Of a stretch of DNA of 64,000 nucleotides, positions 1-64,000 are shown piece after piece (the first letter of the stretch is position 1; every line of letters begins with the position of its first letter). The DNA comes from Candidatus Bathyarchaeota archaeon (lineage in GTDB: Archaea; Thermoproteota; Bathyarchaeia; Bathyarchaeales; Bathycorpusculaceae), in assembly GCA_023488905.1 (NCBI GenBank), contig JAMDCQ010000023.1, positions 1 to 64,000 of the forward strand. The letters are read 5' to 3'. The position numbers and the translations under genes were made by a program. The notes under the pieces were generated by a model, which had not been told where the DNA came from, made no database searches, and worked only from the letters and a program-made list of their open reading frames with translations.

Positions 1-498
1 CTCGTGGAGGAAGGGGCGGTCTTCGTTGCGGACGATTTTGCCGTCTGCGCCACGGAAAGTCGTACCTAACACGCCTGAGAAATTCTTTTTTGCCTGCACC
101 CTCTGCAGAAGCTCCACAAAAGTTAACTCGCCTTCCCTGCGCACAATTACGTCTATGCTTGGGCACTCGTTGAGGGCGTTTTCGTCCCAGAAGGTGACGT
201 GGCTGCCGCCGATCATGGTTGTGGCGTTTGGGTGTTCCTGTTTGGCGGCTTCCATTATCTGTTTAGCTTGGTTGTAGAGCAGGGTGGTTGAGGTTACGCC
301 GACGACGTCTGGTTTCTCTTTGCTTATTCGTTGACGGAACGCTTCGACCGTGAGGTGTTCGGCTTGGCAGTCTATAACGTTGACTTCGTGTCCTTCCCTT
401 TCAGCCATGGCGCCGAGGTAAGCTATGCCCAGTGGGATGAAGGGGGGATGTGAATGTGCGTTTTGGGGGTACGGTGGGTTGACAAGGGTAACTTTCAC
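1..498 (-). CDS. B12-binding-domain radical SAM protein, N-terminal part (runs off window)
   Basis: The minus strand is open from a GTG at 498 to the window edge (166 codons). The N terminus reads VKVTLVNPPYPQNAHSHPP, followed by PLGIAYLGAMAEREGHEV and a GGSHVTF stretch, which is the usual start of the cobalamin-binding (Rossmann-like) domain found ahead of radical SAM domains in the BchE/Elp3-like superfamily. The radical SAM CxxxCxxC motif would lie beyond the window, so the class of reaction is not visible. These proteins often carry out methylations or rearrangements on lipids, cofactors or natural products. The call rests on the N-terminal domain only. Confidence 0.75.
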   Translation of the reverse strand, partial: MKVTLVNPPYPQNAHSHPPFIPLGIAYLGAMAEREGHEVNVIDCQAEHLTVEAFRQRISKEKPDVVGVTSTTLLYNQAKQIMEAAKQEHPNATTMIGGSHVTFWDENALNECPSIDVIVRREGELTFVELLQRVQAKKNFSGVLGTTFRGADGKIVRNEDRPFLHE

Positions 499-861
499 GT
501 GTATTCGCCCTAATTTAGTGTGAGGATAAAACGGTGGAACGCAATATAATGTTTACGTAAATTATTGTGTATAAGTGGAAGGCTAACGTTTTTAGCAGAA
601 ATAACGGATTTCTAACAGTTATGTCGAAGAACTCTTTTGAACAAACCGTTCATTATGTTGATTAAAAGTTTTGTTCCTCTGTTAAATTTGGGGTTTGTAA
701 CTCAAGGAGCCCTAAGAAAAGTAAAAAATGCCCCTTACAACAACTACAAAAGTATTTGTTTGATGCTGCATAAAGTTAGTAAACGAGCATGATTCAGCGT
801 TGCCTGAAATAGATAAAAAAGTTTTTGTATTTCAATTCACTTAAGTGCGAGGTCAGCAAGC

Positions 862-966
862 ATGAGAGCACTTAAGTTGATCTCAAAATAAGTCTTGTTA
901 GCGTCTAAACATGAAGGGCACGACGTAAAATTTGATTTGTTCTATCCGCGCGTATACCACTATTAA
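862..966 (+). pseudogene. Possible remnant of a gene start, interrupted by a stop
   Basis: An ATG at 862 opens MRALKLISK, then TAA at 889, and the same frame continues VLLASKHEGHDVKFDLFYP before a second TAA at 964. The part after the stop resembles the 'KHEGHDV' turn typical of N-terminal Rossmann-like domains (glycosyltransferases or B12-binding proteins). It overlaps the 5' end of the acyltransferase gene that starts at 932 in another frame. It may be a decayed start of a gene displaced by that gene, or chance. The rest of 499-931 shows nothing I can assign. Confidence 0.2.
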
Positions 967-2056
967 AGAATTGCTTGAAATAAAAGAACAGTGGAACAAA
1001 TTAGTTCACTCCAAAAGCCAAAATCCATATTGCCTTTATGGTTTCATTGAGCAATTCTTCGCCTCGGCAATCAAATCTGATGAAAAGCCTCTGATAATAG
1101 TGGGGTTCTGTGGAGAAAAAATTGTTGGAATTGCTCCCCTTGCAATTTGCTCTCGGATGGGGATATTTCGAGTTGCCGGTTTCCTCACCGGACGCGATTT
1201 TGATCCAGATTTTATCGTTGAAGAAGAATATCGGGACGTGTTTTTGCACAAAATCGTTGATTTCATTTTCAAAGAGGCTGGTTGTAATCTCATAGATTTC
1301 TCAATGCCTTCAGAAACTGAAAGCCTGAAAGTCTTGAAGAGAACGAGTACGGAACTGGGAACTTATTATTTGCCTACTCCTGCTGAGGGGCATTCAGTTC
1401 TCCCAGTTGAAGGGACTTGGAGTGAATTTGAAAAACGAAGGGGCAAAAATTTTAGAAAATTTTTCAAAAGTATAGGCCGAAAAATGGAGCTTTTAGGTCC
1501 ATGGAAAATTTTGTCTTCAACAGGAAATAACTCTCCAGTCGCGGTATACAAAGATATCTTGGAAATTGAACAATCAAGTTGGAAGCAAAATTACAGGGCT
1601 CAAAAAGGCTTGGAGAACGATGAAGGTCTTCTTGCGTTGTTGACAGGTGCGGCCAATACTTCGCGTGAACCAGGATTTAGCTGGCAGGTGGACTTTTTAG
1701 AAATCGAGGGGAAAAAAATTGCTTACCTTTTTTGGTTTGAATATAAAGGAACAGTATTTCTCTGTAAAACGTCTTTCAACAACGAGTACAGAAAACTCTC
1801 TCCAGGTGTTTACATAAATAATGTTGTGGTTCGTGAGGCTTTCAGTAGTACGTCTGCTAAACAGATCGATTTTATGACCAACCTACAGTTTCACTTTAGA
1901 TGGAACCCAAAAATCGTTTCACGAACCAGAATTATAATATCGAAAAGCCCCATTCCAGTTGCAATTCTAAAAGCATCGCAGAGTTGGTATGTGTTGCCTA
2001 TCCGCCGTAAAATCGGCAGAATTACTAATCGCATTCTTAGTTTTTCGTTTCTTTGA
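932..2056 (+). CDS. GNAT-fold acyltransferase, BioF2/CelD-like
   Basis: This 374-residue protein starts at TTG. Its N-terminal pattern (tieELLeiKeQWNkLv) and a central FLCKTSFNNEYRKLSPG segment match the BioF2-like/CelD acetyltransferase family, whose members carry two GNAT folds and are found in polysaccharide and cell-surface loci. The conserved 'Y.yLSPG' acyl-CoA-type region sits near residue 285. No other ATG start lies near the N terminus, and homologues begin close to this point, so the TTG is preferred. It stands alone, with AT-rich flanks and lower GC than the informational genes downstream, which fits an accessory gene. The substrate cannot be told. Confidence 0.7.
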   Translation: MICSIRAYTTIKELLEIKEQWNKLVHSKSQNPYCLYGFIEQFFASAIKSDEKPLIIVGFCGEKIVGIAPLAICSRMGIFRVAGFLTGRDFDPDFIVEEEYRDVFLHKIVDFIFKEAGCNLIDFSMPSETESLKVLKRTSTELGTYYLPTPAEGHSVLPVEGTWSEFEKRRGKNFRKFFKSIGRKMELLGPWKILSSTGNNSPVAVYKDILEIEQSSWKQNYRAQKGLENDEGLLALLTGAANTSREPGFSWQVDFLEIEGKKIAYLFWFEYKGTVFLCKTSFNNEYRKLSPGVYINNVVVREAFSSTSAKQIDFMTNLQFHFRWNPKIVSRTRIIISKSPIPVAILKASQSWYVLPIRRKIGRITNRILSFSFL

Positions 2057-2276
2057 TTTCAGCTCAGAATTCCAATGTGGGTGGTTCCCTTTAAAAGAGC
2101 CGTGCTTAACAGTTTGTTGTTAAACGTCCAAAACACCTTTGAAGTACATACTTAAGAATTTAAAGAAAATATACCTAAACTAAGAAGGGGAAAACTTTCC
2201 CTGTAGTTTTTTCCGCGCGTTTTAACTGTCGAAGTCTCCACGGCATCTTTCCAGTTTTTGTTAGCCCCCTGCAACC

Positions 2277-2411
2277 TTAGCGTCTATAGGTAAGCAGATG
2301 CGTTTTGTGAGCAACCATCCTGTGCGTTCGCAGGTCGTCTGGATTCTTAAACTGAGCAGAACATATCCTACATTTGTATGTTTCAAAAAGATAGTTTTTG
2401 TAAGTTAACAT
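2277..2411 (-). CDS. Small C2H2 zinc-finger protein (44 aa)
   Basis: The ORF runs from ATG at 2411 to TAA at 2277-2279. Residues 13-35 read YKCRICSAQFKNPDDLRTH followed by RMVAHK, a textbook C-x2-C-x12-H-x4-H zinc finger. An AAGGTGA ribosome binding site lies about seven bases upstream of the ATG. Single-finger C2H2 proteins of this size are known in archaea and their viruses, usually as DNA-binding or protein-interaction modules. Below usual gene-calling thresholds, this gene is easily missed. It is followed on the same strand, going upstream in coordinates, by two other small archaeal genes that begin at 2730 and 2965. The finger pattern is directly visible; the role is unknown. Confidence 0.7.
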   Translation of the reverse strand: MLTYKNYLFETYKCRICSAQFKNPDDLRTHRMVAHKTHLLTYRR

Positions 2412-2496
2412 AGTTTCACCTTCTCACTCAGATCCAAATTTACAGGTTTGTCGGCGGTTAAAGAAAAAAGCCGCAAATGCCACTTTGTTTTGGCAA

Positions 2497-2730
2497 TCAG
2501 TTCATCCCCTCAGGATGCTTGGTCATCAAATCCACAGCATAAGCAGTAGCTTTCGATTCAGTCGCAAATTCAGGCGAAACTACCTTGCCGTTCTCATGTC
2601 TTCCAACATAGAGCATAACATGGTAGTTCACGCTGAACTGTTTTCTGGAAACAAGCAGAGTCTGCTCTGAGCACTCGTTAATGTAACTGCCATTGTTCCC
2701 GATTTTTTTCCAACCTTTAATTATCTTCAT
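2497..2730 (-). CDS. Small conserved-looking hypothetical protein (77 aa)
   Basis: The product starts MKIIKGWKKIGNNGSYINE and contains alternating hydrophobic strands (VNYHVMLYVGRHENGKVV) and a final helix (ATAYAVDLMTKHPEG). The pattern suggests a compact beta-rich fold with a C-terminal helix. I do not recognise a family with certainty; similar short proteins (strands plus 'A.e.A..ym..HP.G') occur widely in archaea. There is no signal peptide or membrane segment. It lies in a run of short minus-strand genes. Confidence 0.6.
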   Translation of the reverse strand: MKIIKGWKKIGNNGSYINECSEQTLLVSRKQFSVNYHVMLYVGRHENGKVVSPEFATESKATAYAVDLMTKHPEGMN

Positions 2731-2770
2731 CTATTAGACCACTTTTTGCCGGTTTTGGCGTAGTTTTATT

Positions 2771-2965
2771 TTATCTTCTTCGTGCCCATGCCTGTTTCGG
2801 CTCGAAATTGCTGCTTGTAGTTGCCCTGATTGGTCTGTCTGTTGTGCGTTTGGCGTAGCATGTTTTGCAGTAGACTGGTTTGCCGGGTGTGGGTTTGAAG
2901 GGGACAGTTGTTGCTTGATTACAGGTGGAGCATTTTGCTTCGTAAATGTTTCTTTGTATATTCAT
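2771..2965 (-). CDS. Small zinc-ribbon protein (64 aa)
   Basis: The protein has two CxxC knuckles: KCSTCNQATTVPF near residues 11-22 and PVYCKTCYAKR near residues 30-40. This CxxC-x17-CxxC spacing followed by a basic Arg-rich tail (QAWARRR) is typical of small archaeal and firmicute zinc-ribbon proteins of the CxxC-x-CxxC 'probable zinc-binding' type. Nucleic-acid binding is likely but inferred from the fold and charge only. A purine-rich GAGGTGAAT precedes the ATG and serves as ribosome binding site. Confidence 0.7.
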   Translation of the reverse strand: MNIQRNIYEAKCSTCNQATTVPFKPTPGKPVYCKTCYAKRTTDRPIRATTSSNFEPKQAWARRR

Positions 2966-3425
2966 TCACCTCAATTTTTTTAAAGATAAACCTTTAGGAT
3001 GAGCTGTGAATGGTTTTTGCTGCTTTTGCGATTTACGTCTGCTGTAATTTTTAACTATACCTGCTTGTAACATGCACAAAGCTCATTACATCTGGTTTGC
3101 TTCGAAAAGAATCCGTTTATTCAGATAGGCTCATCCCAAGAGGATAATAGAAACTCTTCAACAACGAATGCATCAAGCAGCCTTATAAAGACCACGCCCG
3201 AAATTGTCTTTTTTTACCAAAAAAACAGTAAAATACTGATTTCGGTCGAAAAAAGGCGTTTAAATTAATTTTTTCCCTAAATTAAGCTAGAATCGCCAAA
3301 GCTTGCCGCCAGCATAACTGTTGACGACCTTTTTGCTCGGTTAAAGATTTGAAGAGTTTCTTGAGGACTCGTTTAGAAAACGACACTTGGATTTTTGGCT
3401 GATCTAAAAATGGAAAGGTTGTGAA
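2966..3425. other. Intergenic stretch without recognisable genes
   Basis: This 460-base AT-rich stretch holds no convincing ORF, tRNA or repeat on either strand. Its left end must contain the promoter of the small zinc-ribbon gene that starts at 2965, and its right end the 3' region of the L35Ae gene. Confidence 0.5.
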
Positions 3426-3695
3426 CTAACCGATTAGTTCAACTTTCGTTCCAATCGCTTGACCGGGAATCCCGCGGCGGAATCTTACTCGGACCATGCC
3501 GTTTCTACCATGGGTACTCATGACTTGTCCGATAATTGTGCTGTTAATACCCTTCCAAGTTACCTTTTGTCCAATTAGTTTGCCTGCTAGAGCTTTTGAG
3601 GCCAATCCTTCGAATTCAATAAGGCATTCATTTGAGGTTTGTGACTTGATTCCTGTTCGGTAATTAGTAATTCTTCCAAAAACTTTTTGCGACAA
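3426..3695 (-). CDS. rpl35ae: Large ribosomal subunit protein L35Ae (eL33)
   Basis: The 89-residue product has the eL33/L35Ae signature: an N-terminal GRITNYRTGIKSQTSNECLI strand pair, the KLIGQKVTWKG segment and the C-terminal MSTHGRNGMVRVRFRRGIPGQ block, in which HGxxGxVRxxFxxxLPxxAxG is the family hallmark. Length is normal. It is an archaeal/eukaryotic-type ribosomal protein that contacts 23S rRNA near tRNA-binding sites. A TATA-like tract (around 3755-3775, minus strand) and no close neighbour suggest a monocistronic unit. Confidence 0.92.
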   Translation of the reverse strand: MSQKVFGRITNYRTGIKSQTSNECLIEFEGLASKALAGKLIGQKVTWKGINSTIIGQVMSTHGRNGMVRVRFRRGIPGQAIGTKVELIG

Positions 3696-3815
3696 AAATA
3701 TTCACCATTTGAGTGTCCGTGTTAAGGCGAACTAGCTATTAAAGATGCCCTACTCTTAGAGCATATACGTATAAGAAAAGCGCTTAAAAAAAATAAAAAT
3801 TGAGAAGGGAAAAAA

Positions 3816-4724
3816 CTATTTGTAGAGATTTTCCCAGCGGGCAAAGAGGTCTAATACTTCGTCGCCGCCGTGGTCTTTGAGGAACTCTCGTGTCTCTTTG
3901 TCGGCTGCGGCTTCTTTCTGGAACTTCTGGATATACTCAGCTTTCTCTGCCAGGAAGATTATGCCGTCTACGCCTTGTCTTGCAACGCGGGTTGCAACGG
4001 TCATGATTTGTTTGGTTGGTGCAACTGTGTCCCATGTTTCGTTGGGGCCGCGGACGTAGAAGTTTACGAAGACTGGCTTCTTTAGTTGGCTCTTGAAGCC
4101 TCTTGCGATGGTTTCCCAGTACCAAGGGGTTGGGTATGCTTTGCTGAACATGGGGATAACGAAGTAGTCGGCGTATTGTGCCATGGCTTCGAAGTCGTAG
4201 CCGAAGCGTACTTTCCCCATTAGTGGGTCGGGGAGGAGGTTGACGAATAAGGGTTTGCCGGATACGATTTCTTTAACTTCAGCGAGGAAGTCAGTAACGG
4301 TTTTTGCTCTCCATTCTACCCAGCTTAAGCCGCTTTTTGCTTGTGCCGCGATGCATCTTGGGCAGGTGCAGAAGCCTTGGTCTGCGAAGTGTTGGCTGCT
4401 GATGCTGATGCCGGGGGTTAGTCTGGCGCTTTCTTTGATGATTTTTAGGTTGTATTCTCGGGCTTCGGGGTTAGTCATGCAGACTACGTCCCAGCGGAGG
4501 TTGAAGCGCTTGTTTGTGCGCAGGGCTGGACCGAATGAGCTTACGGATACCCAGTCTGGGCGTTGTGCGGCCATGTTGTTGTCGCCGAATACGGCGATGT
4601 TAGTGTACATTTGGGGGTTTGCTTTACCGACTATACCTGATTCTGATTTTTGGCGGTAAAAGTTGTAATCGACGCCTTCAACAGGCTCGGGTTGATAGAG
4701 AAATACGCCGAATTTCAAGTTCAA
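3816..4724 (-). CDS. Putative glycoside-hydrolase-like TIM-barrel protein
   Basis: This 302-residue soluble protein begins MNLKFGVFLYQPEPVEGVDY. Features of a (beta/alpha)8 barrel of the glycosidase-like type include strands ending in hydrophobic-DW motifs (FNLRWDVVCMTNPEAREY), an aromatic-rich WYWETIARGF loop and the ending strand GVDGIIFLAEKAEY. A CTCPRCIAA cysteine pair (near residues 118-123) is reminiscent of uncharacterised glycosyl-hydrolase-like proteins with a CxC..C loop. No signal peptide is present, so it is probably cytoplasmic. Catalytic acids are not assignable by eye. Function stays open. Confidence 0.55.
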   Translation of the reverse strand: MNLKFGVFLYQPEPVEGVDYNFYRQKSESGIVGKANPQMYTNIAVFGDNNMAAQRPDWVSVSSFGPALRTNKRFNLRWDVVCMTNPEAREYNLKIIKESARLTPGISISSQHFADQGFCTCPRCIAAQAKSGLSWVEWRAKTVTDFLAEVKEIVSGKPLFVNLLPDPLMGKVRFGYDFEAMAQYADYFVIPMFSKAYPTPWYWETIARGFKSQLKKPVFVNFYVRGPNETWDTVAPTKQIMTVATRVARQGVDGIIFLAEKAEYIQKFQKEAAADKETREFLKDHGGDEVLDLFARWENLYK

Positions 4725-4918
4725 TTCACCATTGTTTATGTCTTTTTGTATGGAATTGGATTAGCGAGTTATAAGCTTTTGCAGTTAATTGGCTGGGTTT
4801 GTGATTTTAGGTTGCGAGTGTGTTTGTTTTGCGCTGTAAGGTTGTTTACTTGTTTGACTATGGGTGAAAGGGGATTTCGGTCTTTTAGGAGCTTGTTTTG
4901 TTAGCTGCTCTTGGCTGA

Positions 4919-5018
4919 CTAGACCCCCTTATTTAAAGGCGCATACGAAACCCTGCGCGGAAAAGTTAGAAACCACGCGACCTCTCAGCCGCCACCTCCC
5001 CTCCCTTATATAAAGGCA
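4919..5018 (-). repeat. Dispersed promoter-like repeat, double TATA-core copy 1
   Basis: Two GC-rich blocks each end in a palindromic AT core: CCCCCTTATTTAAAGGC at about 4924-4940 and CCTCCCTTATATAAAGGC ending at 5017. The block 4970-5018 is identical over 49 bases to 34925-34973, and about 41 of these bases recur inverted at 30559-30599. Here the element fills the divergent space between the glycosidase-like gene and priS, ending about 75 bases before the priS start, so its TTATATAAAGG could act as TATA box. The family is described in the findings. Confidence 0.75.
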
Positions 5019-5093
5019 CAAGTGCAGGGCAAGCATCGGTTATAGTTTAAATGGTTGAAACCCACAATACCATAACGGTATCAGGGAGAGAGC

Positions 5094-6329
5094 ATGGGGT
5101 TAGATTCTCGCGAATACGTCTATCAGAGGTTTAGCGAGTTCTACAAGGACCCCGCCAACGCCGTCCCCGCACCACCCTTGCCCCATAAACGCGAATTCGG
5201 CTACCTCACCTTTAAAGAAAAATTCATGGTCCGCCACCGCCGCTTCGAACAAATCGCTAACTTCCGAACCGTCCTCGCCGACACCGTCCCCTCAGACGTC
5301 TACCACAGCTGCGCCTACTACGAGAACCCAGACTTCGACATGGATAAAAAAGGCTGGATAGGCAGCGACGTAGTCTTTGACATAGACGCCGACCACATCC
5401 CCACCTCATGCAACAAGATCCATGACGAATTCCGCTGCGTCAAATGCGGGTTTGAGGGCAGAGGACTCACCCCCGAGGAGTGCCCCTGCTGTGGAGGCAC
5501 CAAGTTCGAAACAAAAATCTGGGCATGCGACCTCTGCATAGCATCTGCCCGCGACGAAGTCGCCAAACTGCTCGATATGCTTGAGAAGGATTTCGGGTTC
5601 TCCCAAGACGAAGTCAGAGTGTTTTTTTCCGGCCACCGCGGCTACCACGTCCACATCGAAAGCGAAGTGGTGCGGTCTCTGGATGCGATGGCGCGTAAAG
5701 AGATCGTTGATTACGTGACGGGTTTAGGAGTAGCTGTTTTAGAAAAAGAAGACAGAGAGCAAGGTGCTCGACGCAAAAAGAAGCTGTCCAAGAAGTTTAA
5801 TCTTCACAATTATGGCTGGAACAGACGCCTAAAAGTGGGTATGCAAACCTTCCTCGAAAACGCTTCGCCAGAGGACCTCAAAGAGGTCGGGTTAAGAAAC
5901 AAAGCCCTGCTAGAGAGCAAAGACACAATCATTAAACGCGCCATAACTGAGGGCAAATGGGAAAGCATCCAAGGTGTAAGCGTGCAAACTTGGCTCAAAC
6001 TTGCCGAGCACATTCGCGAAGTGCAAGCAGCCAAAATCGACACCGTCGTCACCACCGACATCCACCGACTCATCCGCATGAATGGCACCCTGCATGGCAA
6101 GACGGGACTAAAAAAAGTCGAGTTTAAACCTAAAGAATTGCAAACTTTTGACCCTTTCACTGGGGCAGTAGCTTTTAAAAAGGGCAAAGTGAAAGTGTTG
6201 GTATCTGATGCGCCAGAGTTCAGGATGAGTGGGGAAACGTTGGGTCCATACAAGAACCAAACCCTCGAGCTGCCAGTTGCCGCCGCGGTGTTGCTTATCT
6301 GTAAACGTAGAGCTGAGGTGGTACCCTAA
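5094..6329 (+). CDS. priS: DNA primase small (catalytic) subunit PriS
   Basis: This is the archaeo-eukaryotic primase catalytic subunit, which makes the RNA/DNA primers for replication in the cytoplasm with PriL. The catalytic metal site is visible as DIDAD (residues 96-100), and a zinc-binding insertion supplies cysteines at about 115, 118, 130, 133, 145 and 148. Further conserved blocks are FSGHRGYHVHIES (near 180), with the GHRGYH nucleotide-binding motif, and RLIRMNGTLHGKTGLK (about 328), the second conserved basic motif. At 411 residues it has normal length. The start ATG has a GGGAGAGAGC site just upstream. The next gene, a GINS subunit, follows directly, which links primase and helicase as in many archaea. 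Confidence 0.95.
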   Translation: MGLDSREYVYQRFSEFYKDPANAVPAPPLPHKREFGYLTFKEKFMVRHRRFEQIANFRTVLADTVPSDVYHSCAYYENPDFDMDKKGWIGSDVVFDIDADHIPTSCNKIHDEFRCVKCGFEGRGLTPEECPCCGGTKFETKIWACDLCIASARDEVAKLLDMLEKDFGFSQDEVRVFFSGHRGYHVHIESEVVRSLDAMARKEIVDYVTGLGVAVLEKEDREQGARRKKKLSKKFNLHNYGWNRRLKVGMQTFLENASPEDLKEVGLRNKALLESKDTIIKRAITEGKWESIQGVSVQTWLKLAEHIREVQAAKIDTVVTTDIHRLIRMNGTLHGKTGLKKVEFKPKELQTFDPFTGAVAFKKGKVKVLVSDAPEFRMSGETLGPYKNQTLELPVAAAVLLICKRRAEVVP

Positions 6330-6950
6330 ATGTACGAGCAACTTTATGAAGCGTGGCGCCGAGAAATCGACGACCCCTCACTTGGAGGGCTACCGCCTGA
6401 CTTTTACGCTAAAATCGCAGATTACTTGGCGCATATCAGAGAGGAAAATAGTAAACCAGCCGACAAGAAAACCGTTAAAAGCAGTTTGCTGGAGCATGAG
6501 ACCCGTAACGTGGAGCGGATGCTTGAGGAACTGCTGGATTTGCGGTACAGAAAACTCCTTAAAACCATCACTCGCCTACACAAGGCCCCTAATGAGTTGC
6601 TGGCAAACGAGGAGGCGAAGATGTGTGAGACCTTTGTCGGTTTCGCTGGGGCTTATCAGCAGTTCAAAAAGAACCTCATGCAAGGTCAACAGGCACCCAT
6701 CACAGTAACCGTCATCCAAACCAAACCCACCGCACAATCCTCGGAAACGCCCAAAGCGGAATTCAAACCGCCCACTCATGTAACCCATAAACGCTTAACT
6801 CTACGGTTTAGCAAAGCCATCCCAGCCATAATGGGTGCAGACATGAAGTCCTATGGCCCCTTCCAACCTGAAGATGTAGCTTCTCTGCCTGCGCTAAACG
6901 CTCAGATTCTAATTAAGCAGGGTTTAGCGGTTCTGGTGGATGTCTCCTAA
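6330..6950 (+). CDS. GINS complex subunit (Gins51-like)
   Basis: The ATG at 6330 abuts the TAA of priS, so the two are co-transcribed and probably translationally coupled. The N-terminal 120 residues are helical (ERMLEELLDLRYRKLL), as in the GINS A-domain. After a Pro/Thr/Gln linker (about 125-145) comes a small beta B-domain with GADMKSYGPFQPEDVASLP and a final hydrophobic ILIKQGLAVLV. A-then-B order is the Gins51 (Sld5/Psf1-like) arrangement. GINS binds MCM and RecJ/Cdc45 in the replicative helicase. The last 38 bases overlap the convergent archaeosortase gene. Confidence 0.85.
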   Translation: MYEQLYEAWRREIDDPSLGGLPPDFYAKIADYLAHIREENSKPADKKTVKSSLLEHETRNVERMLEELLDLRYRKLLKTITRLHKAPNELLANEEAKMCETFVGFAGAYQQFKKNLMQGQQAPITVTVIQTKPTAQSSETPKAEFKPPTHVTHKRLTLRFSKAIPAIMGADMKSYGPFQPEDVASLPALNAQILIKQGLAVLVDVS

Positions 6951-7977
6951 ACTTTTGCCAAGTCATTGTCAAACCCAAAATGATTAGCGGGTAGGCGACT
7001 ATCCATGTCATGGCGTAGAGTGGGCCATAGTAGAAGTGGAAGTTTTGCACTTCAGGTGAGTTTACGCCGTACTGCATGCCAATTGTGAATATGTTCGCTA
7101 TGCGTAGGACGTTGATGAGGTAGGTTACGGCGGCTCCGAGGGCGAAGAATCCGATTTTGGCTTTCCAAGATATGTGCATGTCTTTCAGGAAGAGCAGTGC
7201 CACAGCCGTGAAGATCAAGAGGCTTTCTATGCCTGCACAGGGCCACGCAATAGCGAACTTGGCTTGACCCAAAGAGCCTGAAACATCCAATGTGGGCATA
7301 CCTGAGCTGGCTTCGAAACCTGAGACAACCGTGTAACCCATCAAGCCTAAAACTCCTGCGGCAAGGGACGCCGTGGTGGGAACCAAAAGCTGGAACGGCG
7401 TAAATTCACCATAGGGAAAAACGTTGTCGATAATGTAGAGCACACCAACCAGTGCAGCAAAGAGAGCAGGCAAAGCAAAACCAGTTAAACCCTTCTTGCC
7501 GAAGGCAACAAAAACGGTTAAACAGAAAAGCGTCGCGAAAACCAAGTATTCCACGGCTAGAGGCATCGAGTCGGCGAAGGCAACTCCGCTCTGCGTGGAA
7601 AAGCCTACTATGGCACCGTTTAACCCCACAAACTCCAAGGCCAAGTACAGTGATGGAAGCAAAAGCGCCAAGGCGTAAACGGCTAAGTTAGCTTTCTTTT
7701 GGAGGGTGAGTTTGGTTTGGATGGTTTCCCAGCTTAGAATGAACTCGAGAGCGATTAACCAAAGAAAGAACATTTGGAATGTTCTGCCCTTCCACATGAG
7801 CTCAAAAGACGCCTGAACTGAAACATCCAGGTAAGTGTCCAAGGGGTTAAGCAGGTAAAGCGCCGCTAAAGGCACCGCAAACGCGAGAAGCGGCAGAACT
7901 TTGAGCAAAAACCCACTGTAACGCGCTACTTTGGGCTGGGAAGGTTCGTGTTTCAAGCCGAACACACCGTAAATCAT
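6913..7977 (-). CDS. Archaeosortase/exosortase family transpeptidase
   Basis: This 354-residue integral membrane protein has about eight to nine hydrophobic segments. It carries the exosortase/archaeosortase catalytic set: Cys in WPCAGIESLLIF (near residue 241), Arg in NVLRIANIF (near 287) and His in FHFYYGPLY (near 311). These enzymes cleave C-terminal tripartite sorting signals on exported proteins at the cytoplasmic membrane, often joining them to lipid. The exact subtype is uncertain. Candidate substrates in the window are the two propeller proteins at 36767-39283 and 40299-42842, which share an unusual C-terminal signature. Its 3' end overlaps the GINS gene convergently by 38 bases. Confidence 0.87.
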   Translation of the reverse strand: MIYGVFGLKHEPSQPKVARYSGFLLKVLPLLAFAVPLAALYLLNPLDTYLDVSVQASFELMWKGRTFQMFFLWLIALEFILSWETIQTKLTLQKKANLAVYALALLLPSLYLALEFVGLNGAIVGFSTQSGVAFADSMPLAVEYLVFATLFCLTVFVAFGKKGLTGFALPALFAALVGVLYIIDNVFPYGEFTPFQLLVPTTASLAAGVLGLMGYTVVSGFEASSGMPTLDVSGSLGQAKFAIAWPCAGIESLLIFTAVALLFLKDMHISWKAKIGFFALGAAVTYLINVLRIANIFTIGMQYGVNSPEVQNFHFYYGPLYAMTWIVAYPLIILGLTMTWQKFRRHPPEPLNPA

Positions 7978-8054
7978 GCGTCGCCGATTTTAAAAACACT
8001 ATGGCAAAAGCGCCGCTATCATAAGGGGGAGATTAAAAGGAAAAATGGGTTTGT

Positions 8055-8408
8055 TTAGCTGTACTCTCTAAACGTGTAGTTGCATTTGGTGCAACGCAGA
8101 AACTGAGTTGAAGACTCGTCAGCGCCGCGTGTCTGCACTTGCCACACGTAGGCGGTGTTGTTGCCGCATTTGGGGCATTCGATGCGTACAGTTGGTAGAG
8201 TGCTGAGTTTCTGTTCTTCTTTGCCGATTACAGCTACGAATTGCTGGGGGTTGTGCTGTATGACTTTGGCTACTTTAGGCTCCACTTTGTCGGGTGCTTC
8301 TGGTTTCTTGTAGCCGCATTTTGGGCAAGCAAGAACAAGCGTTGCTTCTTTACCACTTTTAGATTTCTTTGGTTCAAGTCGGGAACCGCATTTAGGGCAA
8401 AATTCCAT
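8055..8408 (-). CDS. tfs: Transcription factor S (TFIIS-like cleavage factor)
   Basis: The 117-residue protein has two zinc ribbons: N-terminal FCPKCGSRL...LACPKCGYK and C-terminal IECPKCGNNTAYVW...FLRCTKCNYTFREYS. Between the last two knuckles lies QTRGADESSTQF, with the acidic DE tip that enters the RNA polymerase active site. That acidic tip marks true TFS rather than RNAP subunit M paralogues that lack it. It stimulates transcript cleavage in backtracked RNA polymerase. It sits downstream of the DUF99, rpoL and csl4 genes on the same strand, a common archaeal grouping. Confidence 0.93.
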   Translation of the reverse strand: MEFCPKCGSRLEPKKSKSGKEATLVLACPKCGYKKPEAPDKVEPKVAKVIQHNPQQFVAVIGKEEQKLSTLPTVRIECPKCGNNTAYVWQVQTRGADESSTQFLRCTKCNYTFREYS

Positions 8409-8481
8409 AGCGCGTCACTTCCCTTTGGGGGGATTTCCTTAGCATTGTAGCATTTATACTTTTGCCAACTTACCCCCATCA

Positions 8482-9063
8482 TCAAGGGGTAATTCCTGAG
8501 GCAATCAGATGGGCGACACGTAGGGGTTCAGGAAAACTGCCCCTCGTCGAGGTTAAATCCACGATTTTCAGCGCATCAGACAGGGTGATTCCAGCTAAAC
8601 CCATGTAGAGTGTGGCGCCTTTGTTTTTGATTGAATGGATTTCTCCTGCGTTTTGCACGATTCGCCAGCGCTCCTCCATGTTAGGCAGATGCTTAAGGGC
8701 TTCGTGGATGGCGTCTAAGTCGGGTTTATCATGGGTTAACGCTATAACTGGGAGGTCTGTGTCGTGGTGGAGTTTTTGGATGTCAACCAAGTTGAACCCC
8801 GCAAACGTTATCCCATACAACATAACCAACCGCAACTGACGGCAGTGCGGCGACTCATTAATCATCGTGGTGATTTTGTCTGTGGCGTCTAAGGCGTCGA
8901 TGCCGATTTTGGTGTGCATTACCCCGTCGATGGAGCTGCCGCCCCGAAAAACCACGCCAACAATTAAGGAGTCGCCTTGGGTGTGGGGGGTGAATTTGCC
9001 GTCGTCTATGCCGAGAACTCGAATTTCGGGTTTTATAACTCGGAAGCCTTTGGGGCTACTCAA
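8482..9063 (-). CDS. DUF99 family protein
   Basis: This 193-residue protein matches the archaeal DUF99 (UPF0215) family: IRVLGIDDGKF at the N terminus, the VGVVFRGGSSIDGVM strand, the central GITFAGFNLVDI and the ending LRVAHLIASGI. The family has an RNase H-like/endonuclease V-like fold (ID.G at the first strand), and a nuclease role has been suggested from structure only. It lies between rpoL and tfs, so a link with RNA or DNA metabolism is plausible but inferred. Confidence 0.85.
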   Translation of the reverse strand: MSSPKGFRVIKPEIRVLGIDDGKFTPHTQGDSLIVGVVFRGGSSIDGVMHTKIGIDALDATDKITTMINESPHCRQLRLVMLYGITFAGFNLVDIQKLHHDTDLPVIALTHDKPDLDAIHEALKHLPNMEERWRIVQNAGEIHSIKNKGATLYMGLAGITLSDALKIVDLTSTRGSFPEPLRVAHLIASGITP

Positions 9064-9128
9064 AGCAAGCTACCTAACAGTAGTAGAAGCGGGGTTTGCT
9101 TAAAAAACGGATACCTAAAATACAGGGG

Positions 9129-9410
9129 TTAGGCTTTTAGGACGCGACCAAGCTCTTTACCGAAAGCCTCGTTAGCTTCTCGAACCTTGGCAACTGCGTC
9201 GATTAATGCCTCTTCAGGGGCAGTTCTACCCTTCATACGCATATAGATAATGGGGCTTGACGCTAAGGGGTGCGGTACGTCGTAGCCTGCGAATTCTACG
9301 CGTTTGTCTTCTAGGAGTCGTTTCTGAATGAGGTTGCATAGGCCGTGGCTGGTGCCTTCGATTTCGATTTTGAGCTCGTTGCCCTCTTTCTTTAGGACTT
9401 TAACTTTCAC
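9129..9410 (-). CDS. rpoL: RNA polymerase subunit L (Rpo11)
   Basis: The product contains LKIEIEGTSHGLCNLIQKRLL, the Rpb11/AC19 dimerisation signature, followed by YDVPHPLASSPIIYMRMKG. It pairs with RpoD in the polymerase assembly platform. The reading frame is open further upstream (to 9503), but that part lies inside csl4. I prefer the GTG at 9410 (VKVKVLKKEGN), because homologues start there, giving 93 residues, and GAGAGGG lies upstream. It starts 16 bases after the csl4 stop, so the two form an operon. Confidence 0.9.
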   Translation of the reverse strand: MKVKVLKKEGNELKIEIEGTSHGLCNLIQKRLLEDKRVEFAGYDVPHPLASSPIIYMRMKGRTAPEEALIDAVAKVREANEAFGKELGRVLKA

Positions 9411-9426
9411 TTGTTTTTCCCTCTCT

Positions 9427-10017
9427 CTATATTGGTTCTTTACCGTAATCTGGAGCGAGTTTGCGGCGCTCAATGTTTCCGCATTTGGGGCATCTGAGGT
9501 CATATTGCTGTGGCTGCTGCTCTAGCAGGAAGCCGTCGCGGGAGCAGAACGCGTCGATGATGCCTAGGTTTTTGTCGTTGGTGGATAGGTGGAAGACTTG
9601 GTTTTTTTCGCTGATGACTTTGGCGCGGACGATGTCGCCTGGTTTGACGGCGTCGCTCATCTGGTCGATGTAGCGGTCAGACACGTCTGAAACGTGTAGA
9701 ATGCCGCCGAAGGTTCCGCTGATCTTCTTTTTGCCGACTCTGAAAATCTTTACTAGGACGTTGTCGGATTGGGCGTTGCCGATTTGTCCGATGACGATGG
9801 TTCCGACTTTGGGGACCACTGCGCTGGGTGCTACTGGGTAGACTTGGACGCGTCTGTTTTGAAGGTCAAGTAGTGAGCGTCCAACGATTTTGGAGTAGAT
9901 TACGCCGTCTTTGACGTAGGTTCCTGAGTCAGGAATGAACTCTTCGATGACGCCGAGGCGTTCGCCGGGCATCACGAGGTTACCGCTTTTTTGTTGTTCT
10001 GGAGCTTTCAATGTCAT
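9427..10017 (-). CDS. csl4: Exosome RNA-binding subunit Csl4
   Basis: The protein has the Csl4 order: an N-terminal beta domain (GNLVMPGERLGVIEEF, YVKDGVIYSKIVG), a central S1 domain (GTIVIGQIGN through FHLS, residues about 70-150) and a C-terminal zinc ribbon (YDLRCPKCGNIERRKLA), which here shows one clear CxxC plus a Cys (DAFCSRDG) as partner. Csl4 caps the archaeal RNA exosome and recruits DnaG and substrates. Its location immediately upstream of rpoL is a common archaeal arrangement. Confidence 0.93.
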   Translation of the reverse strand: MTLKAPEQQKSGNLVMPGERLGVIEEFIPDSGTYVKDGVIYSKIVGRSLLDLQNRRVQVYPVAPSAVVPKVGTIVIGQIGNAQSDNVLVKIFRVGKKKISGTFGGILHVSDVSDRYIDQMSDAVKPGDIVRAKVISEKNQVFHLSTNDKNLGIIDAFCSRDGFLLEQQPQQYDLRCPKCGNIERRKLAPDYGKEPI

Positions 10018-10173
10018 GTTTCTTCATCTATGTTGGTTAATTTATAAGTCTAATTTGATAAGTGCATAGGTTTAGTTTCCACTCACCGCAATAAACCTTT
10101 TGATAAATAAAAACCCCATGTCAAAGACAAACATATGTAATAGAAGGCAGAAAAAATAAGAAAGAGGAGAAGG

Positions 10174-10443
10174 TTAAACTGGAGCCATATTTGGTGGTTT
10201 TAGTTTAAGTCTAACATTTCCCTGTATCTCTGTTGTCCTAACGACATTGTCGGCCATGATCATATAGATTGGTGTTCCATCGGCATTAAATTTCTTCAAC
10301 CTTTTTACACCCTTAAGAACTAGTTTCACCTTCAGCAATGTACCATCATTTAAACGATAGCTATTCCAAAATTCATTTTCTTGATTCCAGTCCATGTCAT
10401 CTCCTAGAGTGATGTCCTCTTGGGAAATTGGGTTCTGAAGCAT
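10174..10443 (-). CDS. Small hypothetical protein, tandem paralogue B
   Basis: The 89-residue product shares its core with the gene just upstream: WNsYRLnDGTLLKVKLVLK, then GVKRLKKFNADGTPIYMI and NVVRTTEI. These are directly visible identities over about 50 residues. The core suggests a small beta-barrel-like fold (DG.xLKVKLVLKGVKR). I cannot name the family, although similar 'DGtpIYxi.a.NVVR' proteins appear to be common in archaea. A GAGGTGAAGTGAGA site precedes the start. The two genes are 18 bases apart and probably co-transcribed. Confidence 0.75.
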   Translation of the reverse strand: MLQNPISQEDITLGDDMDWNQENEFWNSYRLNDGTLLKVKLVLKGVKRLKKFNADGTPIYMIMADNVVRTTEIQGNVRLKLKPPNMAPV

Positions 10444-10461
10444 AGTCTCACTTCACCTCCC

Positions 10462-10734
10462 TCATCCTTGTTGAAATGAAGAAACCTTGGGCGTTGTTTT
10501 CAATTCTGCAGGTATGTTAAGCACTCTTACAACGTTCGAAGCATTGATGAGGTAAATGGGGGTTCCATCAGGATTAAATTTCTTTAGTCTCTTGACCCCT
10601 TTGAGTACAAGCCTTACTTTCAATGTTGAGCCGTCTTTTAACTTGTACTCGTTCCACTCTTCCTTTATGTCTTCAAAATCCACGTCTGTACCTTCTTCTA
10701 AATCTTGCTGCATTATTCTGGTGCTCAGTTTCAT
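10462..10734 (-). CDS. Small hypothetical protein, tandem paralogue A
   Basis: This 90-residue protein contains DVDFEDIKEEWNEYKLKDG, then TLKVRLVLKGVKRLKKFN and GTPIYLINASNVVRVLNIP. It is the first gene of a tandem duplication with the gene at 10174-10443. The N termini, rich in acidic residues, differ more than the cores. No membrane segment is present. The upstream region holds two perfect palindromes that may serve as operators. Function unknown. Confidence 0.75.
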   Translation of the reverse strand: MKLSTRIMQQDLEEGTDVDFEDIKEEWNEYKLKDGSTLKVRLVLKGVKRLKKFNPDGTPIYLINASNVVRVLNIPAELKTTPKVSSFQQG

Positions 10735-10815
10735 TCACCCATGTTGAGTTGATTTGAACTATATTCAGGTCTATTTAATAGAGTTCACCCTATTAAATAT
10801 ATCTTATTTAATAAC

Positions 10816-10853
10816 TGCATTTGTAAATGCATTATTTAACTGTTTAAACAGTT
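10816..10853. promoter_or_regulatory. Two adjacent palindromes upstream of the tandem gene pair
   Basis: TGCATTTGTAAATGCA (10816-10831) and AACTGTTTAAACAGTT (10838-10853) are both dyad-symmetric, the second perfectly so over 16 bases. They lie about 80-120 bases upstream of the tandem pair's start at 10734, in an AT-rich tract with a possible TATA box (around 10785-10805). They look like sites for dimeric helix-turn-helix regulators. This is inferred from symmetry only. Confidence 0.4.
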
Positions 10854-10982
10854 TTAAAGCAAATTAAACGCCGTTGAGGTGAGTTAGAGTTTTGGAATTA
10901 ACACGCGCTCATTAAAAATGAATTTGTCCCATTGGATTAATCAAAATGCGTAGGAAACTACCCAGTCGTCAACTGGTCGATG

Positions 10983-11669
10983 TCATTTTTTTATGGCATA
11001 TAAATCAATGACAAAGTCGTGTTTTAGTTTTCGGTGGAAGTCAAACATTTTGGGAATCGTCATCAGCATCGCGTAAACCGCAGTGACTTGGCCGCCGTGT
11101 TTGGCGATGAAGCGCTCCAAGAAGGTGTTGGGCTGCACCTGCACCATGCCCCCGCTGGATTTTAGCATCTTAATCAGCCGCTCGTCCACCTCGGGGTGGT
11201 TATGCAGCGAATAAATATGATTGCCGACTTCGAGCGCTTTCACCAAAAAAGCGCGGTCAGCCTCGCGGGTCTGCACGCCAAACGGCGGATTCTGCAGAAC
11301 CGTATCGAACCTGCCCACAATGGCGTTGATGTCCCCGTTTATCAGCTCAAAAGCCAAACCCGCCTTAGCCCTGTTCTCCCGCGCCTCATGGATTGCCAAC
11401 GGGTCAACGTCGATGCCCACAACTTCACCTGCGCCCAAAAAAGCGGCACCCAACCCCAACCTGCCCGTTCCGCACCCCAAATCCAGCACCCTCTTGTCAG
11501 CGATGTCGCCGTTGGTGTAGGCGGCGAGGTAGAGCATGTTTGCGGCTATCTGCTCAGAAGTCGTGTACTGCTCCAGCGATGCCTGCGGGTTCGGCTGCGG
11601 CTTAAGCGAAGCGAGGAAAAGTTCGAGGTCTAGTTTTCGAATAAGCCTTTTTTGAGGATATCCGTCCAT
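10983..11669 (-). CDS. METTL5-like RNA N6-adenine methyltransferase
   Basis: This is a class I SAM methyltransferase with VLDLGCGTGRLGLGAAF (motif I, near residue 60) and LQNPPFGVQ (motif IV, NPPF, about 117). The start KLDLELFLASL, the LEQYTTSEQIAANMLYLA segment and the NPPFGVQ sequence fit the METTL5 family, which methylates an adenine in small-subunit rRNA in eukaryotes. The ATG at 11669 is preferred over the upstream GTG at 11684 because homologues start near the KLDLE block. It overlaps the dph2 3' end by 40 bases and is probably translated from the same mRNA. Confidence 0.82.
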   Translation of the reverse strand: MDGYPQKRLIRKLDLELFLASLKPQPNPQASLEQYTTSEQIAANMLYLAAYTNGDIADKRVLDLGCGTGRLGLGAAFLGAGEVVGIDVDPLAIHEARENRAKAGLAFELINGDINAIVGRFDTVLQNPPFGVQTREADRAFLVKALEVGNHIYSLHNHPEVDERLIKMLKSSGGMVQVQPNTFLERFIAKHGGQVTAVYAMLMTIPKMFDFHRKLKHDFVIDLYAIKK

Positions 11670-12631
11670 GAGACTTCGCCGCACACCACCATAAACTCGT
11701 TAACAGTCAACATCGGTTTGCTGAACTTGCCGGGTGCATCCAGCGAAATCCTTGGGCACGCCGTGTTAACGTAGGCTTCGATGCTGGGGAATTCCATGAG
11801 GGCTTCAGGAGTGATTTCTCTGCCAGCCAACACAAACGCCGCCCGCCCCGTCTTCTCAGCTAACGCTTTGACTTGCAGGGCTTGGTCAAGGTGTTTTTGT
11901 CCGGGTTTTAAGCCGAGGAGTATGCCGATGATTTTGGCGTTTTGGGCTTGTTGGATGTTTGCGTAGCGTTGTTTTAGGATGCGTTGGGCTTCGTCGGTTA
12001 TGGTGTAGGCGCGGTTGTCGTAGGGGTCAGCTACGATGGTGGGTTTAGAGGTGCCTAACGCGACGCCGAGTGCGTGGAACATGCCACCTCCGACGAAGAG
12101 AAACGCGTCAACCTGTCTTGCTATGGCGGTGGCGTTGCTGTAGTTGCAGCCTATAACCTGCCCAGCATAACCCATTTGCCCCACATCACCGATAAAGACG
12201 ACCTTGCCTGCTTCAGTTAGGATTTGTTTTGCGACATTTAGCGCCTGGATATGCTGGATTGAGGTGACTAAACCGATACTGCGGTAAGCGCCGAGCAAGG
12301 GGAGGGCGTGGGCTACGGTGGTGTCGATTGGGATGTTTGCGTAGGCTTCCACGTAGAGTGTGGGCGTCTTTTCCTCTTTGACCAGTCTTGCGTGACCGAA
12401 ATGCACAATCAAATCCACACCTAAACTTGCAGCGTCTGCTTCAGCGATGTCGCAAGCACCGTAGCAGGGGTCAGAAGAAATGATTGGAATTGCACGGTAA
12501 TCTTCAACTATCTTGGCGATTTTGGTGGCTTGAGGTTTTAGTCCCTGAGGCATCTGCAGCAGAACCCGTTTAGCATCCAGTCTAACTATTTCTTGTCGTA
12601 TTCTTTGTTCTTCGAAATCGAATCCTGACAT
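11630..12631 (-). CDS. dph2: Diphthamide biosynthesis enzyme Dph2 (ACP transferase)
   Basis: The protein makes the first step of diphthamide on aEF2, using an unusual [4Fe-4S] enzyme that cleaves SAM to a 3-amino-3-carboxypropyl radical. The three cluster cysteines are present: DPCYGACD (near residue 56), GCNYSNA (about 160) and NTACPRISLD (about 290). Start and length (333) match archaeal Dph2, which acts as a homodimer. It is upstream of the METTL5-like methyltransferase, so both translation-related modifiers share a unit. Confidence 0.93.
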   Translation of the reverse strand: MSGFDFEEQRIRQEIVRLDAKRVLLQMPQGLKPQATKIAKIVEDYRAIPIISSDPCYGACDIAEADAASLGVDLIVHFGHARLVKEEKTPTLYVEAYANIPIDTTVAHALPLLGAYRSIGLVTSIQHIQALNVAKQILTEAGKVVFIGDVGQMGYAGQVIGCNYSNATAIARQVDAFLFVGGGMFHALGVALGTSKPTIVADPYDNRAYTITDEAQRILKQRYANIQQAQNAKIIGILLGLKPGQKHLDQALQVKALAEKTGRAAFVLAGREITPEALMEFPSIEAYVNTACPRISLDAPGKFSKPMLTVNEFMVVCGEVSWTDILKKGLFEN

Positions 12632-12690
12632 GTTCTATCCACTAACAAAAATAAACAGAAACAAAAAATAAAAGATGAAAAGGAGGCTTT

Positions 12691-15114
12691 TTACCATTCC
12701 CAGTCTGGAACGGGCTTCTTGAGCGGCTGACCACGTGCCAATGCAGCTTGCTCCGCAAGGCGTTCCAGAACAATCTTCTGCTCGACCTGGGCAACGTTTC
12801 TACGTGTGTTGACTACGGCGTCGTTGTTGACTGAAATGCTGTCAATGCCTACTCTGACGAGGAACTCTGCAAAGTCCGGCAGGTTCGAGGGCCCTTCACC
12901 GCAGATGCTGACTGTGCATCCGTTTTCGTGGGCGACTTGGATGAGGTGCGCGATGATGCGTTTAACTGCGGGGTCGCGTTCGTCGAAGTAACCCATCTGT
13001 CCCAATCGCTCAGAGTCGCGGTCGATCATGAGTACGCCCTGAGTCATGTCGTTTGAGCCGATGCTGAAGCCGTCGACGAGTTTGCTGAATTCGTCAGCCA
13101 TGATGGCGATGGCGGGGGTTTCGGCCATGAACCAGATTTTGAAGTCTTTGTTGCGTTCTAAGCCCTCTTCCTTCATGATTTCGAGGACTTGTTTTGCTTC
13201 CCAGAGCGTTCTAACCATAGGGAGCATTACGTAGACGTTTTTGAGGCCCCATTCTGCACGGCATTTGTTGATGGCTTGGCATTCCAAGCGGAAGGCGTCG
13301 ATGTACCATTTGCTGATATAGCGGCTGCATCCTCTCCAACCCAGCATGGGGTTTTCTTCGTTGATTTCGTATTTTTCGCCGCCTTTGAGTCCGCGGTACT
13401 CGTTGGTTTTGAAGTCGCTTAAGCGCACAACCACTGGTTTTGGTTGAATTGCTCGAGCAACTTTAGCCACGTTCTCGGCGAAGATGTCAACGAATTTTTG
13501 TCCGTCACCGTTCTCGACGAACAGCATGGGGTGCTGGCCGATTGCGCTTGCCATGATGAATTCGGTGCGCATCAAGCCTATGCCTTCAAAGGGCAGGTCC
13601 TTGTATTGCTCGATCATTTCGGGTGTGCCGAGGTTCATGTAAATCTTTGTAGCTGTAACTGGTGCTGATTCTGCTGCTTGGATGGCTTTTCCACCGTTAT
13701 TGATTGCAACTGGGGCAACTGCTTGTTCGAGTATGCCTTCGTAGATGATGCCGTTTCTTGAGTCCACGGTGTATTCTACGCCGTTCTTCATTGTTGTGGT
13801 GGCGTTTTCTGTGCCTACGACGCAGGGGATGTTTAGTTCGCGGCTTACGATGGCTGCGTGGCTTGTGATTCCGCCTTTATCTGTTACTATGGCAGACGCC
13901 ATCTTCATGAAAGGAACAAAGTCGGGGTCAGTCATGGGAGTGACCAATATGTCGCCTTTATGCATACCTTGAAGTGCGTCTTCAGTCTTTAGGACAATAA
14001 CGGCTTTGCCTACACCATAGCCTCTTCTCCCAGCGGAGATGCCTCTGACGGCGATTTTTAGGGATTCATGAGCTTTATTTTCATCCATTTTTGTTCCTTC
14101 CATGTTCTTTGCGCCGAAGATTGTTTCTGGTCGAGCTTGAACCAGCATCATGTTGTCAGGGAAAGACAGGTCTTGATCGATTGCCCACTCTATATCCATG
14201 GGTTTCGCGTAGTGTTTCTCGATGCGTTTGGCGAGTTCAGCTAGTTTCATGATTTCTGTGTCGGTTATGCAGACGGTTCTCTGTTCTTCTTCAGGTATGT
14301 CTAGATGGAGTGTTTTTCCTGTCTTGGGGTCGCGGATATACTTGACTGTTTTTCGGGCGATGCGGCGTTCTTTTATCTTCATGCTGTATTTGTCAACGAC
14401 GAAGTCGTCAGGGTTCACTGCACCTGAAACCACTGTTTCGCCTAAGCCAAAGTTACCTTCGATGACTATTTCATCGCGGTTGCCTGTGACGGGGTTAATT
14501 GTGAACATGACACCTGCGGCGCGGCTGTTCACCATTTTTTGTACGCCGACGCTGATGAAGACTTTCTCGTGTGGGAAGCCTTTCTCGTTTCGGTAGAAGA
14601 TGGCGCGTGGGGTGAAGAGGCTGCTCCAGCATTTGATGACTTTTTCGATTAAGTCGTCTGAGCCTTTCACGTTAAGATAAGTTTCCTGTTGACCCGCAAA
14701 CGAAGCATCTGGTAGGTCTTCGGCGGTGGCGCTTGAGCGTACAGCGACAAAAGTGTCTTTTAACGCGAAGCGTTTGTTTAGTTCCGCGTATGATCGTCTG
14801 ATTTCGGTTTCGATGTCTTCAGGCATCGGAGTTTTTTCCATGAGTTCACGGATACGCTTCGATGCGGCATCGTACTGTTTGGGGTCGTTTGGATTAGTAA
14901 CTGTCTCTGAAATAATTTTGTAGATTTGTTCACTAATTTTCTTCTCTACAATGTAGCGTTCGTATGAATGGGCTGTTACTGCAAAACCAAAAGGAACGGG
15001 TAACCCCGCATTAATCATTTCTCCAAGGCTGGCGTTTTTGCCGCCAACAATGGAAACATCGGTATTTCTTAATTTATCAAACCATAACACAAGCTCGGTC
15101 TCTTTACCGCTCAA
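12691..15114 (-). CDS. ppsA: Phosphoenolpyruvate synthase
   Basis: The 807-residue protein has the three PEP-synthase domains in order: ATP-grasp N-terminal domain (GGKNASLGEMINAGLPVP; VRSSATAEDLPDASFAGQQE near 128-147), the phosphohistidine swivel domain with catalytic His in GGITSHAAIVSRE (about 413-425), and the C-terminal PEP/pyruvate barrel (GLMRTEFI; GSNDMTQ; CGEGPS). It converts pyruvate plus ATP to PEP, AMP and Pi for gluconeogenesis. Its ATG overlaps the stop of the L10e gene by four bases, so the two are read as one operon, an unusual pairing of ribosome and central metabolism. Confidence 0.96.
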   Translation of the reverse strand: MSGKETELVLWFDKLRNTDVSIVGGKNASLGEMINAGLPVPFGFAVTAHSYERYIVEKKISEQIYKIISETVTNPNDPKQYDAASKRIRELMEKTPMPEDIETEIRRSYAELNKRFALKDTFVAVRSSATAEDLPDASFAGQQETYLNVKGSDDLIEKVIKCWSSLFTPRAIFYRNEKGFPHEKVFISVGVQKMVNSRAAGVMFTINPVTGNRDEIVIEGNFGLGETVVSGAVNPDDFVVDKYSMKIKERRIARKTVKYIRDPKTGKTLHLDIPEEEQRTVCITDTEIMKLAELAKRIEKHYAKPMDIEWAIDQDLSFPDNMMLVQARPETIFGAKNMEGTKMDENKAHESLKIAVRGISAGRRGYGVGKAVIVLKTEDALQGMHKGDILVTPMTDPDFVPFMKMASAIVTDKGGITSHAAIVSRELNIPCVVGTENATTTMKNGVEYTVDSRNGIIYEGILEQAVAPVAINNGGKAIQAAESAPVTATKIYMNLGTPEMIEQYKDLPFEGIGLMRTEFIMASAIGQHPMLFVENGDGQKFVDIFAENVAKVARAIQPKPVVVRLSDFKTNEYRGLKGGEKYEINEENPMLGWRGCSRYISKWYIDAFRLECQAINKCRAEWGLKNVYVMLPMVRTLWEAKQVLEIMKEEGLERNKDFKIWFMAETPAIAIMADEFSKLVDGFSIGSNDMTQGVLMIDRDSERLGQMGYFDERDPAVKRIIAHLIQVAHENGCTVSICGEGPSNLPDFAEFLVRVGIDSISVNNDAVVNTRRNVAQVEQKIVLERLAEQAALARGQPLKKPVPDWEW

Positions 15115-15653
15115 GCTGTCTCCGTCTCCGGCTCTGCCTTCTCAGTTTGGCTAGGAGGTAGCTGGATCTTAGAGATAACTATTTTGCAGGCTATAGGGAG
15201 CTTTGCACTACCACGTTTGAGTGATTCTTTTGCAATTTCTTCTTTACCAGCTTTTACACGCACCGTTATGATTGGTTGATTAACCTCGACTTTGGCGGCG
15301 GTGCCAACGGCTGATCCAAAGGAGCGCCTCATACCCTGCTGGAGTCGGTCTGCGTGAGCACCGAAGATCATCTTGTTTTCTCTTAGGATGATGTGTGGGT
15401 ATGGGTGAACTATCATGTAGTAATCGTTTATGAGTTTGTCCATTAAGATGCGGTTTGTAGCTACACGTGCTGCTTCTAATGAGCAGTGGCGTATTTGGGC
15501 TCTCTCGGTTGCGAGAAGTTTGCCTTCAACTTCAAACTGAGTCTTAGTGTCCCCCATGGTAAACTTTACGATTTTTGGGGGTGGAAAGCCTCTTGCGTAC
15601 TCTTTCCGTGTGTAAGCGCGGTTCTTAACGTGTCGATAGTTTTTTGCGTGCAT
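15111..15653 (-). CDS. rpl10e: Large ribosomal subunit protein L10e (uL16)
   Basis: The product opens with RHVKNRAYTRKEYARGFPPPKI and contains HCSLEAARVATNRIL and HPYPHIILRENKM, all signatures of archaeal L10e, the uL16 homologue at the base of the A-site and P-stalk. C-terminal residues after about 165 form an acidic Glu/Pro/Thr tail. The gene has a TATA box close upstream and is the first of an operon with ppsA (four-base overlap). Confidence 0.95.
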   Translation of the reverse strand: MHAKNYRHVKNRAYTRKEYARGFPPPKIVKFTMGDTKTQFEVEGKLLATERAQIRHCSLEAARVATNRILMDKLINDYYMIVHPYPHIILRENKMIFGAHADRLQQGMRRSFGSAVGTAAKVEVNQPIITVRVKAGKEEIAKESLKRGSAKLPIACKIVISKIQLPPSQTEKAEPETETA

Positions 15654-15688
15654 GCGATGTCACTTTCGTAGCATACTCACACGTCCAG

Positions 15689-15702
15689 CTATATTTAAAC
15701 GA
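15689..15702 (-). promoter_or_regulatory. TATA-box promoter of the L10e-ppsA operon
   Basis: On the minus strand the sequence GTTTAAATATAGC lies about 38-50 bases upstream of the L10e ATG. An AT-rich box of this form about 25 bases before a purine is the usual archaeal promoter, and would place the transcription start near 15670, leaving a short leader. Confidence 0.55.
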
Positions 15703-15814
15703 TTTGTCAAATAATGGCGATGCTACCGTGCTTTTTCCATTGTAAACCGAAGGCGCCTATTGATGGTGTTACAAATCATTGACTTATATAGTTAGTTTAC
15801 TTTTCTTTCTCCAA

Positions 15815-17113
15815 ATGCAAACTTTCCTGTTTATTTCGGGCAAAAACTGGATTCTTTCCCTAGCAGAGCTAACAGAATACTTCAAAGCCAGAGCCATAGA
15901 ATTCAAAATCGACTACTTCTCAACCGAATTCTTCACCCTAACCTTCAAGCAAGGCCTCCCCCCAGCAATTATTGACGATTTAGGCGGAACCATAAAAATC
16001 GCCACAGCAAAAACCACCGTGCCCACGGAAACCGTGAAAGAGGCATTCCTAAACAAAACCAAACCAGCCCAAAAACAAGTAGCCCAAGCCATAATCCAAA
16101 GCGGCGCAATAGAAGGCATGACAAAAGCGCCTGACAAGCTGCTGTTTGGCGTAAGCGTCTACACCTCCGATAACAACATAAAAACTGTTGGGGGACGCAT
16201 CCAACGCTACATCGGCAGCGCCATAAAAGACGAATTGGCAGAGAAGGGCAAGAAATCCAGCTTCATGGGCACCTCTCAGGACCGAAGCGAAGCCCAACTC
16301 AGCCACGTCGAAGTCCTAAAAAAGAACCTAATTGAAAACCAAGCAGAAGCACTGCTCTGCATAGGCAAAACCCACACTTGGATCGCCAACACAGTAGCCG
16401 TGCACAACCCCTTCGAATTCCAGAAAAGAGACATCTACAAACCCAACCAACGCGCCATCTTCGGCATGCCCCCTCGGCTTGCACGCATGATGGTCAACCT
16501 CTCAGGGTGCACATCCCAGAAAACTCTGCTGGATTCCTTCTGCGGCGTAGGCACGATTCTCCAAGAGGCGCTCCTTGAAGGCGCTATGGTGGTGGGTGTT
16601 GATGTTAATTCGTGGTGCGTGAAAGCTGCCACTGAGAACCTTGAGTGGGTAGCAAACGAGTACAACCTCTCCGGGGCTGATTTCCGCGTGGTACAGGGGG
16701 ATGTTAGCCGCTTAGCTGAGAAGGTGGGGGTTGAAAGTGTGGATTGCATGGTTTCTGAACCCGATTTAGGTCCCGCATTGCGCGAGGTACCTACGGGTCC
16801 ATACGCCCAAAAAATCATCACCAAACTCGAATCGCTCTTTTTGGGTTTCATCGAGGAAGCTTACCATGTGCTTCGCCCTAATGGTCGGCTGGTGCTTGTT
16901 ACACCCTACATTCGCACTCGTTCCCGAGAAGCCGTAACGATGCCGATTGATGAAAAGATCAAGGAGTTAGGTTTTAGGCGGATTTACGTATTCACTGACG
17001 ACTTGTTCTCGGCGGAAGCTCCGAATCATGGGAAGCTTATGGGGTCAGGCTCCTTGGTGGAGATGGATGAACGCCACAAGATCGGTAGAGAAATCCACAT
17101 ACTCCAAAAGTAA
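15815..17113 (+). CDS. THUMP-domain RNA methyltransferase, Trm11/TrmG10-like
   Basis: An N-terminal THUMP-type region (FISGKNWILSLAELTEYF at the start) precedes a Rossmann methyltransferase domain of the UPF0020/COG1041 type: NPFEFQKRDIYKPNQRAIFG leads into SFCGVGTILQEALLEG (motif I) and VVGVDVNSWCV. This organisation is that of tRNA guanosine-10 N2-methyltransferases. Motif IV, normally DPPY, reads SEPDLGPALREVPTGPY here, so the target or chemistry may differ. The ATG at 15815 is preferred over a TTG 36 bases upstream because it starts right at the conserved MQTFLFISGKN strand. Confidence 0.8.
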   Translation: MQTFLFISGKNWILSLAELTEYFKARAIEFKIDYFSTEFFTLTFKQGLPPAIIDDLGGTIKIATAKTTVPTETVKEAFLNKTKPAQKQVAQAIIQSGAIEGMTKAPDKLLFGVSVYTSDNNIKTVGGRIQRYIGSAIKDELAEKGKKSSFMGTSQDRSEAQLSHVEVLKKNLIENQAEALLCIGKTHTWIANTVAVHNPFEFQKRDIYKPNQRAIFGMPPRLARMMVNLSGCTSQKTLLDSFCGVGTILQEALLEGAMVVGVDVNSWCVKAATENLEWVANEYNLSGADFRVVQGDVSRLAEKVGVESVDCMVSEPDLGPALREVPTGPYAQKIITKLESLFLGFIEEAYHVLRPNGRLVLVTPYIRTRSREAVTMPIDEKIKELGFRRIYVFTDDLFSAEAPNHGKLMGSGSLVEMDERHKIGREIHILQK

Positions 17114-17174
17114 CTCGGATACAATTTATATCTCTCATTCTGCACTAATTCTAAAAACATCTGAAGGCACCTAA

Positions 17175-17672
17175 ATGGCAGAAGCACAAACCAATAAACC
17201 TCGACCAAACTGGGACCGTTACTTCTTGGATTTATGTGAAGCCGTCGCAGCACGCGCGACCTGTGACCGCGGAAAATGCGGCGCCGTCATAGTCAAAGAC
17301 AAACGCATCATGACCACAGGCTACGTGGGCTCGCCCGCGGGGTTGCCCCACTGCGACGAAGCAGGACACGACATGCGCAAAGTCACCAACGGAAACGGCG
17401 AAGTCACCCAGCACTGCGTCCGCACCCTGCACGCCGAGCAGAACGCTATCCTTCAAGCCGCCCGCTTCGGCATCCCTCTGGAAGGCGCCACATTGTTCTG
17501 TAAAATGACGCCGTGCCGAACATGCGCCATGATGATAATCAACGCGGGCATCAAACGGGTCGTATGCGAGAAGCGCTACCACGCCGACGCCGACACGATT
17601 GAGATGTTCAAGCAGGCAGGCATAGAACTGTGTATAGTGAACAATGAAGTCATGAAATACGACAAACAATAG
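17175..17672 (+). CDS. Deoxycytidylate (dCMP) deaminase family protein
   Basis: The zinc site of the cytidine/deoxycytidylate deaminase fold is complete: HAEQNAI (His and catalytic Glu, near residue 85) and MTPCRTCAMMIINAG (Cys pair, about 112-115). The insertion HCDEAGHDMRKVTNGNGEV before the active site is typical of dCMP deaminases, which make dUMP for dTMP synthesis. The DRGKCGAVIVKDKRI strand is also typical. At 165 residues its length is normal. Downstream lies a repeat element, not another gene. Confidence 0.88.
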   Translation: MAEAQTNKPRPNWDRYFLDLCEAVAARATCDRGKCGAVIVKDKRIMTTGYVGSPAGLPHCDEAGHDMRKVTNGNGEVTQHCVRTLHAEQNAILQAARFGIPLEGATLFCKMTPCRTCAMMIINAGIKRVVCEKRYHADADTIEMFKQAGIELCIVNNEVMKYDKQ

Positions 17673-17719
17673 CTTGTCCTTTCTTTTTTGAATTATTTGC
17701 GCTTATTTTTTGGAGTAGT

Positions 17720-18080
17720 GGGTTTGCTGGGGCTTCTGGGTCAGTTTTCTTTAAGGAGAAAAGAAAAATGCAAAACTACGAACGCAATATCGTAAGTTAA
17801 GGGGGAGGGGTCTATCGTTGAGGTTGGGAGGTTCTGTTTTCTGCATACTAAAGGGTATGTTGCTTTATCAGTGATCAAAATTGTCGGTTCTGCTTGCGGA
17901 AGATGACACAACCAGTCTGCAGTCGCCAACGCCAACCAAACCCAAAAAGCAATCTGCAGCACAAACGGCTGGTTGTTGTTGAAACAAGAGGGGGCCACGG
18001 CAACAACAACTACAGAAAAAACAAACACAGCAAAAATTTTGATCTACTGTTTATATAAGGGGAGGGAGGTAGCGGCAGAG
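17720..18080 (+). repeat. Dispersed composite repeat, copy with modules A, B and C (decayed micro-gene)
   Basis: Module A (17720-17797) has a GGGTTTGCTGGGGCTTCTGG leader, then TTTAAGGAGAA and an ATG at 17768 (MQNYERNIVS, stop). Module B (17893-17982) encodes LAEDDTTSLQSPTPTKPKKQ and ends in AGCCC, stop; it runs into a hairpin of GTTGTTGTTG (17973 on) and CAACAACAAC (18001-18010). Module C (18050-18080) is the TTATATAAGGGGAGGG block. The coding frame is broken between A and B. Related copies are at 24123-24582, 36383-36690 and 53932-54229. Apart from this, 17673-18088 holds nothing. Confidence 0.65.
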
Positions 18081-18088
18081 CAACAAAG

Positions 18089-18418
18089 CTACTTTATCGT
18101 TGGAACCACTAACCACCTAACATTATCAAACCCATACTTCGTGATCAGGGGGTCAGCGAAGTTCGGAGCCAAACCGTCATCTATCTCCGAGAGCACCACC
18201 GTGTCGCCGATGCGGTAGACTATGGCGATTTCGGTAAGGTCTTTTAGGGCTGCGTATTTACCGCGGATTTCCCAGTAACCCGGCTCATCTCGGCCGACCT
18301 CCATAATCCAGGAGTACTTGTCTTCAGGGTGTTTACCTTCAGTGTAGTTAAATTCGCAGACTGTTTCGCCGACTACTTTAGGGTCGTCGGCTGTTTTAAC
18401 GTAGAACCAAAGTGTCAT
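18089..18418 (-). CDS. Hypothetical protein (109 aa), beta-rich
   Basis: The product reads MTLWFYVKTADDPKVVGETV and continues with alternating hydrophobic and charged strands (YSWIMEVGRDEPGYWEIRG, LTEIAIVYRIGDTVVL). No membrane segment or metal motif is visible. Codon use resembles the neighbouring genes, and the start is preceded by only a short spacer to the mtq2 gene region at 18466. I do not recognise the family; a small beta-sandwich or barrel is likely. The 3' end stops just short of the repeat element at 18080. Confidence 0.6.
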   Translation of the reverse strand: MTLWFYVKTADDPKVVGETVCEFNYTEGKHPEDKYSWIMEVGRDEPGYWEIRGKYAALKDLTEIAIVYRIGDTVVLSEIDDGLAPNFADPLITKYGFDNVRWLVVPTIK

Positions 18419-18465
18419 AGAGAAACGCCACTAATCCTTAACACATTTGTGCCCTTATAGGTTTC

Positions 18466-19083
18466 CTATGTTTGGGGTTTGGCTTCGATTAGGGTTAGGG
18501 TTTCAAAGAAAGGCAACTTTTGCTCGGCGATAACTGTTGCTTTGAGATCGCTTTTGGTGAAGGCTCGGATTGTTGCTTCTACGCCTGTAAGCGTGGACTG
18601 CATCAAAAGCACTCTGCCATCTGGCGCAAGATGAGCACCGACCGCGGAGATGAAGCGGTCCACCACCAGCCTGCCATCCGCGCCGCCAGCCCAAGACCGC
18701 CCAATCCACGACTCCGCCTCACCCTCTTCAGATGGCAAATAGGGAGCATTAAACAAAATCAAATCAAACCTGACGCCGTCACGTATTGCGGTGAAGAGGT
18801 CGCCTTGAAAGAAATCCACTCCGCGGGTTCCGTTTAGTTTGGCGTTTGCTTTAGCGCAGCGGACAGCGTAAGGGTTCAAATCCACCGCAACCACATGGCT
18901 GGCTTTTTGTGCTGCCAAAACCGCCAAGATACCCGAGCCAGTTCCCAAATCCAGCACCACCTCCCCCGATGCCACTTCGAGGTTTTCTGCGAATAGAAAC
19001 GAATCCTCCGCAGGCTCATACACCTCGTCAGACACGTCGAAGCGGAAGTCGCCAAATTGGACGCGTTTAGTTGGGGAGGGCAT
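18466..19083 (-). CDS. HemK2/Mtq2-like glutamine methyltransferase of release factor aRF1
   Basis: The class I methyltransferase has VYEPAEDSFLFAENL (HemK-family substrate/SAM loop), VLDLGTGSGILAV (motif I) and LILFNAPYLPSEE (motif IV, NAPY in place of NPPY). The 'PYLP' extension and absence of an N-terminal HemK domain are typical of the archaeal/eukaryotic Mtq2/HemK2 type, which methylates the GGQ glutamine of the release factor. I choose the ATG at 19083 (MPSPTKRVQFGDF); a longer frame exists but lies inside ksgA. It overlaps ksgA by 17 bases and ends the conserved cluster that begins with srp54. Confidence 0.85.
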   Translation of the reverse strand: MPSPTKRVQFGDFRFDVSDEVYEPAEDSFLFAENLEVASGEVVLDLGTGSGILAVLAAQKASHVVAVDLNPYAVRCAKANAKLNGTRGVDFFQGDLFTAIRDGVRFDLILFNAPYLPSEEGEAESWIGRSWAGGADGRLVVDRFISAVGAHLAPDGRVLLMQSTLTGVEATIRAFTKSDLKATVIAEQKLPFFETLTLIEAKPQT

Positions 19084-19885
19084 TGGCGATTGCTCCAAAA
19101 TCTTGAGGCACCAACTCTCGGGCGCGTTTGTCATGGAATGGCAGGGTGGATGCGAGTGCTTCCGCATCCTGCTTGCTTAGCTTGAAGTGGCTGCGTATGT
19201 AGGGGGCGAGGGCTTTGGCGAGTTTTTTGTTACGCTGCGTGAAGAGCCATTTGGTTAACTGGATAAAGGTGGCTTCGTCTTTTACTTCGAAGGGTTTGGT
19301 AGCCCACGGTTTTAGGCTTAAAATTACTGAATCTACTTCGGGCGGGGGATAAAACATGTCTTTGGGCACGGGGTCTAAGAGTTTTGCTTCCGCTTGATGC
19401 TGTGTCACAACAGTTAACCATCCGTACTCTTCGCTTCCAACCTTCGCAACGAGGCGTGCGCAGAATTCCCTCTGTAAAATCATCACTGCACAGTCCACAC
19501 GCTGCTCCAGCACCCACAAGACCAGTTGAGACGACAAGTAGTACGGTGGAATAGCGATTACTTTGTTAAACGGCGGCAACCTGACTTTCAACACGTCGCC
19601 TTCAACCACAGTCACGTTACCTAAGCCCTTAACTTGTTCACGAAGCACCGCCGCTACATCCCTGTCCTTCTCCACAGCTACCACAGCTCTGCACTTATCA
19701 GAGAGAAATCGGGTCAGGAACCCAAAGCCTGCCCCAGCATCCAGCACCACATCAGACGGACTCAGCGCTGCGTATTGGGCGAGTTGTGGGTAGAAGGCGG
19801 GTTCTACCATGAAGTTTTGGCCCAAAAGCTTGTTTGGGCTGATTTTGCGGCTTAAAAGTAGCTGTTGGATGTCTTCAAGGCTCAT
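19067..19885 (-). CDS. ksgA: 16S rRNA adenine dimethyltransferase KsgA/Dim1
   Basis: The protein begins with SPNKLLGQNFMVEPAFY and has VVLDAGAGFGFLTRFLS (motif I), VVAVEKDRD (motif II) and VEGDVLKVRLP (motif III), all of RsmA/Dim1. The C-terminal domain (FIQLTKWLFTQRNKKL) has the conserved R.KxL helix. Motif IV, usually N(L/I)PY, reads IPPYYLSS here, so the target-contact Asn appears replaced. It dimethylates two adenines in helix 45 of small-subunit rRNA. It lies between the DUF655 gene and mtq2, in the usual archaeal order. Confidence 0.92.
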   Translation of the reverse strand: MSLEDIQQLLLSRKISPNKLLGQNFMVEPAFYPQLAQYAALSPSDVVLDAGAGFGFLTRFLSDKCRAVVAVEKDRDVAAVLREQVKGLGNVTVVEGDVLKVRLPPFNKVIAIPPYYLSSQLVLWVLEQRVDCAVMILQREFCARLVAKVGSEEYGWLTVVTQHQAEAKLLDPVPKDMFYPPPEVDSVILSLKPWATKPFEVKDEATFIQLTKWLFTQRNKKLAKALAPYIRSHFKLSKQDAEALASTLPFHDKRARELVPQDFGAIANALPN

Positions 19886-19896
19886 CGCTTAAGCCC

Positions 19897-20472
19897 TTAC
19901 TGTGCACGCGTGAACAGTCGGTACTTGCTGTCGCCTTCCAACTCTTCCAGGACACGTTTAGTGATGAGTTTCACTGGATTAGGCAACTCAGTACGCTTCT
20001 GAAGGTCCTCAAAACTCTCAAAGGGTTTGCGTTGCCGTTCGTTAATGACTTGCCACATGTACTTTTTACCTATACCAGGCACCAGTTCGAGAGCGTGCAT
20101 GCGGGGTGTTATGGCACGTGCAGTGTTAAAGAAGTTAACAAACCACGCTTCACGGTTAGCCACGATTTTGCTAATCACCGTTGAAAGCTCTGCTCTTGCC
20201 GCAGCTGTCAGTTCCTCGTAGCCGATGCGGCCGATGATGTAGGTGACTTCTTGGCGGCTATCTTTACCGACATGTACACGGTCGCCTGGCTTAAGCATCA
20301 AACCCTCCTTAACCAGCGCCTCTAGAACGGTGAAGAATTCTTCGCCGACACATTGAATCAAGGCGCCTGCATGGTACCCTGCGCGGCCAGTTGGGCGGAA
20401 ACCGGGTTTACCGTGGGGAAGGAAGTCTAGTACGTAAGCGGTTTCTTCGTAGCGTTTTTCCATAACACTCAC
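19897..20472 (-). CDS. DUF655 family protein (helix-hairpin-helix)
   Basis: The 191-residue protein is the archaeal DUF655 family: N-terminal EETAYVLDFLPHGKP, then an OB-like region with PGDRVHVGKDSRQEVTYIIGRI, and a C-terminal helix-hairpin-helix segment LELVPGIGKKYMWQVINER, which suggests nucleic-acid binding. The family is almost always found between rpoF and ksgA, as here, so a role in rRNA processing or ribosome assembly is a reasonable inference. Stop-to-start spacing to ksgA is only 11 bases. Confidence 0.88.
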   Translation of the reverse strand: MSVMEKRYEETAYVLDFLPHGKPGFRPTGRAGYHAGALIQCVGEEFFTVLEALVKEGLMLKPGDRVHVGKDSRQEVTYIIGRIGYEELTAAARAELSTVISKIVANREAWFVNFFNTARAITPRMHALELVPGIGKKYMWQVINERQRKPFESFEDLQKRTELPNPVKLITKRVLEELEGDSKYRLFTRAQ

Positions 20473-20529
20473 TCTTCTGTCCTCTAATGTATTCTCGCTC
20501 TCTGCTTAAAAATACTTAGCCACTTAGGG

Positions 20530-20868
20530 CTATTTGAGCAGTCGAGTTTCGCTTAAAAGCTCAACGATTTCTTTCAGTTTTTGAGCTTCGATGATTTTTT
20601 TGCCGCCAGCTAGGAAAACACGTAGTTCATCCACGGTTTCAGGCATGCAGTTTACGATTTGCACTGCTTCAGCTTCGTCGAGTTCGTATTCTTTGACGAG
20701 TTTCTGCAAGAGTTGTTCAGCTTTCTCGGGTTCTGCTTTGCTGAATTTGTTGACGTAGTCGAGTGTGCGGCGTTGGAATTGGTCGAGGTTTTCTTCGCCT
20801 ATACTGTCCAGTACTTTTTTGACTTGGGGCAGTGTTAGGCGGTTTTCGCTTACTTCTCTCTTGCTCAT
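20530..20868 (-). CDS. rpoF: RNA polymerase subunit F (Rpo4/Rpb4)
   Basis: The 112-residue helical protein contains LTLPQVKKVLDSI, then QRRTLDYVNKFSKAEPEKAEQLLQKL and EAVQIVNCMPETVDELR, the HRDC-like helices of archaeal Rpo4. It forms the stalk with Rpo7 (subunit E), binding exiting RNA. It follows the L21e gene with only six bases between them and precedes the DUF655 gene, in the standard archaeal order. Confidence 0.93.
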   Translation of the reverse strand: MSKREVSENRLTLPQVKKVLDSIGEENLDQFQRRTLDYVNKFSKAEPEKAEQLLQKLVKEYELDEAEAVQIVNCMPETVDELRVFLAGGKKIIEAQKLKEIVELLSETRLLK

Positions 20869-20874
20869 CTTGAC

Positions 20875-21180
20875 TCACTGGCCTGTGTATGGTTCCATGT
20901 GTTCTGAGCGGATGATTATGGTTTTTCTAGCTTCACCCTGAGGTACACTGATGACGTATCCTCTGCCTCGTTTCTCTACGATTTGGCCGATTTTGCCGTG
21001 GAAACGTTTGTGAGGCATACTCTTCTGTGTGCTAGAGTCCATCTTTATGATGACTTCGTCGCCTGCTGCATATTCGTGGAGTAACTTGCTGATTTTGGGT
21101 TTTCCTTTGGCACGGATTGGCTTGCGCAGAAGACTGCGTGTGCCCGAGTAATAGCCTTTTGAACCTTTCATTTCATTCAC
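20875..21180 (-). CDS. rpl21e: Large ribosomal subunit protein L21e (eL21)
   Basis: The product is basic and has SKGYYSGTRSLLRKPIRAKG, AAGDEVIIKMDSSTQKSMPH and KRFHGKIGQIVEKRGRGYVI, all characteristic of eL21. Length (101) is typical. Its start codon touches the pus10 stop at 21180, giving a tight operon srp54-pus10-L21e-rpoF-DUF655-ksgA-mtq2. Confidence 0.95.
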   Translation of the reverse strand: MNEMKGSKGYYSGTRSLLRKPIRAKGKPKISKLLHEYAAGDEVIIKMDSSTQKSMPHKRFHGKIGQIVEKRGRGYVISVPQGEARKTIIIRSEHMEPYTGQ

Positions 21181-22517
21181 TAATCCATTATTACATTGAG
21201 AACGTCAAGCTTAAGCGTCTTCGCTGGGTTATCAAGCAAAGCCGACACGTTGGGTACTGTACGTCCTTCATCTCCAGACACCAATTCTTTAACGTAAAGC
21301 CCACCTTGACATTTGATATAGAGGAGAGCTTTCTTAAGCGTCACCTTCTTAACTTCAAGCTTATATATGTACCTTTCTCGCACAATATCGGCGCGGCGAT
21401 GCACAACCCGCAACGGCGTCTGCTGCTTAATCAAAGCGCCAGTGAGTTTCTCCTCCAACATTCTAAGACCATCATCTGTGAGGTCCTTCTCAAACTCGGC
21501 CAGTAATCGATATTCCTTCTGAGCACTTTCTCCTTTCTTGAGGTGACGCACGTCATCTTTAGACGCAAAATGCAGCTCTGACACCTCCACCTTACCTAAA
21601 CCGTTAGCGTTGATTGCGGCTTCGATCTGTTTTAGGTCGAAGATACGTTTCTTAGGCTTAGAAACTTCAACGATAAACGGTCTACCAGAACCCAACATAC
21701 GGGCGTCGATGTCTTCTCTGCCAGAAGCATGGAAAAACGATTCTTTGCTCCCTGAAGCTTCAAGAATCGGCTTAGAAGCATAAGCCTCAACCGACTCAGG
21801 ATACAATTTGCCCGTGCCGCCGCATTTCTCGCAGCCTCTACCACGACAGCTACAGAACCACTCCGACTGGGGAATGTCACGCACCAGCTTGCGGTATCTG
21901 CCGCCTACAAAGAGAGGGTTAACTTGGACTTTGACTGCCTCTTCGAAGGGGGCGATTACGGGGACAACTTCGGGGGTGAGGTATTCGGCTTCTTTGCCTG
22001 TGGCTTTGGCGAGGGCTTTGCCCAACACTCTGCCGAATTCGTGGCGCATGCTTTCTCCATGCGTGATGTTAAAAGTGCCTTTGAATTCGTCTTCCCGCTC
22101 TTCAACTTGGATTGGTAACTCGATGCCGACAAGGAAGGTGGTGAATTCGTAGCCTTCCAGCGCCTTTTGGGCTTTCTCGATTAAGCTGTCAACTAATTTG
22201 AATTTGCCTTCGCAGAGGTAGCATTTGACGTCTGCTTCTTGTTTGGGGACGCGTTTCTTTAGGTGCTTGAGCGTCTCTTGGGCAGTGGCACAAAAACCGT
22301 TGGTTGCCAAAACCTTGAGCCTCTTAACGCCCTCAACGTCTTTTTCTGCGGTTGCTAACTCGTTGGCTTGCAGGGTTAAACTAACTTTGAGGGCTGACCC
22401 TCGGACGTTGTTCTCCATGCTGTAGCCTAAAAGCGCGAATTGTCTACCCAAGCAGTGGTCGCAAAGCGGGTATTTACTGAGCAACTCGAAAGCTTTCTCT
22501 AAAACATCCATCCGCAT
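21180..22517 (-). CDS. pus10: tRNA pseudouridine(54/55) synthase Pus10
   Basis: Pus10 isomerises U54 and U55 in archaeal tRNAs. The N-terminal THUMP-containing half has zinc knuckles: YPLCDHCLGRQFAL (near residue 17), DVKCYLCEGKF (about 97) and FCSCRGRGCEKCGGTGKLYP (about 222-241). The catalytic domain shows SGREDIDARMLGSGRPFIVE, in which the aspartate of the EDIDARMLG block is the nucleophile. The C-terminal LYIKCQGGLYVKELVSGDEG is also conserved. Length 445 is usual. It sits seven bases after srp54. Confidence 0.95.
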   Translation of the reverse strand: MRMDVLEKAFELLSKYPLCDHCLGRQFALLGYSMENNVRGSALKVSLTLQANELATAEKDVEGVKRLKVLATNGFCATAQETLKHLKKRVPKQEADVKCYLCEGKFKLVDSLIEKAQKALEGYEFTTFLVGIELPIQVEEREDEFKGTFNITHGESMRHEFGRVLGKALAKATGKEAEYLTPEVVPVIAPFEEAVKVQVNPLFVGGRYRKLVRDIPQSEWFCSCRGRGCEKCGGTGKLYPESVEAYASKPILEASGSKESFFHASGREDIDARMLGSGRPFIVEVSKPKKRIFDLKQIEAAINANGLGKVEVSELHFASKDDVRHLKKGESAQKEYRLLAEFEKDLTDDGLRMLEEKLTGALIKQQTPLRVVHRRADIVRERYIYKLEVKKVTLKKALLYIKCQGGLYVKELVSGDEGRTVPNVSALLDNPAKTLKLDVLNVIMD

Positions 22518-22524
22518 TAACCTA

Positions 22525-23871
22525 CTAGAAACCCATCGGGGGCATACCTTTGCCGCCGCCTAACCCGAACGGCAGCTTCTTTTTGCGTTTAAACATTTTA
22601 AGCATCTTTTTCATGTTAAAGTACTGTTTGATGAGTTCTTTGACGTCTTTTTCGGTGGTTCCTGAGCCGCGGGCGATGCGTCTGGCACGTGAAGAGTTGA
22701 GGAGTTTGGGGTTTTCTTTTTCAGCAGGCGTCATGGATTGGATGATTACTTGCCAAGTGTCAAGGCGTCCTTCGGCAGTGTTTAGCATATCATCAGGTAT
22801 GTTTGATGAGGACATGCCAGGTATCATCTTCATAACCTTGCTGAATGGCCCCATATTTTTGACTGCCGCGAACTGCTCGTACATGTCTGTTAAGGTAAAG
22901 TTGCCGCTGAGGATTTCTTTGGCTTTCTTTGGTGGCACCTTGATTTCGGCGTCATGCACCTTCTCAAGAAGCGTCTCTAAGTCACCCATACCCAGCAAGC
23001 GACCTACAAACCGCGAGGGCACAAAGGCTTCGATGTCCTCTATTTTTTCGCCCGTACCAATGAATTTGATTGGTGCACCTGTGGCTGCGACTGCGGAGAG
23101 TGCGCCGCCTCCACGTGAGGAGCCGTCTAGTTTTGTGACGATGATGGCGCCGATGGGTGTGGCTTCATGGAAAGTCTTAGCCTGCGCAAGCGCTTGCTGC
23201 CCGATGGTACCGTCGATAACCATGATGACTTCATCGGGACGGATGCTCTTCTCGAGATCCTTCATTTCTTTGATAAGATCTTTTTCTTCCTTGTGACGAC
23301 CTGCGGTGTCCACGATGACGAGGTCGCGGTCGAGGAATTGTTTGAAGCCTTCTTTGGCGACTTTGACGGGGTCTTTGGCGTTTGCTTCCCCATAAATCGG
23401 AACATTAATTCGAGTTGCTAATTGTTGAAGTTGGGCGTAAGCGCCTGGACGGTAAGTGTCAGCGGCGATTAAGCCGACTTTTAAGCCGCGTTTCTGGAAG
23501 TAGCGGGAGAGTTTGGCGGCGTGGGTGGTTTTGCCTGAACCCTGAATCCCGACTAGCATGATTGTTTTCTTTTTGCCTGGCTCAACTTTGAGTGGGACGG
23601 GTTTGTCGCCGATGAAGCGTGTTAGTTCTTCGTAGACGACTTTTATAACGTGTTCGCGTCTGGATACGCCGGGGGGCACTTTTTCTTTTAGGGCACGTTC
23701 CTCGATGCTTTTAGAGATTTGGAGCACTAGCTGAACGTTGACGTCGGACTGCAAAAGCGCTCGCTGTATGTCGCGGACGAGTTCTTTAACTGCTGCTTCG
23801 TCTACTATGCCTGCTTTGAAGAGCTTTTTTATGGCGTCCGTTAAGGATGAACTCAATTTGTCAAGTGCCAT
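22525..23871 (-). CDS. srp54: Signal recognition particle GTPase SRP54
   Basis: The protein targets ribosome-nascent chain complexes to the membrane with 7S RNA. It has an N domain (first 90 residues), then the G domain with GIQGSGKTTHAAKLSRYF (G1, about 107), DTYRPGAYAQLQQL, DTAGRHKEE (G3) and TKLDGSSRGGGALS (G4/closing loop). The methionine-rich M domain includes GPFSKVMKMIPGMSSS and SRARRIARGSGTTEKDV, the RNA-binding helix. A terminal GLGGGKGMPPMGF tail completes the protein. It is the first gene of the conserved cluster, with the promoter expected just above 23871. Confidence 0.97.
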   Translation of the reverse strand: MALDKLSSSLTDAIKKLFKAGIVDEAAVKELVRDIQRALLQSDVNVQLVLQISKSIEERALKEKVPPGVSRREHVIKVVYEELTRFIGDKPVPLKVEPGKKKTIMLVGIQGSGKTTHAAKLSRYFQKRGLKVGLIAADTYRPGAYAQLQQLATRINVPIYGEANAKDPVKVAKEGFKQFLDRDLVIVDTAGRHKEEKDLIKEMKDLEKSIRPDEVIMVIDGTIGQQALAQAKTFHEATPIGAIIVTKLDGSSRGGGALSAVAATGAPIKFIGTGEKIEDIEAFVPSRFVGRLLGMGDLETLLEKVHDAEIKVPPKKAKEILSGNFTLTDMYEQFAAVKNMGPFSKVMKMIPGMSSSNIPDDMLNTAEGRLDTWQVIIQSMTPAEKENPKLLNSSRARRIARGSGTTEKDVKELIKQYFNMKKMLKMFKRKKKLPFGLGGGKGMPPMGF

Positions 23872-24122
23872 TAGAGTCGTCTCTTAGTCCTTAGAGTTTA
23901 CTTGTCGTTTTAGATAAAGATTACACAATACAAAGGGAACTATGTGGGTTGAAAAGCGCCTTTTGGGTGAAGCCTCAGTTATATTTCCCCATATTTTGCA
24001 TTCTTCACAATTCAGACGGCTCTTCATGCATCATTGGCTTCAAGAAGAATCAAGGCTTCATGCTAGAAAATAAACTTTAACGGGTTTGATTGGGTTCTTG
24101 GTTGTTGGGATTCTTTTTTCTA

Positions 24123-24240
24123 TTAGTTGTTGTTGCCGAAGACCCCCTATACACAACAACAAGTCGCGGCGTGTGTGGGCGGCTGCATTTTTGGCGCGGC
24201 TGGTTTTAGCGGTTGCAGGCTAGTTGTGAAAGCAGCCACA
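24123..24240 (-). repeat. Module B copy, minus strand (tri-cysteine tail plus hairpin)
   Basis: Read on the minus strand, this copy encodes AAFTTSLQPLKPAAPKMQPP then THAATCCCV and TAG (stop at 24147-24149). The stop lies in the loop of a hairpin formed by TTGTTGTTG and CAACAACAA (24123-24163). It faces away from the plus-strand copy at 24389-24582, with the palindromic module C between them. No start codon in a good context is visible. Confidence 0.6.
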
Positions 24241-24276
24241 AACAGCACCGAATCGACATAAAGATGCGTTCTGCTG

Positions 24277-24352
24277 CTCTCAGTGACCTCCCCTCCCCTT
24301 ATATAAGGGAGGGGAGGTCAGTTCTGAGAGGTCGCGTGGTTTGTATGTGTTT
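24277..24352. repeat. Module C copy, long near-perfect palindrome
   Basis: Bases 24285-24319 form a 35-base near-perfect inverted repeat (arms GACCTCCCCTCCCCTTATA and its complement with one unpaired base) centred on TTATATAA. The right flank, CTGAGAGGTCGCGTGGTTT, matches the end of the other module C copies. The palindrome lets the element be read in both directions. Function unknown. Confidence 0.65.
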
Positions 24353-24388
24353 TTTGTTGTGTGAATTGTAGGTTGAACTTGTGGTTCA

Positions 24389-24582
24389 CCCTATATATAA
24401 GGGGGGTATAGAAAAAAAATCGCAACTGACCTCAACCTCAAGCCGCCTCCCCAAGCCGAACTGCTTGCGGAATCAACCACAACCAACCAGCAACAAGCTA
24501 CATCAGCAGACCACAAAACGGACGCCAAAACGCAGTCCGCTGGTTGTTGTTGTGTATAGGGGCTTTCCTGCAACAACTACTA
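24389..24582 (+). repeat. Micro-gene copy, plus strand, lacking a start codon
   Basis: After a TATATATAAGGGGGG tract, one open frame reads KKIATDLNLKPPPQAELLAE, then STTTNQQQATSADHKTDAKT and QSAGCCCV with TAG at 24557-24559. This is the longest uninterrupted copy of the body, but it lacks ATG, GTG or TTG in frame after the upstream stop. The hairpin spans about 24542-24577. It lies about 95 bases upstream of lysK. The rest of the 23872-24645 spacer shows no gene. Confidence 0.6.
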
Positions 24583-24675
24583 TAGAAAAACAGTTTAGCT
24601 TAAGTCACCGCAGAAGCTTTTGGCTCTAAACATTTTTCTATACCCTTGTCATGCTATTTGGCTGAAGGCAAAGTT

Positions 24676-26289
24676 ATGAGTGAAGAAATCGTCGGTCACG
24701 GCACATGGTACGACATGATGGCAAAGAAAGTCATCGAACGAGAGCAATCGCTTAAGCGTGACATGAGCCGCGTCCGCACAGAAATGGGTTTAGGCGCCTC
24801 AGGTTTTCCGCATATCGGCAGTTTAGGGGATGCAAGCCGCAGTTACGCCGTCACTTTGGCGCTGAAGACTTTGGATTGTAACTCGGAGTTGGTTGCCTTC
24901 TGCGACGACAAAGACGGCCTCCGAAAAGTTCCCGCAGGTTTACCCCCAGAAATGGCTCAGAGCCTAGAAAAGTATCTTGGTTACTCCGTCTCCACCATCC
25001 CCGACCCATTCGGCTGCCACGAAAGCTACGGCAAACACATGAGTTCGCTGTTGCTTGAAGCGCTTGATAGGTGCGGCATCGAATACAAGTATTATTCCGC
25101 TAACGAGGTTTACAAAAAAGGGTTGCTGCTAAACGAAATCCGCACCCTGTTAACTAACGCTAAACAAGTCGGCGAAATCATCAAACAAGAAGTCGGACAA
25201 GAAACCTACAGTGAAGTGCTGCCGTTTTTTGCGGTCTGCGAAAAATGCGGCCACCTCTACACCACCCGAGCATACAAATTCGACCCCAAAACCGACAAAG
25301 TCACCTACAAATGCGAAGGCCTAGAAATCCGAGGCAAACTCATCGCGGGCTGCGGACACGAAGGCGAAGTGGACATCAAAAGCGGCGAGGGCAAATTGAC
25401 GTGGAAGAGCGAGTTCGCAGCAAGATGGAAAGCGCTGGACATCCGTTTTGAGGCGTATGGTAAAGACATCGCCGACTCCGTGCGCATAAACGACCGCATA
25501 TGCCGCGAAGTCCTCCAGTATGAGCCGCCCAACCACGCCAAATACGAGATGTTCCTCGACAAGGGCGGCAAAAAAATCAGCAAATCCGCAGGAAACGTGT
25601 TTACACCGCAGGTCTGGTTCAACTATGGTTCCCCCCAGTCGCTGTTGCTGCTTATGTTGAAGCGGTTCGTGGGCACACGATCGCTTGATGTTTCCGACAT
25701 TCCCTCTTACATGAATGAGCTTGACGGTTTAGAAGACATCTACTTCGGCAAAAAACAAGTGGGCGAAAAGGAAGCCGCTCGACTCAGAGGCATCTACCAG
25801 TACTGCTACGTCATGAAGCCCCCCGCCAAACCAAGCATCCACGTGCCCTACAACCTCATGGCGTTCCTCGTCAAGCTGGCACCCAAAGAATGCCTAAACA
25901 CCTACCTCGAAGAGAAACTACAAAGCTACGGTTACCTCCAGAAAGACCAAAAAATCGACGACGAACTGCAGAAACGCATCGAATACGCCCAGAACTGGAC
26001 ACGCGACTTCGAAGAAATCAAAGAAACAAACGTAGAACTCTCCGTTACCGAACGCAAAGCCATCTCGGAGTTGATTTTGAAACTGCAAACCGAAAACGAC
26101 CCGGACGCCATCCAAAACGCCATCTTCAATTCCGCCAAAGACAACGGCTTAAAACCGGGCGCCTTCTTCAGGGTGCTCTATTCTGTTTTGATGGGAGCTC
26201 CGCAGGGGCCGCGTTTGGGTCCATACGTGTTGGCTATGGGTAAAGGTAACGTTATTGCGGCACTTGAGCGTGTGCTAGGTAAAGGTTAG
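24676..26289 (+). CDS. lysK: Lysyl-tRNA synthetase, class I
   Basis: This charges tRNA-Lys. It is the class I (archaeal/spirochaete) form rather than class II: the HIGH-like motif is ASGFPHIGSLGDASRSYAV (near residue 43) and the KMSKS-like motif is DKGGKKISKSAGNVFTP (about 300). A zinc-binding insertion is visible: VCEKCGHLYTT followed by CEGLEIRGKLIAGCGHEGEV. I take the ATG at 24676 (MSEEIVGHGTW); a TTG at 24646 would add ten residues without support. C-terminal anticodon-binding helices run from residue 400 onward. Confidence 0.95.
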   Translation: MSEEIVGHGTWYDMMAKKVIEREQSLKRDMSRVRTEMGLGASGFPHIGSLGDASRSYAVTLALKTLDCNSELVAFCDDKDGLRKVPAGLPPEMAQSLEKYLGYSVSTIPDPFGCHESYGKHMSSLLLEALDRCGIEYKYYSANEVYKKGLLLNEIRTLLTNAKQVGEIIKQEVGQETYSEVLPFFAVCEKCGHLYTTRAYKFDPKTDKVTYKCEGLEIRGKLIAGCGHEGEVDIKSGEGKLTWKSEFAARWKALDIRFEAYGKDIADSVRINDRICREVLQYEPPNHAKYEMFLDKGGKKISKSAGNVFTPQVWFNYGSPQSLLLLMLKRFVGTRSLDVSDIPSYMNELDGLEDIYFGKKQVGEKEAARLRGIYQYCYVMKPPAKPSIHVPYNLMAFLVKLAPKECLNTYLEEKLQSYGYLQKDQKIDDELQKRIEYAQNWTRDFEEIKETNVELSVTERKAISELILKLQTENDPDAIQNAIFNSAKDNGLKPGAFFRVLYSVLMGAPQGPRLGPYVLAMGKGNVIAALERVLGKG

Positions 26290-26335
26290 ACGCTCGGCTC
26301 TTTTCCTGTTTTCTTGAAACTAAAAAGGTGTGGGT

Positions 26336-26908
26336 TTATGGCTGTTTTGCCAGTGTTAACCCGTTTGTTGCGGTGTAGACGTTTTGTTCGTAGAGCAGTT
26401 CCCAGTGATCATGCCATGTGCCGTCTATGATGTCAGAGGTGAAGTTGAATTCGCCGACGGGTTCACTGTAATAGTTTCCGCTGGCTTCAAGAGTTAACCG
26501 TGTTCCCGAGATTGTGCCCTTCAGAAACATCGGCGAAACGTCTGGTGTATACCCTGAATCGGCGACTAGTTCTCTGCCTGCGTTTGTGAAGGTTACTTCG
26601 ACGTTGACGATGCTTTCGCTGCTGGTCTTGGTAATGACCCATGTCATGGTTCGGTTTTCGTAGCCGACGTTTTCTCCGTCGATTTGGATGTTGAATTTTG
26701 TTGGGAAAGCTGTTTTCCATGTGCCTGATAAGTCTCTGGCAGGGGTTAACGTCGTCGGCTGTGGATTTATTGTTGGGGAGGCGTTGGGTGTCTGGAATCC
26801 GCTATCGTTTATCATGAGTGGCTGTAGCACAAATGCGTAGAGGACCACGAATGTCACCACGAATGAAACTGCCGCTACACCGATACTTACTAATGGATTT
26901 TTAGTCAA
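26336..26908 (-). CDS. Membrane-anchored extracytoplasmic protein (190 aa)
   Basis: One N-terminal membrane segment (VSIGVAAVSFVVTFVVLYAF, residues about 7-26) is followed by a Pro/Thr linker (NASPTINPQPTTLTPA) and a beta-rich domain with DLSGTWKTAFPTKFNIQIDG and GTISGTRLTLEASGNYYSEP. The 'SGTW' and 'IDGTWHDHW' pattern resembles lipocalin-like or similar barrels. It is probably exposed on the outer face of the membrane. No family is certain. It ends 47 bases from the lysK stop, convergently. Confidence 0.6.
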   Translation of the reverse strand: MTKNPLVSIGVAAVSFVVTFVVLYAFVLQPLMINDSGFQTPNASPTINPQPTTLTPARDLSGTWKTAFPTKFNIQIDGENVGYENRTMTWVITKTSSESIVNVEVTFTNAGRELVADSGYTPDVSPMFLKGTISGTRLTLEASGNYYSEPVGEFNFTSDIIDGTWHDHWELLYEQNVYTATNGLTLAKQP

Positions 26909-27059
26909 TCTCTCACCACCTTCAATTCCTGAACACTATGGTTAAAAAGCTTGCCGCCGCAAAAACACTTCTTAACCAAGCGAACACCTTCAAACAAAAC
27001 CCTTAACTTTCATCGTACCCATAGGGATTTCTGAACTAATTTTGGGAGGGCATCTATGG

Positions 27060-28403
27060 TTGGTTGAGTTATCTCCCTCAGTGAAACTCAAACCCCGAAG
27101 AAAAAAGAGTAAAGCTGATTCCATAGATGCCGCTATTCCACCCAGCAGCATTTCCATGACTAAAGAGCGTCTAGAGCAAATTTTAGAGAATATTCCCTCG
27201 GCGGTTGTGGTCTTTGATAAACCAGACGGCAGGGTTGTTTATGCTAACAGACGAGCTATCGAAATTCACGGCTTAAACCCCTGTGGCCTCGCCATAGAAA
27301 AGCACCCAAAAGAGTTGAAAATTTTTGGCATGAACGGGAAACCTTGTCCCACAAAAGAACTCTACACTTATAGGGCGCTTTTCCAAGAGGAAACTTTTCG
27401 AGATCAACCCCTAATCATCGAACGCACCGACGGTAGACGCTTCATCGTCAACGTCAGCGCAAAACCTCTCTACAGCAAAGACGGCAAAGTAACCGGAGCC
27501 ATAGCAATCTTCGACGACGTAACCGAGCGCTTAGAAACGCAGAGGGCACTTGCGGAAAGTGAAGAACGCCTAAGGATGGCTCAGCAGATTGCGCATCTAG
27601 GCAGTTGGGAGTACTGTGTTAAAGAGGATAGGGCGCTTTGGTCGGAGGAGATGTTTAGGATTTTTGGTTTGCTTGTTCAGCAGTTTGGACCATGTACAAC
27701 TGACTATGTTGCGAACATTCACCCCGAGGATAGAGAAGACGTGAACAAAAAAATGGAGGCCCTGCTGTTTAGCGGCAGATTATTCGCTAAGACAAGTTTC
27801 GATTACCGTATACTCAGAAAAGACGGCTCTCTGCGAACAATCCACACTGAGCGGATGATCAGGGAAGTAAACGATGAAGGCAGACCCGCAAAAGTCGAGG
27901 GAATAGAACTGGACATAACAGAGCGAAGACAAATTGAGCAGAAACTCGAGGATTACGCTAAGAATCTTGAGCAACTCGTAGAGGAGCGAACTAGACAACT
28001 AGAGAAAGCAGAGCGGTTAGCCGCGATTGGCCAAACAGCGGGCATGATTGGACACGACATCCGCAACCCCCTCCAAGCCATAGCAGGCGAACTCTACCTA
28101 ATCAAACAAGAAGTCCGCAACTCACCAGATAGCCAATCCAAACGCGACATACAGGAAAGCTTAGTCAGCATCCAAGAGCAAATCGACTACATAAACAAAA
28201 TCATCGTTGACCTGCAGGACTTCGCGCGGCCCCTCAAACCTGAATGGGGTAGAAGTCGATTTATGCATAGCGATCCCGCAGATGGTTGCAACAGTCAACG
28301 TGCCCCCCAACGTGCAAACCCTCGCTGTATGCGACAGTCAACTTCCCAAACTCAAAGCCGATGTAACCTTCCTAAAACGCATCTTGGTGAACCTAACAAC
28401 TAA
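27060..28403 (+). CDS. PAS-PAS sensor histidine kinase, 5' part before a frameshift
   Basis: This frame encodes two PAS domains (about residues 35-150, NIPSAVVVFDKPDGRVVYA, and 165-290, RMAQQIAHLGSWEY), each followed by a PAC-type strand (ITERRQIEQKL). A coiled linker then leads into the HisKA helix with MIGHDIRNPLQAIAGELY, the phosphorylated His. The frame then leaves the kinase sequence at about 28249 and ends out of frame at 28403. The TTG at 27060 is preferred because GGGAGGG (27044-27050) lies nine bases upstream. No membrane segment is seen, so it is a cytoplasmic sensor. Confidence 0.8.
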   Translation: MVELSPSVKLKPRRKKSKADSIDAAIPPSSISMTKERLEQILENIPSAVVVFDKPDGRVVYANRRAIEIHGLNPCGLAIEKHPKELKIFGMNGKPCPTKELYTYRALFQEETFRDQPLIIERTDGRRFIVNVSAKPLYSKDGKVTGAIAIFDDVTERLETQRALAESEERLRMAQQIAHLGSWEYCVKEDRALWSEEMFRIFGLLVQQFGPCTTDYVANIHPEDREDVNKKMEALLFSGRLFAKTSFDYRILRKDGSLRTIHTERMIREVNDEGRPAKVEGIELDITERRQIEQKLEDYAKNLEQLVEERTRQLEKAERLAAIGQTAGMIGHDIRNPLQAIAGELYLIKQEVRNSPDSQSKRDIQESLVSIQEQIDYINKIIVDLQDFARPLKPEWGRSRFMHSDPADGCNSQRAPQRANPRCMRQSTSQTQSRCNLPKTHLGEPNN

Positions 28404-28683
28404 CGCCATTCAAGCCATGCCAGATGGGGGCAGATTAACCATAAAAGCCACCCAGAAAAACGGTGCAATCAACATAACCGTCGCAGATACGGGCGTGGGG
28501 ATCCCTGACGAGGTTAAGCCCATGATTTTTCAGCCTTTGATGACGACGAAGTCGAAGGGGCAGGGGTTTGGGTTGGCGGTGGTGAAGCGGTTAGTGGAGG
28601 CGCAGGGAGGCACCATAGCTTTTGAGAGTAAAGTCGGCGAAGGCACCAAATTTCATGTGACATTCCCCAAACAAGCAGAATAG
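28207..28683 (+). CDS. Histidine kinase HATPase domain, 3' part after a frameshift
   Basis: This frame continues the kinase: VEVDLCIAIPQMVATV, then LVNLTTNAIQAMPDGG (N box), VADTGVGIPDEV (G1) and KSKGQGFGLAVVKRLVEAQG (G2). The kinase-specific part starts at about 28248. Removing one G from the GGGG run at 28246-28249 joins the two frames as PEW-VEVDL. No Shine-Dalgarno or promoter supports separate translation of this piece. Either the gene is inactivated, or the extra G is a sequencing error. Nearest neighbour is tRNA-Arg. Confidence 0.8.
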   Translation: MTCRTSRGPSNLNGVEVDLCIAIPQMVATVNVPPNVQTLAVCDSQLPKLKADVTFLKRILVNLTTNAIQAMPDGGRLTIKATQKNGAINITVADTGVGIPDEVKPMIFQPLMTTKSKGQGFGLAVVKRLVEAQGGTIAFESKVGEGTKFHVTFPKQAE

Positions 28684-28767
28684 GCGCGGTTGTTTGTGAC
28701 CACTATTTTTAAGTTTAAGCAAAGTATTTAGTACACTGCCCTGCTTTTTGGTAGGGTACAGACAGTC

Positions 28768-28846
28768 GGGCTCGTCGTCTAGTACGGATTAGGGCACCGG
28801 CCTGCGGAGCCGGACGTCAGGGGTTCAAATCCCCTCGGGCCCGCCA
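28768..28846 (+). tRNA. tRNA-Arg (anticodon GCG)
   Basis: The acceptor arms GGGCTCG and CGGGCCC pair (with one T-G), discriminator G at 28843, and CCA is encoded (28844-28846). The anticodon arm is CCGGC, loop CTGCGGA, GCCGG, giving anticodon GCG for CGC codons. The T arm is AGGGG, TTCAAAT, CCCCT. No intron is seen. An AT-rich TTTTTAAGTTTAAG tract about 50-65 bases upstream may hold the promoter. Confidence 0.95.
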
Positions 28847-28896
28847 TCCAACTAAAAAAATAAAAGCAGATAGCCTCTACTTGTTTGTTAAGCACA

Positions 28897-29859
28897 ATGA
28901 CCAAGCCAAACTTCTATTCCCCGCTAAAAATCGGGTTCCTCATAGTCGCGGTTGCTTATTTCCTATTTACATTCCAAGGTATGTTTACCCTTTCTTGGGT
29001 CGGCGAATGGGAAGCTTTCGATGGCTCTCTGCGGTTAATAATTTTCGCTGAAGACATTTCTGCCGCCATCGGAGTAGCCTTCAGATTGGTAGCCAGCGCC
29101 ATCGCTTTGGGAGCCGTCATACTATACTTTGCAAGGAGGGGTCTTCCAACAAGCAGAGTAAAAAAGCTGTTTAGGTTGGTGGTGATTGGGGAAGCCATCT
29201 ACTGGCTTGGGCTGTTGACGACAGCCGTTCTGTCCTTAACTTCATCGTTCGGTATCACCATCTGGCGTGTTAACGGTCATGTTTCAACCATTCCAATGTT
29301 TACCTCCCTTCTAATTTACGAAATACCCTTACTCATAGAATCCATTGTCATTCCCGCTGTCTTGTTTAAACTATCCCACGAATTAGCACCCAACAAACCA
29401 GTGAAGAGCGCAATTAAATGGGGGTTAATTGCTGGCACGGTCTACATTTTAGTTTTCTGGCTCACCAGCACTACTATGTGGGTATCAACTGTGTTGAGGC
29501 AGGGAATCCACTATCTAACATCCTACCCAGAAAACCTGCTCAGTTTCTCCCTAACCTCGTTTGGATTACTTGCACTTACAATTTTTACTGGTTACTTCGC
29601 GAAAAAATCTATCGGAACAGAAAAATTAGAAAAGCTTGGTCTACGAACAATCGGCGGCATCGTCACTGCGTTGGGCTTGTTGTATCTTTCCAATTATCTC
29701 ATTTGGCTTTTCTTTGGAAGGGATGAAACTTGGAGCTACTGGTATTTGTGGTTCTTGGGAAATCTCAACATGTGGCTACTGTCGCTTCCAATGGCGGGTT
29801 TGCCGCTACTCTTTACGCGAAAGTCTCCTCCGGAAGCAGCAACCACGGTAAAACAATAG
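28897..29859 (+). CDS. Polytopic membrane protein of unknown function (320 aa)
   Basis: The protein has about seven or eight hydrophobic helices, including IGFLIVAVAYFLFTFQ, GVAFRLVASAIALGAVILYF, LLIESIVIPAVLF, WGLIAGTVYILVFWL and IGGIVTALGLLYLSNYLIWLF. The C-terminal tail is short and hydrophilic. I start at the ATG at 28897; a TTG twelve bases upstream is possible. Acidic and His residues at helix ends do not form a motif I recognise, so no transport function is claimed. It follows tRNA-Arg. Confidence 0.65.
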   Translation: MTKPNFYSPLKIGFLIVAVAYFLFTFQGMFTLSWVGEWEAFDGSLRLIIFAEDISAAIGVAFRLVASAIALGAVILYFARRGLPTSRVKKLFRLVVIGEAIYWLGLLTTAVLSLTSSFGITIWRVNGHVSTIPMFTSLLIYEIPLLIESIVIPAVLFKLSHELAPNKPVKSAIKWGLIAGTVYILVFWLTSTTMWVSTVLRQGIHYLTSYPENLLSFSLTSFGLLALTIFTGYFAKKSIGTEKLEKLGLRTIGGIVTALGLLYLSNYLIWLFFGRDETWSYWYLWFLGNLNMWLLSLPMAGLPLLFTRKSPPEAATTVKQ

Positions 29860-29901
29860 CAAAAACAAATTATAAAAAGAATCTCGGCAAATCCAGCGCG
29901 T

Positions 29902-30486
29902 CTACCATCCCTTTACTAGATGTCTCTTACGCCTAGCTAAGGGGAAAAGAAGCAGAAGGTTTATGGCTATTAGGTAGATGGGGAAAGCTAAGTCGGAAAA
30001 ACCAAATGTAGTAGCTGCCAGAAAACTGGTCATCGGACTAAAAATACCGATTATAAATGGCCAAGCAGACTCCGTTTGGGGGTTACGCCATGCTTTGATG
30101 AATGTGGGCACTGCTGCAAGGGCATCACCTAAAATGGCAAAAACGATTGCAACATTAGGGTTGTTGGTTAGGTACCATAGAATAAGGGCTAAACCGGAGA
30201 GTACCCCACATAGGTAATCAAAAGAGGATAGTTTCCAGTAAGCTTTCCTAGTGAAGAATGAAGCGGTGAATATGAGAAAAGGAGAAAAACCAGACATGAA
30301 AACAGGGATTACTGCCCAGCCGACCCCGTTGGAGACTGCGGCGGCGGTGGCTATGAAGGGTGCAACCGACCACATGAACCAGGTTACCCTGTTGGGTTTA
30401 GTTTCGCCCCTGAACATGGCGCGGATGTAAACCAGCGCGGCGATGAATGAGCCTGCAGCGGCGACAAACACTAGATACTCGAGCAT
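29902..30486 (-). CDS. Membrane protein with PQ-loop-like internal repeats
   Basis: About six or seven membrane segments are visible over 194 residues. Two similar blocks, KPNRVTWFMWSVAPFIATAA (about 32-51) and TESAWPFIIGIFSPMTSFLA (about 138-157), each lie between helix pairs, giving a 3-plus-3 pattern that resembles the PQ-loop/SWEET fold; the exact PQ dipeptide is not kept in the first repeat (KPN). Such proteins move small solutes. A module C repeat lies 70-165 bases upstream. The family call is tentative. Confidence 0.55.
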   Translation of the reverse strand: MLEYLVFVAAAGSFIAALVYIRAMFRGETKPNRVTWFMWSVAPFIATAAAVSNGVGWAVIPVFMSGFSPFLIFTASFFTRKAYWKLSSFDYLCGVLSGLALILWYLTNNPNVAIVFAILGDALAAVPTFIKAWRNPQTESAWPFIIGIFSPMTSFLAATTFGFSDLAFPIYLIAINLLLLFPLARRKRHLVKGW

Positions 30487-30558
30487 ACTGTTACCTTTTG
30501 AGTGGCTCAGGTATTTTAATTGGGGCTACAACGACCCGCCTTTACGTATTTTTTCTTT

Positions 30559-30651
30559 TTATAAGGGAGGGGAGGTGGCGGCTGAGAGGTCGCGTGGTTT
30601 CCTCTGTTGCGGATACGGAATCGTATGCGCCTTTAAATAAGGGGGCCTAGT
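30559..30651 (+). repeat. Dispersed promoter-like repeat, double TATA-core copy 2 (inverted)
   Basis: Read on the plus strand: TTATAAGGGAGGGGAGG then GTGGCGGCTGAGAGGTCGCG, a short spacer, and a second core GCCTTTAAATAAGGGGG with CTAG (to 30651). The first block is the reverse complement of 4970-5010 and 34925-34965. Immediately after, AGAGAAATCGCAGCTAA resembles the start of the micro-gene body at 24412. It lies upstream of the minus-strand membrane-protein gene at 29902-30486. Confidence 0.75.
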
Positions 30652-30716
30652 AGAGAAATCGCAGCTAAAAGCTGACAGAGAATTTTGAATAAATAAACGG
30701 AAAGAGAAAGTAGAGG

Positions 30717-31394
30717 TTACTCTCTGCTTGAGAGCACCAAGATGTAGTCTGCTGTGTCAGCGCACATGTCTGCGGCTTGCTCGATGAACTCGATTAAGTC
30801 GTCAAAGATGACCAGTGCACCGCAGTTCATGGTTGTGCCGTACTTGACGAATAACCCTTTGGATTTGAGGTATTCTTCGTCGATGGCGTGTTCGATTTCG
30901 CCGACTTTCTTCGCCTCGCGTATGGCTTCGTTTGGTGCGGAGGAAATTTTCTCTATGCTGCCCCGCAGAGTTTGCGCTGTCTCAACGAGTTTGCCAGTCA
31001 TAAAGACGGTTTTCTCGGAGAGTTCGGCTGGAACGTCGGCTTCAAGGAGCATTTCGAGGCATCTAGCCGCGTCCTTGGTGTGGTCCGCCAAAGTGTCCAA
31101 CCGTTTAACGAGGTGCAAGAGGTCTTCTCGGTAGTCTGAAACCAACGCTGCGCCTTTGGAGAGCTCCATAAACACGTCAGTTCGAAGTGCATCTACTTCT
31201 TCTTCAGCTTTGTAGAGGTTCTCAATGTACTTCTTTGCTTCTTTGAAGTTCTTTTCCGAGAAGCTCTTAGTGGCTTTCTGCAGCCAAGTGACTGTATCAA
31301 ACGCTTTAGTTATCTGTTCGTGGGCTAACTCTAAGCCTCTGGTTTTGCGTCTCTGCTCAAACCAATCGTAACTTTTCTTTTCCACCAACACCAA
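30717..31394 (-). CDS. DUF47 family PhoU-like protein
   Basis: The all-helical 225-residue protein matches DUF47 (TIGR00153), which usually accompanies PiT-type phosphate or other anion transporters: DWFEQRRKTRGLELAHEQI at the start, EEEVDALRTDVFMELSKGA with the E..aD..rr..m metal/phosphate motif (about 70-85), LLHLVKRLDTLADHTKDAA, and an equivalent second half ending in LIEFIEQAADMCADTADYIL. Its two three-helix bundles bind iron clusters in PhoU homologues. No transporter gene is adjacent here, which is unusual. Confidence 0.82.
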   Translation of the reverse strand: MVLVEKKSYDWFEQRRKTRGLELAHEQITKAFDTVTWLQKATKSFSEKNFKEAKKYIENLYKAEEEVDALRTDVFMELSKGAALVSDYREDLLHLVKRLDTLADHTKDAARCLEMLLEADVPAELSEKTVFMTGKLVETAQTLRGSIEKISSAPNEAIREAKKVGEIEHAIDEEYLKSKGLFVKYGTTMNCGALVIFDDLIEFIEQAADMCADTADYILVLSSRE

Positions 31395-31731
31395 CTCCAG
31401 TTATTAATCAACTATTCGAACTTGTAGATATAACCCTTATCTATTTATAATTCCGAAAGGACTTATGCAATTGTTTACATTACTGAAGCGTCGATTGCTA
31501 AGAGCCAATCGATGAATTCATAGTTTTTTGTTTTCACTTGGTTTTTAGATTTGAGTTTTGGTTTCACGTCTCCCCCTCTTTCGCACGCTAAACGTGGATA
31601 AAGTACCATGCAGCTTCGGCTTTTGTGCACCGCTTTTTGGTTTTTCTTTTTTGCATGGCACAGCACCCATCTCATATTGAGTCTCTACACTATTTAGAAT
31701 AACCAACATAATCTATAGAGAACACACTAAA
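31395..31731. other. Intergenic stretch, promoter of DUF47 gene only
   Basis: The left end has AT-rich boxes (around 31410-31455) suited to the promoter of the DUF47 gene. The remainder shows one Lys-rich minus-strand reading frame (31475-31675) without family resemblance, which I do not accept. No RNA gene is recognised. Confidence 0.4.
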
Positions 31732-32700
31732 CTATAGCGAACCCTTAGAGCCCAAAACAGCCCCAGCCAAAGCCACCTTATCTTCAAGGGTCTTCATCAC
31801 GGTGTTAGTTACAGTCACCTTCAAACCAAGCTTCTCGATACGCAACTTCAACTCTGCGTCTTGTGAATCGATCACGATGGAATCCAGAAAATCACAATAA
31901 AGCCCAGCAACACCAAACGCTGAAACCTCAAAACCCAAGCCACGCAGCATCTTGTCCGCTGGACCCTTAATCGCCAATCCAGCAACAATCGGGCTAACCG
32001 CAACGACACAGGCAGAGGTTCTCTTCAAAGCGGCTCTAATGCCCTCAACTGCGAGGATTGTGCCGATGCTAACTAGTGGGTTACTTGGGCAAACCACAAC
32101 CAAATCCGCCTCAACAATCGCTTCCAAAACCCCCGGAGATGGCTTAGCCGTTTCTTGACCAACAAATTCAACTCCCAAAAATTCATCTCTGCATTGCCTT
32201 TTCACGAAATATTCTTCGAAGTGCATGGAGCCGTTTGGTGTGGTTATTCTGGTTTCAAATCGGTCATTGCTCATGGGCAAAATTTTCGTTTTGAGCCCTA
32301 AGTGTTGGCGGATTTCGTCGGTGACCTGCGCGAGGGATGCGCCTTGGTTTAGGCGGTGGGTGCGGTAGATGTGGGTTGCTAAGTCTTGGTCGCCGAGGTT
32401 AAACCATGTGTCTTCGCCTAACGCTTTGAGTTGGCTGAGGCAGTGGAAAGTGTCTCCTTTTATTCCCCAACCTTTAGCTTCATCCACAATGCCCGCCAGA
32501 GTGTAGGTGACGATGTCTATGTCAGGCGAAATGTGCAGCCCGAAAAGGTCTATGTCGTCGCCTGTGTTAACGATAACTGTGAGGTCTTCCTGTGGAATTA
32601 GCCGTGTGAGGCCTGTTAAGAATCTGGCTGCGCCTACTCCACCCGCTAAAGCGGCAACCCTCAGAGTACACGCTCTCCCAACTGAGTCATAGAGAACCAA
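31732..32700 (-). CDS. cofD: 2-phospho-L-lactate transferase CofD (coenzyme F420 synthesis)
   Basis: The protein transfers phospholactate (or phosphoenolpyruvate-derived) units from an activated donor to Fo, making F420-0. The N-terminal VAALAGGVGAARFLTGL is the diagnostic GGxGxxk glycine loop, followed by VNTGDDIDLFGLHISPDIDI and GDTFHCL, and GDQDLATHIYRT. The C-terminal half includes VCPSNPLVSIGTILAVEG, also conserved. The start is uncertain: the TTG at 32700 is the only plausible codon, adding some twelve residues before the LRVAALAGG strand. It indicates an F420-using organism. Confidence 0.92.
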   Translation of the reverse strand: MVLYDSVGRACTLRVAALAGGVGAARFLTGLTRLIPQEDLTVIVNTGDDIDLFGLHISPDIDIVTYTLAGIVDEAKGWGIKGDTFHCLSQLKALGEDTWFNLGDQDLATHIYRTHRLNQGASLAQVTDEIRQHLGLKTKILPMSNDRFETRITTPNGSMHFEEYFVKRQCRDEFLGVEFVGQETAKPSPGVLEAIVEADLVVVCPSNPLVSIGTILAVEGIRAALKRTSACVVAVSPIVAGLAIKGPADKMLRGLGFEVSAFGVAGLYCDFLDSIVIDSQDAELKLRIEKLGLKVTVTNTVMKTLEDKVALAGAVLGSKGSL

Positions 32701-32764
32701 ACGTAATCTGAATTGTCGAAGTTAAAAACTGTTTACATCAAAAAGGAAAGAGGTGAAAAGTTGC

Positions 32765-33412
32765 TTATGCGGTGGGTGCTTCGGGTTCTTCTTCAGCAGC
32801 TGGCAGTGGTTCAGCTTTTGGTAGATTGGCTGGGGCTGCGACGAGTTTGGATTTGCGTATGCCGACGTGGCGTAGTGGGGCGACGAGTTTGGCTTGGTTG
32901 TAGATGTCTGAGGCGATTTTGCCGAGGACCATTTCTTGGACGAATTGGTCGAGTGTTAGTGCAGCTGCTTTGTCTTTGATGGTTTTCTCCATCATGTCGC
33001 GGATGATTTTTTCTTGTGAGGTCTTTATGCGTGAAAGTGTGAGTGCTGAGACGGATATGCGGAGTTTGAAGCCGTCTTTGGTGACGAGGTTGAATAATCC
33101 GTCTACTTTGGTTGTTCTTCGCCTGACCAAACTTCTTAGGTAGTCACGTGAGTATTCGTGTCCTTTGAAGAGGGTTCGGGCGGTTTTGCCTTCTATAGTG
33201 TTGATTTGGAAGGACATTTTTAGGTAGTGATGTGAAAAGTCACCTGTTATGTCATAGAGGGTTGCTTCTACGACTCTGCCGATGAGCATTTGTTCTTCTT
33301 GAGCGGGAATGCTTCCTAATTCTATGTTACCGAAGAACGATGGCGCAACTACCATGTACCATGTTTTACTGCGCCACTTATCGCGTATGTGCTTTGCTGA
33401 TTTTGCGGACAA
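32765..33412 (-). CDS. rps3ae: Small ribosomal subunit protein S3Ae (eS1)
   Basis: The product carries RDKWRSKTWYMVVAPSFFG, LGSIPAQEEQMLIGRVVEAT and VRRRTTKVDGLFNLVTKDGF, all of eS1/S3Ae. The last 30 residues form a Pro/Glu/Ala tail. I start at TTG 33412 (MSAKSAKHIRDKW): GGAGA lies seven bases upstream at 33420-33424, and a TATA box at 33451-33460 places the transcript start near 33430, inside or after the alternative GTG at 33436. This reconciles promoter and ribosome binding site. Confidence 0.92.
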   Translation of the reverse strand: MSAKSAKHIRDKWRSKTWYMVVAPSFFGNIELGSIPAQEEQMLIGRVVEATLYDITGDFSHHYLKMSFQINTIEGKTARTLFKGHEYSRDYLRSLVRRRTTKVDGLFNLVTKDGFKLRISVSALTLSRIKTSQEKIIRDMMEKTIKDKAAALTLDQFVQEMVLGKIASDIYNQAKLVAPLRHVGIRKSKLVAAPANLPKAEPLPAAEEEPEAPTA

Positions 33413-33450
33413 ACTTATTTCTCCGAGACGACCCACAACATTCTCAAGGA

Positions 33451-33460
33451 TATATTAAAA
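33451..33460 (-). promoter_or_regulatory. TATA box of the S3Ae gene
   Basis: TTTTAATATA on the minus strand lies between the serS stop and the S3Ae start. At the usual archaeal spacing of about 25 bases, transcription would begin near 33430, leaving only about 18 bases of leader with the GGAGA site. The promoter overlaps the end of serS by a few bases at most. Confidence 0.5.
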
Positions 33461-33463
33461 CTT

Positions 33464-34753
33464 TTAGCGTTTTTTGGTTATTTTTTCTCTGTCCCCCATG
33501 TACTTTCTTAGCACTTCAGGTATGTTTACGGTGCCATCTTCATTTTGGTTGTTCTCCAAAAGCGCAACGATGGTTCTGCCTGTCGCTATAGCTGTTGAGT
33601 TTAGGGTGTGGACTGGACCAAGTGGTGGAGCGCCTTCTTTGAGGCGATAGCGGACACCTAAACGTCTTGCTTGGTAGTCAGTGCAGTTGCTGCATGAGAC
33701 TACTTCGCGGTAATCGCCTTGCGCAGGCATCCATGCTTCGATGTCGTATTTTTTGGCGGCAACTGTGCCGATGTCGCCTGTGCAGACGTTTACAACGCGG
33801 TAAGGTAATCCAAGCTTCTGTAGCAACACCTCGGCGTTCTCAAGCAGTTCTTCGTGGAGTTTGGCGGAGTCTTCGGGGTTGCAGAATATAAATTGCTCAA
33901 TTTTGTTGAATTGGTGGGTGCGGAATATGCCGCGGGTGTCTTTGCCGTGTGCGCCTGCTTCTTTGCGGAAACAAGTGCTTATGCCTGCGAGTTTCACTGG
34001 CATGTCGTCTTGTTTTAGAACTTCGTTCCAGTACATGGCTGCCAGTGGATGCTCGCTGGTGGCGATCATGTAGAGGTCTTCGCCTTGAATTTTGTAGAGT
34101 ACCTCTTCAAAATCGCCCAGTGCAGTTACTCCCTCGTAAGCGTCACGCTTCATCATGTAAGGTGGAACAACTGGCGTGTAACCCCTCTGTTGGAGTTCTT
34201 CGAGGGCGAAGTGCATCAAAGCCAAGTCCAGCATTGCAACATCGTTTTTGAGGTAGAAGAACCGTGCGGCGCTGACTTTGCCTGCTCGTTCCATGTCCAC
34301 TTGATCAAGGGCAAGGGCGAGGTCAATGTGGTTCTTTACTTGAAAATTAAACTTTGGAATTGTACCCCAAGTTTTAACGGTCACGTTTTCGGTGGAGTCT
34401 TTTCCAACGGGCACCGTGGCGTCTAAGAGGTTAGGTAAACGCAGCAGATAATCTTTGATTTTGGTTTCCTGCTCAACCACTTGCTTCTCTGCGGAAGTGA
34501 CTTGCTGGTCAACTTGTTGGGCTTTGGCGAATGCGGCGTCGGCATTTTGACAGGCTTTTTTGAGTTTAGCGATCTCCATGGTGACTTGTTTGCGGTCGTG
34601 GCGGAGGTCGTTTAGTTTGGTGTTGTTAGCTCGCCATTCCTTGTCGAGGGCAATGAGTTCGTCTAGCATCTGTAGGCATTCGGGGTTGTTGCGCTTGGCC
34701 AGATTCTCTCTGACAAGGGCTGGGTTTTCGCGGATGAGCTTGATGTCTAACAT
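33464..34753 (-). CDS. serS: Seryl-tRNA synthetase
   Basis: The 429-residue class II synthetase of the common (not methanogen-type) form has an N-terminal coiled-coil arm (residues 1-110, LDKEWRANNTKLNDLRHDRK) that grips the long variable arm of tRNA-Ser. The catalytic core shows TSEHPLAAMYWNE, ISTCFRKEAGAHGKDTRGIF (motif 2) and LNSTAIATGRTIVALLENNQ (motif 3). It is divergent from an intron-containing tRNA-Ser gene 277 bases away, so enzyme and substrate are side by side. A TATA-like GTTAAATATC lies about 40 bases upstream. Confidence 0.96.
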   Translation of the reverse strand: MLDIKLIRENPALVRENLAKRNNPECLQMLDELIALDKEWRANNTKLNDLRHDRKQVTMEIAKLKKACQNADAAFAKAQQVDQQVTSAEKQVVEQETKIKDYLLRLPNLLDATVPVGKDSTENVTVKTWGTIPKFNFQVKNHIDLALALDQVDMERAGKVSAARFFYLKNDVAMLDLALMHFALEELQQRGYTPVVPPYMMKRDAYEGVTALGDFEEVLYKIQGEDLYMIATSEHPLAAMYWNEVLKQDDMPVKLAGISTCFRKEAGAHGKDTRGIFRTHQFNKIEQFIFCNPEDSAKLHEELLENAEVLLQKLGLPYRVVNVCTGDIGTVAAKKYDIEAWMPAQGDYREVVSCSNCTDYQARRLGVRYRLKEGAPPLGPVHTLNSTAIATGRTIVALLENNQNEDGTVNIPEVLRKYMGDREKITKKR

Positions 34754-34856
34754 TGGGGGTCACTTGGATGATTGTCTAACTAAGATGATGTGATATTTAA
34801 CTCTACATACAGAGCACTCAACCCAAAAAGCGCAGGAAATAGCTGCTTTGTGTGGA

Positions 34857-34973
34857 CTAGACCCCCTTATTTAAAGGCTGAAACACAAGTCAACTTACAG
34901 TTAAAAGAACAAAAGGCAACATACAAACCACGCGACCTCTCAGCCGCCACCTCCCCTCCCTTATATAAAGGCA
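34857..34973 (-). repeat. Dispersed promoter-like repeat, double TATA-core copy 3
   Basis: The order is CTAGACCCCCTTATTTAAAGG (34857-34877), a 48-base AT-richer spacer, then the block 34925-34973, identical over 49 bases to 4970-5018. It fills the divergent space between serS and tRNA-Ser; its TTATATAAAGG (34961-34971) lies 60 bases before the tRNA, which is further than a standard archaeal TATA spacing to a mature tRNA 5' end but could serve a leader-containing transcript. Confidence 0.75.
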
Positions 34974-35030
34974 GAAATGCAGCGAGAAACTGAAAACTCT
35001 TTTAGCCAGAACCGCAATCATATGGCTGGA

Positions 35031-35158
35031 GCCGGGGTGGCGGAGTGGTTATCGCGCCAGCCTCGAGATCTAAAAAATGGGAAAGCCAGACCCGAAAAGA
35101 GGCAGGATAGCTGGTGGGCTTCGTGCTCGCAGGGGTTCGAGTCCCTTCCCCGGCGCCA
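35031..35158 (+). tRNA. tRNA-Ser (anticodon CGA) with a 41-base intron
   Basis: Acceptor GCCGGGG pairs with CCCCGGC (35148-35154), discriminator G, and CCA is encoded. The anticodon arm is CCAGC, CTCGAG, intron, A, GCTGG, giving anticodon CGA for UCG codons. The intron spans about 35068-35108, after position 37, the canonical archaeal site cut at a bulge-helix-bulge. A long variable arm (GGGC, loop TTCGT, GCTC) marks class II tRNA. The T arm is AGGGG, TTCGAGT, CCCTT. Confidence 0.93.
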
Positions 35159-35411
35159 TAAAATTCTCAGGTTCTTTTTCTTCGCGTTCTGTTTGTTCGG
35201 GAACGTTCTTAACGTGACAAAAAGTTAATTTCATCCAGGTATTGTGATAAATGTATATTTAATTTTTCCAAAATTTATTCTTCTTTGTGTATTTCACTTT
35301 AATGAGAAAAGAACATAAGGATGATTCAAACAAGATAACGCTATGTTAGATGTACTAAGAATCATTGTGGAACCTGCATCGGCAACGTAGAAAACATTCC
35401 TTGTATGGTTC

Positions 35412-35993
35412 ATGGCAAAACCATACAGACTCACAGGGGAAAACAGCTTTCTCGGCCTACCTCTGGGATTCGGTATTATGGGCATATCACACGTTATTGC
35501 CACCGCAGTAGCATTTTTCAATGATATGGCGTGGTTTATGCTCCTATTTAGAACATTCTCTTTTGCATTCATTGCAACAACATATTTCTTTTCAACCAAG
35601 TCCTTAAAAAAAACCCAATATCTTTTGAACATAACCCTTAGTGCATTAATCGTTGTTCTCATAACGCTATCTCTAATAGCATTTGTCGCTCCACAATCCA
35701 TATGGGAAAGCTACAGCATTGCCCAAGTTTATTGCAGAATATTTATCGGAATTTTTCTTTTCTACATTATTGTTTTTACAATCAATAGTCATGTTAAAAG
35801 ACCCGATCCAGCAACCCTATGGATTCCCTTCGGATTTATTTTCCTTGCAATAAGCCAGTATTCGCTAATATTCTGGTACATTGACAATAGTTCTGCAGCC
35901 CTTTGGGGAGCCATAGCGTTTCGTCTTGTCGGCCTAATTGTGTTTCTGATAATCTCTTATCGAACCTTTTACAGCTCAAAGGAAGCTGAATAA
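35412..35993 (+). CDS. Polytopic membrane protein (193 aa), first gene of a sensor-like pair
   Basis: Six hydrophobic segments are visible (for example GFGIMGISHVIATAVAFF, ITLSALIVVLITLSLIAFV, GIFLFYIIVFTINSH, FGFIFLAISQYSLIFWYI, FRLVGLIVFLIISYRTFY). No catalytic motif is recognised. The stop overlaps the ATG of the following winged-helix gene by one base (TAATG), so the two proteins are co-translated. This suggests that the membrane protein controls the DNA-binding partner, or vice versa. The region is AT-richer than neighbouring informational genes. Confidence 0.7.
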   Translation: MAKPYRLTGENSFLGLPLGFGIMGISHVIATAVAFFNDMAWFMLLFRTFSFAFIATTYFFSTKSLKKTQYLLNITLSALIVVLITLSLIAFVAPQSIWESYSIAQVYCRIFIGIFLFYIIVFTINSHVKRPDPATLWIPFGFIFLAISQYSLIFWYIDNSSAALWGAIAFRLVGLIVFLIISYRTFYSSKEAE

Positions 35994-36268
35994 TGAGAAC
36001 CTCGCGTAGAGATAAACTGAAAATCTATAGCGACTTGTTGACTGTGCTCCATGAAGAATCAAAAAATGGAAAGATAGTATTATCGTGGGTTCAGGTAAGA
36101 ACCAATTTGCCTTTTGATCGCTTGAAGAAAAACATTCATGAGCTTACAAAGATAGGGTTAATTGAAGATGAAGTTTCGCTTAAACTTACTGAGAAGGGCA
36201 AACAATATCTCAAAGAATACGAAAAAGTGCTTGAATTCATAAAGCGCATGGGCATACCATACGGATAA
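35993..36268 (+). CDS. Winged-helix DNA-binding protein (91 aa)
   Basis: The protein has the COG3432-like archaeal winged-helix pattern: RRDKLKIYSDLLTVLHEES (helix 1), LSWVQVRTNLPFDRLKKNI (turn and recognition helix), HELTKIGLIEDEVSLKLTEK (wing) and GKQYLKEYEKVLEFIKRMGI (dimer helix). Such proteins are usually dimeric transcription regulators. It overlaps the membrane protein gene upstream by one base, forming a two-gene operon. A direct target is not identifiable. Confidence 0.82.
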   Translation: MRTSRRDKLKIYSDLLTVLHEESKNGKIVLSWVQVRTNLPFDRLKKNIHELTKIGLIEDEVSLKLTEKGKQYLKEYEKVLEFIKRMGIPYG

Positions 36269-36382
36269 CAAAAAAAGCCGTTCGTGCACACATACTCAGA
36301 ATACAGTTTTGACAAAGAAGGGGTTGCTGAGGCTTTGGGCATTCTTTAGCAGTAGATCAAAGTTTGTGGTGTTTTGTTTTTT

Positions 36383-36490
36383 TAGTTGTTGTTGCAGAAA
36401 AAGCCCTATACACAACAACAACCAGCCGACTGCACAAAAAACTGCTTTTTGCGTCAGCATGTTTTCTACGTTGCCTACTGGTTGTGGAGC
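36383..36490 (-). repeat. Module B copy, minus strand
   Basis: The hairpin arms TTGTTGTTG (36386 on) and CAACAACAA (36411-36420) enclose CCCTATACA. On the minus strand the tail reads VQSAGCCCV then TAG at 36406-36408, as in the plus-strand copy at 24389-24582. Upstream sequence (rightwards) shares CCACAAACAG and the CTGCTCTCA..G block with the 24230-24290 copy, so homology extends well beyond the hairpin. Confidence 0.6.
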
Positions 36491-36529
36491 CCACCACAAA
36501 CAGAAGAAACCATACAAGAATGACGCTTC

Positions 36530-36690
36530 CTGCTCTCACAGAGCCCCTCTCTCCCCCTATAAAAAGGCAAAACAGCCGCCGAAAAGAGAGAAGGTATTGA
36601 CTGGGTTTACTGGGGCCCCTGGGTCATTATTTCTTTAAGGAGAAAGAAAAATGAAAACCACAATAACACGATTGTAAGTCAAACCAGAAG
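36530..36690. repeat. Modules C (degenerate) and A, plus strand leader copy
   Basis: CCTCTCTCCCCCTATAAAAAGG (36546-36567) is a degenerate module C. Module A follows at 36603: GGGTTTACTGGGGCCCCTGG, then TTTAAGGAGAAAGAAAA and an ATG at 36651. Restoring one C after the ATG gives MQNHNNTIVSQTRSPFSPN, matching MQNHDHNIASQNQKTSQPG at 53978. As it stands the frame stops after eight residues (TAA). It abuts the 3' end of the propeller gene at 36767. Nothing else is visible in 36269-36766. Confidence 0.6.
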
Positions 36691-36766
36691 CCCATTCAGC
36701 CCCAACCTGAAAGCTTTAAAGAAACTAAAAAAGGGAGGGAAAGTTGATTTTAGCATTGCCTTCACC

Positions 36767-39283
36767 TTATGGTCTTTTTCTGAGCATCAGCACAACAATT
36801 GCACCAATTGTAATGATAGCTAAGATTGTACCGATGGACATTGGCAGAAAGTATAAGTCAGCTGCTGATGGCGGCTGCGTTGGTTGAGGTGTTGACGTTA
36901 CTGGCGCAGGGTCAACGCTAAATGAGGTTATGGCTTGTGATGGCCAATAGGATTCGCTACTTTCGAATGATGCATAGACTGTATATGGACCTTCGATGTC
37001 TGGTTTCCAGCTGTAAGTAAAGAAGCCATCGACAGTAGTTGGTGTGCCGATTGTACGATAGTTGCCGTTACCGTCTATGACGCTTAGTGATACAGGGACG
37101 CCGACAGTATCGGCTGGTTTCTCCTGTTGCATGTATAGGTACTCCATCCAGCCTGTCATGCTTTGGTCAGCGACTGCGGGAACGCCATTGGGGAAACGCT
37201 TTGCAACTTCGTCCTGTTGAACACCAGGGGATGTGTCAGTTACTGTTCCGCGGATGGTTACGGTTGAACCTAAGGGTACTGCCGTCATGGGTGCATCAAC
37301 GGTTACTGCGCTGGTGCCTTTGCCGATGCAGTATAGCTCGCCGTCATAGTGGTTGAATTCAAGCAAATAGCCGTTTGCAACGACTGGACCAGGTGCCCAA
37401 GAAGATATGTTCCAAATCTGCTGACCTGTAGTTGCATTTACACAGAAAAGTTTGTAGCCTCTAGCCAAAGGATCATTGGGAGTGTGTTCGTTTGTGGCTG
37501 CAAAGACTTTGTCATCAGCAATCGTTACACCGCCATAGAATGGGTAGTGGCCGTATGCTGTGTCGATAGTAGTTTCAGTGCTGAATTCCCAGACAGTTTT
37601 GCCGGTCTTTATGTCTATTGCGTGAATTACTCCGTCGTAGCCCGCTGTATAGATTTTGCCGTATGCAACTTGGGGGTTTGGTTGACCTGCACCTGCAAAT
37701 GAAGCGGTGTACATGCCGAAAGAGTCCTCATAAGGTTCAGTTGGGCCCCAAATTTGTTTTCCTGTGCGAGCGTCGAATCCGTACCATTCGGTTGTTTCCT
37801 GCTTAAACCATGCAAAGCAACCGTCTGATATTGGGCTGAAGTTGTATTGTGGTCGGATAGTGTAGTCGGTTAAGTTCATAACCCAGAGGTTTTCGCCTGT
37901 TTCTGCATCATAACCTGCAACAGTCCTAACTGGCGGGTTAGCTTCCCTAAACGCTGCGGTGGTGATTAACACTCCGTCGCCGTACTGAGTGTATGTTTGA
38001 CCAGTAATATTTGGTATTGTCACGTTCCACATTAATCCGTCTGTCCAAGTGTAGTTTCGTGTAATGCTAGGCGCCCACATTAGGTCATCAGTTGGGTTGA
38101 CAGCTTTTGTGGAATTCCAAAGACTTAGCCAGCCTGCATTGGCATTTAATGTATAGACTAATACGTCGCCTTCTTCAGACATCGCTACTTTGGTAGCTGC
38201 TTGACAGCCACTGACCTTTAGCAGTGCTAATCCTGTAAACGCATCATACATTGTGGATGTGCCTGAGCGGTAGTCCCAGAGGTAAGCATAGACGCCATGG
38301 ATGTTTATGTTCTCAGTCTGCCATAATTGCCCAAAGCTAATGGAAGTATTGTTTTGGAACCAGAGTTTTTCTCCGGTTTGCAGATCAATGCAAGAGAAGC
38401 CTTGCACAGTAGCGCTTGGACCTCTAGTTTCAGTGAGGTAGAGTCTTCCGTTTATGACGACCGTTTTTGGTGGATTCCATTTTGTTTGGTATGATAGGCC
38501 GGTGTAGTAGTCTGATTCGTTAAAGTTATCGCCGACTATTCCTCCGAAAGTAAGTGGCATGCTCCATAGTATGTGTGCTGTGTTGGGTGCTGAAGAGTAA
38601 CTATTGAAGGCGCCCTCAGCGTTAGCGCCGTTACCGAATTGTAACGGTAGCCCCAGCCAGTTTCCTCCTGCCAGGGTTTTCCATTCGTAGTTCTGAGCGT
38701 CGATTGGCCGGCTCCAGTATTCAGTTGGAAGGGATGCACCTGAAGTTGCGTAGATTTGTTCTTCCTGTACCGAGACTTTTACTATGTGGCTTGTGCTTGG
38801 TTTATAATAATCGTGAGTCATTGGTTGTCCAGCTAAGCGTCTGCCATAGATCCAATCGCCACCATAATGGAACTGGAAAGTGTAGTTGCCGATTTCATCT
38901 GGAACGTAGGATGTTGCAGCGGAACCTGCAGAGTCAGATTCAAATGGCCCCAGTACAGTGACTGTATTGTCGGGTTCTGTCACAGTAACTGTGAAATTTG
39001 TAAAGGCTATAGCACGTAGTGTTGAGGTCTGTGTTTCTGGAACTGGCGGTGGTTTGTCAAGCCACATTACGATAACGAGTTGTTGACCGACGCCCACTGG
39101 GTTGGGGGCGACTGAAAGATGCGCATATGTGTCAATCGAAAGCTCATTGTCAGCTGCACTTGCTGTTTGAGGCAAAGTCATTAGTGGAAAGGCGATAGAT
39201 ACTACCATAATCAACGTAAGGAATGCTGCAGCGTAATTCCTTGATTTTTTCGTTTTTACTATAGTGATATGATTGTTTTTCAT
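36767..39283 (-). CDS. Large exported PQQ-like beta-propeller surface protein 1
   Basis: The 838-residue protein has an N-terminal export signal (NYAAAFLTLIMVVSIAFPLM, about 14-33), an Ig-like region (VTVTEPDNTVTVLGPFESD), and PQQ-type propeller repeats with the hallmark TGEKLWFQNN, TGENLWVMN, TGKQIWGPTEP, TGKTVWEFS and TGQQIWN. A second Ig-like module (DGFFTYSWKPDIEGPYTVYA) precedes a C-terminal segment: ADLYFLPMSIG, a hydrophobic helix and RKRP. It is displayed outside the cell. It is a paralogue of the 40299-42842 protein and shares the unusual C-terminal anchor. Catalytic function is not evident. Confidence 0.85.
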   Translation of the reverse strand: MKNNHITIVKTKKSRNYAAAFLTLIMVVSIAFPLMTLPQTASAADNELSIDTYAHLSVAPNPVGVGQQLVIVMWLDKPPPVPETQTSTLRAIAFTNFTVTVTEPDNTVTVLGPFESDSAGSAATSYVPDEIGNYTFQFHYGGDWIYGRRLAGQPMTHDYYKPSTSHIVKVSVQEEQIYATSGASLPTEYWSRPIDAQNYEWKTLAGGNWLGLPLQFGNGANAEGAFNSYSSAPNTAHILWSMPLTFGGIVGDNFNESDYYTGLSYQTKWNPPKTVVINGRLYLTETRGPSATVQGFSCIDLQTGEKLWFQNNTSISFGQLWQTENINIHGVYAYLWDYRSGTSTMYDAFTGLALLKVSGCQAATKVAMSEEGDVLVYTLNANAGWLSLWNSTKAVNPTDDLMWAPSITRNYTWTDGLMWNVTIPNITGQTYTQYGDGVLITTAAFREANPPVRTVAGYDAETGENLWVMNLTDYTIRPQYNFSPISDGCFAWFKQETTEWYGFDARTGKQIWGPTEPYEDSFGMYTASFAGAGQPNPQVAYGKIYTAGYDGVIHAIDIKTGKTVWEFSTETTIDTAYGHYPFYGGVTIADDKVFAATNEHTPNDPLARGYKLFCVNATTGQQIWNISSWAPGPVVANGYLLEFNHYDGELYCIGKGTSAVTVDAPMTAVPLGSTVTIRGTVTDTSPGVQQDEVAKRFPNGVPAVADQSMTGWMEYLYMQQEKPADTVGVPVSLSVIDGNGNYRTIGTPTTVDGFFTYSWKPDIEGPYTVYASFESSESYWPSQAITSFSVDPAPVTSTPQPTQPPSAADLYFLPMSIGTILAIITIGAIVVLMLRKRP

Positions 39284-39434
39284 TTTTCGCTTTTCTCCAT
39301 ATTTTTGTAGTTAGCAGGTGTATTACCAAATGCTAATAAGACCCACGCACAACGCGTATTAACAAAAAAATGAAAAAAAGAGCATTAAACAATATAATTA
39401 TCACCATTTATTAACAAAAATAAATGTCAATTAA

Positions 39435-39614
39435 CGGACAATTCAGGTGTACCATATTGAAGCTTTGGCTGCTTTAACCCTATGTATAGATTACTTATCG
39501 AATAAGGTCTACAACTCAGAAAAAGGAGATGAAACTACAGAGCAGCAACAAAAAATTATTGAACAATTCATGCCTCGCAAGAGTTCAAGTCCCTTCCGCT
39601 GGCACCAAACTTAA
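39435..39614 (+). pseudogene. Remnant open frame ending in a tRNA 3'-end sequence
   Basis: An open frame without a clear start reads IEALAALTLCIDYLSNKVYN, then SEKGDETTEQQQKIIEQFMP, and ends in RKSSSPFRWHQT, where the last part is encoded by a tRNA-like sequence (39571-39607). Composition and helix-like pattern (EALAALTLCIDYLSNKV) look protein-coding. A gene whose end coincides with a tRNA 3' end is what remains after integration or excision of an archaeal element, but this is an inference. I cannot name the family. Confidence 0.3.
39571..39607 (+). other. tRNA 3'-end fragment (attachment-site-like)
   Basis: TGCCTCGCAAGAGTTCAAGT followed by CCCTTCCGCTGGCACCA matches the T arm, acceptor end and CCA of the tRNA-Ser gene (35125-35158) at about 30 of 36 positions, in the same orientation. 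It lacks the 5' two-thirds of a tRNA. Such fragments mark sites where elements inserted into a tRNA gene. The 4.4 kb between the two copies holds a membrane protein/wHTH pair, repeats and the propeller protein gene. Confidence 0.6.
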
Positions 39615-39928
39615 TTACTTGAAAGCTTGCTGAGTCTCTTGCATAGTTCATTAAAGATTAATTGCTTCTTCTCTTTGCTTAGGTGAAAAACAACTTTGTT
39701 AGCCATCTCATGGGAGATGGTGAAGATGTAGTTGAGTTTTATGACGCTGTCTTTTACGGCGCCTTCTTTTTTGGTGAGAGGTATGCCCTTCATTTGGGGG
39801 TTGCTGGTTATGCCTGCGATTACAACATTGCCTAACTCTTCGAACAGAACCACGGCAGGTCTAACTTTTACTTCTGCAGTGTCCGTGAACTGTACGCTTG
39901 CAAGGATAACGTCGCCGGGCTTAAGCAT
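39611..39928 (-). CDS. MazF/PemK-like toxin
   Basis: The 105-residue protein has the PemK/MazF-type start: LKPGDVILASVQFTDTAEVK, then VRPAVVLFEELGNVVIAGIT (the R-P-V-V core) and a DSVIKLNYIFTISHEM strand, where KLNyIftI is usual for archaeal/firmicute MazF. It is likely a sequence-specific endoribonuclease. Its ATG overlaps the stop of the upstream antitoxin gene by eight bases, which is the usual layout for coupled expression. It lies beside the tRNA fragment. Confidence 0.82.
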   Translation of the reverse strand: MLKPGDVILASVQFTDTAEVKVRPAVVLFEELGNVVIAGITSNPQMKGIPLTKKEGAVKDSVIKLNYIFTISHEMANKVVFHLSKEKKQLIFNELCKRLSKLSSN

Positions 39929-40154
39929 CTGCCCAAGCCTCGTCTTCCGTGTTGTCCCATAGTTCCTGCATTTTTTTCTGCTGAATAGTGTGTAGGAATT
40001 CGTCGTATTGTCTTTGGGTGCGGTTTTCTTTTGAGGTTTTTATGAGGTTTGTGATGGTTTCGTTGTAGGTTTCTCGGGGGTATTTTCGGATGCTTTTTAG
40101 TTCCTCTACTACCGACTTTTTGAGTTGTATTGTTGTGACATCGTCGTTCTGCAT
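39921..40154 (-). CDS. Antitoxin partner of the MazF-like toxin
   Basis: The 77-residue protein begins MQNDDVTTIQLKKSVVEELK, matching the ribbon-helix-helix (or VapB-like) pattern 'TTIqLkksv.eeLk.ir..prETYnetI'. The C-terminal half is charged, fits a disordered toxin-binding tail. I choose the ATG at 40154; the frame is open 63 bases upstream but starts less convincingly. It overlaps the toxin gene by eight bases. Autoregulation through its own DNA-binding part is probable, from the family. Confidence 0.75.
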   Translation of the reverse strand: MQNDDVTTIQLKKSVVEELKSIRKYPRETYNETITNLIKTSKENRTQRQYDEFLHTIQQKKMQELWDNTEDEAWADA

Positions 40155-40298
40155 TATATGTCGCCTATAGTTAGTTATAGTATGGTATAAGCTATTATAA
40201 AATAGTTTTGCACACACAAGTCAGCAGTAAACAAGAAATTCTTAAATTCTTAATTAAAAAACAAAAAGGGAAAAGGGGAAGTTGTTTGTTTAGGTTTT

Positions 40299-42842
40299 TT
40301 ATGGTCGCTTCTTCATCATCAATACTACTAGTAGAACTAGTACTATGATGACTAAGACGAATAGGCCTGCGACTGCGGGGATGAAGTACATGTCTGCTGT
40401 GGATTGTGGCGTTGGTGTGGGTGCGGCGGTTGCTGCTGGTTCCTCTTCGACGAAGAATGCGTTTTGAGCGGTTGAACCATAGTATGCTGCTGAACCTAGG
40501 AAGGTGACGTAGACAGTGTATGCACCTGGAACGTCTGGTTTCCAATTGAAGCTGTATTTACCGTTTGTGTCACTTGTTGTTGTGCCAATGGTTCGGTAGT
40601 TTCCGTTAGCGTCAAGCACGCTGAAAGTCAACGGGACACCGCTTGCGTTGGTTGGGCATTCGAATTGCTTGTAGACATAGAGCATGTATTGGCTTTGGCT
40701 TGCGTCAGAGACTGCTGGAACACCGTTGGGGAACCGCATCTGCAATGCGGCGGACTTTGTTCCTGGTGAAATGTCGGTTACTGAACCTTTGATCGTAACG
40801 GTTTTGCCGAATTCAACTGAGATGTCTGGTGCAGTGGCAGTGACTTGTGATGACCCTTTGCCGATGGCGTAGACGCGTTGGTCGTAGGTATCCATGGTTG
40901 CGATTATGCTGTCGCCGATAACACTGTTGCCACCCCAACGAGTAGCACGGAACATGCCGTTCACGCGCCAAATTTCTGAGCCATCCGTCGCGTTTACACA
41001 GACGTAGGGTGCGCCTCTTGGAAGCGGGTTTTCTGCTGAGTGCTCGATAGTGCTCATGTAGATTTTGCCGTCAGCGATTAGGGTTATCCAGCCCCACCAG
41101 TTATTGCCGGTGACTGGTTCGCCGTATGCGTCGGTTAGGTTGTAGGTCCATGCGGTCTTACCTGTGCCAAGGTCATAGGCATAGAGGATACCGCCGATAC
41201 CAACTGAGTACAATTTGCCATAAGCAAAGTACCAAGTGTGCTCTGCATTACCCCAGCCGTACAGGTCTGCGTAGTGTTCAGAGCTTGTTTCCCAGAGGTA
41301 TTTACCAGTTACAAGGCTGAAGCCGTAGTGGGTTCTTAATTCTTTGCTCCATACTGCAATGACACCATCGCCGTATGTATCGTCAGTAACGTAGTTTGTT
41401 GCGCCAGTGTAGTGTAGAGTGTTCAAGCCAGCGAGCCATTCGGATGGTGCTGACCATGTTTGATCGAATAGCTTTGAGGCTGATGTCGATGAACTTGTTA
41501 AGCCTGCAATGTTAAGTGCCCATACTCTTACCATCGATTGGTTGAAGAATATTGAGACGTATCTGTCGCCATTATAGACCTTTGCGATTGGTGTGAAGAA
41601 GGACATGCTTTGTTGTAAGCCTGCTGGGATAGAGACGTTCCATTGGTAGCATTTCGGGTTCGATGCATCCAAGTTCTTCATCATGACGTTGCTTGCCCAA
41701 CTACCAAGCTCAGGTGAATTTGAGCCTAATACTGCTTGTAGACCGCAGAGTGTTGAGTTCCAAAGCATCAGTCGGTTCGTTACAAGATCTATTTGATAGA
41801 TCAAGATTTCACCGCTTGGGCCATAGACTTGTGTGCCAGAGGGAACATTGGTGAAATTGAAGCAAAATGCGAAGTCAAAGGGATCCCATGCTGTCCATGT
41901 TGTACCTGATGTTGTCCAGAGGTAGTTGTATACACCGTCAACATTGTAGCTGTTCCAGTAGAATACTTGACCGAATGCTAGATACATGTCTTCTTTCTGC
42001 CAGAGGGTTTCTCCTGTATGTAGGTCAACTGCTTTTATGTCGCAGTCACCTAGGGAACCGTAGAAGCCTGGTGCTGGTCCTGTGTTGTAGTAGAGTACTC
42101 CGTTTATTATGACTGAGTTAGTGAATTTGCCTTCATATGCGTCACCTGAAGCCATTCCTGCTGGGACATCGGCCAAGAGTCCACCGGCTAAACCGCCAGA
42201 GGTTATGTCTTGAGTCCAAAGTACGTGTGCTGTTTCGGGTGCGTCGTCTTGGTAGAGTGCGATTGAGTTGTCGGGACGTGCAACCCAGTTGCCTGAAATC
42301 AGAGACCAAAGCCTCAACTGATCGTCTATTGGACGACTCCAGTATTCAGTTGGTAGAGGTTGGTCTGGGTATTGTGGTGAGGGCTCTTCTGTTACGACTA
42401 GTGTGGTCGATGCACTGCTTGCTAGCATGACTGTTCCTTTGGGAATAAACATGGGTCTTTCAACTACAAATGTGTCTACTGGCATTGCTTGTTGTGGGAA
42501 GATGCTTGTTATGGTGTAGGTGCCTACGTGGTCTGGTGTATATTGTACGAAGGTTGAACCTGTGGAGTCTGTCTTGAATGGCCCCAATGTTGTGTTTGTG
42601 CCGTCTGGTTTTGTGACGACAATTGTGAGCCCGGACCATCCGTCTTGAGCTGCGCCCACTGCTTCTGAGATACCGGTTTTGAGTAGTGTTGTTTCGCCAA
42701 CGCCGACTTTGTCGGGGATGGCATCGACGAGGGAGTAGGTTTTCATTGGAGGTAGTTGTGATTCAACTTTTGATAGTGCTCCAAATGTTCCTAGTGCTAG
42801 GACTGCGAGTAGCAAAATTGTATAAATTTTTGTGGTTTTCAT
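40299..42842 (-). CDS. Large exported PQQ-like beta-propeller surface protein 2
   Basis: The 847-residue protein has a signal peptide (IYTILLLAVLALGTFGALS, about 6-24), an Ig-like segment (GLTIVVTKPDGTNTTLGPFK), propeller repeats (TGETLWQKEDM, TGKYLWETS, TGKTAWTYN, DGSEIWRVN), a second Ig-like module (NGKYSFNWKPDVPGAYTVYV) and a C-terminal ADMYFIPAVAGLF anchor ending KKRP. It is clearly a paralogue of the protein at 36767-39283 (shared SxxYWSRPID, WSPD- and FPNGVPAVSD segments). A CTTAAGGAGAA site precedes its ATG. It is divergent from the TrmB gene. Confidence 0.85.
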   Translation of the reverse strand: MKTTKIYTILLLAVLALGTFGALSKVESQLPPMKTYSLVDAIPDKVGVGETTLLKTGISEAVGAAQDGWSGLTIVVTKPDGTNTTLGPFKTDSTGSTFVQYTPDHVGTYTITSIFPQQAMPVDTFVVERPMFIPKGTVMLASSASTTLVVTEEPSPQYPDQPLPTEYWSRPIDDQLRLWSLISGNWVARPDNSIALYQDDAPETAHVLWTQDITSGGLAGGLLADVPAGMASGDAYEGKFTNSVIINGVLYYNTGPAPGFYGSLGDCDIKAVDLHTGETLWQKEDMYLAFGQVFYWNSYNVDGVYNYLWTTSGTTWTAWDPFDFAFCFNFTNVPSGTQVYGPSGEILIYQIDLVTNRLMLWNSTLCGLQAVLGSNSPELGSWASNVMMKNLDASNPKCYQWNVSIPAGLQQSMSFFTPIAKVYNGDRYVSIFFNQSMVRVWALNIAGLTSSSTSASKLFDQTWSAPSEWLAGLNTLHYTGATNYVTDDTYGDGVIAVWSKELRTHYGFSLVTGKYLWETSSEHYADLYGWGNAEHTWYFAYGKLYSVGIGGILYAYDLGTGKTAWTYNLTDAYGEPVTGNNWWGWITLIADGKIYMSTIEHSAENPLPRGAPYVCVNATDGSEIWRVNGMFRATRWGGNSVIGDSIIATMDTYDQRVYAIGKGSSQVTATAPDISVEFGKTVTIKGSVTDISPGTKSAALQMRFPNGVPAVSDASQSQYMLYVYKQFECPTNASGVPLTFSVLDANGNYRTIGTTTSDTNGKYSFNWKPDVPGAYTVYVTFLGSAAYYGSTAQNAFFVEEEPAATAAPTPTPQSTADMYFIPAVAGLFVLVIIVLVLLVVLMMKKRP

Positions 42843-42966
42843 TCTTTTTTTTCTCCTTAAGGTGTAAATGGGTTTAGTTATGAATGCAATTAAACGCTTG
42901 CTAGTAGCACAACCACTAGCAATTTAGCAAAAAGTAATAAGCAACTAAGGTTAAAACAGAATAAAC

Positions 42967-43749
42967 ATGCTAAAAGAGGCCGATGTTTACATAGAGACAT
43001 TAATGAAGCTAGGGCTTACACAGGTTCAGGCAACAGTCTACTTAACTAACGCACAACTGGGAAAAGCTGACGTCACAAGAATCTCAAAACTCTCAGACAT
43101 CGCAAGGTCAGATGTTTACCGCGTTATACCCGCCCTTGAAAAAAGGGGCCTCTTAGAAAAGACCTTGGGCACCCCAATCATGTACAAAGCCACACCCCTA
43201 AACGAAGGGCTCTTAACGCTTCTGAACCAAAAAAACGAAGAAAACGACATGCTAAGAATCGAAACAAATCAGTTAATGCAAAAAATTCAAACAAATGAAA
43301 TCGAATTAAAACCTGAAAGTGAAGAGTCAGAATTCGTAATTACCTCAGAACTCAATCTTTACTCCAAACACTTTGAAGAACAGATCAAAGCAGGGCAATC
43401 GACAGAAGATTTCATAGCTACAACAGCAGCTTTCAAAAAATTGTTAAGCAACGATTATGAGAATTTTAAAATGTTATTGGGACGGGGTGTAAAAATTCGG
43501 GTTATAACTGAAATGGAGGTTCGTGAGGCACCGAGTGTTCACAGCAAAATCAAAGAGCTGGGGAAAACCCGTCTTTTTAAACTAAAATTCTTTAAAAAAG
43601 ACGCTCCTGTGTGCATGGCGATAATTGATAACAAAGCGGTGAATTGCCAAATATCTACTGATTTGTTACCGAATCTTTGGTCTAACAATCCACAGATACT
43701 AAAGATTGTTTCAGGTTACTTTGAATGGTTATGGAGCAAAGCCAAGTAA
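42967..43749 (+). CDS. TrmB family transcriptional regulator
   Basis: The N-terminal winged helix has LMKLGLTQVQATVYLTNAQL and ISKLSDIARSDVYRVIPALE, followed by KRGLLEKTLGTPIMYKATPL, the TrmB pattern. A coiled coil (residues about 85-120) leads into a PLD-like C-terminal domain (SELNLYSKHFEEQIKAG, FFKKDAPVCMAIIDNKAVNC), which binds effector in other members. TrmB proteins regulate sugar transport and metabolism. It is divergent from the propeller gene at 42842 with 124 bases between, so that gene is a likely target. Confidence 0.88.
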   Translation: MLKEADVYIETLMKLGLTQVQATVYLTNAQLGKADVTRISKLSDIARSDVYRVIPALEKRGLLEKTLGTPIMYKATPLNEGLLTLLNQKNEENDMLRIETNQLMQKIQTNEIELKPESEESEFVITSELNLYSKHFEEQIKAGQSTEDFIATTAAFKKLLSNDYENFKMLLGRGVKIRVITEMEVREAPSVHSKIKELGKTRLFKLKFFKKDAPVCMAIIDNKAVNCQISTDLLPNLWSNNPQILKIVSGYFEWLWSKAK

Positions 43750-43816
43750 AATCTAGCCAATGGACTCGGGAGCGGTTTTTTAGCTACCTAAGCAATACGT
43801 TCTGTGGTGTCTTGGA

Positions 43817-44389
43817 ATGATTCGAATTTACCTCGCTGGACCCGAAGTATTTCTCACCAACGCCAAAGAAGTTGGAGAACGAAAAAAGGCACTTTGCCGA
43901 AAGTATGGTTTTGAAGGCTTTTTTCCCCTCGATAATGAGGGTGAAGCCGCTGGCAAAAGCCCAAGAGAATTGGGTCTATGCATAAGCAGAATCAATGAGG
44001 ACTTGATTAGGGGTTGCGACGCCGTTATCGCTAACCTTACGCCGTTTAGGGGTCCAAGCGCCGATGTGGGCACTGCCTATGAGATGGGGTTTGCACATGC
44101 CCTAGGCAAGAAAGTGCTGGCATACACTAACGTTGCAGAGCCATTTAGGGAGCGCACAGTTAAAGCCCTCAACGGGCAAGTTAGCCGCGAATTTGACGGG
44201 CGCCTGCGGGATTCTTTAGGCATGTTTATCGAAGAGAACTGCTTAATCGATAACCTCATGATTGACGGCTGCATCAACGCTAATAGCGGATTGTTGGTGG
44301 TTGAAGAAGCGCCACTGAATCAAAAGTTTACTTTTTTGGGTGGCTTTGAGAAGTGTTTGGTTGCTGCTCAAAAGATGATGAACCACTGA
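43817..44389 (+). CDS. Nucleoside 2-deoxyribosyltransferase family protein
   Basis: The 190-residue protein has IRIYLAGPEVFLTNAKEVGE at the start, then INEDLIRGCDAVIANLTPFR with PSADVGTAYEMGFAHALGKK, matching the family's GP-F, D-s-DxviAnltp and pd.GTa.E.Gya.algk blocks. The Glu in AYEMGFA is the expected nucleophile. It moves 2-deoxyribose between bases or hydrolyses deoxynucleotides in salvage. It follows TrmB by 67 bases. The link to TrmB is not clear. Confidence 0.88.
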   Translation: MIRIYLAGPEVFLTNAKEVGERKKALCRKYGFEGFFPLDNEGEAAGKSPRELGLCISRINEDLIRGCDAVIANLTPFRGPSADVGTAYEMGFAHALGKKVLAYTNVAEPFRERTVKALNGQVSREFDGRLRDSLGMFIEENCLIDNLMIDGCINANSGLLVVEEAPLNQKFTFLGGFEKCLVAAQKMMNH

Positions 44390-44548
44390 TTTGTTACTCA
44401 AAAACGAGTAGTACTGTTAAGTAGTTTACAAATTCACTAATTTATGAATCATGTTTGGGTCCTAATATCCAAGGTATGCATAGCACCTATAGAGGGGTAG
44501 GTCTTATTGTCGGAAAAACCGCGTTAGCATGTTAACATTGGCAACTTT

Positions 44549-44577
44549 TTATAGGGGGAGGTGGTCTAATCAGAGCA
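44549..44577 (+). repeat. Degenerate module C
   Basis: CTTTTTATAGGGGGAGGTGG, then TCTAATCAGAGC, is a weak copy of the C block (CTTTATATAAGGGGAGGTGG..TGAGAG). It is an isolated copy in the 44390-44671 spacer, where I see no other feature. Confidence 0.35.
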
Positions 44578-44671
44578 CAAAACAGCCCCCGTATACAAAA
44601 GCATCAACCAAACACACAATCGATAGAGAAAACAATAGCAGACAACCAAAAAAGAGAAAGCGTTGTTTGGT

Positions 44672-45442
44672 TTATGGGTTGTATGCGTAGCTATTCTGGG
44701 TCATTATACCGTTGTCGAGTGTACCTTCCCAAGTCATCATAGCTGTCTGCATGTTAGATGGCATGTAAATGGCAGTTATGGTGTAGGGTGGATTGGGTAC
44801 GACGGGATTCTGTATGGTGACGTTCCAGCCGTTGCTTTGGTAGTTGTATTTGTTTGAGCCAACCATCATGCCCATGTCCATTTGGCCACCCGTCCAAGAC
44901 ATGCCATGCATGTAGGTTGAGGTATTGTTGTGGTAGACTTTAAGGAACATCATGGTTAAGTCGCGGATTCCCTCCTCAGTCAACGTCGAGTCTACACCAG
45001 TTACGGTGGCGCTTGTTTCACTGAAAGCTCCGTTCTGGTAGCTACCCATCCAACTTACAACTACACCGTCCTTGGAGTAATCCACAGCTAAAGAGTAGAC
45101 GGGGTTAGATACCACAGGGTAATCAATTACACAAGACCAGCTGCCGCTTGTGTAAACATAGGTTTCTGCTCCGAGCAAGCCTGTGTCTTGTTTGCCGCCG
45201 CTCCACGAGAGGTCATTCATGGTGGATACAATGCCAGTGTGGTTCGCTGCTAGGTATACCATGGCTCCGTCGCGGATTTCATCGACAGTTAAGAGCGCCT
45301 TGGGAGGAGTGTTGGTTTCGCCGATTAGGTTCGGGGTTGGGTTTTGGGTTGGCAAGTATGAGTAGGCGAGTATGCCGCCTGTAATTACAACGATAAGTAC
45401 GACGACTGCTACGATTATGAGCTTTTTTCGCATATCATTCAC
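44672..45442 (-). CDS. Membrane-anchored protein with two internal repeats
   Basis: An N-terminal membrane helix (KLIIVAVVVLIVVITGGILAY, about 6-25) precedes two similar about 90-residue units: LTVDEIRDGAMVYLAANHTG (near 51) and LTEEGIRDLTMMFLKVYHNN (near 155), each followed by MNDLSWSGGKQDTGLLGAE or MHGMSWTGGQMDMGMMVGSN and a ..PVV.NP.Y motif. The units seem to have arisen by internal duplication. The domain is exposed on the outer side. No enzyme motif is recognised. Confidence 0.65.
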   Translation of the reverse strand: MNDMRKKLIIVAVVVLIVVITGGILAYSYLPTQNPTPNLIGETNTPPKALLTVDEIRDGAMVYLAANHTGIVSTMNDLSWSGGKQDTGLLGAETYVYTSGSWSCVIDYPVVSNPVYSLAVDYSKDGVVVSWMGSYQNGAFSETSATVTGVDSTLTEEGIRDLTMMFLKVYHNNTSTYMHGMSWTGGQMDMGMMVGSNKYNYQSNGWNVTIQNPVVPNPPYTITAIYMPSNMQTAMMTWEGTLDNGIMTQNSYAYNP

Positions 45443-45554
45443 TGTGTGAGTGTTAGGTTGATTGTCTATATAGAAGCTTTGCTCACCTGCTTTTAGAGTG
45501 GTTTCTGTATAGCAAAAATGCAGGTAAGGCGTGAAACAAAAGAGGTAGGGCGAA

Positions 45555-45872
45555 TTAAAAGCCCATTATAGGATTATGCTCGTGCTCATGCTCGTTTTCC
45601 TCACTAATATGATGCGCAACATGCAACGCGAGTCCAGTAGATGCACCTGCAGCTAGACCAACAAGCAGGTACGTTAACCAAGTATAGCCAAAGACCATAC
45701 CGATAACGGCTAACACATCAAAAACGATTGCGATGCCGAGATAGCCAGCACACCAGGTTTTCATGCTCATGCCGCGGGGTTTGTTGATACCAATGCCCCC
45801 AAGATATCCGAACATAGCGAGGAAGCCGACTAATGCAAGAATCAGGTTAATCATGTTTGCATCTAAATCCAA
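45555..45872 (-). CDS. Small membrane protein with His/Glu-rich C terminus (105 aa)
   Basis: Three hydrophobic segments (INLILALVGFLAMFGYLGGI, AGYLGIAIVFDVLAVIGMVF, WLTYLLVGLAAGASTGLAL) are followed by a tail HVAHHISEENEHEHEHNP, which could bind metal ions. Short proteins of this type are found in archaea but the function is unknown. It sits in a small island with the membrane-anchored repeat protein. Confidence 0.6.
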   Translation of the reverse strand: MDLDANMINLILALVGFLAMFGYLGGIGINKPRGMSMKTWCAGYLGIAIVFDVLAVIGMVFGYTWLTYLLVGLAAGASTGLALHVAHHISEENEHEHEHNPIMGF

Positions 45873-46018
45873 ACGGGTTCACCCTTCTCGGAAGGCTAAG
45901 TTCCCCTTGGCGGTTAATTAGTCTATTGGGTGTCAACACAAACTCTAAGATGCACCAAAGCTAAGCAGAGAAACCTTTGCTAGCCTTTTTTAGGGTCAAC
46001 CCTTAATTTGTATGCCAA

Positions 46019-48103
46019 GTGGATGCACATTTGACCAATTACGATGTTAGGCACTGCCATAAATGGGCTCAACTCCTCATTGAACGTAAACAAAAACTCG
46101 ACCAAGCCCTATGCGCCATCGAGACAGGTGACTTTGACTCCGCCAAAAAACTGTCCGACCAAATTTTCACCGGCGCCCAAGCAGGCAAACAGGCGGACCC
46201 CGGCATGGCGGGTTCACTGCTCTATCACATGGCTATGGTTACCAAAATGGAATCCGAAACCCAAGTTCTCTTAAGCGAATTTAAAGTCAAGGAGCCAAAC
46301 GTTTCTGCCCAGTTGAAGAAACTATATAACGAATTTTACGATGACGCTAAAGAATTCACCCAAAGCTTTCTGCCCCTAAACTACGATGCCGATGTCATAG
46401 CCCAAACTAAGCACTTAAGCAGCGAAGAAAAAAGCGCTCTGTTCACCAAGCTCAAACAGGAACACAAAAAAGTCGATACCCAGATAGCTGACAAAGACCC
46501 CAAGGCAGCCAAAGCAGTAGTGAAGCTGTTTGATGATTGGGGTCAGCATGTGGCTTTGATGCGGCTGACTCAAGAGTACGAGACCATAAGAGGTCTTCTT
46601 GTTTTAAGTGAACTCACAAAAACGCGGGGGTACGAGGCTGTTGAAGCGGCGATGATGCGGGTTAAAGACGAGTTTGGAAAGAAAACCGTTAACATCGCGC
46701 TTGACGTCACATTAAAAGTGGGCATGCGCAGGGAAAAATTGCAATCCGTCATGCTCTCGGACCACTTCATCAACATGACCATGGATATGGAGAAACTCGA
46801 CGGCAACATGGAATTCCTCAACTGCCCCATCCACGGCGGACACCACTACGCCCAAAAAAAATACGGCGTAGACCCCAAAGTCTCCACCCTCTTCTGCAAG
46901 CACTTCTGCTTCGCCCACGCCAACGCCATGCTCGACACGGTTTTGCCGTTTCCCTTCACGCTTTGGCAGCCAAAACTCATGGCATCGGATGGCATCTGCC
47001 AATACTACCTCAAACTAGCCTATTCACCTCAAGCGCAAAACGCAGAGCGGTTTGTGCCGCTAATTATGTCTTGGAACGTTACCCGAGAATGCAACATGAA
47101 ATGCAGTCACTGCTACATCAACGCCACCGAAAAGAAACTCAGCAACGAGTTAACCACACAGGAGGGCAAGGCATTGATGGACCAAATCTACGAGGTCAGC
47201 AGACCACTTTTGGTGTTAAGCGGCGGCGAACCCCTCTTGCGACCAGACATCTTTGAACTCATCGAATACGGCTCAAAGAAGGGGTTGAAGATGGGATTGG
47301 GCAGCACAGGGTACCTCATAGATGACGCGGTGGCAAAGAAGCTCAAGTCAGCAGGCATCGCCACGGTGTCAATCAGTTTAGACTCACACATCCCAGAGCA
47401 ACATGACGAGTTCCGCGGCGTAGCGGGCGCTTGGGAGAAAGCTGTCAACGCCTGTAAAGCGCTGCGGAAAAATGATGTGCTTGTCCAAGTCAACACTACC
47501 CTGACTCATGAGAACTATAACCAAATCGATGACATCATGACTCTTGCCGAGTCAGTTGGTGTGGAAAACTTCCACCTGTTCTTCTTGGTTCCTACAGGGC
47601 GCGGCAAGAAACTAACTGACATTTCACCCCAAAAATACGAAGACATGATAACCACCACATTCGCAAAAGTTCACCGCCACCGACTCAACGTACGACCTTC
47701 CTGCGCGCCACAGTTCATGCGCATCGCCAAAGGCATGGGCTTAGACATGAGACAATGGATCCGCGGCTGCATAGCAGGCATGCACTACTGCCGCATCTAC
47801 CCCAACGGAGACGTAACCCCCTGCCCCTATCTGCCCATCAAACTTGGCAACGTACGGGAACAGAGCTTCAAAGACATCTGGTTCAACTCGCCCGTGTTCA
47901 AGAACCTCCGTGACCCCAGCTGCCTCAAAGGCAAATGCGGCGAATGCGAATACAAAACCCTTTGCGGCGGATGCCGAGCCCGCGCTTACGGTCTCTCAAG
48001 TGACTTCATCGATTACTGCGGCGACCTCCATGTCCCAGCGGCGCAGACAAAAGACTACTTAACCGAGGACCCCTGGTGCGTTTACCAACCAAAAAAACAG
48101 TAG
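46019..48103 (+). CDS. Radical SAM/SPASM protein with a large N-terminal extension
   Basis: The protein has 694 residues. The N-terminal 250 are helical (RKQKLDQALCAIETGDFDSA) and lead into a segment with NCPIHGGHHYAQKKYGV and FCKHFCFAHANAM, resembling an L-2-amino-thiazoline-4-carboxylate hydrolase-like domain (a cysteine-using fold). From about 345 starts a radical SAM core: SWNVTRECNMKCSHCYINAT (CxxxCxxC), LSGGEPLLRP, SISLDSHIPEQHDEFRG. The SPASM domain ends it (CPYLPIKLGNV, CGECEYKTLCGGCRARAY). Substrate unknown; heme-like (AhbD/NirJ) or peptide-modifying chemistry are open. The start is a GTG at 46019. Confidence 0.8.
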   Translation: MDAHLTNYDVRHCHKWAQLLIERKQKLDQALCAIETGDFDSAKKLSDQIFTGAQAGKQADPGMAGSLLYHMAMVTKMESETQVLLSEFKVKEPNVSAQLKKLYNEFYDDAKEFTQSFLPLNYDADVIAQTKHLSSEEKSALFTKLKQEHKKVDTQIADKDPKAAKAVVKLFDDWGQHVALMRLTQEYETIRGLLVLSELTKTRGYEAVEAAMMRVKDEFGKKTVNIALDVTLKVGMRREKLQSVMLSDHFINMTMDMEKLDGNMEFLNCPIHGGHHYAQKKYGVDPKVSTLFCKHFCFAHANAMLDTVLPFPFTLWQPKLMASDGICQYYLKLAYSPQAQNAERFVPLIMSWNVTRECNMKCSHCYINATEKKLSNELTTQEGKALMDQIYEVSRPLLVLSGGEPLLRPDIFELIEYGSKKGLKMGLGSTGYLIDDAVAKKLKSAGIATVSISLDSHIPEQHDEFRGVAGAWEKAVNACKALRKNDVLVQVNTTLTHENYNQIDDIMTLAESVGVENFHLFFLVPTGRGKKLTDISPQKYEDMITTTFAKVHRHRLNVRPSCAPQFMRIAKGMGLDMRQWIRGCIAGMHYCRIYPNGDVTPCPYLPIKLGNVREQSFKDIWFNSPVFKNLRDPSCLKGKCGECEYKTLCGGCRARAYGLSSDFIDYCGDLHVPAAQTKDYLTEDPWCVYQPKKQ

Positions 48104-48196
48104 AACCACCTTTTTTAATTCTTATTTTGGATTCATTAACCGTATAAGCCTCCGATGTCCATTACCTTAAAGTTAACCGCTAAGCCGTGATTCCAC

Positions 48197-48550
48197 ATGG
48201 GGGAGAAAAAACAGGTCATCTGCCAAAACCCTTCTTGCAAAACAACGTTTACCACTCCCCTAAAGACGCTGAACCTTCAAGAAAACCCGACTGAACCCTA
48301 CTTTGCATGTCCCTTCTGTTTAACAAAGCTAGAGGATTTGCCGATTAAAAGCCAAGAGGGACTCAAACAAGATGTGGAAGCAAAGGGAGCTAAATTTGGG
48401 CATGATTCAAAGAAGCCCGTTGAGGGCAATGCGTCTTGCAGGTTCCATCTTGGCTACTTAAGTGAGCGAACCAACAAAGAGCAGATTCCCGACGACTGCT
48501 TAGTATGCAAAGACATCGTTGAATGCATGCTTAAGAAGATGCATGAATAA
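48197..48550 (+). CDS. Zinc-ribbon-like cysteine-rich protein (117 aa)
   Basis: Cysteines form pairs ICQNPSCKTTF, YFACPFCLTKL and DDCLVCKDIVECML, with an ASCRFHLGYL Cys-His in between. The N-terminal four Cys suggest a zinc ribbon, and the C-terminal pairs may bind a second metal or cluster. The FHLGYLS and 'IPDDCLVCKDIVeCM' pattern occurs in conserved archaeal hypothetical proteins. It follows the radical SAM gene by about 90 bases but its link is unknown. Confidence 0.65.
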   Translation: MGEKKQVICQNPSCKTTFTTPLKTLNLQENPTEPYFACPFCLTKLEDLPIKSQEGLKQDVEAKGAKFGHDSKKPVEGNASCRFHLGYLSERTNKEQIPDDCLVCKDIVECMLKKMHE

Positions 48551-48642
48551 ATAATGCGGCAGACAAATGGCGTCTATTGGTTTTGGTTGAAGTAAAAAAA
48601 CTAAAGAAAAGAAACAGATGATTGAAAAAGAAAAATTGTTGT

Positions 48643-48984
48643 TTATTTCTTTTTCTTTGATTTATCGTCGGCGGCTGCTTCGGTTGCGGCGGGTTCTTCT
48701 TTCTTGTCTTCGATTTCAGTTGTGATTTCTTCGATTGGTTTTGGCGGCGGGGTTGTTGCCATTGTCCAGCCGATCCATGCGCCAATGAATAGAATCGCGA
48801 CGAAAGCGACCAGTACTGGAACAGCGATGAGCCAATAGCGAACGGCGTCAACTGTGCCTATGTTCAGCCATGGCAGCACTGAAATTAACCATTCGTAACC
48901 AAAGAGTGCGACTAAGTAAACTATAGCGACGACTGCGCAGACTAGGAGTATTGCTCCACCTATTGCTTGATCTTTGCTAACCAT
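48643..48984 (-). CDS. Two-helix membrane protein with charged tail
   Basis: Two membrane helices (AIGGAILLVCAVVAIVYLVA and YWLIAVPVLVAFVAILFIGA) are followed by a cytoplasmic Pro/Glu/Lys tail (ATTPPPKPIEEI to KSKKKK). No family is identified with certainty. The Lys-rich end and low complexity of the tail suggest a scaffold-like or assembly role, but this is guesswork. It is convergent with the zinc-ribbon gene. Confidence 0.55.
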   Translation of the reverse strand: MVSKDQAIGGAILLVCAVVAIVYLVALFGYEWLISVLPWLNIGTVDAVRYWLIAVPVLVAFVAILFIGAWIGWTMATTPPPKPIEEITTEIEDKKEEPAATEAAADDKSKKKK

Positions 48985-49063
48985 TTAGTGATTCACCACT
49001 TTAGTAGCCATGTATTCGCTTAATCCATTTAAAGTTTGTCATAAAATTGTAAGGGGCAATTGA

Positions 49064-50320
49064 TCAGGTTGTACCCATTTCCCACGTTGAAAGATACTTT
49101 TTCTGTTCCTCAGTCAACTCATCAATTTTGATGCCCATGCTTTGCAGCTTGAGTTCAGCGATCTTCTCATCGATGTCTTTTGGCACATTGTAGACTTTGG
49201 TGTCTAGTTTGCCAGATTTTGCAACGAACTCTGAGCAGAGAGCCTGATTGGCAAAGGACATATCCATGACTTCCGAGGGGTGACCTTCCGCTGCGGCTAG
49301 GTTAACTAGTCTGCCTTCTCCGAGCAGGTAGAGGTGTCTGTCGTCTTTGGTTGTGTATTCTTCCATGTTGGGGCGCATCGTGCGTTTTGATTTGCTGATT
49401 GATTCGAGGTCGGGGATGTTGATTTCTACGTTGAAGTGGCCGCTGTTGCACATGATTGCGCCGTCCTTCATTTTTTCCATGTGTTCTTTGCGGATGACGC
49501 TTATGTCTCCTGTTGCGGTAGCAAAGATGTCGCCGATTGGGGCTGCTTCAGCCATTGTCATGACGCGGAGTCCGTTCATGACTGCCTCCAGAGCGCGTGT
49601 GGGTTGTACCTCAGTGACTATGACGTTGGCTCCTAAGCCTTGTGCCCGCATGGCGATGCCTCTGCTGCACCAACCGTATCCGCCGACAACAAAGTTCTTG
49701 CCAGCGAGCAAAACTGAGGTTGCGCGTAGGATGCCGTCGATGGTGCTCTGTCCTGTGCCGTAGCGGTTGTCAAAGAGGTATTTGGTGAGCGCTTCGTTTA
49801 CTGCCACGATGGGATATTTGAGTGATCCATCTTGTTCCATTGCTTTTAGGCGGACGACGCCAGTGGTTGTTTCTTCTGTTCCGCCGATGATGTTTGGGAT
49901 AAGGTCTTGGCGTTTGCCATGAATCATGCCGACGACATCTGCGCCGTCATCCATGGTGATTGTCGGTTTGTATTCGAGGACTTTTTCGATGCATTTGTAG
50001 TAGTCCTCTGTGTTTTGTCCTCTCCAGGCGTAGACGTGTACGCCGCTGTCTGCTAATGCTGCGGCTACGTCGTCTTGGGTTGAGAGCGGGTTTGAGCCGC
50101 ATAATGCGACTTTGGCGCCTCCTGCGATGAGTACTTTTATGAGTACTGCGGTTTCTTTGGTTACGTGGAGGCATGCAACGAGGGTTTGGCCTTCGAGGGG
50201 TTTTTCTTTTTCGAATCTCTGTTTGATTATGTTTAGGACGGGCATGTGTTTGGCTGCCCATTCAATCTGTAAGTGGCCTTGGGGTGCTAGGCTTATGTCT
50301 TTTACTTGATAGTCTTCCAT
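49064..50320 (-). CDS. ahcY: Adenosylhomocysteinase
   Basis: The enzyme hydrolyses S-adenosylhomocysteine to adenosine and homocysteine with tightly bound NAD, clearing the inhibitor of all methyltransferases. Family signatures are [48 protein letters not shown] (with catalytic residues) and the NAD loop [20 protein letters not shown]. Near the C terminus [16 protein letters not shown] is conserved. The protein (418) lacks the C-terminal Lys-Tyr insertion of some mesophiles, as in other archaea. It is alone on its strand. Confidence 0.96.
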
Positions 50321-50469
50321 GAAGGTTCCTTCTTTTAGGTGATTGTGTGAGGTCGTCCTTATTTAGAATTTACCTACGTTTCATAAGGTGTAAGGTATGG
50401 CGAGGGCTCTCTTCGGCTGGAAAAAGTTAAAGGGCACCATACCCCAAGCTAACCGTGAGAGGTTGTCGC

Positions 50470-51075
50470 GTGAAAGAATCTTTCGCCGCCTTTATTGAAA
50501 GGGATTTAGAGCCGAGAAGTTTAGTGATAACCTGCGGGCTGCCTGCAAGTTACAAAACAGGAGTCGCTGAAGACATCCTCAGCTTGAAAAGGTTTGTTGT
50601 TCTGCGGAGTGATTTGATTCGGCGTGAGGTTTTAAAAAACGAGGATGTTTTTGATGAAAAGGTCGCTGGAAACATGAATAAGCGACTTTCAGTCTATGAT
50701 GAGATGTTTAGGCGGGCAGAAGACTTAGCCTCCAAGAGCACAAGCGGCATAATTTTAGATGCAACTTTTGTTACGCAGGATTTGCGGGAACGCGCGGCGG
50801 AGATAGCGGCAAAACACAACATGCCGTTTGTGATTTTGGAAACCAGCTGCCCCGATGAAGTCGCCTTAAACCGAATAAGCAAACGCACTAAAGAAAAATA
50901 TGAATCCAACGCCCTAACCCCCGAAGCCTACCTATCGAACAAGGCTAAATTCGAACCTGTAAACGTTGAAGCCTTAAAGAAAAAATACCCCAAACTAACA
51001 ATTGAGCACCTAATCATCGACACCTGCAGAGGCGGATTGAAGAACCTCTCTATAATCGCGGAAGAAAAGAGGTAA
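50470..51075 (+). CDS. P-loop kinase (zeta-toxin/COG0645-like)
   Basis: The protein has a Walker A VITCGLPASYKTGVAED (near residue 20), a VVLRSDLIRREVL loop, and a GIILDATFVTQDLRERAAE Walker B-like strand with DATF, followed by ETSCPDEVALNRISKRTK, a lid helix. This is the AAA/zeta-type kinase pattern of COG0645. I choose the GTG at 50470 (GAGAGGT lies just upstream) over a GTG five codons earlier. In bacteria this kinase is often fused to an APH-like domain, and an APH-like gene lies nearby at 51950-52957. Confidence 0.78.
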   Translation: MKESFAAFIERDLEPRSLVITCGLPASYKTGVAEDILSLKRFVVLRSDLIRREVLKNEDVFDEKVAGNMNKRLSVYDEMFRRAEDLASKSTSGIILDATFVTQDLRERAAEIAAKHNMPFVILETSCPDEVALNRISKRTKEKYESNALTPEAYLSNKAKFEPVNVEALKKKYPKLTIEHLIIDTCRGGLKNLSIIAEEKR

Positions 51076-51080
51076 GCCGC

Positions 51081-51953
51081 TTGAACATCGATTTGCATAT
51101 CCACTCAAACGCCTCCGATGGCAAGCTCAGCGCCAAAGAAATAATCGTTGAAGCCAAAGCCCGCAACGTAGGGTTCCTCTCGATTACAGACCACGACAAC
51201 ATCAGTTGCCAGCACGTAGCCATACAAGAAGCAAAAAAAGCAGGTATCCGCTACATCACCGGCGTCGAATTAAACGTCACTTTTTCTAACCCGAAATACA
51301 GAGAAGGAAAACCGTTTGCGCTGGATTTTTTGGGCTACCAATTCAGCCCCGACGATGGCGCCCTGAAAAGCAAGCTTGTGTTGATGGCGAAGTACCGCGA
51401 GGAGCGTGCGTCTAAAATTCTAGAAAACCTCAACGCGGAGTTCCAAAAGGAAAACATCGCCCCACTAACAAAGGACGACTTGCATCGGATTGAGGAAACG
51501 GTTGAGGGCAGCTTGGGCAGACCCCACATCGCCGATTACCTTGTCAAGAAGGGCATCGTGGCTAGCCGACTGGAAGCCTTCAACAAATATTTAGTTAAAT
51601 GCGACGTCCCAAAGTACCCGCTGCATCTGGAGGAAGCTTCAAAACTCGTTAGAGATGCAGGTGGAAAAATCATCCTTGCCCACCCAAACGATGCTTGCGG
51701 AACCTCACTGCTCCCCATCACCAAAGTGCCCTCAGAACAAACCCAAATAATCCAAGAGACGATGCTGCCCTACATTGATGGCGTGGAATGCTGGCACCTA
51801 AGCCATACACCCGAAAGCACCAGCCACTACGTAGCGTTCGCTAAAACTCAGGGCTTACTTATGACGGGCGGCAGCGACTGCCACCAAAAACCCATCATAA
51901 TGGGCAACGTTGAAGTCCCCAGCTGGGTAGTGGAGCAATTCAAGCAACCTTAG
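51081..51953 (+). CDS. PHP-domain metal-dependent phosphoesterase
   Basis: The PHP active-site blocks are visible: IDLHIHSNASDGKLS (residues 3-17), FLSITDHDNISCQH, ITGVELNVTF, GRPHIADYLVKKG, ILAHPND and a C-terminal GGSDCHQKP. Members hydrolyse AMP, pAp or nucleotides, or are trinucleotide exonuclease-like. The start is TTG with AGAGG upstream. It follows the P-loop kinase by five bases, so they are in an operon. The stop overlaps the convergent APH-like gene by four bases. Confidence 0.88.
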   Translation: MNIDLHIHSNASDGKLSAKEIIVEAKARNVGFLSITDHDNISCQHVAIQEAKKAGIRYITGVELNVTFSNPKYREGKPFALDFLGYQFSPDDGALKSKLVLMAKYREERASKILENLNAEFQKENIAPLTKDDLHRIEETVEGSLGRPHIADYLVKKGIVASRLEAFNKYLVKCDVPKYPLHLEEASKLVRDAGGKIILAHPNDACGTSLLPITKVPSEQTQIIQETMLPYIDGVECWHLSHTPESTSHYVAFAKTQGLLMTGGSDCHQKPIIMGNVEVPSWVVEQFKQP

Positions 51954-52957
51954 AGATCGTTTGCGTATCTCGCGGCTAGCTGGAAATACGCCTGTGCCTC
52001 TTTGGTGGCGGCAGCTTTTTCATCCGCTTTTACGTTTGGGTCATCCAGCCTGAAGCTAACGACTTTGCCCCGCACGTAGGCGCGGTAGCACTTGTAAAAC
52101 GGCAACAACACGGCTAGCTGGGCGTCTTTTGAGTAGGCGGTGTATTGGGCGATGAAGTAGTCGGCTAGGTCGCTTCTGTTTTGGTAGTCGAGGTCCATGG
52201 CGAGAAACGCTACGTCGGCGGCTACGTCGCTATATCGAAAGCGGTCGTTGAACTCTATGGCGTCGAAGATGCAGATTTTGTCGGTTACAAAGATGTTGCC
52301 TGAGTGGAGGTCGCCGTGGCAGTCGCACACCCGTCCCTCTGCCATGCGGCTCTCGAATAGGGCTTTGTTTTTTGTCATGAAGTTGTTGATTTTGGTTTGC
52401 ATTGAGTCGTAGTCGGCTTTGCTGAGGGTTTGGCCTATGTATTTGGTTGTTTGGCTGAAGTTTTCGTCCCAGTTGAACTTGACAGCTTTGATGCCGCCGA
52501 TTTCAGTTATTTCCGCGCTGGTTTGCGCTTGGGAGTGGAATTTGGCGACTATGGCGGCGAGTTGGTCGATGGTTTTTTTGTCGATTTTGCCCTCTTGGAG
52601 CAGTTGAGTCATAATTCGCTCTTGGGGCAACCGCTTCATCTTTAGGGCGTATTCGACGGTTTCGCCTTCGCCCTTGATTTTTAGGGTGGCTGACTGGTTT
52701 ATGGGGACGACTTCGAGGTAGATTTCTGGGCACAAGCGCCTGTTGAGCTGGAGCTCTTTTTCGCAGTACATCCGCCTCTTATCTAGGGTTGAAAAGTCTA
52801 AGAACCCATAATTTACGGATTTTTTGACTTTGTAAGCATAGTTTTGGGTTAAAAAGACAAAGGAGATATGGGTTTGGATGAGTTCGATTTTGCCTGTTGG
52901 TTCGGGGTATGTGTTGGGGTTTAGCATGGCTTGGACGAGAGGGTTGTCTGGTTGCAT
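51950..52957 (-). CDS. Aminoglycoside phosphotransferase-like kinase (COG2187)
   Basis: The 335-residue protein has a protein-kinase-like fold: HISFVFLTQNYAYKVKKSVN (ATP-binding Lys), then LKMKRLPQERIMTQLL, the catalytic VCDCHGDLHSGNIFVTDK (HGDLHxGNI) and IFDAIEFNDRFRYSDVAADV (DxIEFN metal site). This is the COG2187 pattern. In bacteria COG2187 is usually the N-terminal half of a protein whose C-terminal half is a COG0645 P-loop kinase, which here is encoded separately at 50470. The ATG at 52957 has AAGGATG upstream. The substrate is unknown. Confidence 0.82.
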   Translation of the reverse strand: MQPDNPLVQAMLNPNTYPEPTGKIELIQTHISFVFLTQNYAYKVKKSVNYGFLDFSTLDKRRMYCEKELQLNRRLCPEIYLEVVPINQSATLKIKGEGETVEYALKMKRLPQERIMTQLLQEGKIDKKTIDQLAAIVAKFHSQAQTSAEITEIGGIKAVKFNWDENFSQTTKYIGQTLSKADYDSMQTKINNFMTKNKALFESRMAEGRVCDCHGDLHSGNIFVTDKICIFDAIEFNDRFRYSDVAADVAFLAMDLDYQNRSDLADYFIAQYTAYSKDAQLAVLLPFYKCYRAYVRGKVVSFRLDDPNVKADEKAAATKEAQAYFQLAARYANDL

Positions 52958-53093
52958 ATTGATGCATCCTTTTGGGTATTCTTGTCTGCGGATGCCAATA
53001 AAGATGAGGGTAACTGAGTTTAGGCTATTCAACTTCCGAATTAAAACGGTGAATTTATATGACTAAGCCCCTTTGAACAAGGGGTTGATTGCC

Positions 53094-53192
53094 TTGCGCA
53101 CCGACGGACCAAAACGCATGAAAAAAGCCCTAGTCAGCACCGGTTGCTCATCGAAGATTGCTGACAAAATCGTAGACTGGTACAACCCTTAA
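53094..53192 (+). CDS. Very small basic protein (32 aa)
   Basis: The frame from TTG at 53094 reads LRTDGPKRMKKALVSTGCSS then KIADKIVDWYNP, stop. An AATTTATAT box at about 53052 and a GGGGTTGAT stretch before the TTG support expression; a TTG at 53085 is an alternative. The sequence looks like one amphipathic helix-turn-helix (KALVSTGCSSKIADKIVDWY). The last four bases overlap the convergent pyrE stop. Many archaea have uncharacterised small proteins of this pattern, but I cannot name one. Confidence 0.45.
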   Translation: MRTDGPKRMKKALVSTGCSSKIADKIVDWYNP

Positions 53193-53806
53193 CTAAAACT
53201 TTTAACGTAATCCAGCACAGCATCAGCCTGCTCTTTTGTTATATGTTGATTTTTGTAGAGTGAAGGCACTATTTCTGTGATTTTAGCTAGCGCATGCACA
53301 TTGTAGCCGAGTTTTTCGAGTTTCTCTTTGCCGCCGTGCTCGCGGTTCACGACCACCAGCATGTGTTTGACGGTGGCGCCGAGTTCTTGGAGCGGCTTTA
53401 CCCCTTCAACCTTTGACAGCCCCTCGCTTACTACGTCGTCGAAGAACAGGATGTTGTCGCCTTTGGCTACGTCTGCGCCTGCTATACGGCCTGTGACGCC
53501 GTAGGCTTTGTCTTCTTTGCGTACGATTACGCAGGGTAGGTTGAGTTTTATGGCTATGCTGGGGGCGATGAGGGCTCCTTTGAGTTCGATGCTGGCGAGT
53601 TTGTCGATACGCTCATCTGTGGCGATTTGCTTGATTTTTTGGGCGGCGGCTTCAGCGATGACTTCTAGCTGCTGTGGCGCAGCTAGCACGCGGGCTAAGT
53701 CGATGTAGTAGGGGCTAATCGCGCCTGATTTGATTTTGAAGCTGCCAAACCGTAGGCATCCTGAGAGGTAGAGTGCGTTTGCGATTTTGTCGGTTACTGT
53801 GGACAT
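53189..53806 (-). CDS. pyrE: Orotate phosphoribosyltransferase
   Basis: The enzyme makes OMP from orotate and PRPP in pyrimidine synthesis. Conserved parts are FGSFKIKSGAISPYYIDLAR, the ELKGALIAPSIAIKLNLP strand, RKEDKAYG (flexible catalytic loop, with K and D) and NILFFDDVVSEGLSK, the PRPP-binding motif. Length 205 is normal for the archaeal form. It stands alone, with no other pyr gene near. The transcription start faces the repeat region. Confidence 0.93.
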   Translation of the reverse strand: MSTVTDKIANALYLSGCLRFGSFKIKSGAISPYYIDLARVLAAPQQLEVIAEAAAQKIKQIATDERIDKLASIELKGALIAPSIAIKLNLPCVIVRKEDKAYGVTGRIAGADVAKGDNILFFDDVVSEGLSKVEGVKPLQELGATVKHMLVVVNREHGGKEKLEKLGYNVHALAKITEIVPSLYKNQHITKEQADAVLDYVKSFS

Positions 53807-53931
53807 GTGGTTTCCCCGATGTGAATGGGTAACTTGGGATTTAACCCTTTAGCAGCTCAACATGGAGGGAACTTGCGCCCTATTCAAAAGTGAGGGGCAG
53901 TTTCACTGTGAAAGGTAGCGCAATTGAGACC

Positions 53932-54125
53932 GGGTTTGCTGGGGCTTCTGGCCCATTTCTCTTAAGGAGAAGCGAAAATGCAAAACCACGATCACAACAT
54001 CGCAAGTCAGAACCAGAAAACATCTCAGCCCGGAAGTGCTTGAGGAAATCTCCACAACCAAGCAGCAACCCAACACAGACACAGAAACCAAAACACAACC
54101 CCCAGCCAAATCCGTTGGAAGATGA
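53932..54125 (+). repeat. Micro-gene copy with start, frameshifted (modules A plus B body)
   Basis: GGGTTTGCTGGGGCTTCTGG is followed by CTTAAGGAGAA and ATG at 53978: MQNHDHNIASQNQKTSQPG, then SA and stop (54041). One base shift continues LEEISTTKQQPNTDTETKTQ and ends PPAKSVGR at TGA (54123), aligning with AESTTTNQQQ..DAKTQSAGCCC at 24440-24559. The tri-cysteine tail is lost here. It is the best match linking module A to module B. Confidence 0.65.
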
Positions 54126-54183
54126 TGAATAAGGGCGGCATTCTCTTCTTCTTAATACTAAAAAACAAAAAATATCTAAATCT

Positions 54184-54229
54184 GCTTAAATAAGGGAGGG
54201 GAGGTAGACGCTGAGACGTCGCGTGACTA
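54184..54229 (+). repeat. Module C copy downstream of the micro-gene
   Basis: CTTAAATAAGGGAGGGGAGG, then TAGACGCTGAGACGTCGCGTGAC, keeps the order TATA-core, G-rich, CTGAGA, GTCGCGTG of other copies, and follows the micro-gene copy by about 60 bases as at 18050. No gene is recognised elsewhere in 53807-54236. Confidence 0.65.
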
Positions 54230-54236
54230 AGCACGG

Positions 54237-55217
54237 CTACACGACGAGGTCGGACATGTCAACGCTGCGCTCATAAATCTGCCTCAGGAAAGACACCGCT
54301 GCCAGAATCTGGGGCATCAAATCCACCGACGAATCCTTCGCAGCTTCCTCAATTTTTGAGCACGCCTCTTCGATTTTGGCTCTTTGGATACGGACACTCT
54401 CGGCTAGCGCGATGTCCTTGGTCTGGAAGGCTTTGAAAGCTTGTTCAGTAGCTTCGCAACATGCCCCCTGCAGTTCCAAAAAGAGCTTTCGGAGGTCAAC
54501 TGAGAGTTTGTTTCCATCCAACTCTAGCGTGCTGGATGCCATCTGGACACATGCATCGCCGATGCCTTCTATGAAGCCTGCGGCTAAACGGTAGTCCAAA
54601 CACTCAATCGGGGTTATCGCTAGCTTTTCACTTAGCCGCGGATTCTGCAAAATCGTTCGAAGGATTCTGACAAGCAAAAAGTAGAACTTGTTATTCTCCA
54701 CATCGCGTTCGATCACGTTTTTGGCTAAGTCCATATCCAGATTGACAAAGGAGCTAGCTGCGTCGCGGATCATGCGGGCGGCGCTGGCTTGGTTGCGCTG
54801 CAAAATCCTCCCCGGCGACGTAAACGGCTGCTGCATCAAACACTGCAAAGTCATCATCGAAGTCGTTTCTTCAACAATCATCAACCCAGCCAAAGAGTTA
54901 GCTGTGGACTTAACCAAGTTACGCATGTTTGAGTCGATGCGGTTTTTGGCTTCCACCTTGATTATGTCGTAGCCGAGCAGGTAGCGGCCGACGATTTCAC
55001 GGCTCAAATATGGACCGACGGTTAGGGAGATTTCTTTGGGTTGCGGCTCAACTTCCTCTTTTGCGTCGACAAGCAGTTTGCCGTCGCTTGTTACTTCAAG
55101 TTTGATTTCGCTGCCTTTTTGGAGGAGGTTTTCGTTTGCCCAATCACGTGGGAGGCAGACAAAGAAGGTGCCGGTTGGCGTTTGCTGAACCTTGCGTGTT
55201 ACACTCACAGGGAACAC
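54237..55217 (-). CDS. AbrB-PhoU domain phosphate-uptake-type regulator
   Basis: The N-terminal 50 residues form an AbrB/SpoVT-like swapped hairpin (VTRKVQQTPTGTFFVCLPRD), a DNA-binding domain. Helical PhoU-like domains follow, with two three-helix units (RIDSNMRNLVKSTANSLAGL; DMDLAKNVIERDVENNKFYF, where the ...D..n motif fits PhoU). This AbrB-PhoU fusion is common in archaea and is thought to link phosphate sensing to transcription. The GTG start at 55217 gives the usual VSVTRKVQ N terminus. It faces the polD gene divergently. Confidence 0.87.
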   Translation of the reverse strand: MFPVSVTRKVQQTPTGTFFVCLPRDWANENLLQKGSEIKLEVTSDGKLLVDAKEEVEPQPKEISLTVGPYLSREIVGRYLLGYDIIKVEAKNRIDSNMRNLVKSTANSLAGLMIVEETTSMMTLQCLMQQPFTSPGRILQRNQASAARMIRDAASSFVNLDMDLAKNVIERDVENNKFYFLLVRILRTILQNPRLSEKLAITPIECLDYRLAAGFIEGIGDACVQMASSTLELDGNKLSVDLRKLFLELQGACCEATEQAFKAFQTKDIALAESVRIQRAKIEEACSKIEEAAKDSSVDLMPQILAAVSFLRQIYERSVDMSDLVV

Positions 55218-55433
55218 CAGTTATAATTCATCTAAACATTTGTGGGCTTATATAAATTGCCTCAAACCTGTTAGTTTTCCAGTGCTAAAAATACAATCAG
55301 GCGCAAAGTACACCACAAAACCAGCCACTAAAAGTTATTTTGAAGCCTTGTGGTGTAAACGAGAAACAGTAAATAATCCCAAACACAATACTGCCTAACA
55401 TCAAAACATAGCTAGCCACGGGCAGAAAACGAG

Positions 55434-57035
55434 ATGAGTTCAGAAGAGAAGCTCCAACAGGCAATTGAGGCAACCATCGCTGCAGGGTATCAGCTAAACA
55501 GCGAAGCCTTTGAGTACCTCATCCAAAACGCCCAAACCAGCGACCCCGTCGCCGTGATGAATCTGGCGCTGGAACGAATGTCCTCGTTGCAGGATAAGCC
55601 CATGTTTATCGAGAAAGCTTTCCTGGAAGCGGTTATGCAGCAGGCAGCTGCGGCGGTTCAGGAGGCGCTGGTTGAACAACTGCAGCAACCCACAGTGGCG
55701 CAGACGCAAAGCTACGCTAAACCCGCCTTTGAGCAGCCCTCCTATCAGCCTCAAATCAGTGCAGCAGACACCTTTTATCCATACGCCAAAGACATACCCT
55801 CAGACCTCAAAATCCTCGACGACTCCACAGGCAAACTCACCTCCAACGGCACACTCACCGAGTATGTCGGTCTTTTCCAAGATCGCTTCAAACGTATAGA
55901 AAAACTGCTGAGGCAGAGGATGGATGTTAGAGCAGCCACCCCACTGGTTGAAGCGCTCAAGTCGCAGCCCAAAACAAAACTCAAAGTCATATGCATGCTA
56001 ACTGAGAAGCGAGACTCCAAAAACAACACCATACTCGCCGTCGAAGACCTGCACGGCAGCGCAACCATCCTCATTCCACAGAAGGCACCTGAAGAAGTCA
56101 AAAAAAAGGCGCTTATGCTTTTACCTGACACAGTTTTCTGCGCCGCAGTCATCAAAACCCGAACTAATCTGCTGATGGCGGAAGACATCATTTTACCCGA
56201 AGTCGGCAGAAAAATGCCCCAGCGAGCGCAGGAACCCGTCTACGCGGTGCTGACCTCAGACATCCACGTCGGTAGCACAAAGTTCACCAAAGAAGCCTTC
56301 AAACGCTTTATCATGTGGCTTCGAGGAAAATGGGGTACGTCTGAAGATCGGGAAATCGCTGGGCGCGTAAAATACCTCCTTATCGCAGGCGACATCGTTG
56401 ACGGCGTCGGCATCTACCCCGGACAACAAACAGAGCTAACCATCCGTGACGTGCACAAACAATACAACTTTGCAATCAAGTACCTCGAAAAAATCCCAGA
56501 CTACATCGAAATCGTGCTCTCACCAGGCAACCACGACGCCGCACGTAAATCTCAACCGCAACCCGCCATCCCAGAAGGATACCTAGCCGCAATCGAGGGC
56601 AAAAAGAATATTCACTCAGTCGGCAGCCCCTGCTACCTCAGCTTGCATGGCGTCGAGGTCCTAATGTATCACGGTGTAAGCTTAAACGATATAATCGGGG
56701 TTGTTCCTGGAATGGTCAATGACCGCCCTGAAAAGTCGATGCGGCTGCTAATGCAGGGTCGCCACTTAGCACCTGTATACGGCGGAAAAACCATGCTTTC
56801 TCCAGAGAACCGCGACTACTTGGTCGTCGATAAAGTTCCCGATATCTTCCACGCAGGCCACATTCACGTATTGGGCTTCTGCAACTACCGCGGGGTCTTG
56901 GTGGTTAATTCGGGAGGTTGGCAGGAACAGACCGAGTACATGGAGAAGCTGGGGCTGGTTCCCACGCCGGGCAAGGTGCCTGTGGTGAACCTGCAGACAC
57001 TGGAGATAACAGTGCTCAATTTCATGGAACCCTAA
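55434..57035 (+). CDS. DNA polymerase D small subunit (DP1)
   Basis: The 533-residue protein has an N-terminal helical region, an OB fold (TKLKVICMLTEKRDSKNNTI), and a calcineurin-like 3'-5' exonuclease domain: VLTSDIHVGSTKF (D-x-H), LIAGDIVDGVGIYPG, LSPGNHDAARKSQPQP, LMYHGVSLNDII and FHAGHIHVLG. DP1 supplies proofreading for the archaeal replicative PolD. Its 3' end overlaps the convergent cdc6 gene by four bases, so replication genes flank the presumed origin. Confidence 0.95.
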   Translation: MSSEEKLQQAIEATIAAGYQLNSEAFEYLIQNAQTSDPVAVMNLALERMSSLQDKPMFIEKAFLEAVMQQAAAAVQEALVEQLQQPTVAQTQSYAKPAFEQPSYQPQISAADTFYPYAKDIPSDLKILDDSTGKLTSNGTLTEYVGLFQDRFKRIEKLLRQRMDVRAATPLVEALKSQPKTKLKVICMLTEKRDSKNNTILAVEDLHGSATILIPQKAPEEVKKKALMLLPDTVFCAAVIKTRTNLLMAEDIILPEVGRKMPQRAQEPVYAVLTSDIHVGSTKFTKEAFKRFIMWLRGKWGTSEDREIAGRVKYLLIAGDIVDGVGIYPGQQTELTIRDVHKQYNFAIKYLEKIPDYIEIVLSPGNHDAARKSQPQPAIPEGYLAAIEGKKNIHSVGSPCYLSLHGVEVLMYHGVSLNDIIGVVPGMVNDRPEKSMRLLMQGRHLAPVYGGKTMLSPENRDYLVVDKVPDIFHAGHIHVLGFCNYRGVLVVNSGGWQEQTEYMEKLGLVPTPGKVPVVNLQTLEITVLNFMEP

Positions 57036-58276
57036 TTATCTGAGCCTTTATGCAGGGCTTTCGGCGAGTAGGTAATCAGTTGACCAAAACGGCTCTCGCC
57101 ACCCAAAACATCGCGGATTAAGCCACGGCTGATTTCGAGACGGATCTTTTTGGTTCTGCCATATCTGCCCATGCTGACGACTTTGGCGTTGACCAAACCC
57201 ATGGAATCCAACTCGTTCACCAATGAACCCAGACGTCGCTGAGTCAGCAGCCCCGCGCCCATTTCGCCGCATAGTTCGTTGTAGATGTCGTAGATTTCGC
57301 CTGTGGTGGCGCTGGGTTTGTTGAGGTGGTAGACGCTTAGCAGCACCAGTTTGGAGTGGAGGGTGAGGTTTTTGAGGGCTTCTATGACGCGGTTGTGTTC
57401 GATGTGTTTCTCGGCTTGTCGTACATGTTCCTCTGTAATTGCTTTTGCGCCTTGGCGTTCAGCGACCTCTCCAGCAACCCGCAGCAGATCCAGCGCGCGT
57501 CGGGCATCGCCGTGCTCTGCAGCTGCCAAAGCCGAAGAGATACTCAAAGCGGAATCAGAAAGCACACCCTCTTGGAAGGCAAGTTTTGAGCGCTCCAGTA
57601 GTATGTTACGAAGTTCCCCTGCATCGTAAGGTCTAAAAACCAGTTCCTCCTCGCTCAGCGAACTGAAGACGCGGGGGTCGAGAAATTCTTTTAGACGCAA
57701 ATCATTAGAGATTCCGATGATGGAGACTTTGCTTTTGTGCAGGGTTTCGTTTATACGGGTAAGTTCGTACATAAACGCGTCGCCCTTGTCTTTGATTAAG
57801 GCATCAACCTCGTCGAGAACTATAATGAAAATTATTCGGGACTGATCAAGACCCGTTCGGAACCTGTCAAAAACCTCTCCCACTGAGAGACCAGTGAAAG
57901 GGATTCTTAAACCCACACTTTGACTCAGCGCAGCAAAAACACGGTACTCGGAACCAGTCATGCGGCAGTTTATGTAGCAAAACCTTACTTGGGCACCGTA
58001 CTCTTTAGCTTTTGACTCAAGATGGCTGAGGACATATTTTGCGACGGCTGTTTTTCCTGTACCTGTTTTGCCGTAGATGAAGATGTTTGAGCATCGGGCA
58101 TCTCTTAGGACAGGGGCCACGGTTGCGCCTAGCAGGCGTATTTGGTCTTCCCGGTGTGGAAGCCTTTCTGGTAAGTAGTCGTGTCGGAGCACTTCTCGGT
58201 CTTTGAAAAGTTTTTCTCCTTTCACGAAATTATCGAATACATCATCTAATACGTTGGAATTTGCCATTTTGCCCAT
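57032..58276 (-). CDS. cdc6: Orc1/Cdc6 replication initiator
   Basis: The AAA+ initiator has IFIYGKTGTGKTAVAKYVLS (Walker A, about 61), IFIIVLDEVDALIKDK (Walker B, about 148), LRLKEFLDPRVFSSLSEEE (sensor 1/arginine area) and EHGDARRALDLLRVAGEVAE (sensor 2). A C-terminal winged helix (TTGEIYDIYNELCGEMGAGL, TQRRLGSLVNELDSMGLVNA) binds ORB sites. Length 414 fits. It is adjacent to the AT-rich region 58277-59068, where ORB-like repeats lie. Confidence 0.96.
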   Translation of the reverse strand: MGKMANSNVLDDVFDNFVKGEKLFKDREVLRHDYLPERLPHREDQIRLLGATVAPVLRDARCSNIFIYGKTGTGKTAVAKYVLSHLESKAKEYGAQVRFCYINCRMTGSEYRVFAALSQSVGLRIPFTGLSVGEVFDRFRTGLDQSRIIFIIVLDEVDALIKDKGDAFMYELTRINETLHKSKVSIIGISNDLRLKEFLDPRVFSSLSEEELVFRPYDAGELRNILLERSKLAFQEGVLSDSALSISSALAAAEHGDARRALDLLRVAGEVAERQGAKAITEEHVRQAEKHIEHNRVIEALKNLTLHSKLVLLSVYHLNKPSATTGEIYDIYNELCGEMGAGLLTQRRLGSLVNELDSMGLVNAKVVSMGRYGRTKKIRLEISRGLIRDVLGGESRFGQLITYSPKALHKGSDN

Positions 58277-58414
58277 GCTCTCCCTTTCAGAGGTACAACC
58301 GTTATTTCGAGTGGAACAGATAAAGGATATAGTCTAAAAAACTGGTTTAAGAGCACAACTATCCTAAAAGCAGAGTGAAACAAGCGATGACAACCAAGTA
58401 AACCAAGAAAAACA

Positions 58415-58890
58415 CACACCCGTAGATTTCTACTGGAAAAACAAGTCGCTATAACTAACTATCTATTATTAATATATAAAATAAATATACTCTGAGTAGT
58501 AAATCAATTAATTGTATATTAATGATTGTTATCCAAGAAATTAAACTAACTCTCTGTAAATATTTTTCCAGCCCTTTCCAGAATCTTTTTTGCCTCAAAA
58601 TGCTCGACTGGAAACATAGGGGTGTCTGTTCAGGCTTAAATCTATGGAAAAACAACATAAAATCACAGTTTAGCTCGCATTTTGAGTCTTGGCTTGCTTG
58701 GCTTCACTCAAAGATTCTTCAAGCAGTTTTTGCTATCAAGTTTGCTTTCACTCCACATTCACAAAACTGTGAATACATGTGAAATAGCACTAAATCTGCC
58801 GCTTTATCAGCCCCCGTTTTTGCTGAATTAGCCTAATTCTGTCAGTTAACAGTGAATAAGGCACCCCTTGACTTCTACTGGAAAACCCGA
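58415..58890. other. Probable replication origin (ORB-like repeats and AT-rich tract)
   Basis: Upstream of cdc6, repeats resembling origin recognition boxes are seen: TTCTACTGGAAAAACAAG (58428-58445), CTCGACTGGAAACATAGGGG (58603-58622, closest to the archaeal ORB core TGGAAACnnAGGGG), ATCTATGGAAAAACAAC (58640-58656), ACTTCTACTGGAAAACCCGA (58871-58890), and TTCTGGAAAGGGCTGGAA inverted at about 58565-58582. A 120-base almost pure A/T tract (58445-58565) may be the unwinding element. The 12-mer TCTACTGGAAAA occurs twice exactly. ORB function is inferred from similarity and location. Confidence 0.65.
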
Positions 58891-59022
58891 ACCAACCCGT
58901 AAAGAAACGTTTTTAACTGATTAGTTTTCTTGTGAAGCTGGTAATTCCAGAAACAATCAATAAAACGCTTATTATGTGAATTAAAGCTTGATTTAGTATT
59001 TTTTTGTTGCCGTGCTTCACCA

Positions 59023-59042
59023 TCACAGTTATAAGCTGTGAA
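59023..59042. promoter_or_regulatory. Inverted repeat over the promoter of the winged-helix gene
   Basis: TCACAG and CTGTGA flank TTATAAG (59023-59042), so a TCACA-type operator straddles a possible TATA box about 30 bases upstream of the start at 59069. The sequence CATCACAGTTATA occurs again at 60507-60519. A dimeric winged-helix protein could bind both. Confidence 0.45.
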
Positions 59043-59068
59043 GTGTAAAGCTTGTGAACAACCTATAG

Positions 59069-59509
59069 GTGTACAGTTTGCCGGCTCGAAAAATACGCGT
59101 AGAGCTCTTCGATAGCGATGGGAATCGATACACTATCGCTTTTGAGGGTCAAGTGACCCGTGATAAAGCTCTGCGTCTACTTGACTTAGTCGAGTTGCTA
59201 GGCGGTGCACCCAATGAGGGACCAATTGCCGGCACAGCACCAACAATGCCTAACCGCGCGCTGTCACGTTTAGAGAAGGTCCAACTTGTTATCCAGAAAA
59301 ACTTCCCCCTCATCTGGTTCTCTTCGAAAGATATTCAGTCGGTGTATGAGCAGGAACTTAAAGAACCCGTCAGCCTCAGCACAATCTCAACTTACCTCTC
59401 CCGCATGGCCACCAAAGGCATACTGCTCCGCACAGGCACCTCAAACAACCTCAAGTACAAAACCGCCCCAAACATCTCTCCAGCCATAAAACAACGCATC
59501 ATGAAATAG
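59069..59509 (+). CDS. Winged-helix protein next to the origin (146 aa)
   Basis: The N-terminal part (IRVELFDSDGNRYTIAFEG) is a small beta domain, and the rest forms a winged helix: LSRLEKVQLVIQKNFPLIWF, SSKDIQSVYEQELKEPVSLS, TISTYLSRMATKGILLRTG, ending LKYKTAPNISPAI. The pattern fits an archaeal DNA-binding protein. It starts at GTG 59069; TTG at 59078 is an alternative. Its site between the origin and a second wHTH gene, with palindromes in its promoter, suggests a role in regulating origin-proximal genes or replication. This is an inference. Confidence 0.7.
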   Translation: MYSLPARKIRVELFDSDGNRYTIAFEGQVTRDKALRLLDLVELLGGAPNEGPIAGTAPTMPNRALSRLEKVQLVIQKNFPLIWFSSKDIQSVYEQELKEPVSLSTISTYLSRMATKGILLRTGTSNNLKYKTAPNISPAIKQRIMK

Positions 59510-59577
59510 ACTTCACAATCCTTCACATTTGTTCACAGAAAGTAAAGTTGTAAAAAGAACTGAGAACGTGTTTTTGG

Positions 59578-60333
59578 TCAGGTGGCGGCTGGGCCTTCTA
59601 CCTTCTGCATTAGCGCTTCCATCTCTTTCTTTAAGCTGTAGCGGAACGGGATCTTACCTGCTCCGCGCTCCAAGTAACCGTCCTCGTAGAGCTTTTTCAT
59701 CAACCGCGCCGTGTGCTCCCTGCTGAGGTGAACGCGCTCTTTGATTTCTGGGGCGGTCTTGGGGCCTTCTTTGGAGAGCATCTCTAGCACTTGGATTTCG
59801 GTTTCAGTTAGCGCGGCGAGGGCTTTGTCGCGTTTGATGGGGATGGGTGGAAGCACAATTTCTCTGGATTCGACCTGCACAGGCGGGGCGGCGACTAGCT
59901 TCTGCACCTGCTCCTCAAAAGTGGCTATGCGAGTTTTGAGCGTTTCTTGGGTGGCTTCTATGTCTTTTAGTTTAGCTTCCAGCCCTGAGAGTCCAGAGAG
60001 GATGCTGGTGCTGTTTTGGGTGGATTCGGCTAGGTTCTGGTTGATTGTCGCCGAGATCGCTTGGTAGGATTCGGCTAGCGTCTCGACTTGGTATTGGAGG
60101 GGTTCGATTTTGTTTTCTACGCTTTCGGCTTTTCGGTAGCTGACGTCTGCGGTGCTGTAGCTGCCTTCGACCTTAGCCACCATAGTGTCGAACTTTGCTG
60201 ATTCCCGTTTAAGTTCACGATCAAAACTCAAAACGATGTCCTCGATGAAATCTTTGGCTTTTAGGTACTCTTTGTGTGCTAGGCGTATTTGTTTGATGTA
60301 CTCGTATCCTGCTACCGCTGTGACGGCTATCAA
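59578..60333 (-). CDS. Membrane-tethered coiled-coil protein with C-terminal winged helix
   Basis: A hydrophobic segment starts the protein; a long coiled coil follows (residues about 30-170, SFDRELKRESAKFDTMVAKV through QETLKTRIATFEEQVQKL), and the C-terminal winged helix has ALAALTETEIQVLEMLSKEG and APEIKERVHLSREHTARLMK. It may hold DNA near the membrane. The TTG start begins in the middle of the helix: the open frame extends upstream with SRREHITVDLTIAVILGVL, a more complete helix, but no ATG/GTG/TTG is found before the stop. The N terminus is therefore uncertain. Confidence 0.65.
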   Translation of the reverse strand: MIAVTAVAGYEYIKQIRLAHKEYLKAKDFIEDIVLSFDRELKRESAKFDTMVAKVEGSYSTADVSYRKAESVENKIEPLQYQVETLAESYQAISATINQNLAESTQNSTSILSGLSGLEAKLKDIEATQETLKTRIATFEEQVQKLVAAPPVQVESREIVLPPIPIKRDKALAALTETEIQVLEMLSKEGPKTAPEIKERVHLSREHTARLMKKLYEDGYLERGAGKIPFRYSLKKEMEALMQKVEGPAAT

Positions 60334-60383
60334 TACGCCTAAGATTACTGCGATTGTGAGGTCAACCGTGATGTGTTCTCTCC

Positions 60384-60675
60384 GTGATTTGCTTGTGACT
60401 CAACCGTGACATCCGTGATTTTGGCGGTTGCATCACACATCACAGTATTCCCATGGACTTTTAAGGTTATTGGTCCCGTAATCACATGCTAAATATGATG
60501 TCACACATCACAGTTATAGGTGCCTGCTAAAATATTGGCCTTTCCATACGTTAAAAAGGCGATGATTTAGGCTTATTTTGCGAATTAGCCTATGAATTAA
60601 GCATGTAAAAAGCGGGTTCCTTTACTTCCTCAAAAACGCAAAAAAGTGATGTGAAAAGTGTGATTTGTGACGTCA
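60384..60675. repeat. Cluster of GTGA/TCAC palindromic motifs, region 1
   Basis: Motifs include CCGTGATTTG, CCGTGACATCCGTGATTTT, CATCACACATCACAG (60431-60444), GATGTCACACATCACAG (60498-60513), and GTGACGTCAC (60667-60676). They recur far more than in adjacent coding DNA, sometimes as true palindromes (TGACGTCA). They lie upstream of the coiled-coil wHTH gene and at the 3' end of the 60673-61170 gene. Confidence 0.55.
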
Positions 60676-61170
60676 CAAGGGCTCTGCAGATGGACTAGAA
60701 AGCCGTTTTAGGCTTGTTTCTAGCTCATTTCTGATGATTTCTATGACTTTTTGATGGTCTTTTAGTTCCTCTTCTTTGCTAGGTAGCTCCTGGTGTGCCT
60801 CGACATATTGGTGCAGTTTATTGGCTATTTCGAGGTACGGGTCGAGAGTTGTGCTCTCAAAAACACCCAAATACCCCAACAAAAGCACTGTGTAGATGGA
60901 TCGGATGACGTTTTCACGGGACTGTTTTAAAGTCCTATTAAAGCTTCCGCGGCTTATTTTAGCCCTTGTTAGGCGTAAAGCGGCTTTATCATCGTACTTT
61001 AGCTGTTTCCCTGATAAATTCTCGGATAAAACGTCAATAAGTAAAGTTTCAAGTTGTGTTTTTGTTAATTGGCTGTTTTTAGCCAGTATTTCTACAATAG
61101 GGTCATTTAATGCCCCGTTTAACCATGCTGTTACACCGTCTTTTAGCTTCAAACTGCTCGTATCTCCCAT
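60673..61170 (-). CDS. Helical hypothetical protein (165 aa)
   Basis: The protein is helix-rich: LKDGVTAWLNGALNDPIVEI, SQLTKTQLETLLIDVLSENL, then DDKAALRLTRAKISRGSFNR and TLKQSRENVIRSIYTVLLLG, and ends in a charged coil. The 'TLKQsReNVirSIYTvlLLGylG' segment looks like a well-conserved core; I recall similar proteins in archaea but cannot give a family. The neighbourhood (origin, wHTH genes, iteron-like motifs) suggests a DNA-linked function, without proof. Confidence 0.55.
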   Translation of the reverse strand: MGDTSSLKLKDGVTAWLNGALNDPIVEILAKNSQLTKTQLETLLIDVLSENLSGKQLKYDDKAALRLTRAKISRGSFNRTLKQSRENVIRSIYTVLLLGYLGVFESTTLDPYLEIANKLHQYVEAHQELPSKEEELKDHQKVIEIIRNELETSLKRLSSPSAEPL

Positions 61171-61502
61171 ATGCTGAATGGATACAGTTTTGTATACTAA
61201 CCCCTGTTTTTATTCTTTCTCCGCCCCCAAAACCCAAATATGCCAATGAAAATACGGCTAAATCAGCCCTTATTTGGATAAAAAGTCTATACTCTAACCA
61301 TTATGGCAATTTAGCGCCTGATTTAGTACATTTAACATAAAAAAGGCTAAATCCTCGGTATTTTTTTCAGCCAAAACACCTCAACTTTACACAAAAAATG
61401 CACTTTTGCAAACACCCCCAAACCACAAAACTCCCACTTTTAACATGCCCAGCTAAATTAAAACACACTTTTCCAAGCCCCATCCACACTTTCCTATAAC
61501 AC

Positions 61503-61618
61503 ACCTCACGAGTGATACACCCAAAAACCGCCGTGACATCACCCAATCACGCCTAAATCACCGTGATTTCACCCAAAATCACATGATATCACTGGTCTGT
61601 GATGCACCTGTGATGTAG
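61503..61618. repeat. Cluster of GTGA/TCAC palindromic motifs, region 2
   Basis: CCGTGACATCACCC (61531-61544), CCGTGATTTCACCC (61561-61574), CATGATATCACTGG and GTGATGCACCTGTGATG are packed between 61503 and 61618, several as GTGAyNTCAC palindromes. The tract lies between the 61170 and 62481 gene units. Together with 60384-60675, it flanks the helical hypothetical gene on both sides. Left of it (61171-61500) the AT-rich spacer shows nothing I can assign. Confidence 0.6.
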
Positions 61619-61647
61619 CTATCCAACCATGCAGCTTATAGGGTAGA

Positions 61648-62481
61648 TCAGATTAGCTCAGAAAGGTGTTTAAGCTTCTCAAACAGCTCCGGTCGCAGGT
61701 CCCGCAATGTGGGAATGAACGTTTCCGCCGCCCGCAAATCGGCAAAATCGACGTCACAGACCACAAAATCCTCTAAATCATACTTTGCCTTAGCTAAAAC
61801 ATCGCCTGTTGGGCTCACGAGGCGACTGCCACCCCAGAACTGCAAACCATCCTGCACGCCTGCGAGATTAACATAGGCGAGATAGCAGGTGTTTTCGATT
61901 GCTCTGGCGGCTGTTAAGACTTCAAAGTAGCTCCTGCGCACCGCTGGCGAGGCAGAAATGCAAACTATTAGCTGCGCTCCCATTAGTCTGGGGAGACGGA
62001 ACACTTCTGGGAAGAAAACATCGTAACAGATGGTTAATCCGATGTTGCCTAACTGCGTTTGGAAAGCGGCTGGCTCATAGCCCGGGCGGAAGTAGCGCTT
62101 CTCTTCAAAAACGCTGTGAGTGGGCAGATACATCTTGCGGTACTTACCGATGAAGCCCCTCGGACCCACCAGCACCGCGGTGTTGTAGACAGTTGCCTGC
62201 GTCTTCTCGCTAAGCTCCGGCATCCCAAAAATGATGTGCATATCTGTTTTCTTTGCTAGCGTCTCAACCTGCTTTGTTGTGGGTCCTGGGATTTGCTCGG
62301 CTAGCTCGTAAACCTGATCAAGAAGGACATACCCCGTGAGGCACATCTCTGGGAAAACAGCCAATTCCGCACCCTGCTGTTTTGCCTTGAGCGTTAGCTC
62401 CTCTATCTTTTGGAGGTTGGCGGCTTTATCTTCCCGTTTGCTGCTGATTTGGCACAGAGCAAGCTTTAGTTTGTCCTTCAT
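61648..62481 (-). CDS. Carbon-nitrogen hydrolase (nitrilase superfamily)
   Basis: The Glu-Lys-Cys triad is visible: Glu in ELAVFPEMCLTGY (near 42), Lys in FIGKYRKMYLPTHS (near 113) and Cys in IGLTICYDVFFPEVFRLP (near 150). It is a member of the amidase/nitrilase superfamily. I start at the ATG 62481 (MKDKLKLALCQISS), ten bases after the nadE stop, so they are co-transcribed. Its partnership with nadE, whose single-domain form lacks its own glutaminase, suggests an NAD-related amidase, perhaps providing ammonia, but this is inferred. Confidence 0.85.
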   Translation of the reverse strand: MKDKLKLALCQISSKREDKAANLQKIEELTLKAKQQGAELAVFPEMCLTGYVLLDQVYELAEQIPGPTTKQVETLAKKTDMHIIFGMPELSEKTQATVYNTAVLVGPRGFIGKYRKMYLPTHSVFEEKRYFRPGYEPAAFQTQLGNIGLTICYDVFFPEVFRLPRLMGAQLIVCISASPAVRRSYFEVLTAARAIENTCYLAYVNLAGVQDGLQFWGGSRLVSPTGDVLAKAKYDLEDFVVCDVDFADLRAAETFIPTLRDLRPELFEKLKHLSELI

Positions 62482-62491
62482 GGCTGTCACA

Positions 62492-63307
62492 TCAGTAAGT
62501 GTGCTTAGGAAGCCTGAAATCGTTTCCCACTGTGCGGAACCCAAGCTTAGGCGGCAGCGGCAATCTGCGTTTATGCTCGTTTGCTAGCCAGCGGGCTTTA
62601 ACTCTCTCTACGGTAGCTTGTTCGATGGTTAGCTGCTCGGCGATTTCCTCTGGCTTCATAAACCTCTCCAGCCCAAACAGAATCAGGTCAAGCGTTTCGT
62701 ATTTGATTTCAAGTTCTGATTCGGCTAGCTGGTTAGGCCACAACGCAGGTGTAGAGGGTTTTAGTGCCAGCTCCTTTGGAATCCCCAGATGCATGGCTAG
62801 CTTGCGCACTTGCGTCTTGTAGAGGTCGATTATTGGGGCTATGTCTGTTGCTGCGTCTCCCCATTTGGTGAAGTAGCCCATCATGGTTTCGGATTTGTCT
62901 GAGGTGCCGCAGACGATTCGGGTTTGCTGGTTAGCGTAGTAGTAGAGGAAGATCATGCGGGTTCTGGCTTTGATGTTTCCTTTGCAGAGTTTGTCGTTTG
63001 GGTTGAATGTGGGAATGCCTTTGTAGATGGCGTCTAGGGCTTCGGTCATGTCGCAGAGTTGCGTTTGGAGTTGGAACTGGCTGGCTATGGTGTTGGCGTC
63101 GTCGAGGTCTTTCTGTTTGAAGGTTTCTTTCTCGGGAAGAAGCAAAGCCAAGACGTTTTGGCCTCCGATGGCTTGACTGCACAGGGCAGCTGTGGTTGCG
63201 CTGTCCACTCCTCCAGACAAGCCCAGAACGATACCTTTGGCGCCCGCGTTCTCCACGTACTCTTTGATGAAGCGCACAATTCTTGTTTGTACTTCAGAGA
63301 AATCCAT
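62492..63307 (-). CDS. nadE: NAD+ synthetase (ammonia-type NadE)
   Basis: NadE amidates nicotinate adenine dinucleotide. Signatures are KGIVLGLSGGVDSATTAALC (ATP pyrophosphatase P-loop), then VCGTSDKSETMMGYFTKWGD and ATDIAPIIDLYKTQVRKLA, all of the family. It lacks a glutaminase domain, so it uses ammonia. I choose the ATG 63307 (MDFSEVQTRIVRFIKEYV), where homologues begin; the frame is open to 63424, overlapping the divergent promoter region. The nitrilase gene follows. Confidence 0.92.
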   Translation of the reverse strand: MDFSEVQTRIVRFIKEYVENAGAKGIVLGLSGGVDSATTAALCSQAIGGQNVLALLLPEKETFKQKDLDDANTIASQFQLQTQLCDMTEALDAIYKGIPTFNPNDKLCKGNIKARTRMIFLYYYANQQTRIVCGTSDKSETMMGYFTKWGDAATDIAPIIDLYKTQVRKLAMHLGIPKELALKPSTPALWPNQLAESELEIKYETLDLILFGLERFMKPEEIAEQLTIEQATVERVKARWLANEHKRRLPLPPKLGFRTVGNDFRLPKHTY

Positions 63308-63437
63308 TTCCAGTGCAGCAGATGTCAACTTCAATGGGTTTTCACGCAGCCTCTTAGTCAAATCTTTAGTAGGCAAGTATTTAAGGACAAGCATAAATAA
63401 TAATGCAACATCACCAAAACACAAGAAGGATTGCTTT

Positions 63438-63704
63438 ATGGGGCGAAGAAGGAAAAAAGTGGTTCACATTCCAAAGAAGAAGTTGCCGAAATTCTTCTCT
63501 TGCCCTAGATGCGGGAAAGAAACCGTCCGCGTAGAAATTTTCCGAGACGAAGGCGGGCGTTCCGTTGCACAATGTAGCAGCTGCGGGTTAAAAGAGGAAT
63601 TCACCGTTAAACAAGCGCAGGGCGAAGTGGACGTTTACTGCATGTTAACTGACCGTGTCTACGGTAACCAGAAACGTACTCCAGCAACAAAAGCAGAAGA
63701 GTAG
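63438..63704 (+). CDS. Elf1-like transcription elongation factor (zinc protein)
   Basis: The 88-residue product starts MGRRRKKVVHIPKKKLPKFF and contains a zinc ribbon FSCPRCGKETVRVEIFRDEG and AQCSSCGLKEEFT. The basic N terminus plus CxxC-x(n)-CxxC pattern is that of archaeal/eukaryotic Elf1, a factor that supports RNA polymerase passage. It starts at ATG 63438, with AAGAAGGA upstream; a shared AT-rich promoter zone (63370-63415) separates it from nadE. The GGGP synthase gene follows by 13 bases. Confidence 0.85.
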   Translation: MGRRRKKVVHIPKKKLPKFFSCPRCGKETVRVEIFRDEGGRSVAQCSSCGLKEEFTVKQAQGEVDVYCMLTDRVYGNQKRTPATKAEE

Positions 63705-63717
63705 CTGAAGGATTAGA

Positions 63718-64000
63718 ATGGTTGGGTTCATTGAACGGTACTTGCTAGACAAAATCAAAGCCGATGGCTCAATTCATATGACGCTTATTGACCCCGAAAA
63801 GGTCACAGCCGCAGGCGCTGCTAAAGTCGCTGAGAGTTCCAAGAGCAGTGGGACAGCTGCCATCATGATTGGAGGCTCAACGGTTGCGTCTCATCAGCAC
63901 CTTGACGACGTGGTTGTTGCGATTAAAGCTGCTGTAGATATTCCGATTATTCTTTTTCCAGGCAACGTCAACGGCATAAGCAGCCACGCCGACGCCATCT
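63718..64000 (+). CDS. Geranylgeranylglyceryl phosphate synthase, N-terminal part (runs off window)
   Basis: The frame starts at ATG 63718 (MVGFIERYLLDKIKADGSIH) and continues MTLIDPEKVTAAGAAKVAES, then AAIMIGGSTVASHQHLDDVV and PIILFPGNVNGISSHADAI, running off the right edge. The LIDPEK and LFPGN motifs are signatures of the GGGPS/PcrB TIM barrel that makes the first ether bond of archaeal membrane lipids from G1P and GGPP. It follows the Elf1-like gene by 13 bases. Confidence 0.93.
   Translation, partial: MVGFIERYLLDKIKADGSIHMTLIDPEKVTAAGAAKVAESSKSSGTAAIMIGGSTVASHQHLDDVVVAIKAAVDIPIILFPGNVNGISSHADAI

Follow-up and report, generated by a model that had tools for sequence, protein, structure and literature searches.

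The segment at 53931-54188 of the window (the whole 64,000-nucleotide stretch analysed, which is bases 1-64000 of contig C20 in a 1.79-Mb genome, 91% complete, in 23 contigs) contains members of two unrelated repeat families lying side by side, and not one gene. The first-pass annotation had joined a 'module A' (a leader followed by ATG) and a 'module B' (a body ending in three cysteines) into a single micro-gene of about 50 codons. The repeats it reported are real, and its own alternative, a sequence that works as RNA or DNA and not through a protein, was right for both parts. We consider it highly likely that the first part is a decayed, gene-less copy of a 3'-UTR structured RNA and the second a truncated copy of a mobile repeat; this judgement concerns the identity of the two parts and excludes the mechanisms discussed below.

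The likeness between copies goes beyond chance for both repeats. Module A at 53932 is homologous to the sequences at 17720 (83% over 78 bp, E 3e-15) and 36603 (76% over 106 bp, E 2e-14). The module B copies within the window are likewise homologous, and the genome contains many others; those at 24123 and 36383 were confirmed as repeats, but on the minus strand. The union of the two modules did not survive. A search of the genome with a 209-nt stretch of the window gave 42 matches at E<=10, 25 of them at E<0.01. One of the 42 was the stretch itself, and not one of the other 41 spanned both modules. Module B was present at many sites without module A, and gene-linked copies of module A had no module B behind them in the stretches inspected. 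The single 'frameshift' read within 53978-54125 is the junction between the decayed A copy and the truncated B copy, which four bases separate.

The covariance model R2, which describes module A in the sense orientation, matched 53929-54044 with 58.2 bits and three broken stem pairs. The gene upstream of this element on the minus strand encodes a PhoU-domain protein and ends at 54237, about 190 nt away. The adjoining B copy has no left end, and its right inverted end is degenerate (about 54170-54188). The intact element at 36600-36715 lies 51 nt past the stop codon of its host gene, whose product ends in ADLYFLP, a helix and RKRP; the R2 search of the window found no element behind the paralogue of this gene. 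Coordinates are collected in the table.

Table. Features of the window that bear on the two repeat families.
Feature	Position	Strand	Evidence
Decayed gene-less copy of the predicted 3'-UTR structured RNA (module A, real strand)	53931..54032	-	R2 match
Module B copy, 5'-truncated	54037..54188	+	Alignment with other copies, direct sequence reading
Intact predicted 3'-UTR structured RNA	36600..36715	-	R2 77.8 bits, no broken stem pair
Host gene, 838-aa secreted PQQ/BamB-like protein with C-terminal membrane anchor	36767..39283	-	PF13360, E 1.8e-14
Surface-protein gene paralogous to the host gene and lying directly upstream of it	40299..42842	-	Pfam
Start region of this paralogue, with 27 base pairs predicted to the 36600-36715 element	42831..42867	-	Duplex of -33.5 kcal/mol
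Fragment of the predicted 3'-UTR RNA, inner part only, stem lost	17744..17798	-	R2 28.3 bits, model positions 37-97
Module B, both inverted ends present	17866..18052	+	DNA match 17866-18049; right end 18037-18052
Module B, one inverted end recognised	36347..36505	-	DNA match; end at 36347-36362
Module B core, no recognised inverted ends	24118..24246	-	Alignment
Module B core, no recognised inverted ends	24460..24589	+	Alignment

A covariance model (R1) built from seven copies of module A had matches in 24 of 41 genomes at E<=1, its own genome included. At E<=0.01 there were 70 matches, and 67 were examined, three at contig ends being left out. Fifty of these, tallied by eye, lay 33-83 nt past the stop codon of a gene on the opposite strand whose product has a C-terminal membrane helix, and 17, among them the window copies at 53932 and 17720, lacked this gene pattern. 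The host proteins are secreted and end in a Thr/Pro-rich stalk, often an ADLYFxPA-like motif, a membrane helix and basic residues. Since the host genes are on the opposite strand, the real strand of module A in the window is the minus strand and the element is a predicted 3'-UTR feature. The supposed leader, AAGGAGAA...ATG, is the antisense of one arm of the RNA encoded there, and the string read as a Shine-Dalgarno (SD) motif with its ATG is the antisense of a pyrimidine-rich CUCC segment of that RNA. Such a string, antisense to a hairpin, mimics a micro-gene and is a trap for annotation.

The gene context was examined again with R2 at 41 loci outside its training set (the strand of three was set by motif), under a set rule: 15-120 nt upstream there had to be the end of an ORF that is 150 aa or longer and encodes a C-terminal hydrophobic helix. 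Such an ORF was found at 30 of the 41 loci; the other 11 included one that was unscorable at a contig end. A further 25 loci were fetched by protein similarity alone, some from genomes already sampled and none from the R2 training set, and were labelled Candidatus Bathyarchaeota (24) or Nitrososphaerota (one). R2 gave 18 matches at E<=0.1 in these loci, 17 of them on the strand of the gene. At 11 of the 25 the element lay 39-68 nt past the stop codon, one match being weak (E 0.07), and 14 were without the element, one of which had 65 nt left after the stop. The surface proteins of loci L198-L236 have a common C-terminal anchor pattern of a Thr/Pro stalk, often ADLYFxPA, a helix and RKRP; a search of the two window proteins for C-terminal sorting families gave no CTERM model (NCBIfam, E<=0.1). 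Locus L024 (G000:C18:167087-167105, minus strand) has the 19-nt GGTTTGCTGGGGCTTCTGG end of module A without a mismatch, and the sequence beyond it is unrelated.

The sense element is about 105 nt long and has an interrupted 16-bp stem, GGGGCUGAG..GGCUYCUGG with CCAGARGCC(C/U)CAGCAAACCC, that encloses a variable hairpin followed by the CUCC segment. We aligned 49 sense elements with MAFFT, 48 of them from the 50 gene-linked copies and one a non-surface copy (G014d). Stem positions paired in 94.3% of cells, compared with 86.0% in shuffled alignments (0 of 500 as high) and 25-56% in slid controls, and there were 97 cells with both bases changed as against 36.9 in the shuffles (0 of 500). In the inner helix, double changes were seen at eight of nine pairs. 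The covariation thus exceeds both the shuffled and the slid controls, with the caveats that the models that found the copies held at least part of the stem and that CUUCUGG and CUCUGG versions, which differ by a one-base shift, may inflate it. RNAalifold gave -19.6 for the sense alignment and -11.3 for the antisense.

Strand and CTCC counts were made on 87 elements, two weak loci (L265 and L271) having been dropped. On the strand of the gene, G·U mispairs outnumbered A·C mispairs by 56 to 27 (p 0.002). Among the 49 elements found with the antisense model, a choice that should work against the asymmetry, the counts were 31 and 19, which alone is not significant; the other 38, which came mostly from the sense model and are biased in its favour, gave 25 and 8. 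Folding z scores hardly separated the strands (-2.81 sense, -2.54 antisense; sense better in 51 of 87). CTCC was present in 78 of the 87 elements compared with 21% in shuffles, and in 46 of 87 this segment lay in a loop closed by at least four pairs. A pseudoknot of an upstream GGAGAA with UUCUCC was noticed by eye in part of the elements and was absent from those inspected in the window's own genome.

Could the conserved palindrome be a DNA-level repeat or cruciform, a site of gene conversion or recombination that travels with the 3' ends of the gene family? Those 3' ends are indeed paralogous, and orphan copies exist (the two gene-less window copies, C18:196784, C15:5270 and C18:70835). The excess of G·U over A·C on the strand of the gene and the constant place of the element after the stop codon argue against a DNA-level repeat, which we regard as improbable. 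The loss of the stem in gene-less copies agrees with a function tied to surface genes; a counter-example to a strict rule is the gene-less copy at C18:70835, which by eye keeps most of its stem. Context, covariation and strand asymmetry together indicate that module A, read on the minus strand, is very probably a structured RNA of 3'-UTRs, a prediction made from sequence.

The range of this predicted RNA is narrow. R2 had matches in 17 of 32 genomes of the genus. In searches with stricter filters, 32 genomes out of a class-wide sample of 201, the own genome among the 32, had matches at E<=0.01, and all 32 belong to f1 or f6, two families within a single order; at E<=0.001 matches were found in 17 of 300 genomes sampled from the phylum, again in f1 and f6 only. 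The highest number of elements in one genome was at least 18. Two elements stand in direct tandem at G130:C37:12606-12870 and at G150:C9:259124-259358. Rfam searched against the window at gathering scores returned two tRNAs only, one of which is 125 nt long (35031-35155) and probably carries an intron; against eight loci at E<=1, it gave three weak matches, none of them over the element. No Rfam family thus matched the predicted 3'-UTR RNA in these searches, and neither repeat is described in those portions of the open-licence literature that our searches covered.

Many genes of the family start AGGAGAA…AUG, and the CUCC segment is complementary to start regions of this form (AGGAG...AUG) within the family, a relationship shown statistically and held with moderate confidence. 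In the R2 search of the window, the matches ranking after the three elements were the antisense of two surface-gene start sites, at non-significant scores (13.1 and 8.5 bits, E 0.44 and 4.6), and among the 28 window genes with a Shine-Dalgarno motif the two surface genes paired best with the element cores of the genome. In ten genomes, 38 family start sites gained 5.56 kcal/mol over shuffled cores compared with 1.81 for 82 generic sites (p 1.6e-9); four of 42 genes were left out of this comparison (G021a, G022a, G018c and G048b), and 53 of the generic sites came from the own genome, with one to eight from each of the others. In those other genomes, plain energies were often equal or better for the generic site: the two kinds were about equal in G011, G009 and G014, and a single generic site was better in G003, G013 and G024. 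In the own genome, six family sites gave -19.9 kcal/mol compared with -15.2 for 13 genes with GGAG and ATG (p 0.007), and both the SD and the AUG were paired in 24 of 30 family cases as against 36 of 65 GGAG+ATG cases.

A reading in which each element pairs with the 5' end of its own mRNA was not supported. Pairing with the own gene was not preferred (-15.99 compared with -17.05 for genome-mates; permutation p 0.96, 42 genes), and the start sites of these 42 genes ranked at a median of the 23rd percentile among windows of their own mRNA. As the own element did no better than those of genome-mates and the start sites ranked no higher than this, any pairing would be family-wide. We tentatively propose that the pyrimidine-rich CUCC segment pairs with start sites of family mRNAs, in cis or between members, and that such pairing would damp the translation of surface-protein mRNAs; this is a possible reading to which we give appreciably less than even weight. 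An extension of it, in which the element is an antisense copy of the family start region and each surface transcript, or a fragment released from it, represses the paralogues, so that the choice of surface protein would be made by RNA only, seems to us unlikely.

The element may instead serve 3'-end formation or mRNA stability, as the companion of a U-tract terminator or as a block to exonucleases, with its likeness to start sites a by-product of pyrimidine richness. We find this plausible, if somewhat short of an even chance. A tract of five or more U, mostly after Cs, lies between the stop codon and the element in 69 of 76 cases compared with 38 of 76 on the opposite strand; the spacing to the stop is tight, and the absence of a preference for own-gene pairing also speaks for such a role. 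If the tract is a terminator, the element may be absent from the mature mRNA, and its action would then be confined to read-through transcripts, or would be of another kind. Set against a role confined to the 3' end are the pairing of family start sites, which exceeds even that of generic sites matched for SD and ATG, and the preservation of CTCC well above shuffled expectation. U-tracts without any such element are common in archaea, which also counts against it. A 3'-end or stability role and the proposed start-site pairing are not mutually exclusive.

A protein-coding reading of module B was not borne out. Over 33 copies, the tri-cysteine frame contained 13 stops, compared with 16 and 13 in the other two frames and 15.7 in shuffles. 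Differences by codon position, a comparison that the first-pass annotation had itself put forward as a check, were 0.395, 0.312 and 0.349 across 13 copies, and the lack of a third-position excess went against its protein. The ending read as AGCCCV is the GGTTGTTGTTG arm of the module B hairpin, GCCC being that arm. What can be said for a micro-gene is that a search with the 32-aa B peptide gave 103 matches in eight of 32 genus genomes, many free of stops over about 30 codons, and that in eight of the 16 aligned copies with the hairpin arm the tri-cysteine frame is open, the other eight having an upstream stop. Open B matches look coding at first, but a tblastn-like search favours open frames; with neither stop depletion nor third-position excess, A/C-rich composition suffices for them. 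Modules A and B are moreover independent repeats, and changes within module A preserve base pairs. We rejected the protein-coding micro-gene on the stops, the codon positions and the independence of the two repeats, and consider a micro-gene broken in all local copies scarcely credible.

A structured-RNA reading of module B was also rejected: RNAalifold found four pairs (-0.63 kcal/mol), two with changes on both sides, and mean z scores over 33 copies were -0.5 forward and -1.0 reverse. Module B is very probably a mobile repeat. Many copies have the inverted ends TATCAGTAGATCAAAA…TTTTGATCTACTGATA, and the end-like pattern with up to three mismatches occurred at 71 forward and 54 reverse sites, compared with 9 and 12 for a reversed control. 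We found 28 inverted pairs in 40 fetched loci after nested pairs were removed: eleven measured 163-184 bp, twelve measured 254-278 bp and had an interior that differs from that of the 163-184 bp class, one measured 1113 bp and four were of odd sizes. Identical 4-bp flanks stood on both sides of CAG…CTG in 12 of the 28, compared with 5.99 in shuffles (p 0.0005); of flank lengths 1-8, 4 bp alone was significant. Identical flanks were always TTAT, TTAA or ATAA, and eight further pairs had TTAT/ATAA. The second short-element class, of about 254-278 bp (L085-L087, L089, L091-L096, L107, L108 and L110), has the same inverted ends around an unrelated, hairpin-rich interior.

As DNA, module B was found in 17 of the 32 genus genomes, the own genome included, seven of them by weak short matches alone (best E above 0.001). 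In some copies the hairpin arm GTTGTTGTTG is swapped for GAAGATGAAGAA, with a matching change on the opposite side. The genes flanking 34 copies were in mixed orientation (10 divergent, 10 convergent, seven and three co-directional, four without a called left neighbour). The motif detected no inverted end in 17 of the 34 copies that had been selected by their core, so inverted ends may not always be needed for the core to spread or to persist. Some B cores share another left flank in place of the inverted end (GGGTATAG..TCGCAACTGACC; 24389-24460, L013, L022 and L034). A third repeat, CCTCCCCTTATATAAGGGAGGGGAGGT followed by CTGAGAGGTCGCGTGG, with a palindromic centre, occurs at 24284-24320, 4967-5016, 30557-30600, 34862-34974 and 54185-54225, and several mobile repeats sit within its TTATA/AAGGG surroundings, as if these were a preferred target.

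A full-size element at C22:38854-39972 carries the same inverted ends as module B around an open frame of 349 residues. Its transposase matched DDE_Tnp_1 (E 1.1e-11), and its best NCBIfam match by far was ISH3 (E 4.4e-51); at 173.8 bits this is below the curated cut-off of 225 bits, so we call the element ISH3-like. The tabulated family entry of PMC2266710 gives ISH3 ends as CRGT with duplications of 4-5 bp, the accompanying text stating typically five, and the ends (CAGT) and flanks (TTAT/TTAT) of the C22 element fit that table. The element is 1113-1119 bp long, outside the 1225-1500 bp listed there, and by eye its frame reads F-(2)-R-(3)-E-(3)-R in place of the ISH3 motif Y-(2)-R-(3)-E-(3)-R. 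The own genome has one copy of the large element and a short fragment; among 61 genomes, the own included, two others had relatives (57% over part; 34% with a stop). Short, multi-copy, with terminal inverted repeats, a 4-bp target-site duplication and an autonomous partner with the same ends, module B has the features by which MITEs are defined, and would be a short non-autonomous transposable element that the ISH3-like DDE transposase could move.

In the light of known systems, module B on its own is ordinary. With its C22 partner it resembles the ISH3 family as summarised in PMC2266710 (DDE transposase from archaea, ends that start with CRGT, duplications of 4-5 bp), and it resembles prokaryotic MITEs as outlined in PMC10969869 in being a short repeat whose ends are common to a full element. 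It departs from both patterns in that no origin in the full element was traced for what lies inside the short repeats and many copies are without recognisable ends. For module A, a multi-copy structured 3'-UTR RNA of one gene family that comes with an explicit base-pairing prediction would open translation control by 3'-UTRs in uncultured archaea to direct testing. The icaR mRNA of Staphylococcus aureus, as presented in PMC3868564, carries in its 3'-UTR a C-rich motif that is complementary to the Shine-Dalgarno region and has been proposed to keep translation in check, and module A is similar in that its 3'-UTR motif is complementary, family-wide, to that region. Unlike icaR, module A is archaeal, lies in a conserved covarying stem behind many paralogues, is not specific to its own gene and is a prediction from sequence; because pairing within the same mRNA is not preferred (p 0.96), we did not file it as an icaR-type member. 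Archaeal U-tract terminators acting with aCPSF1 (PMC8716108) share with our loci the U-tract after the stop codon, but here a covarying structured RNA follows the tract. In haloarchaea, translation control needs both the 5'- and the 3'-UTR according to the summary of PMC2636863; that case, from a different lineage and compared by description only, resembles the proposed pairing in that archaeal 3'-UTRs there must interact functionally with 5'-UTRs.
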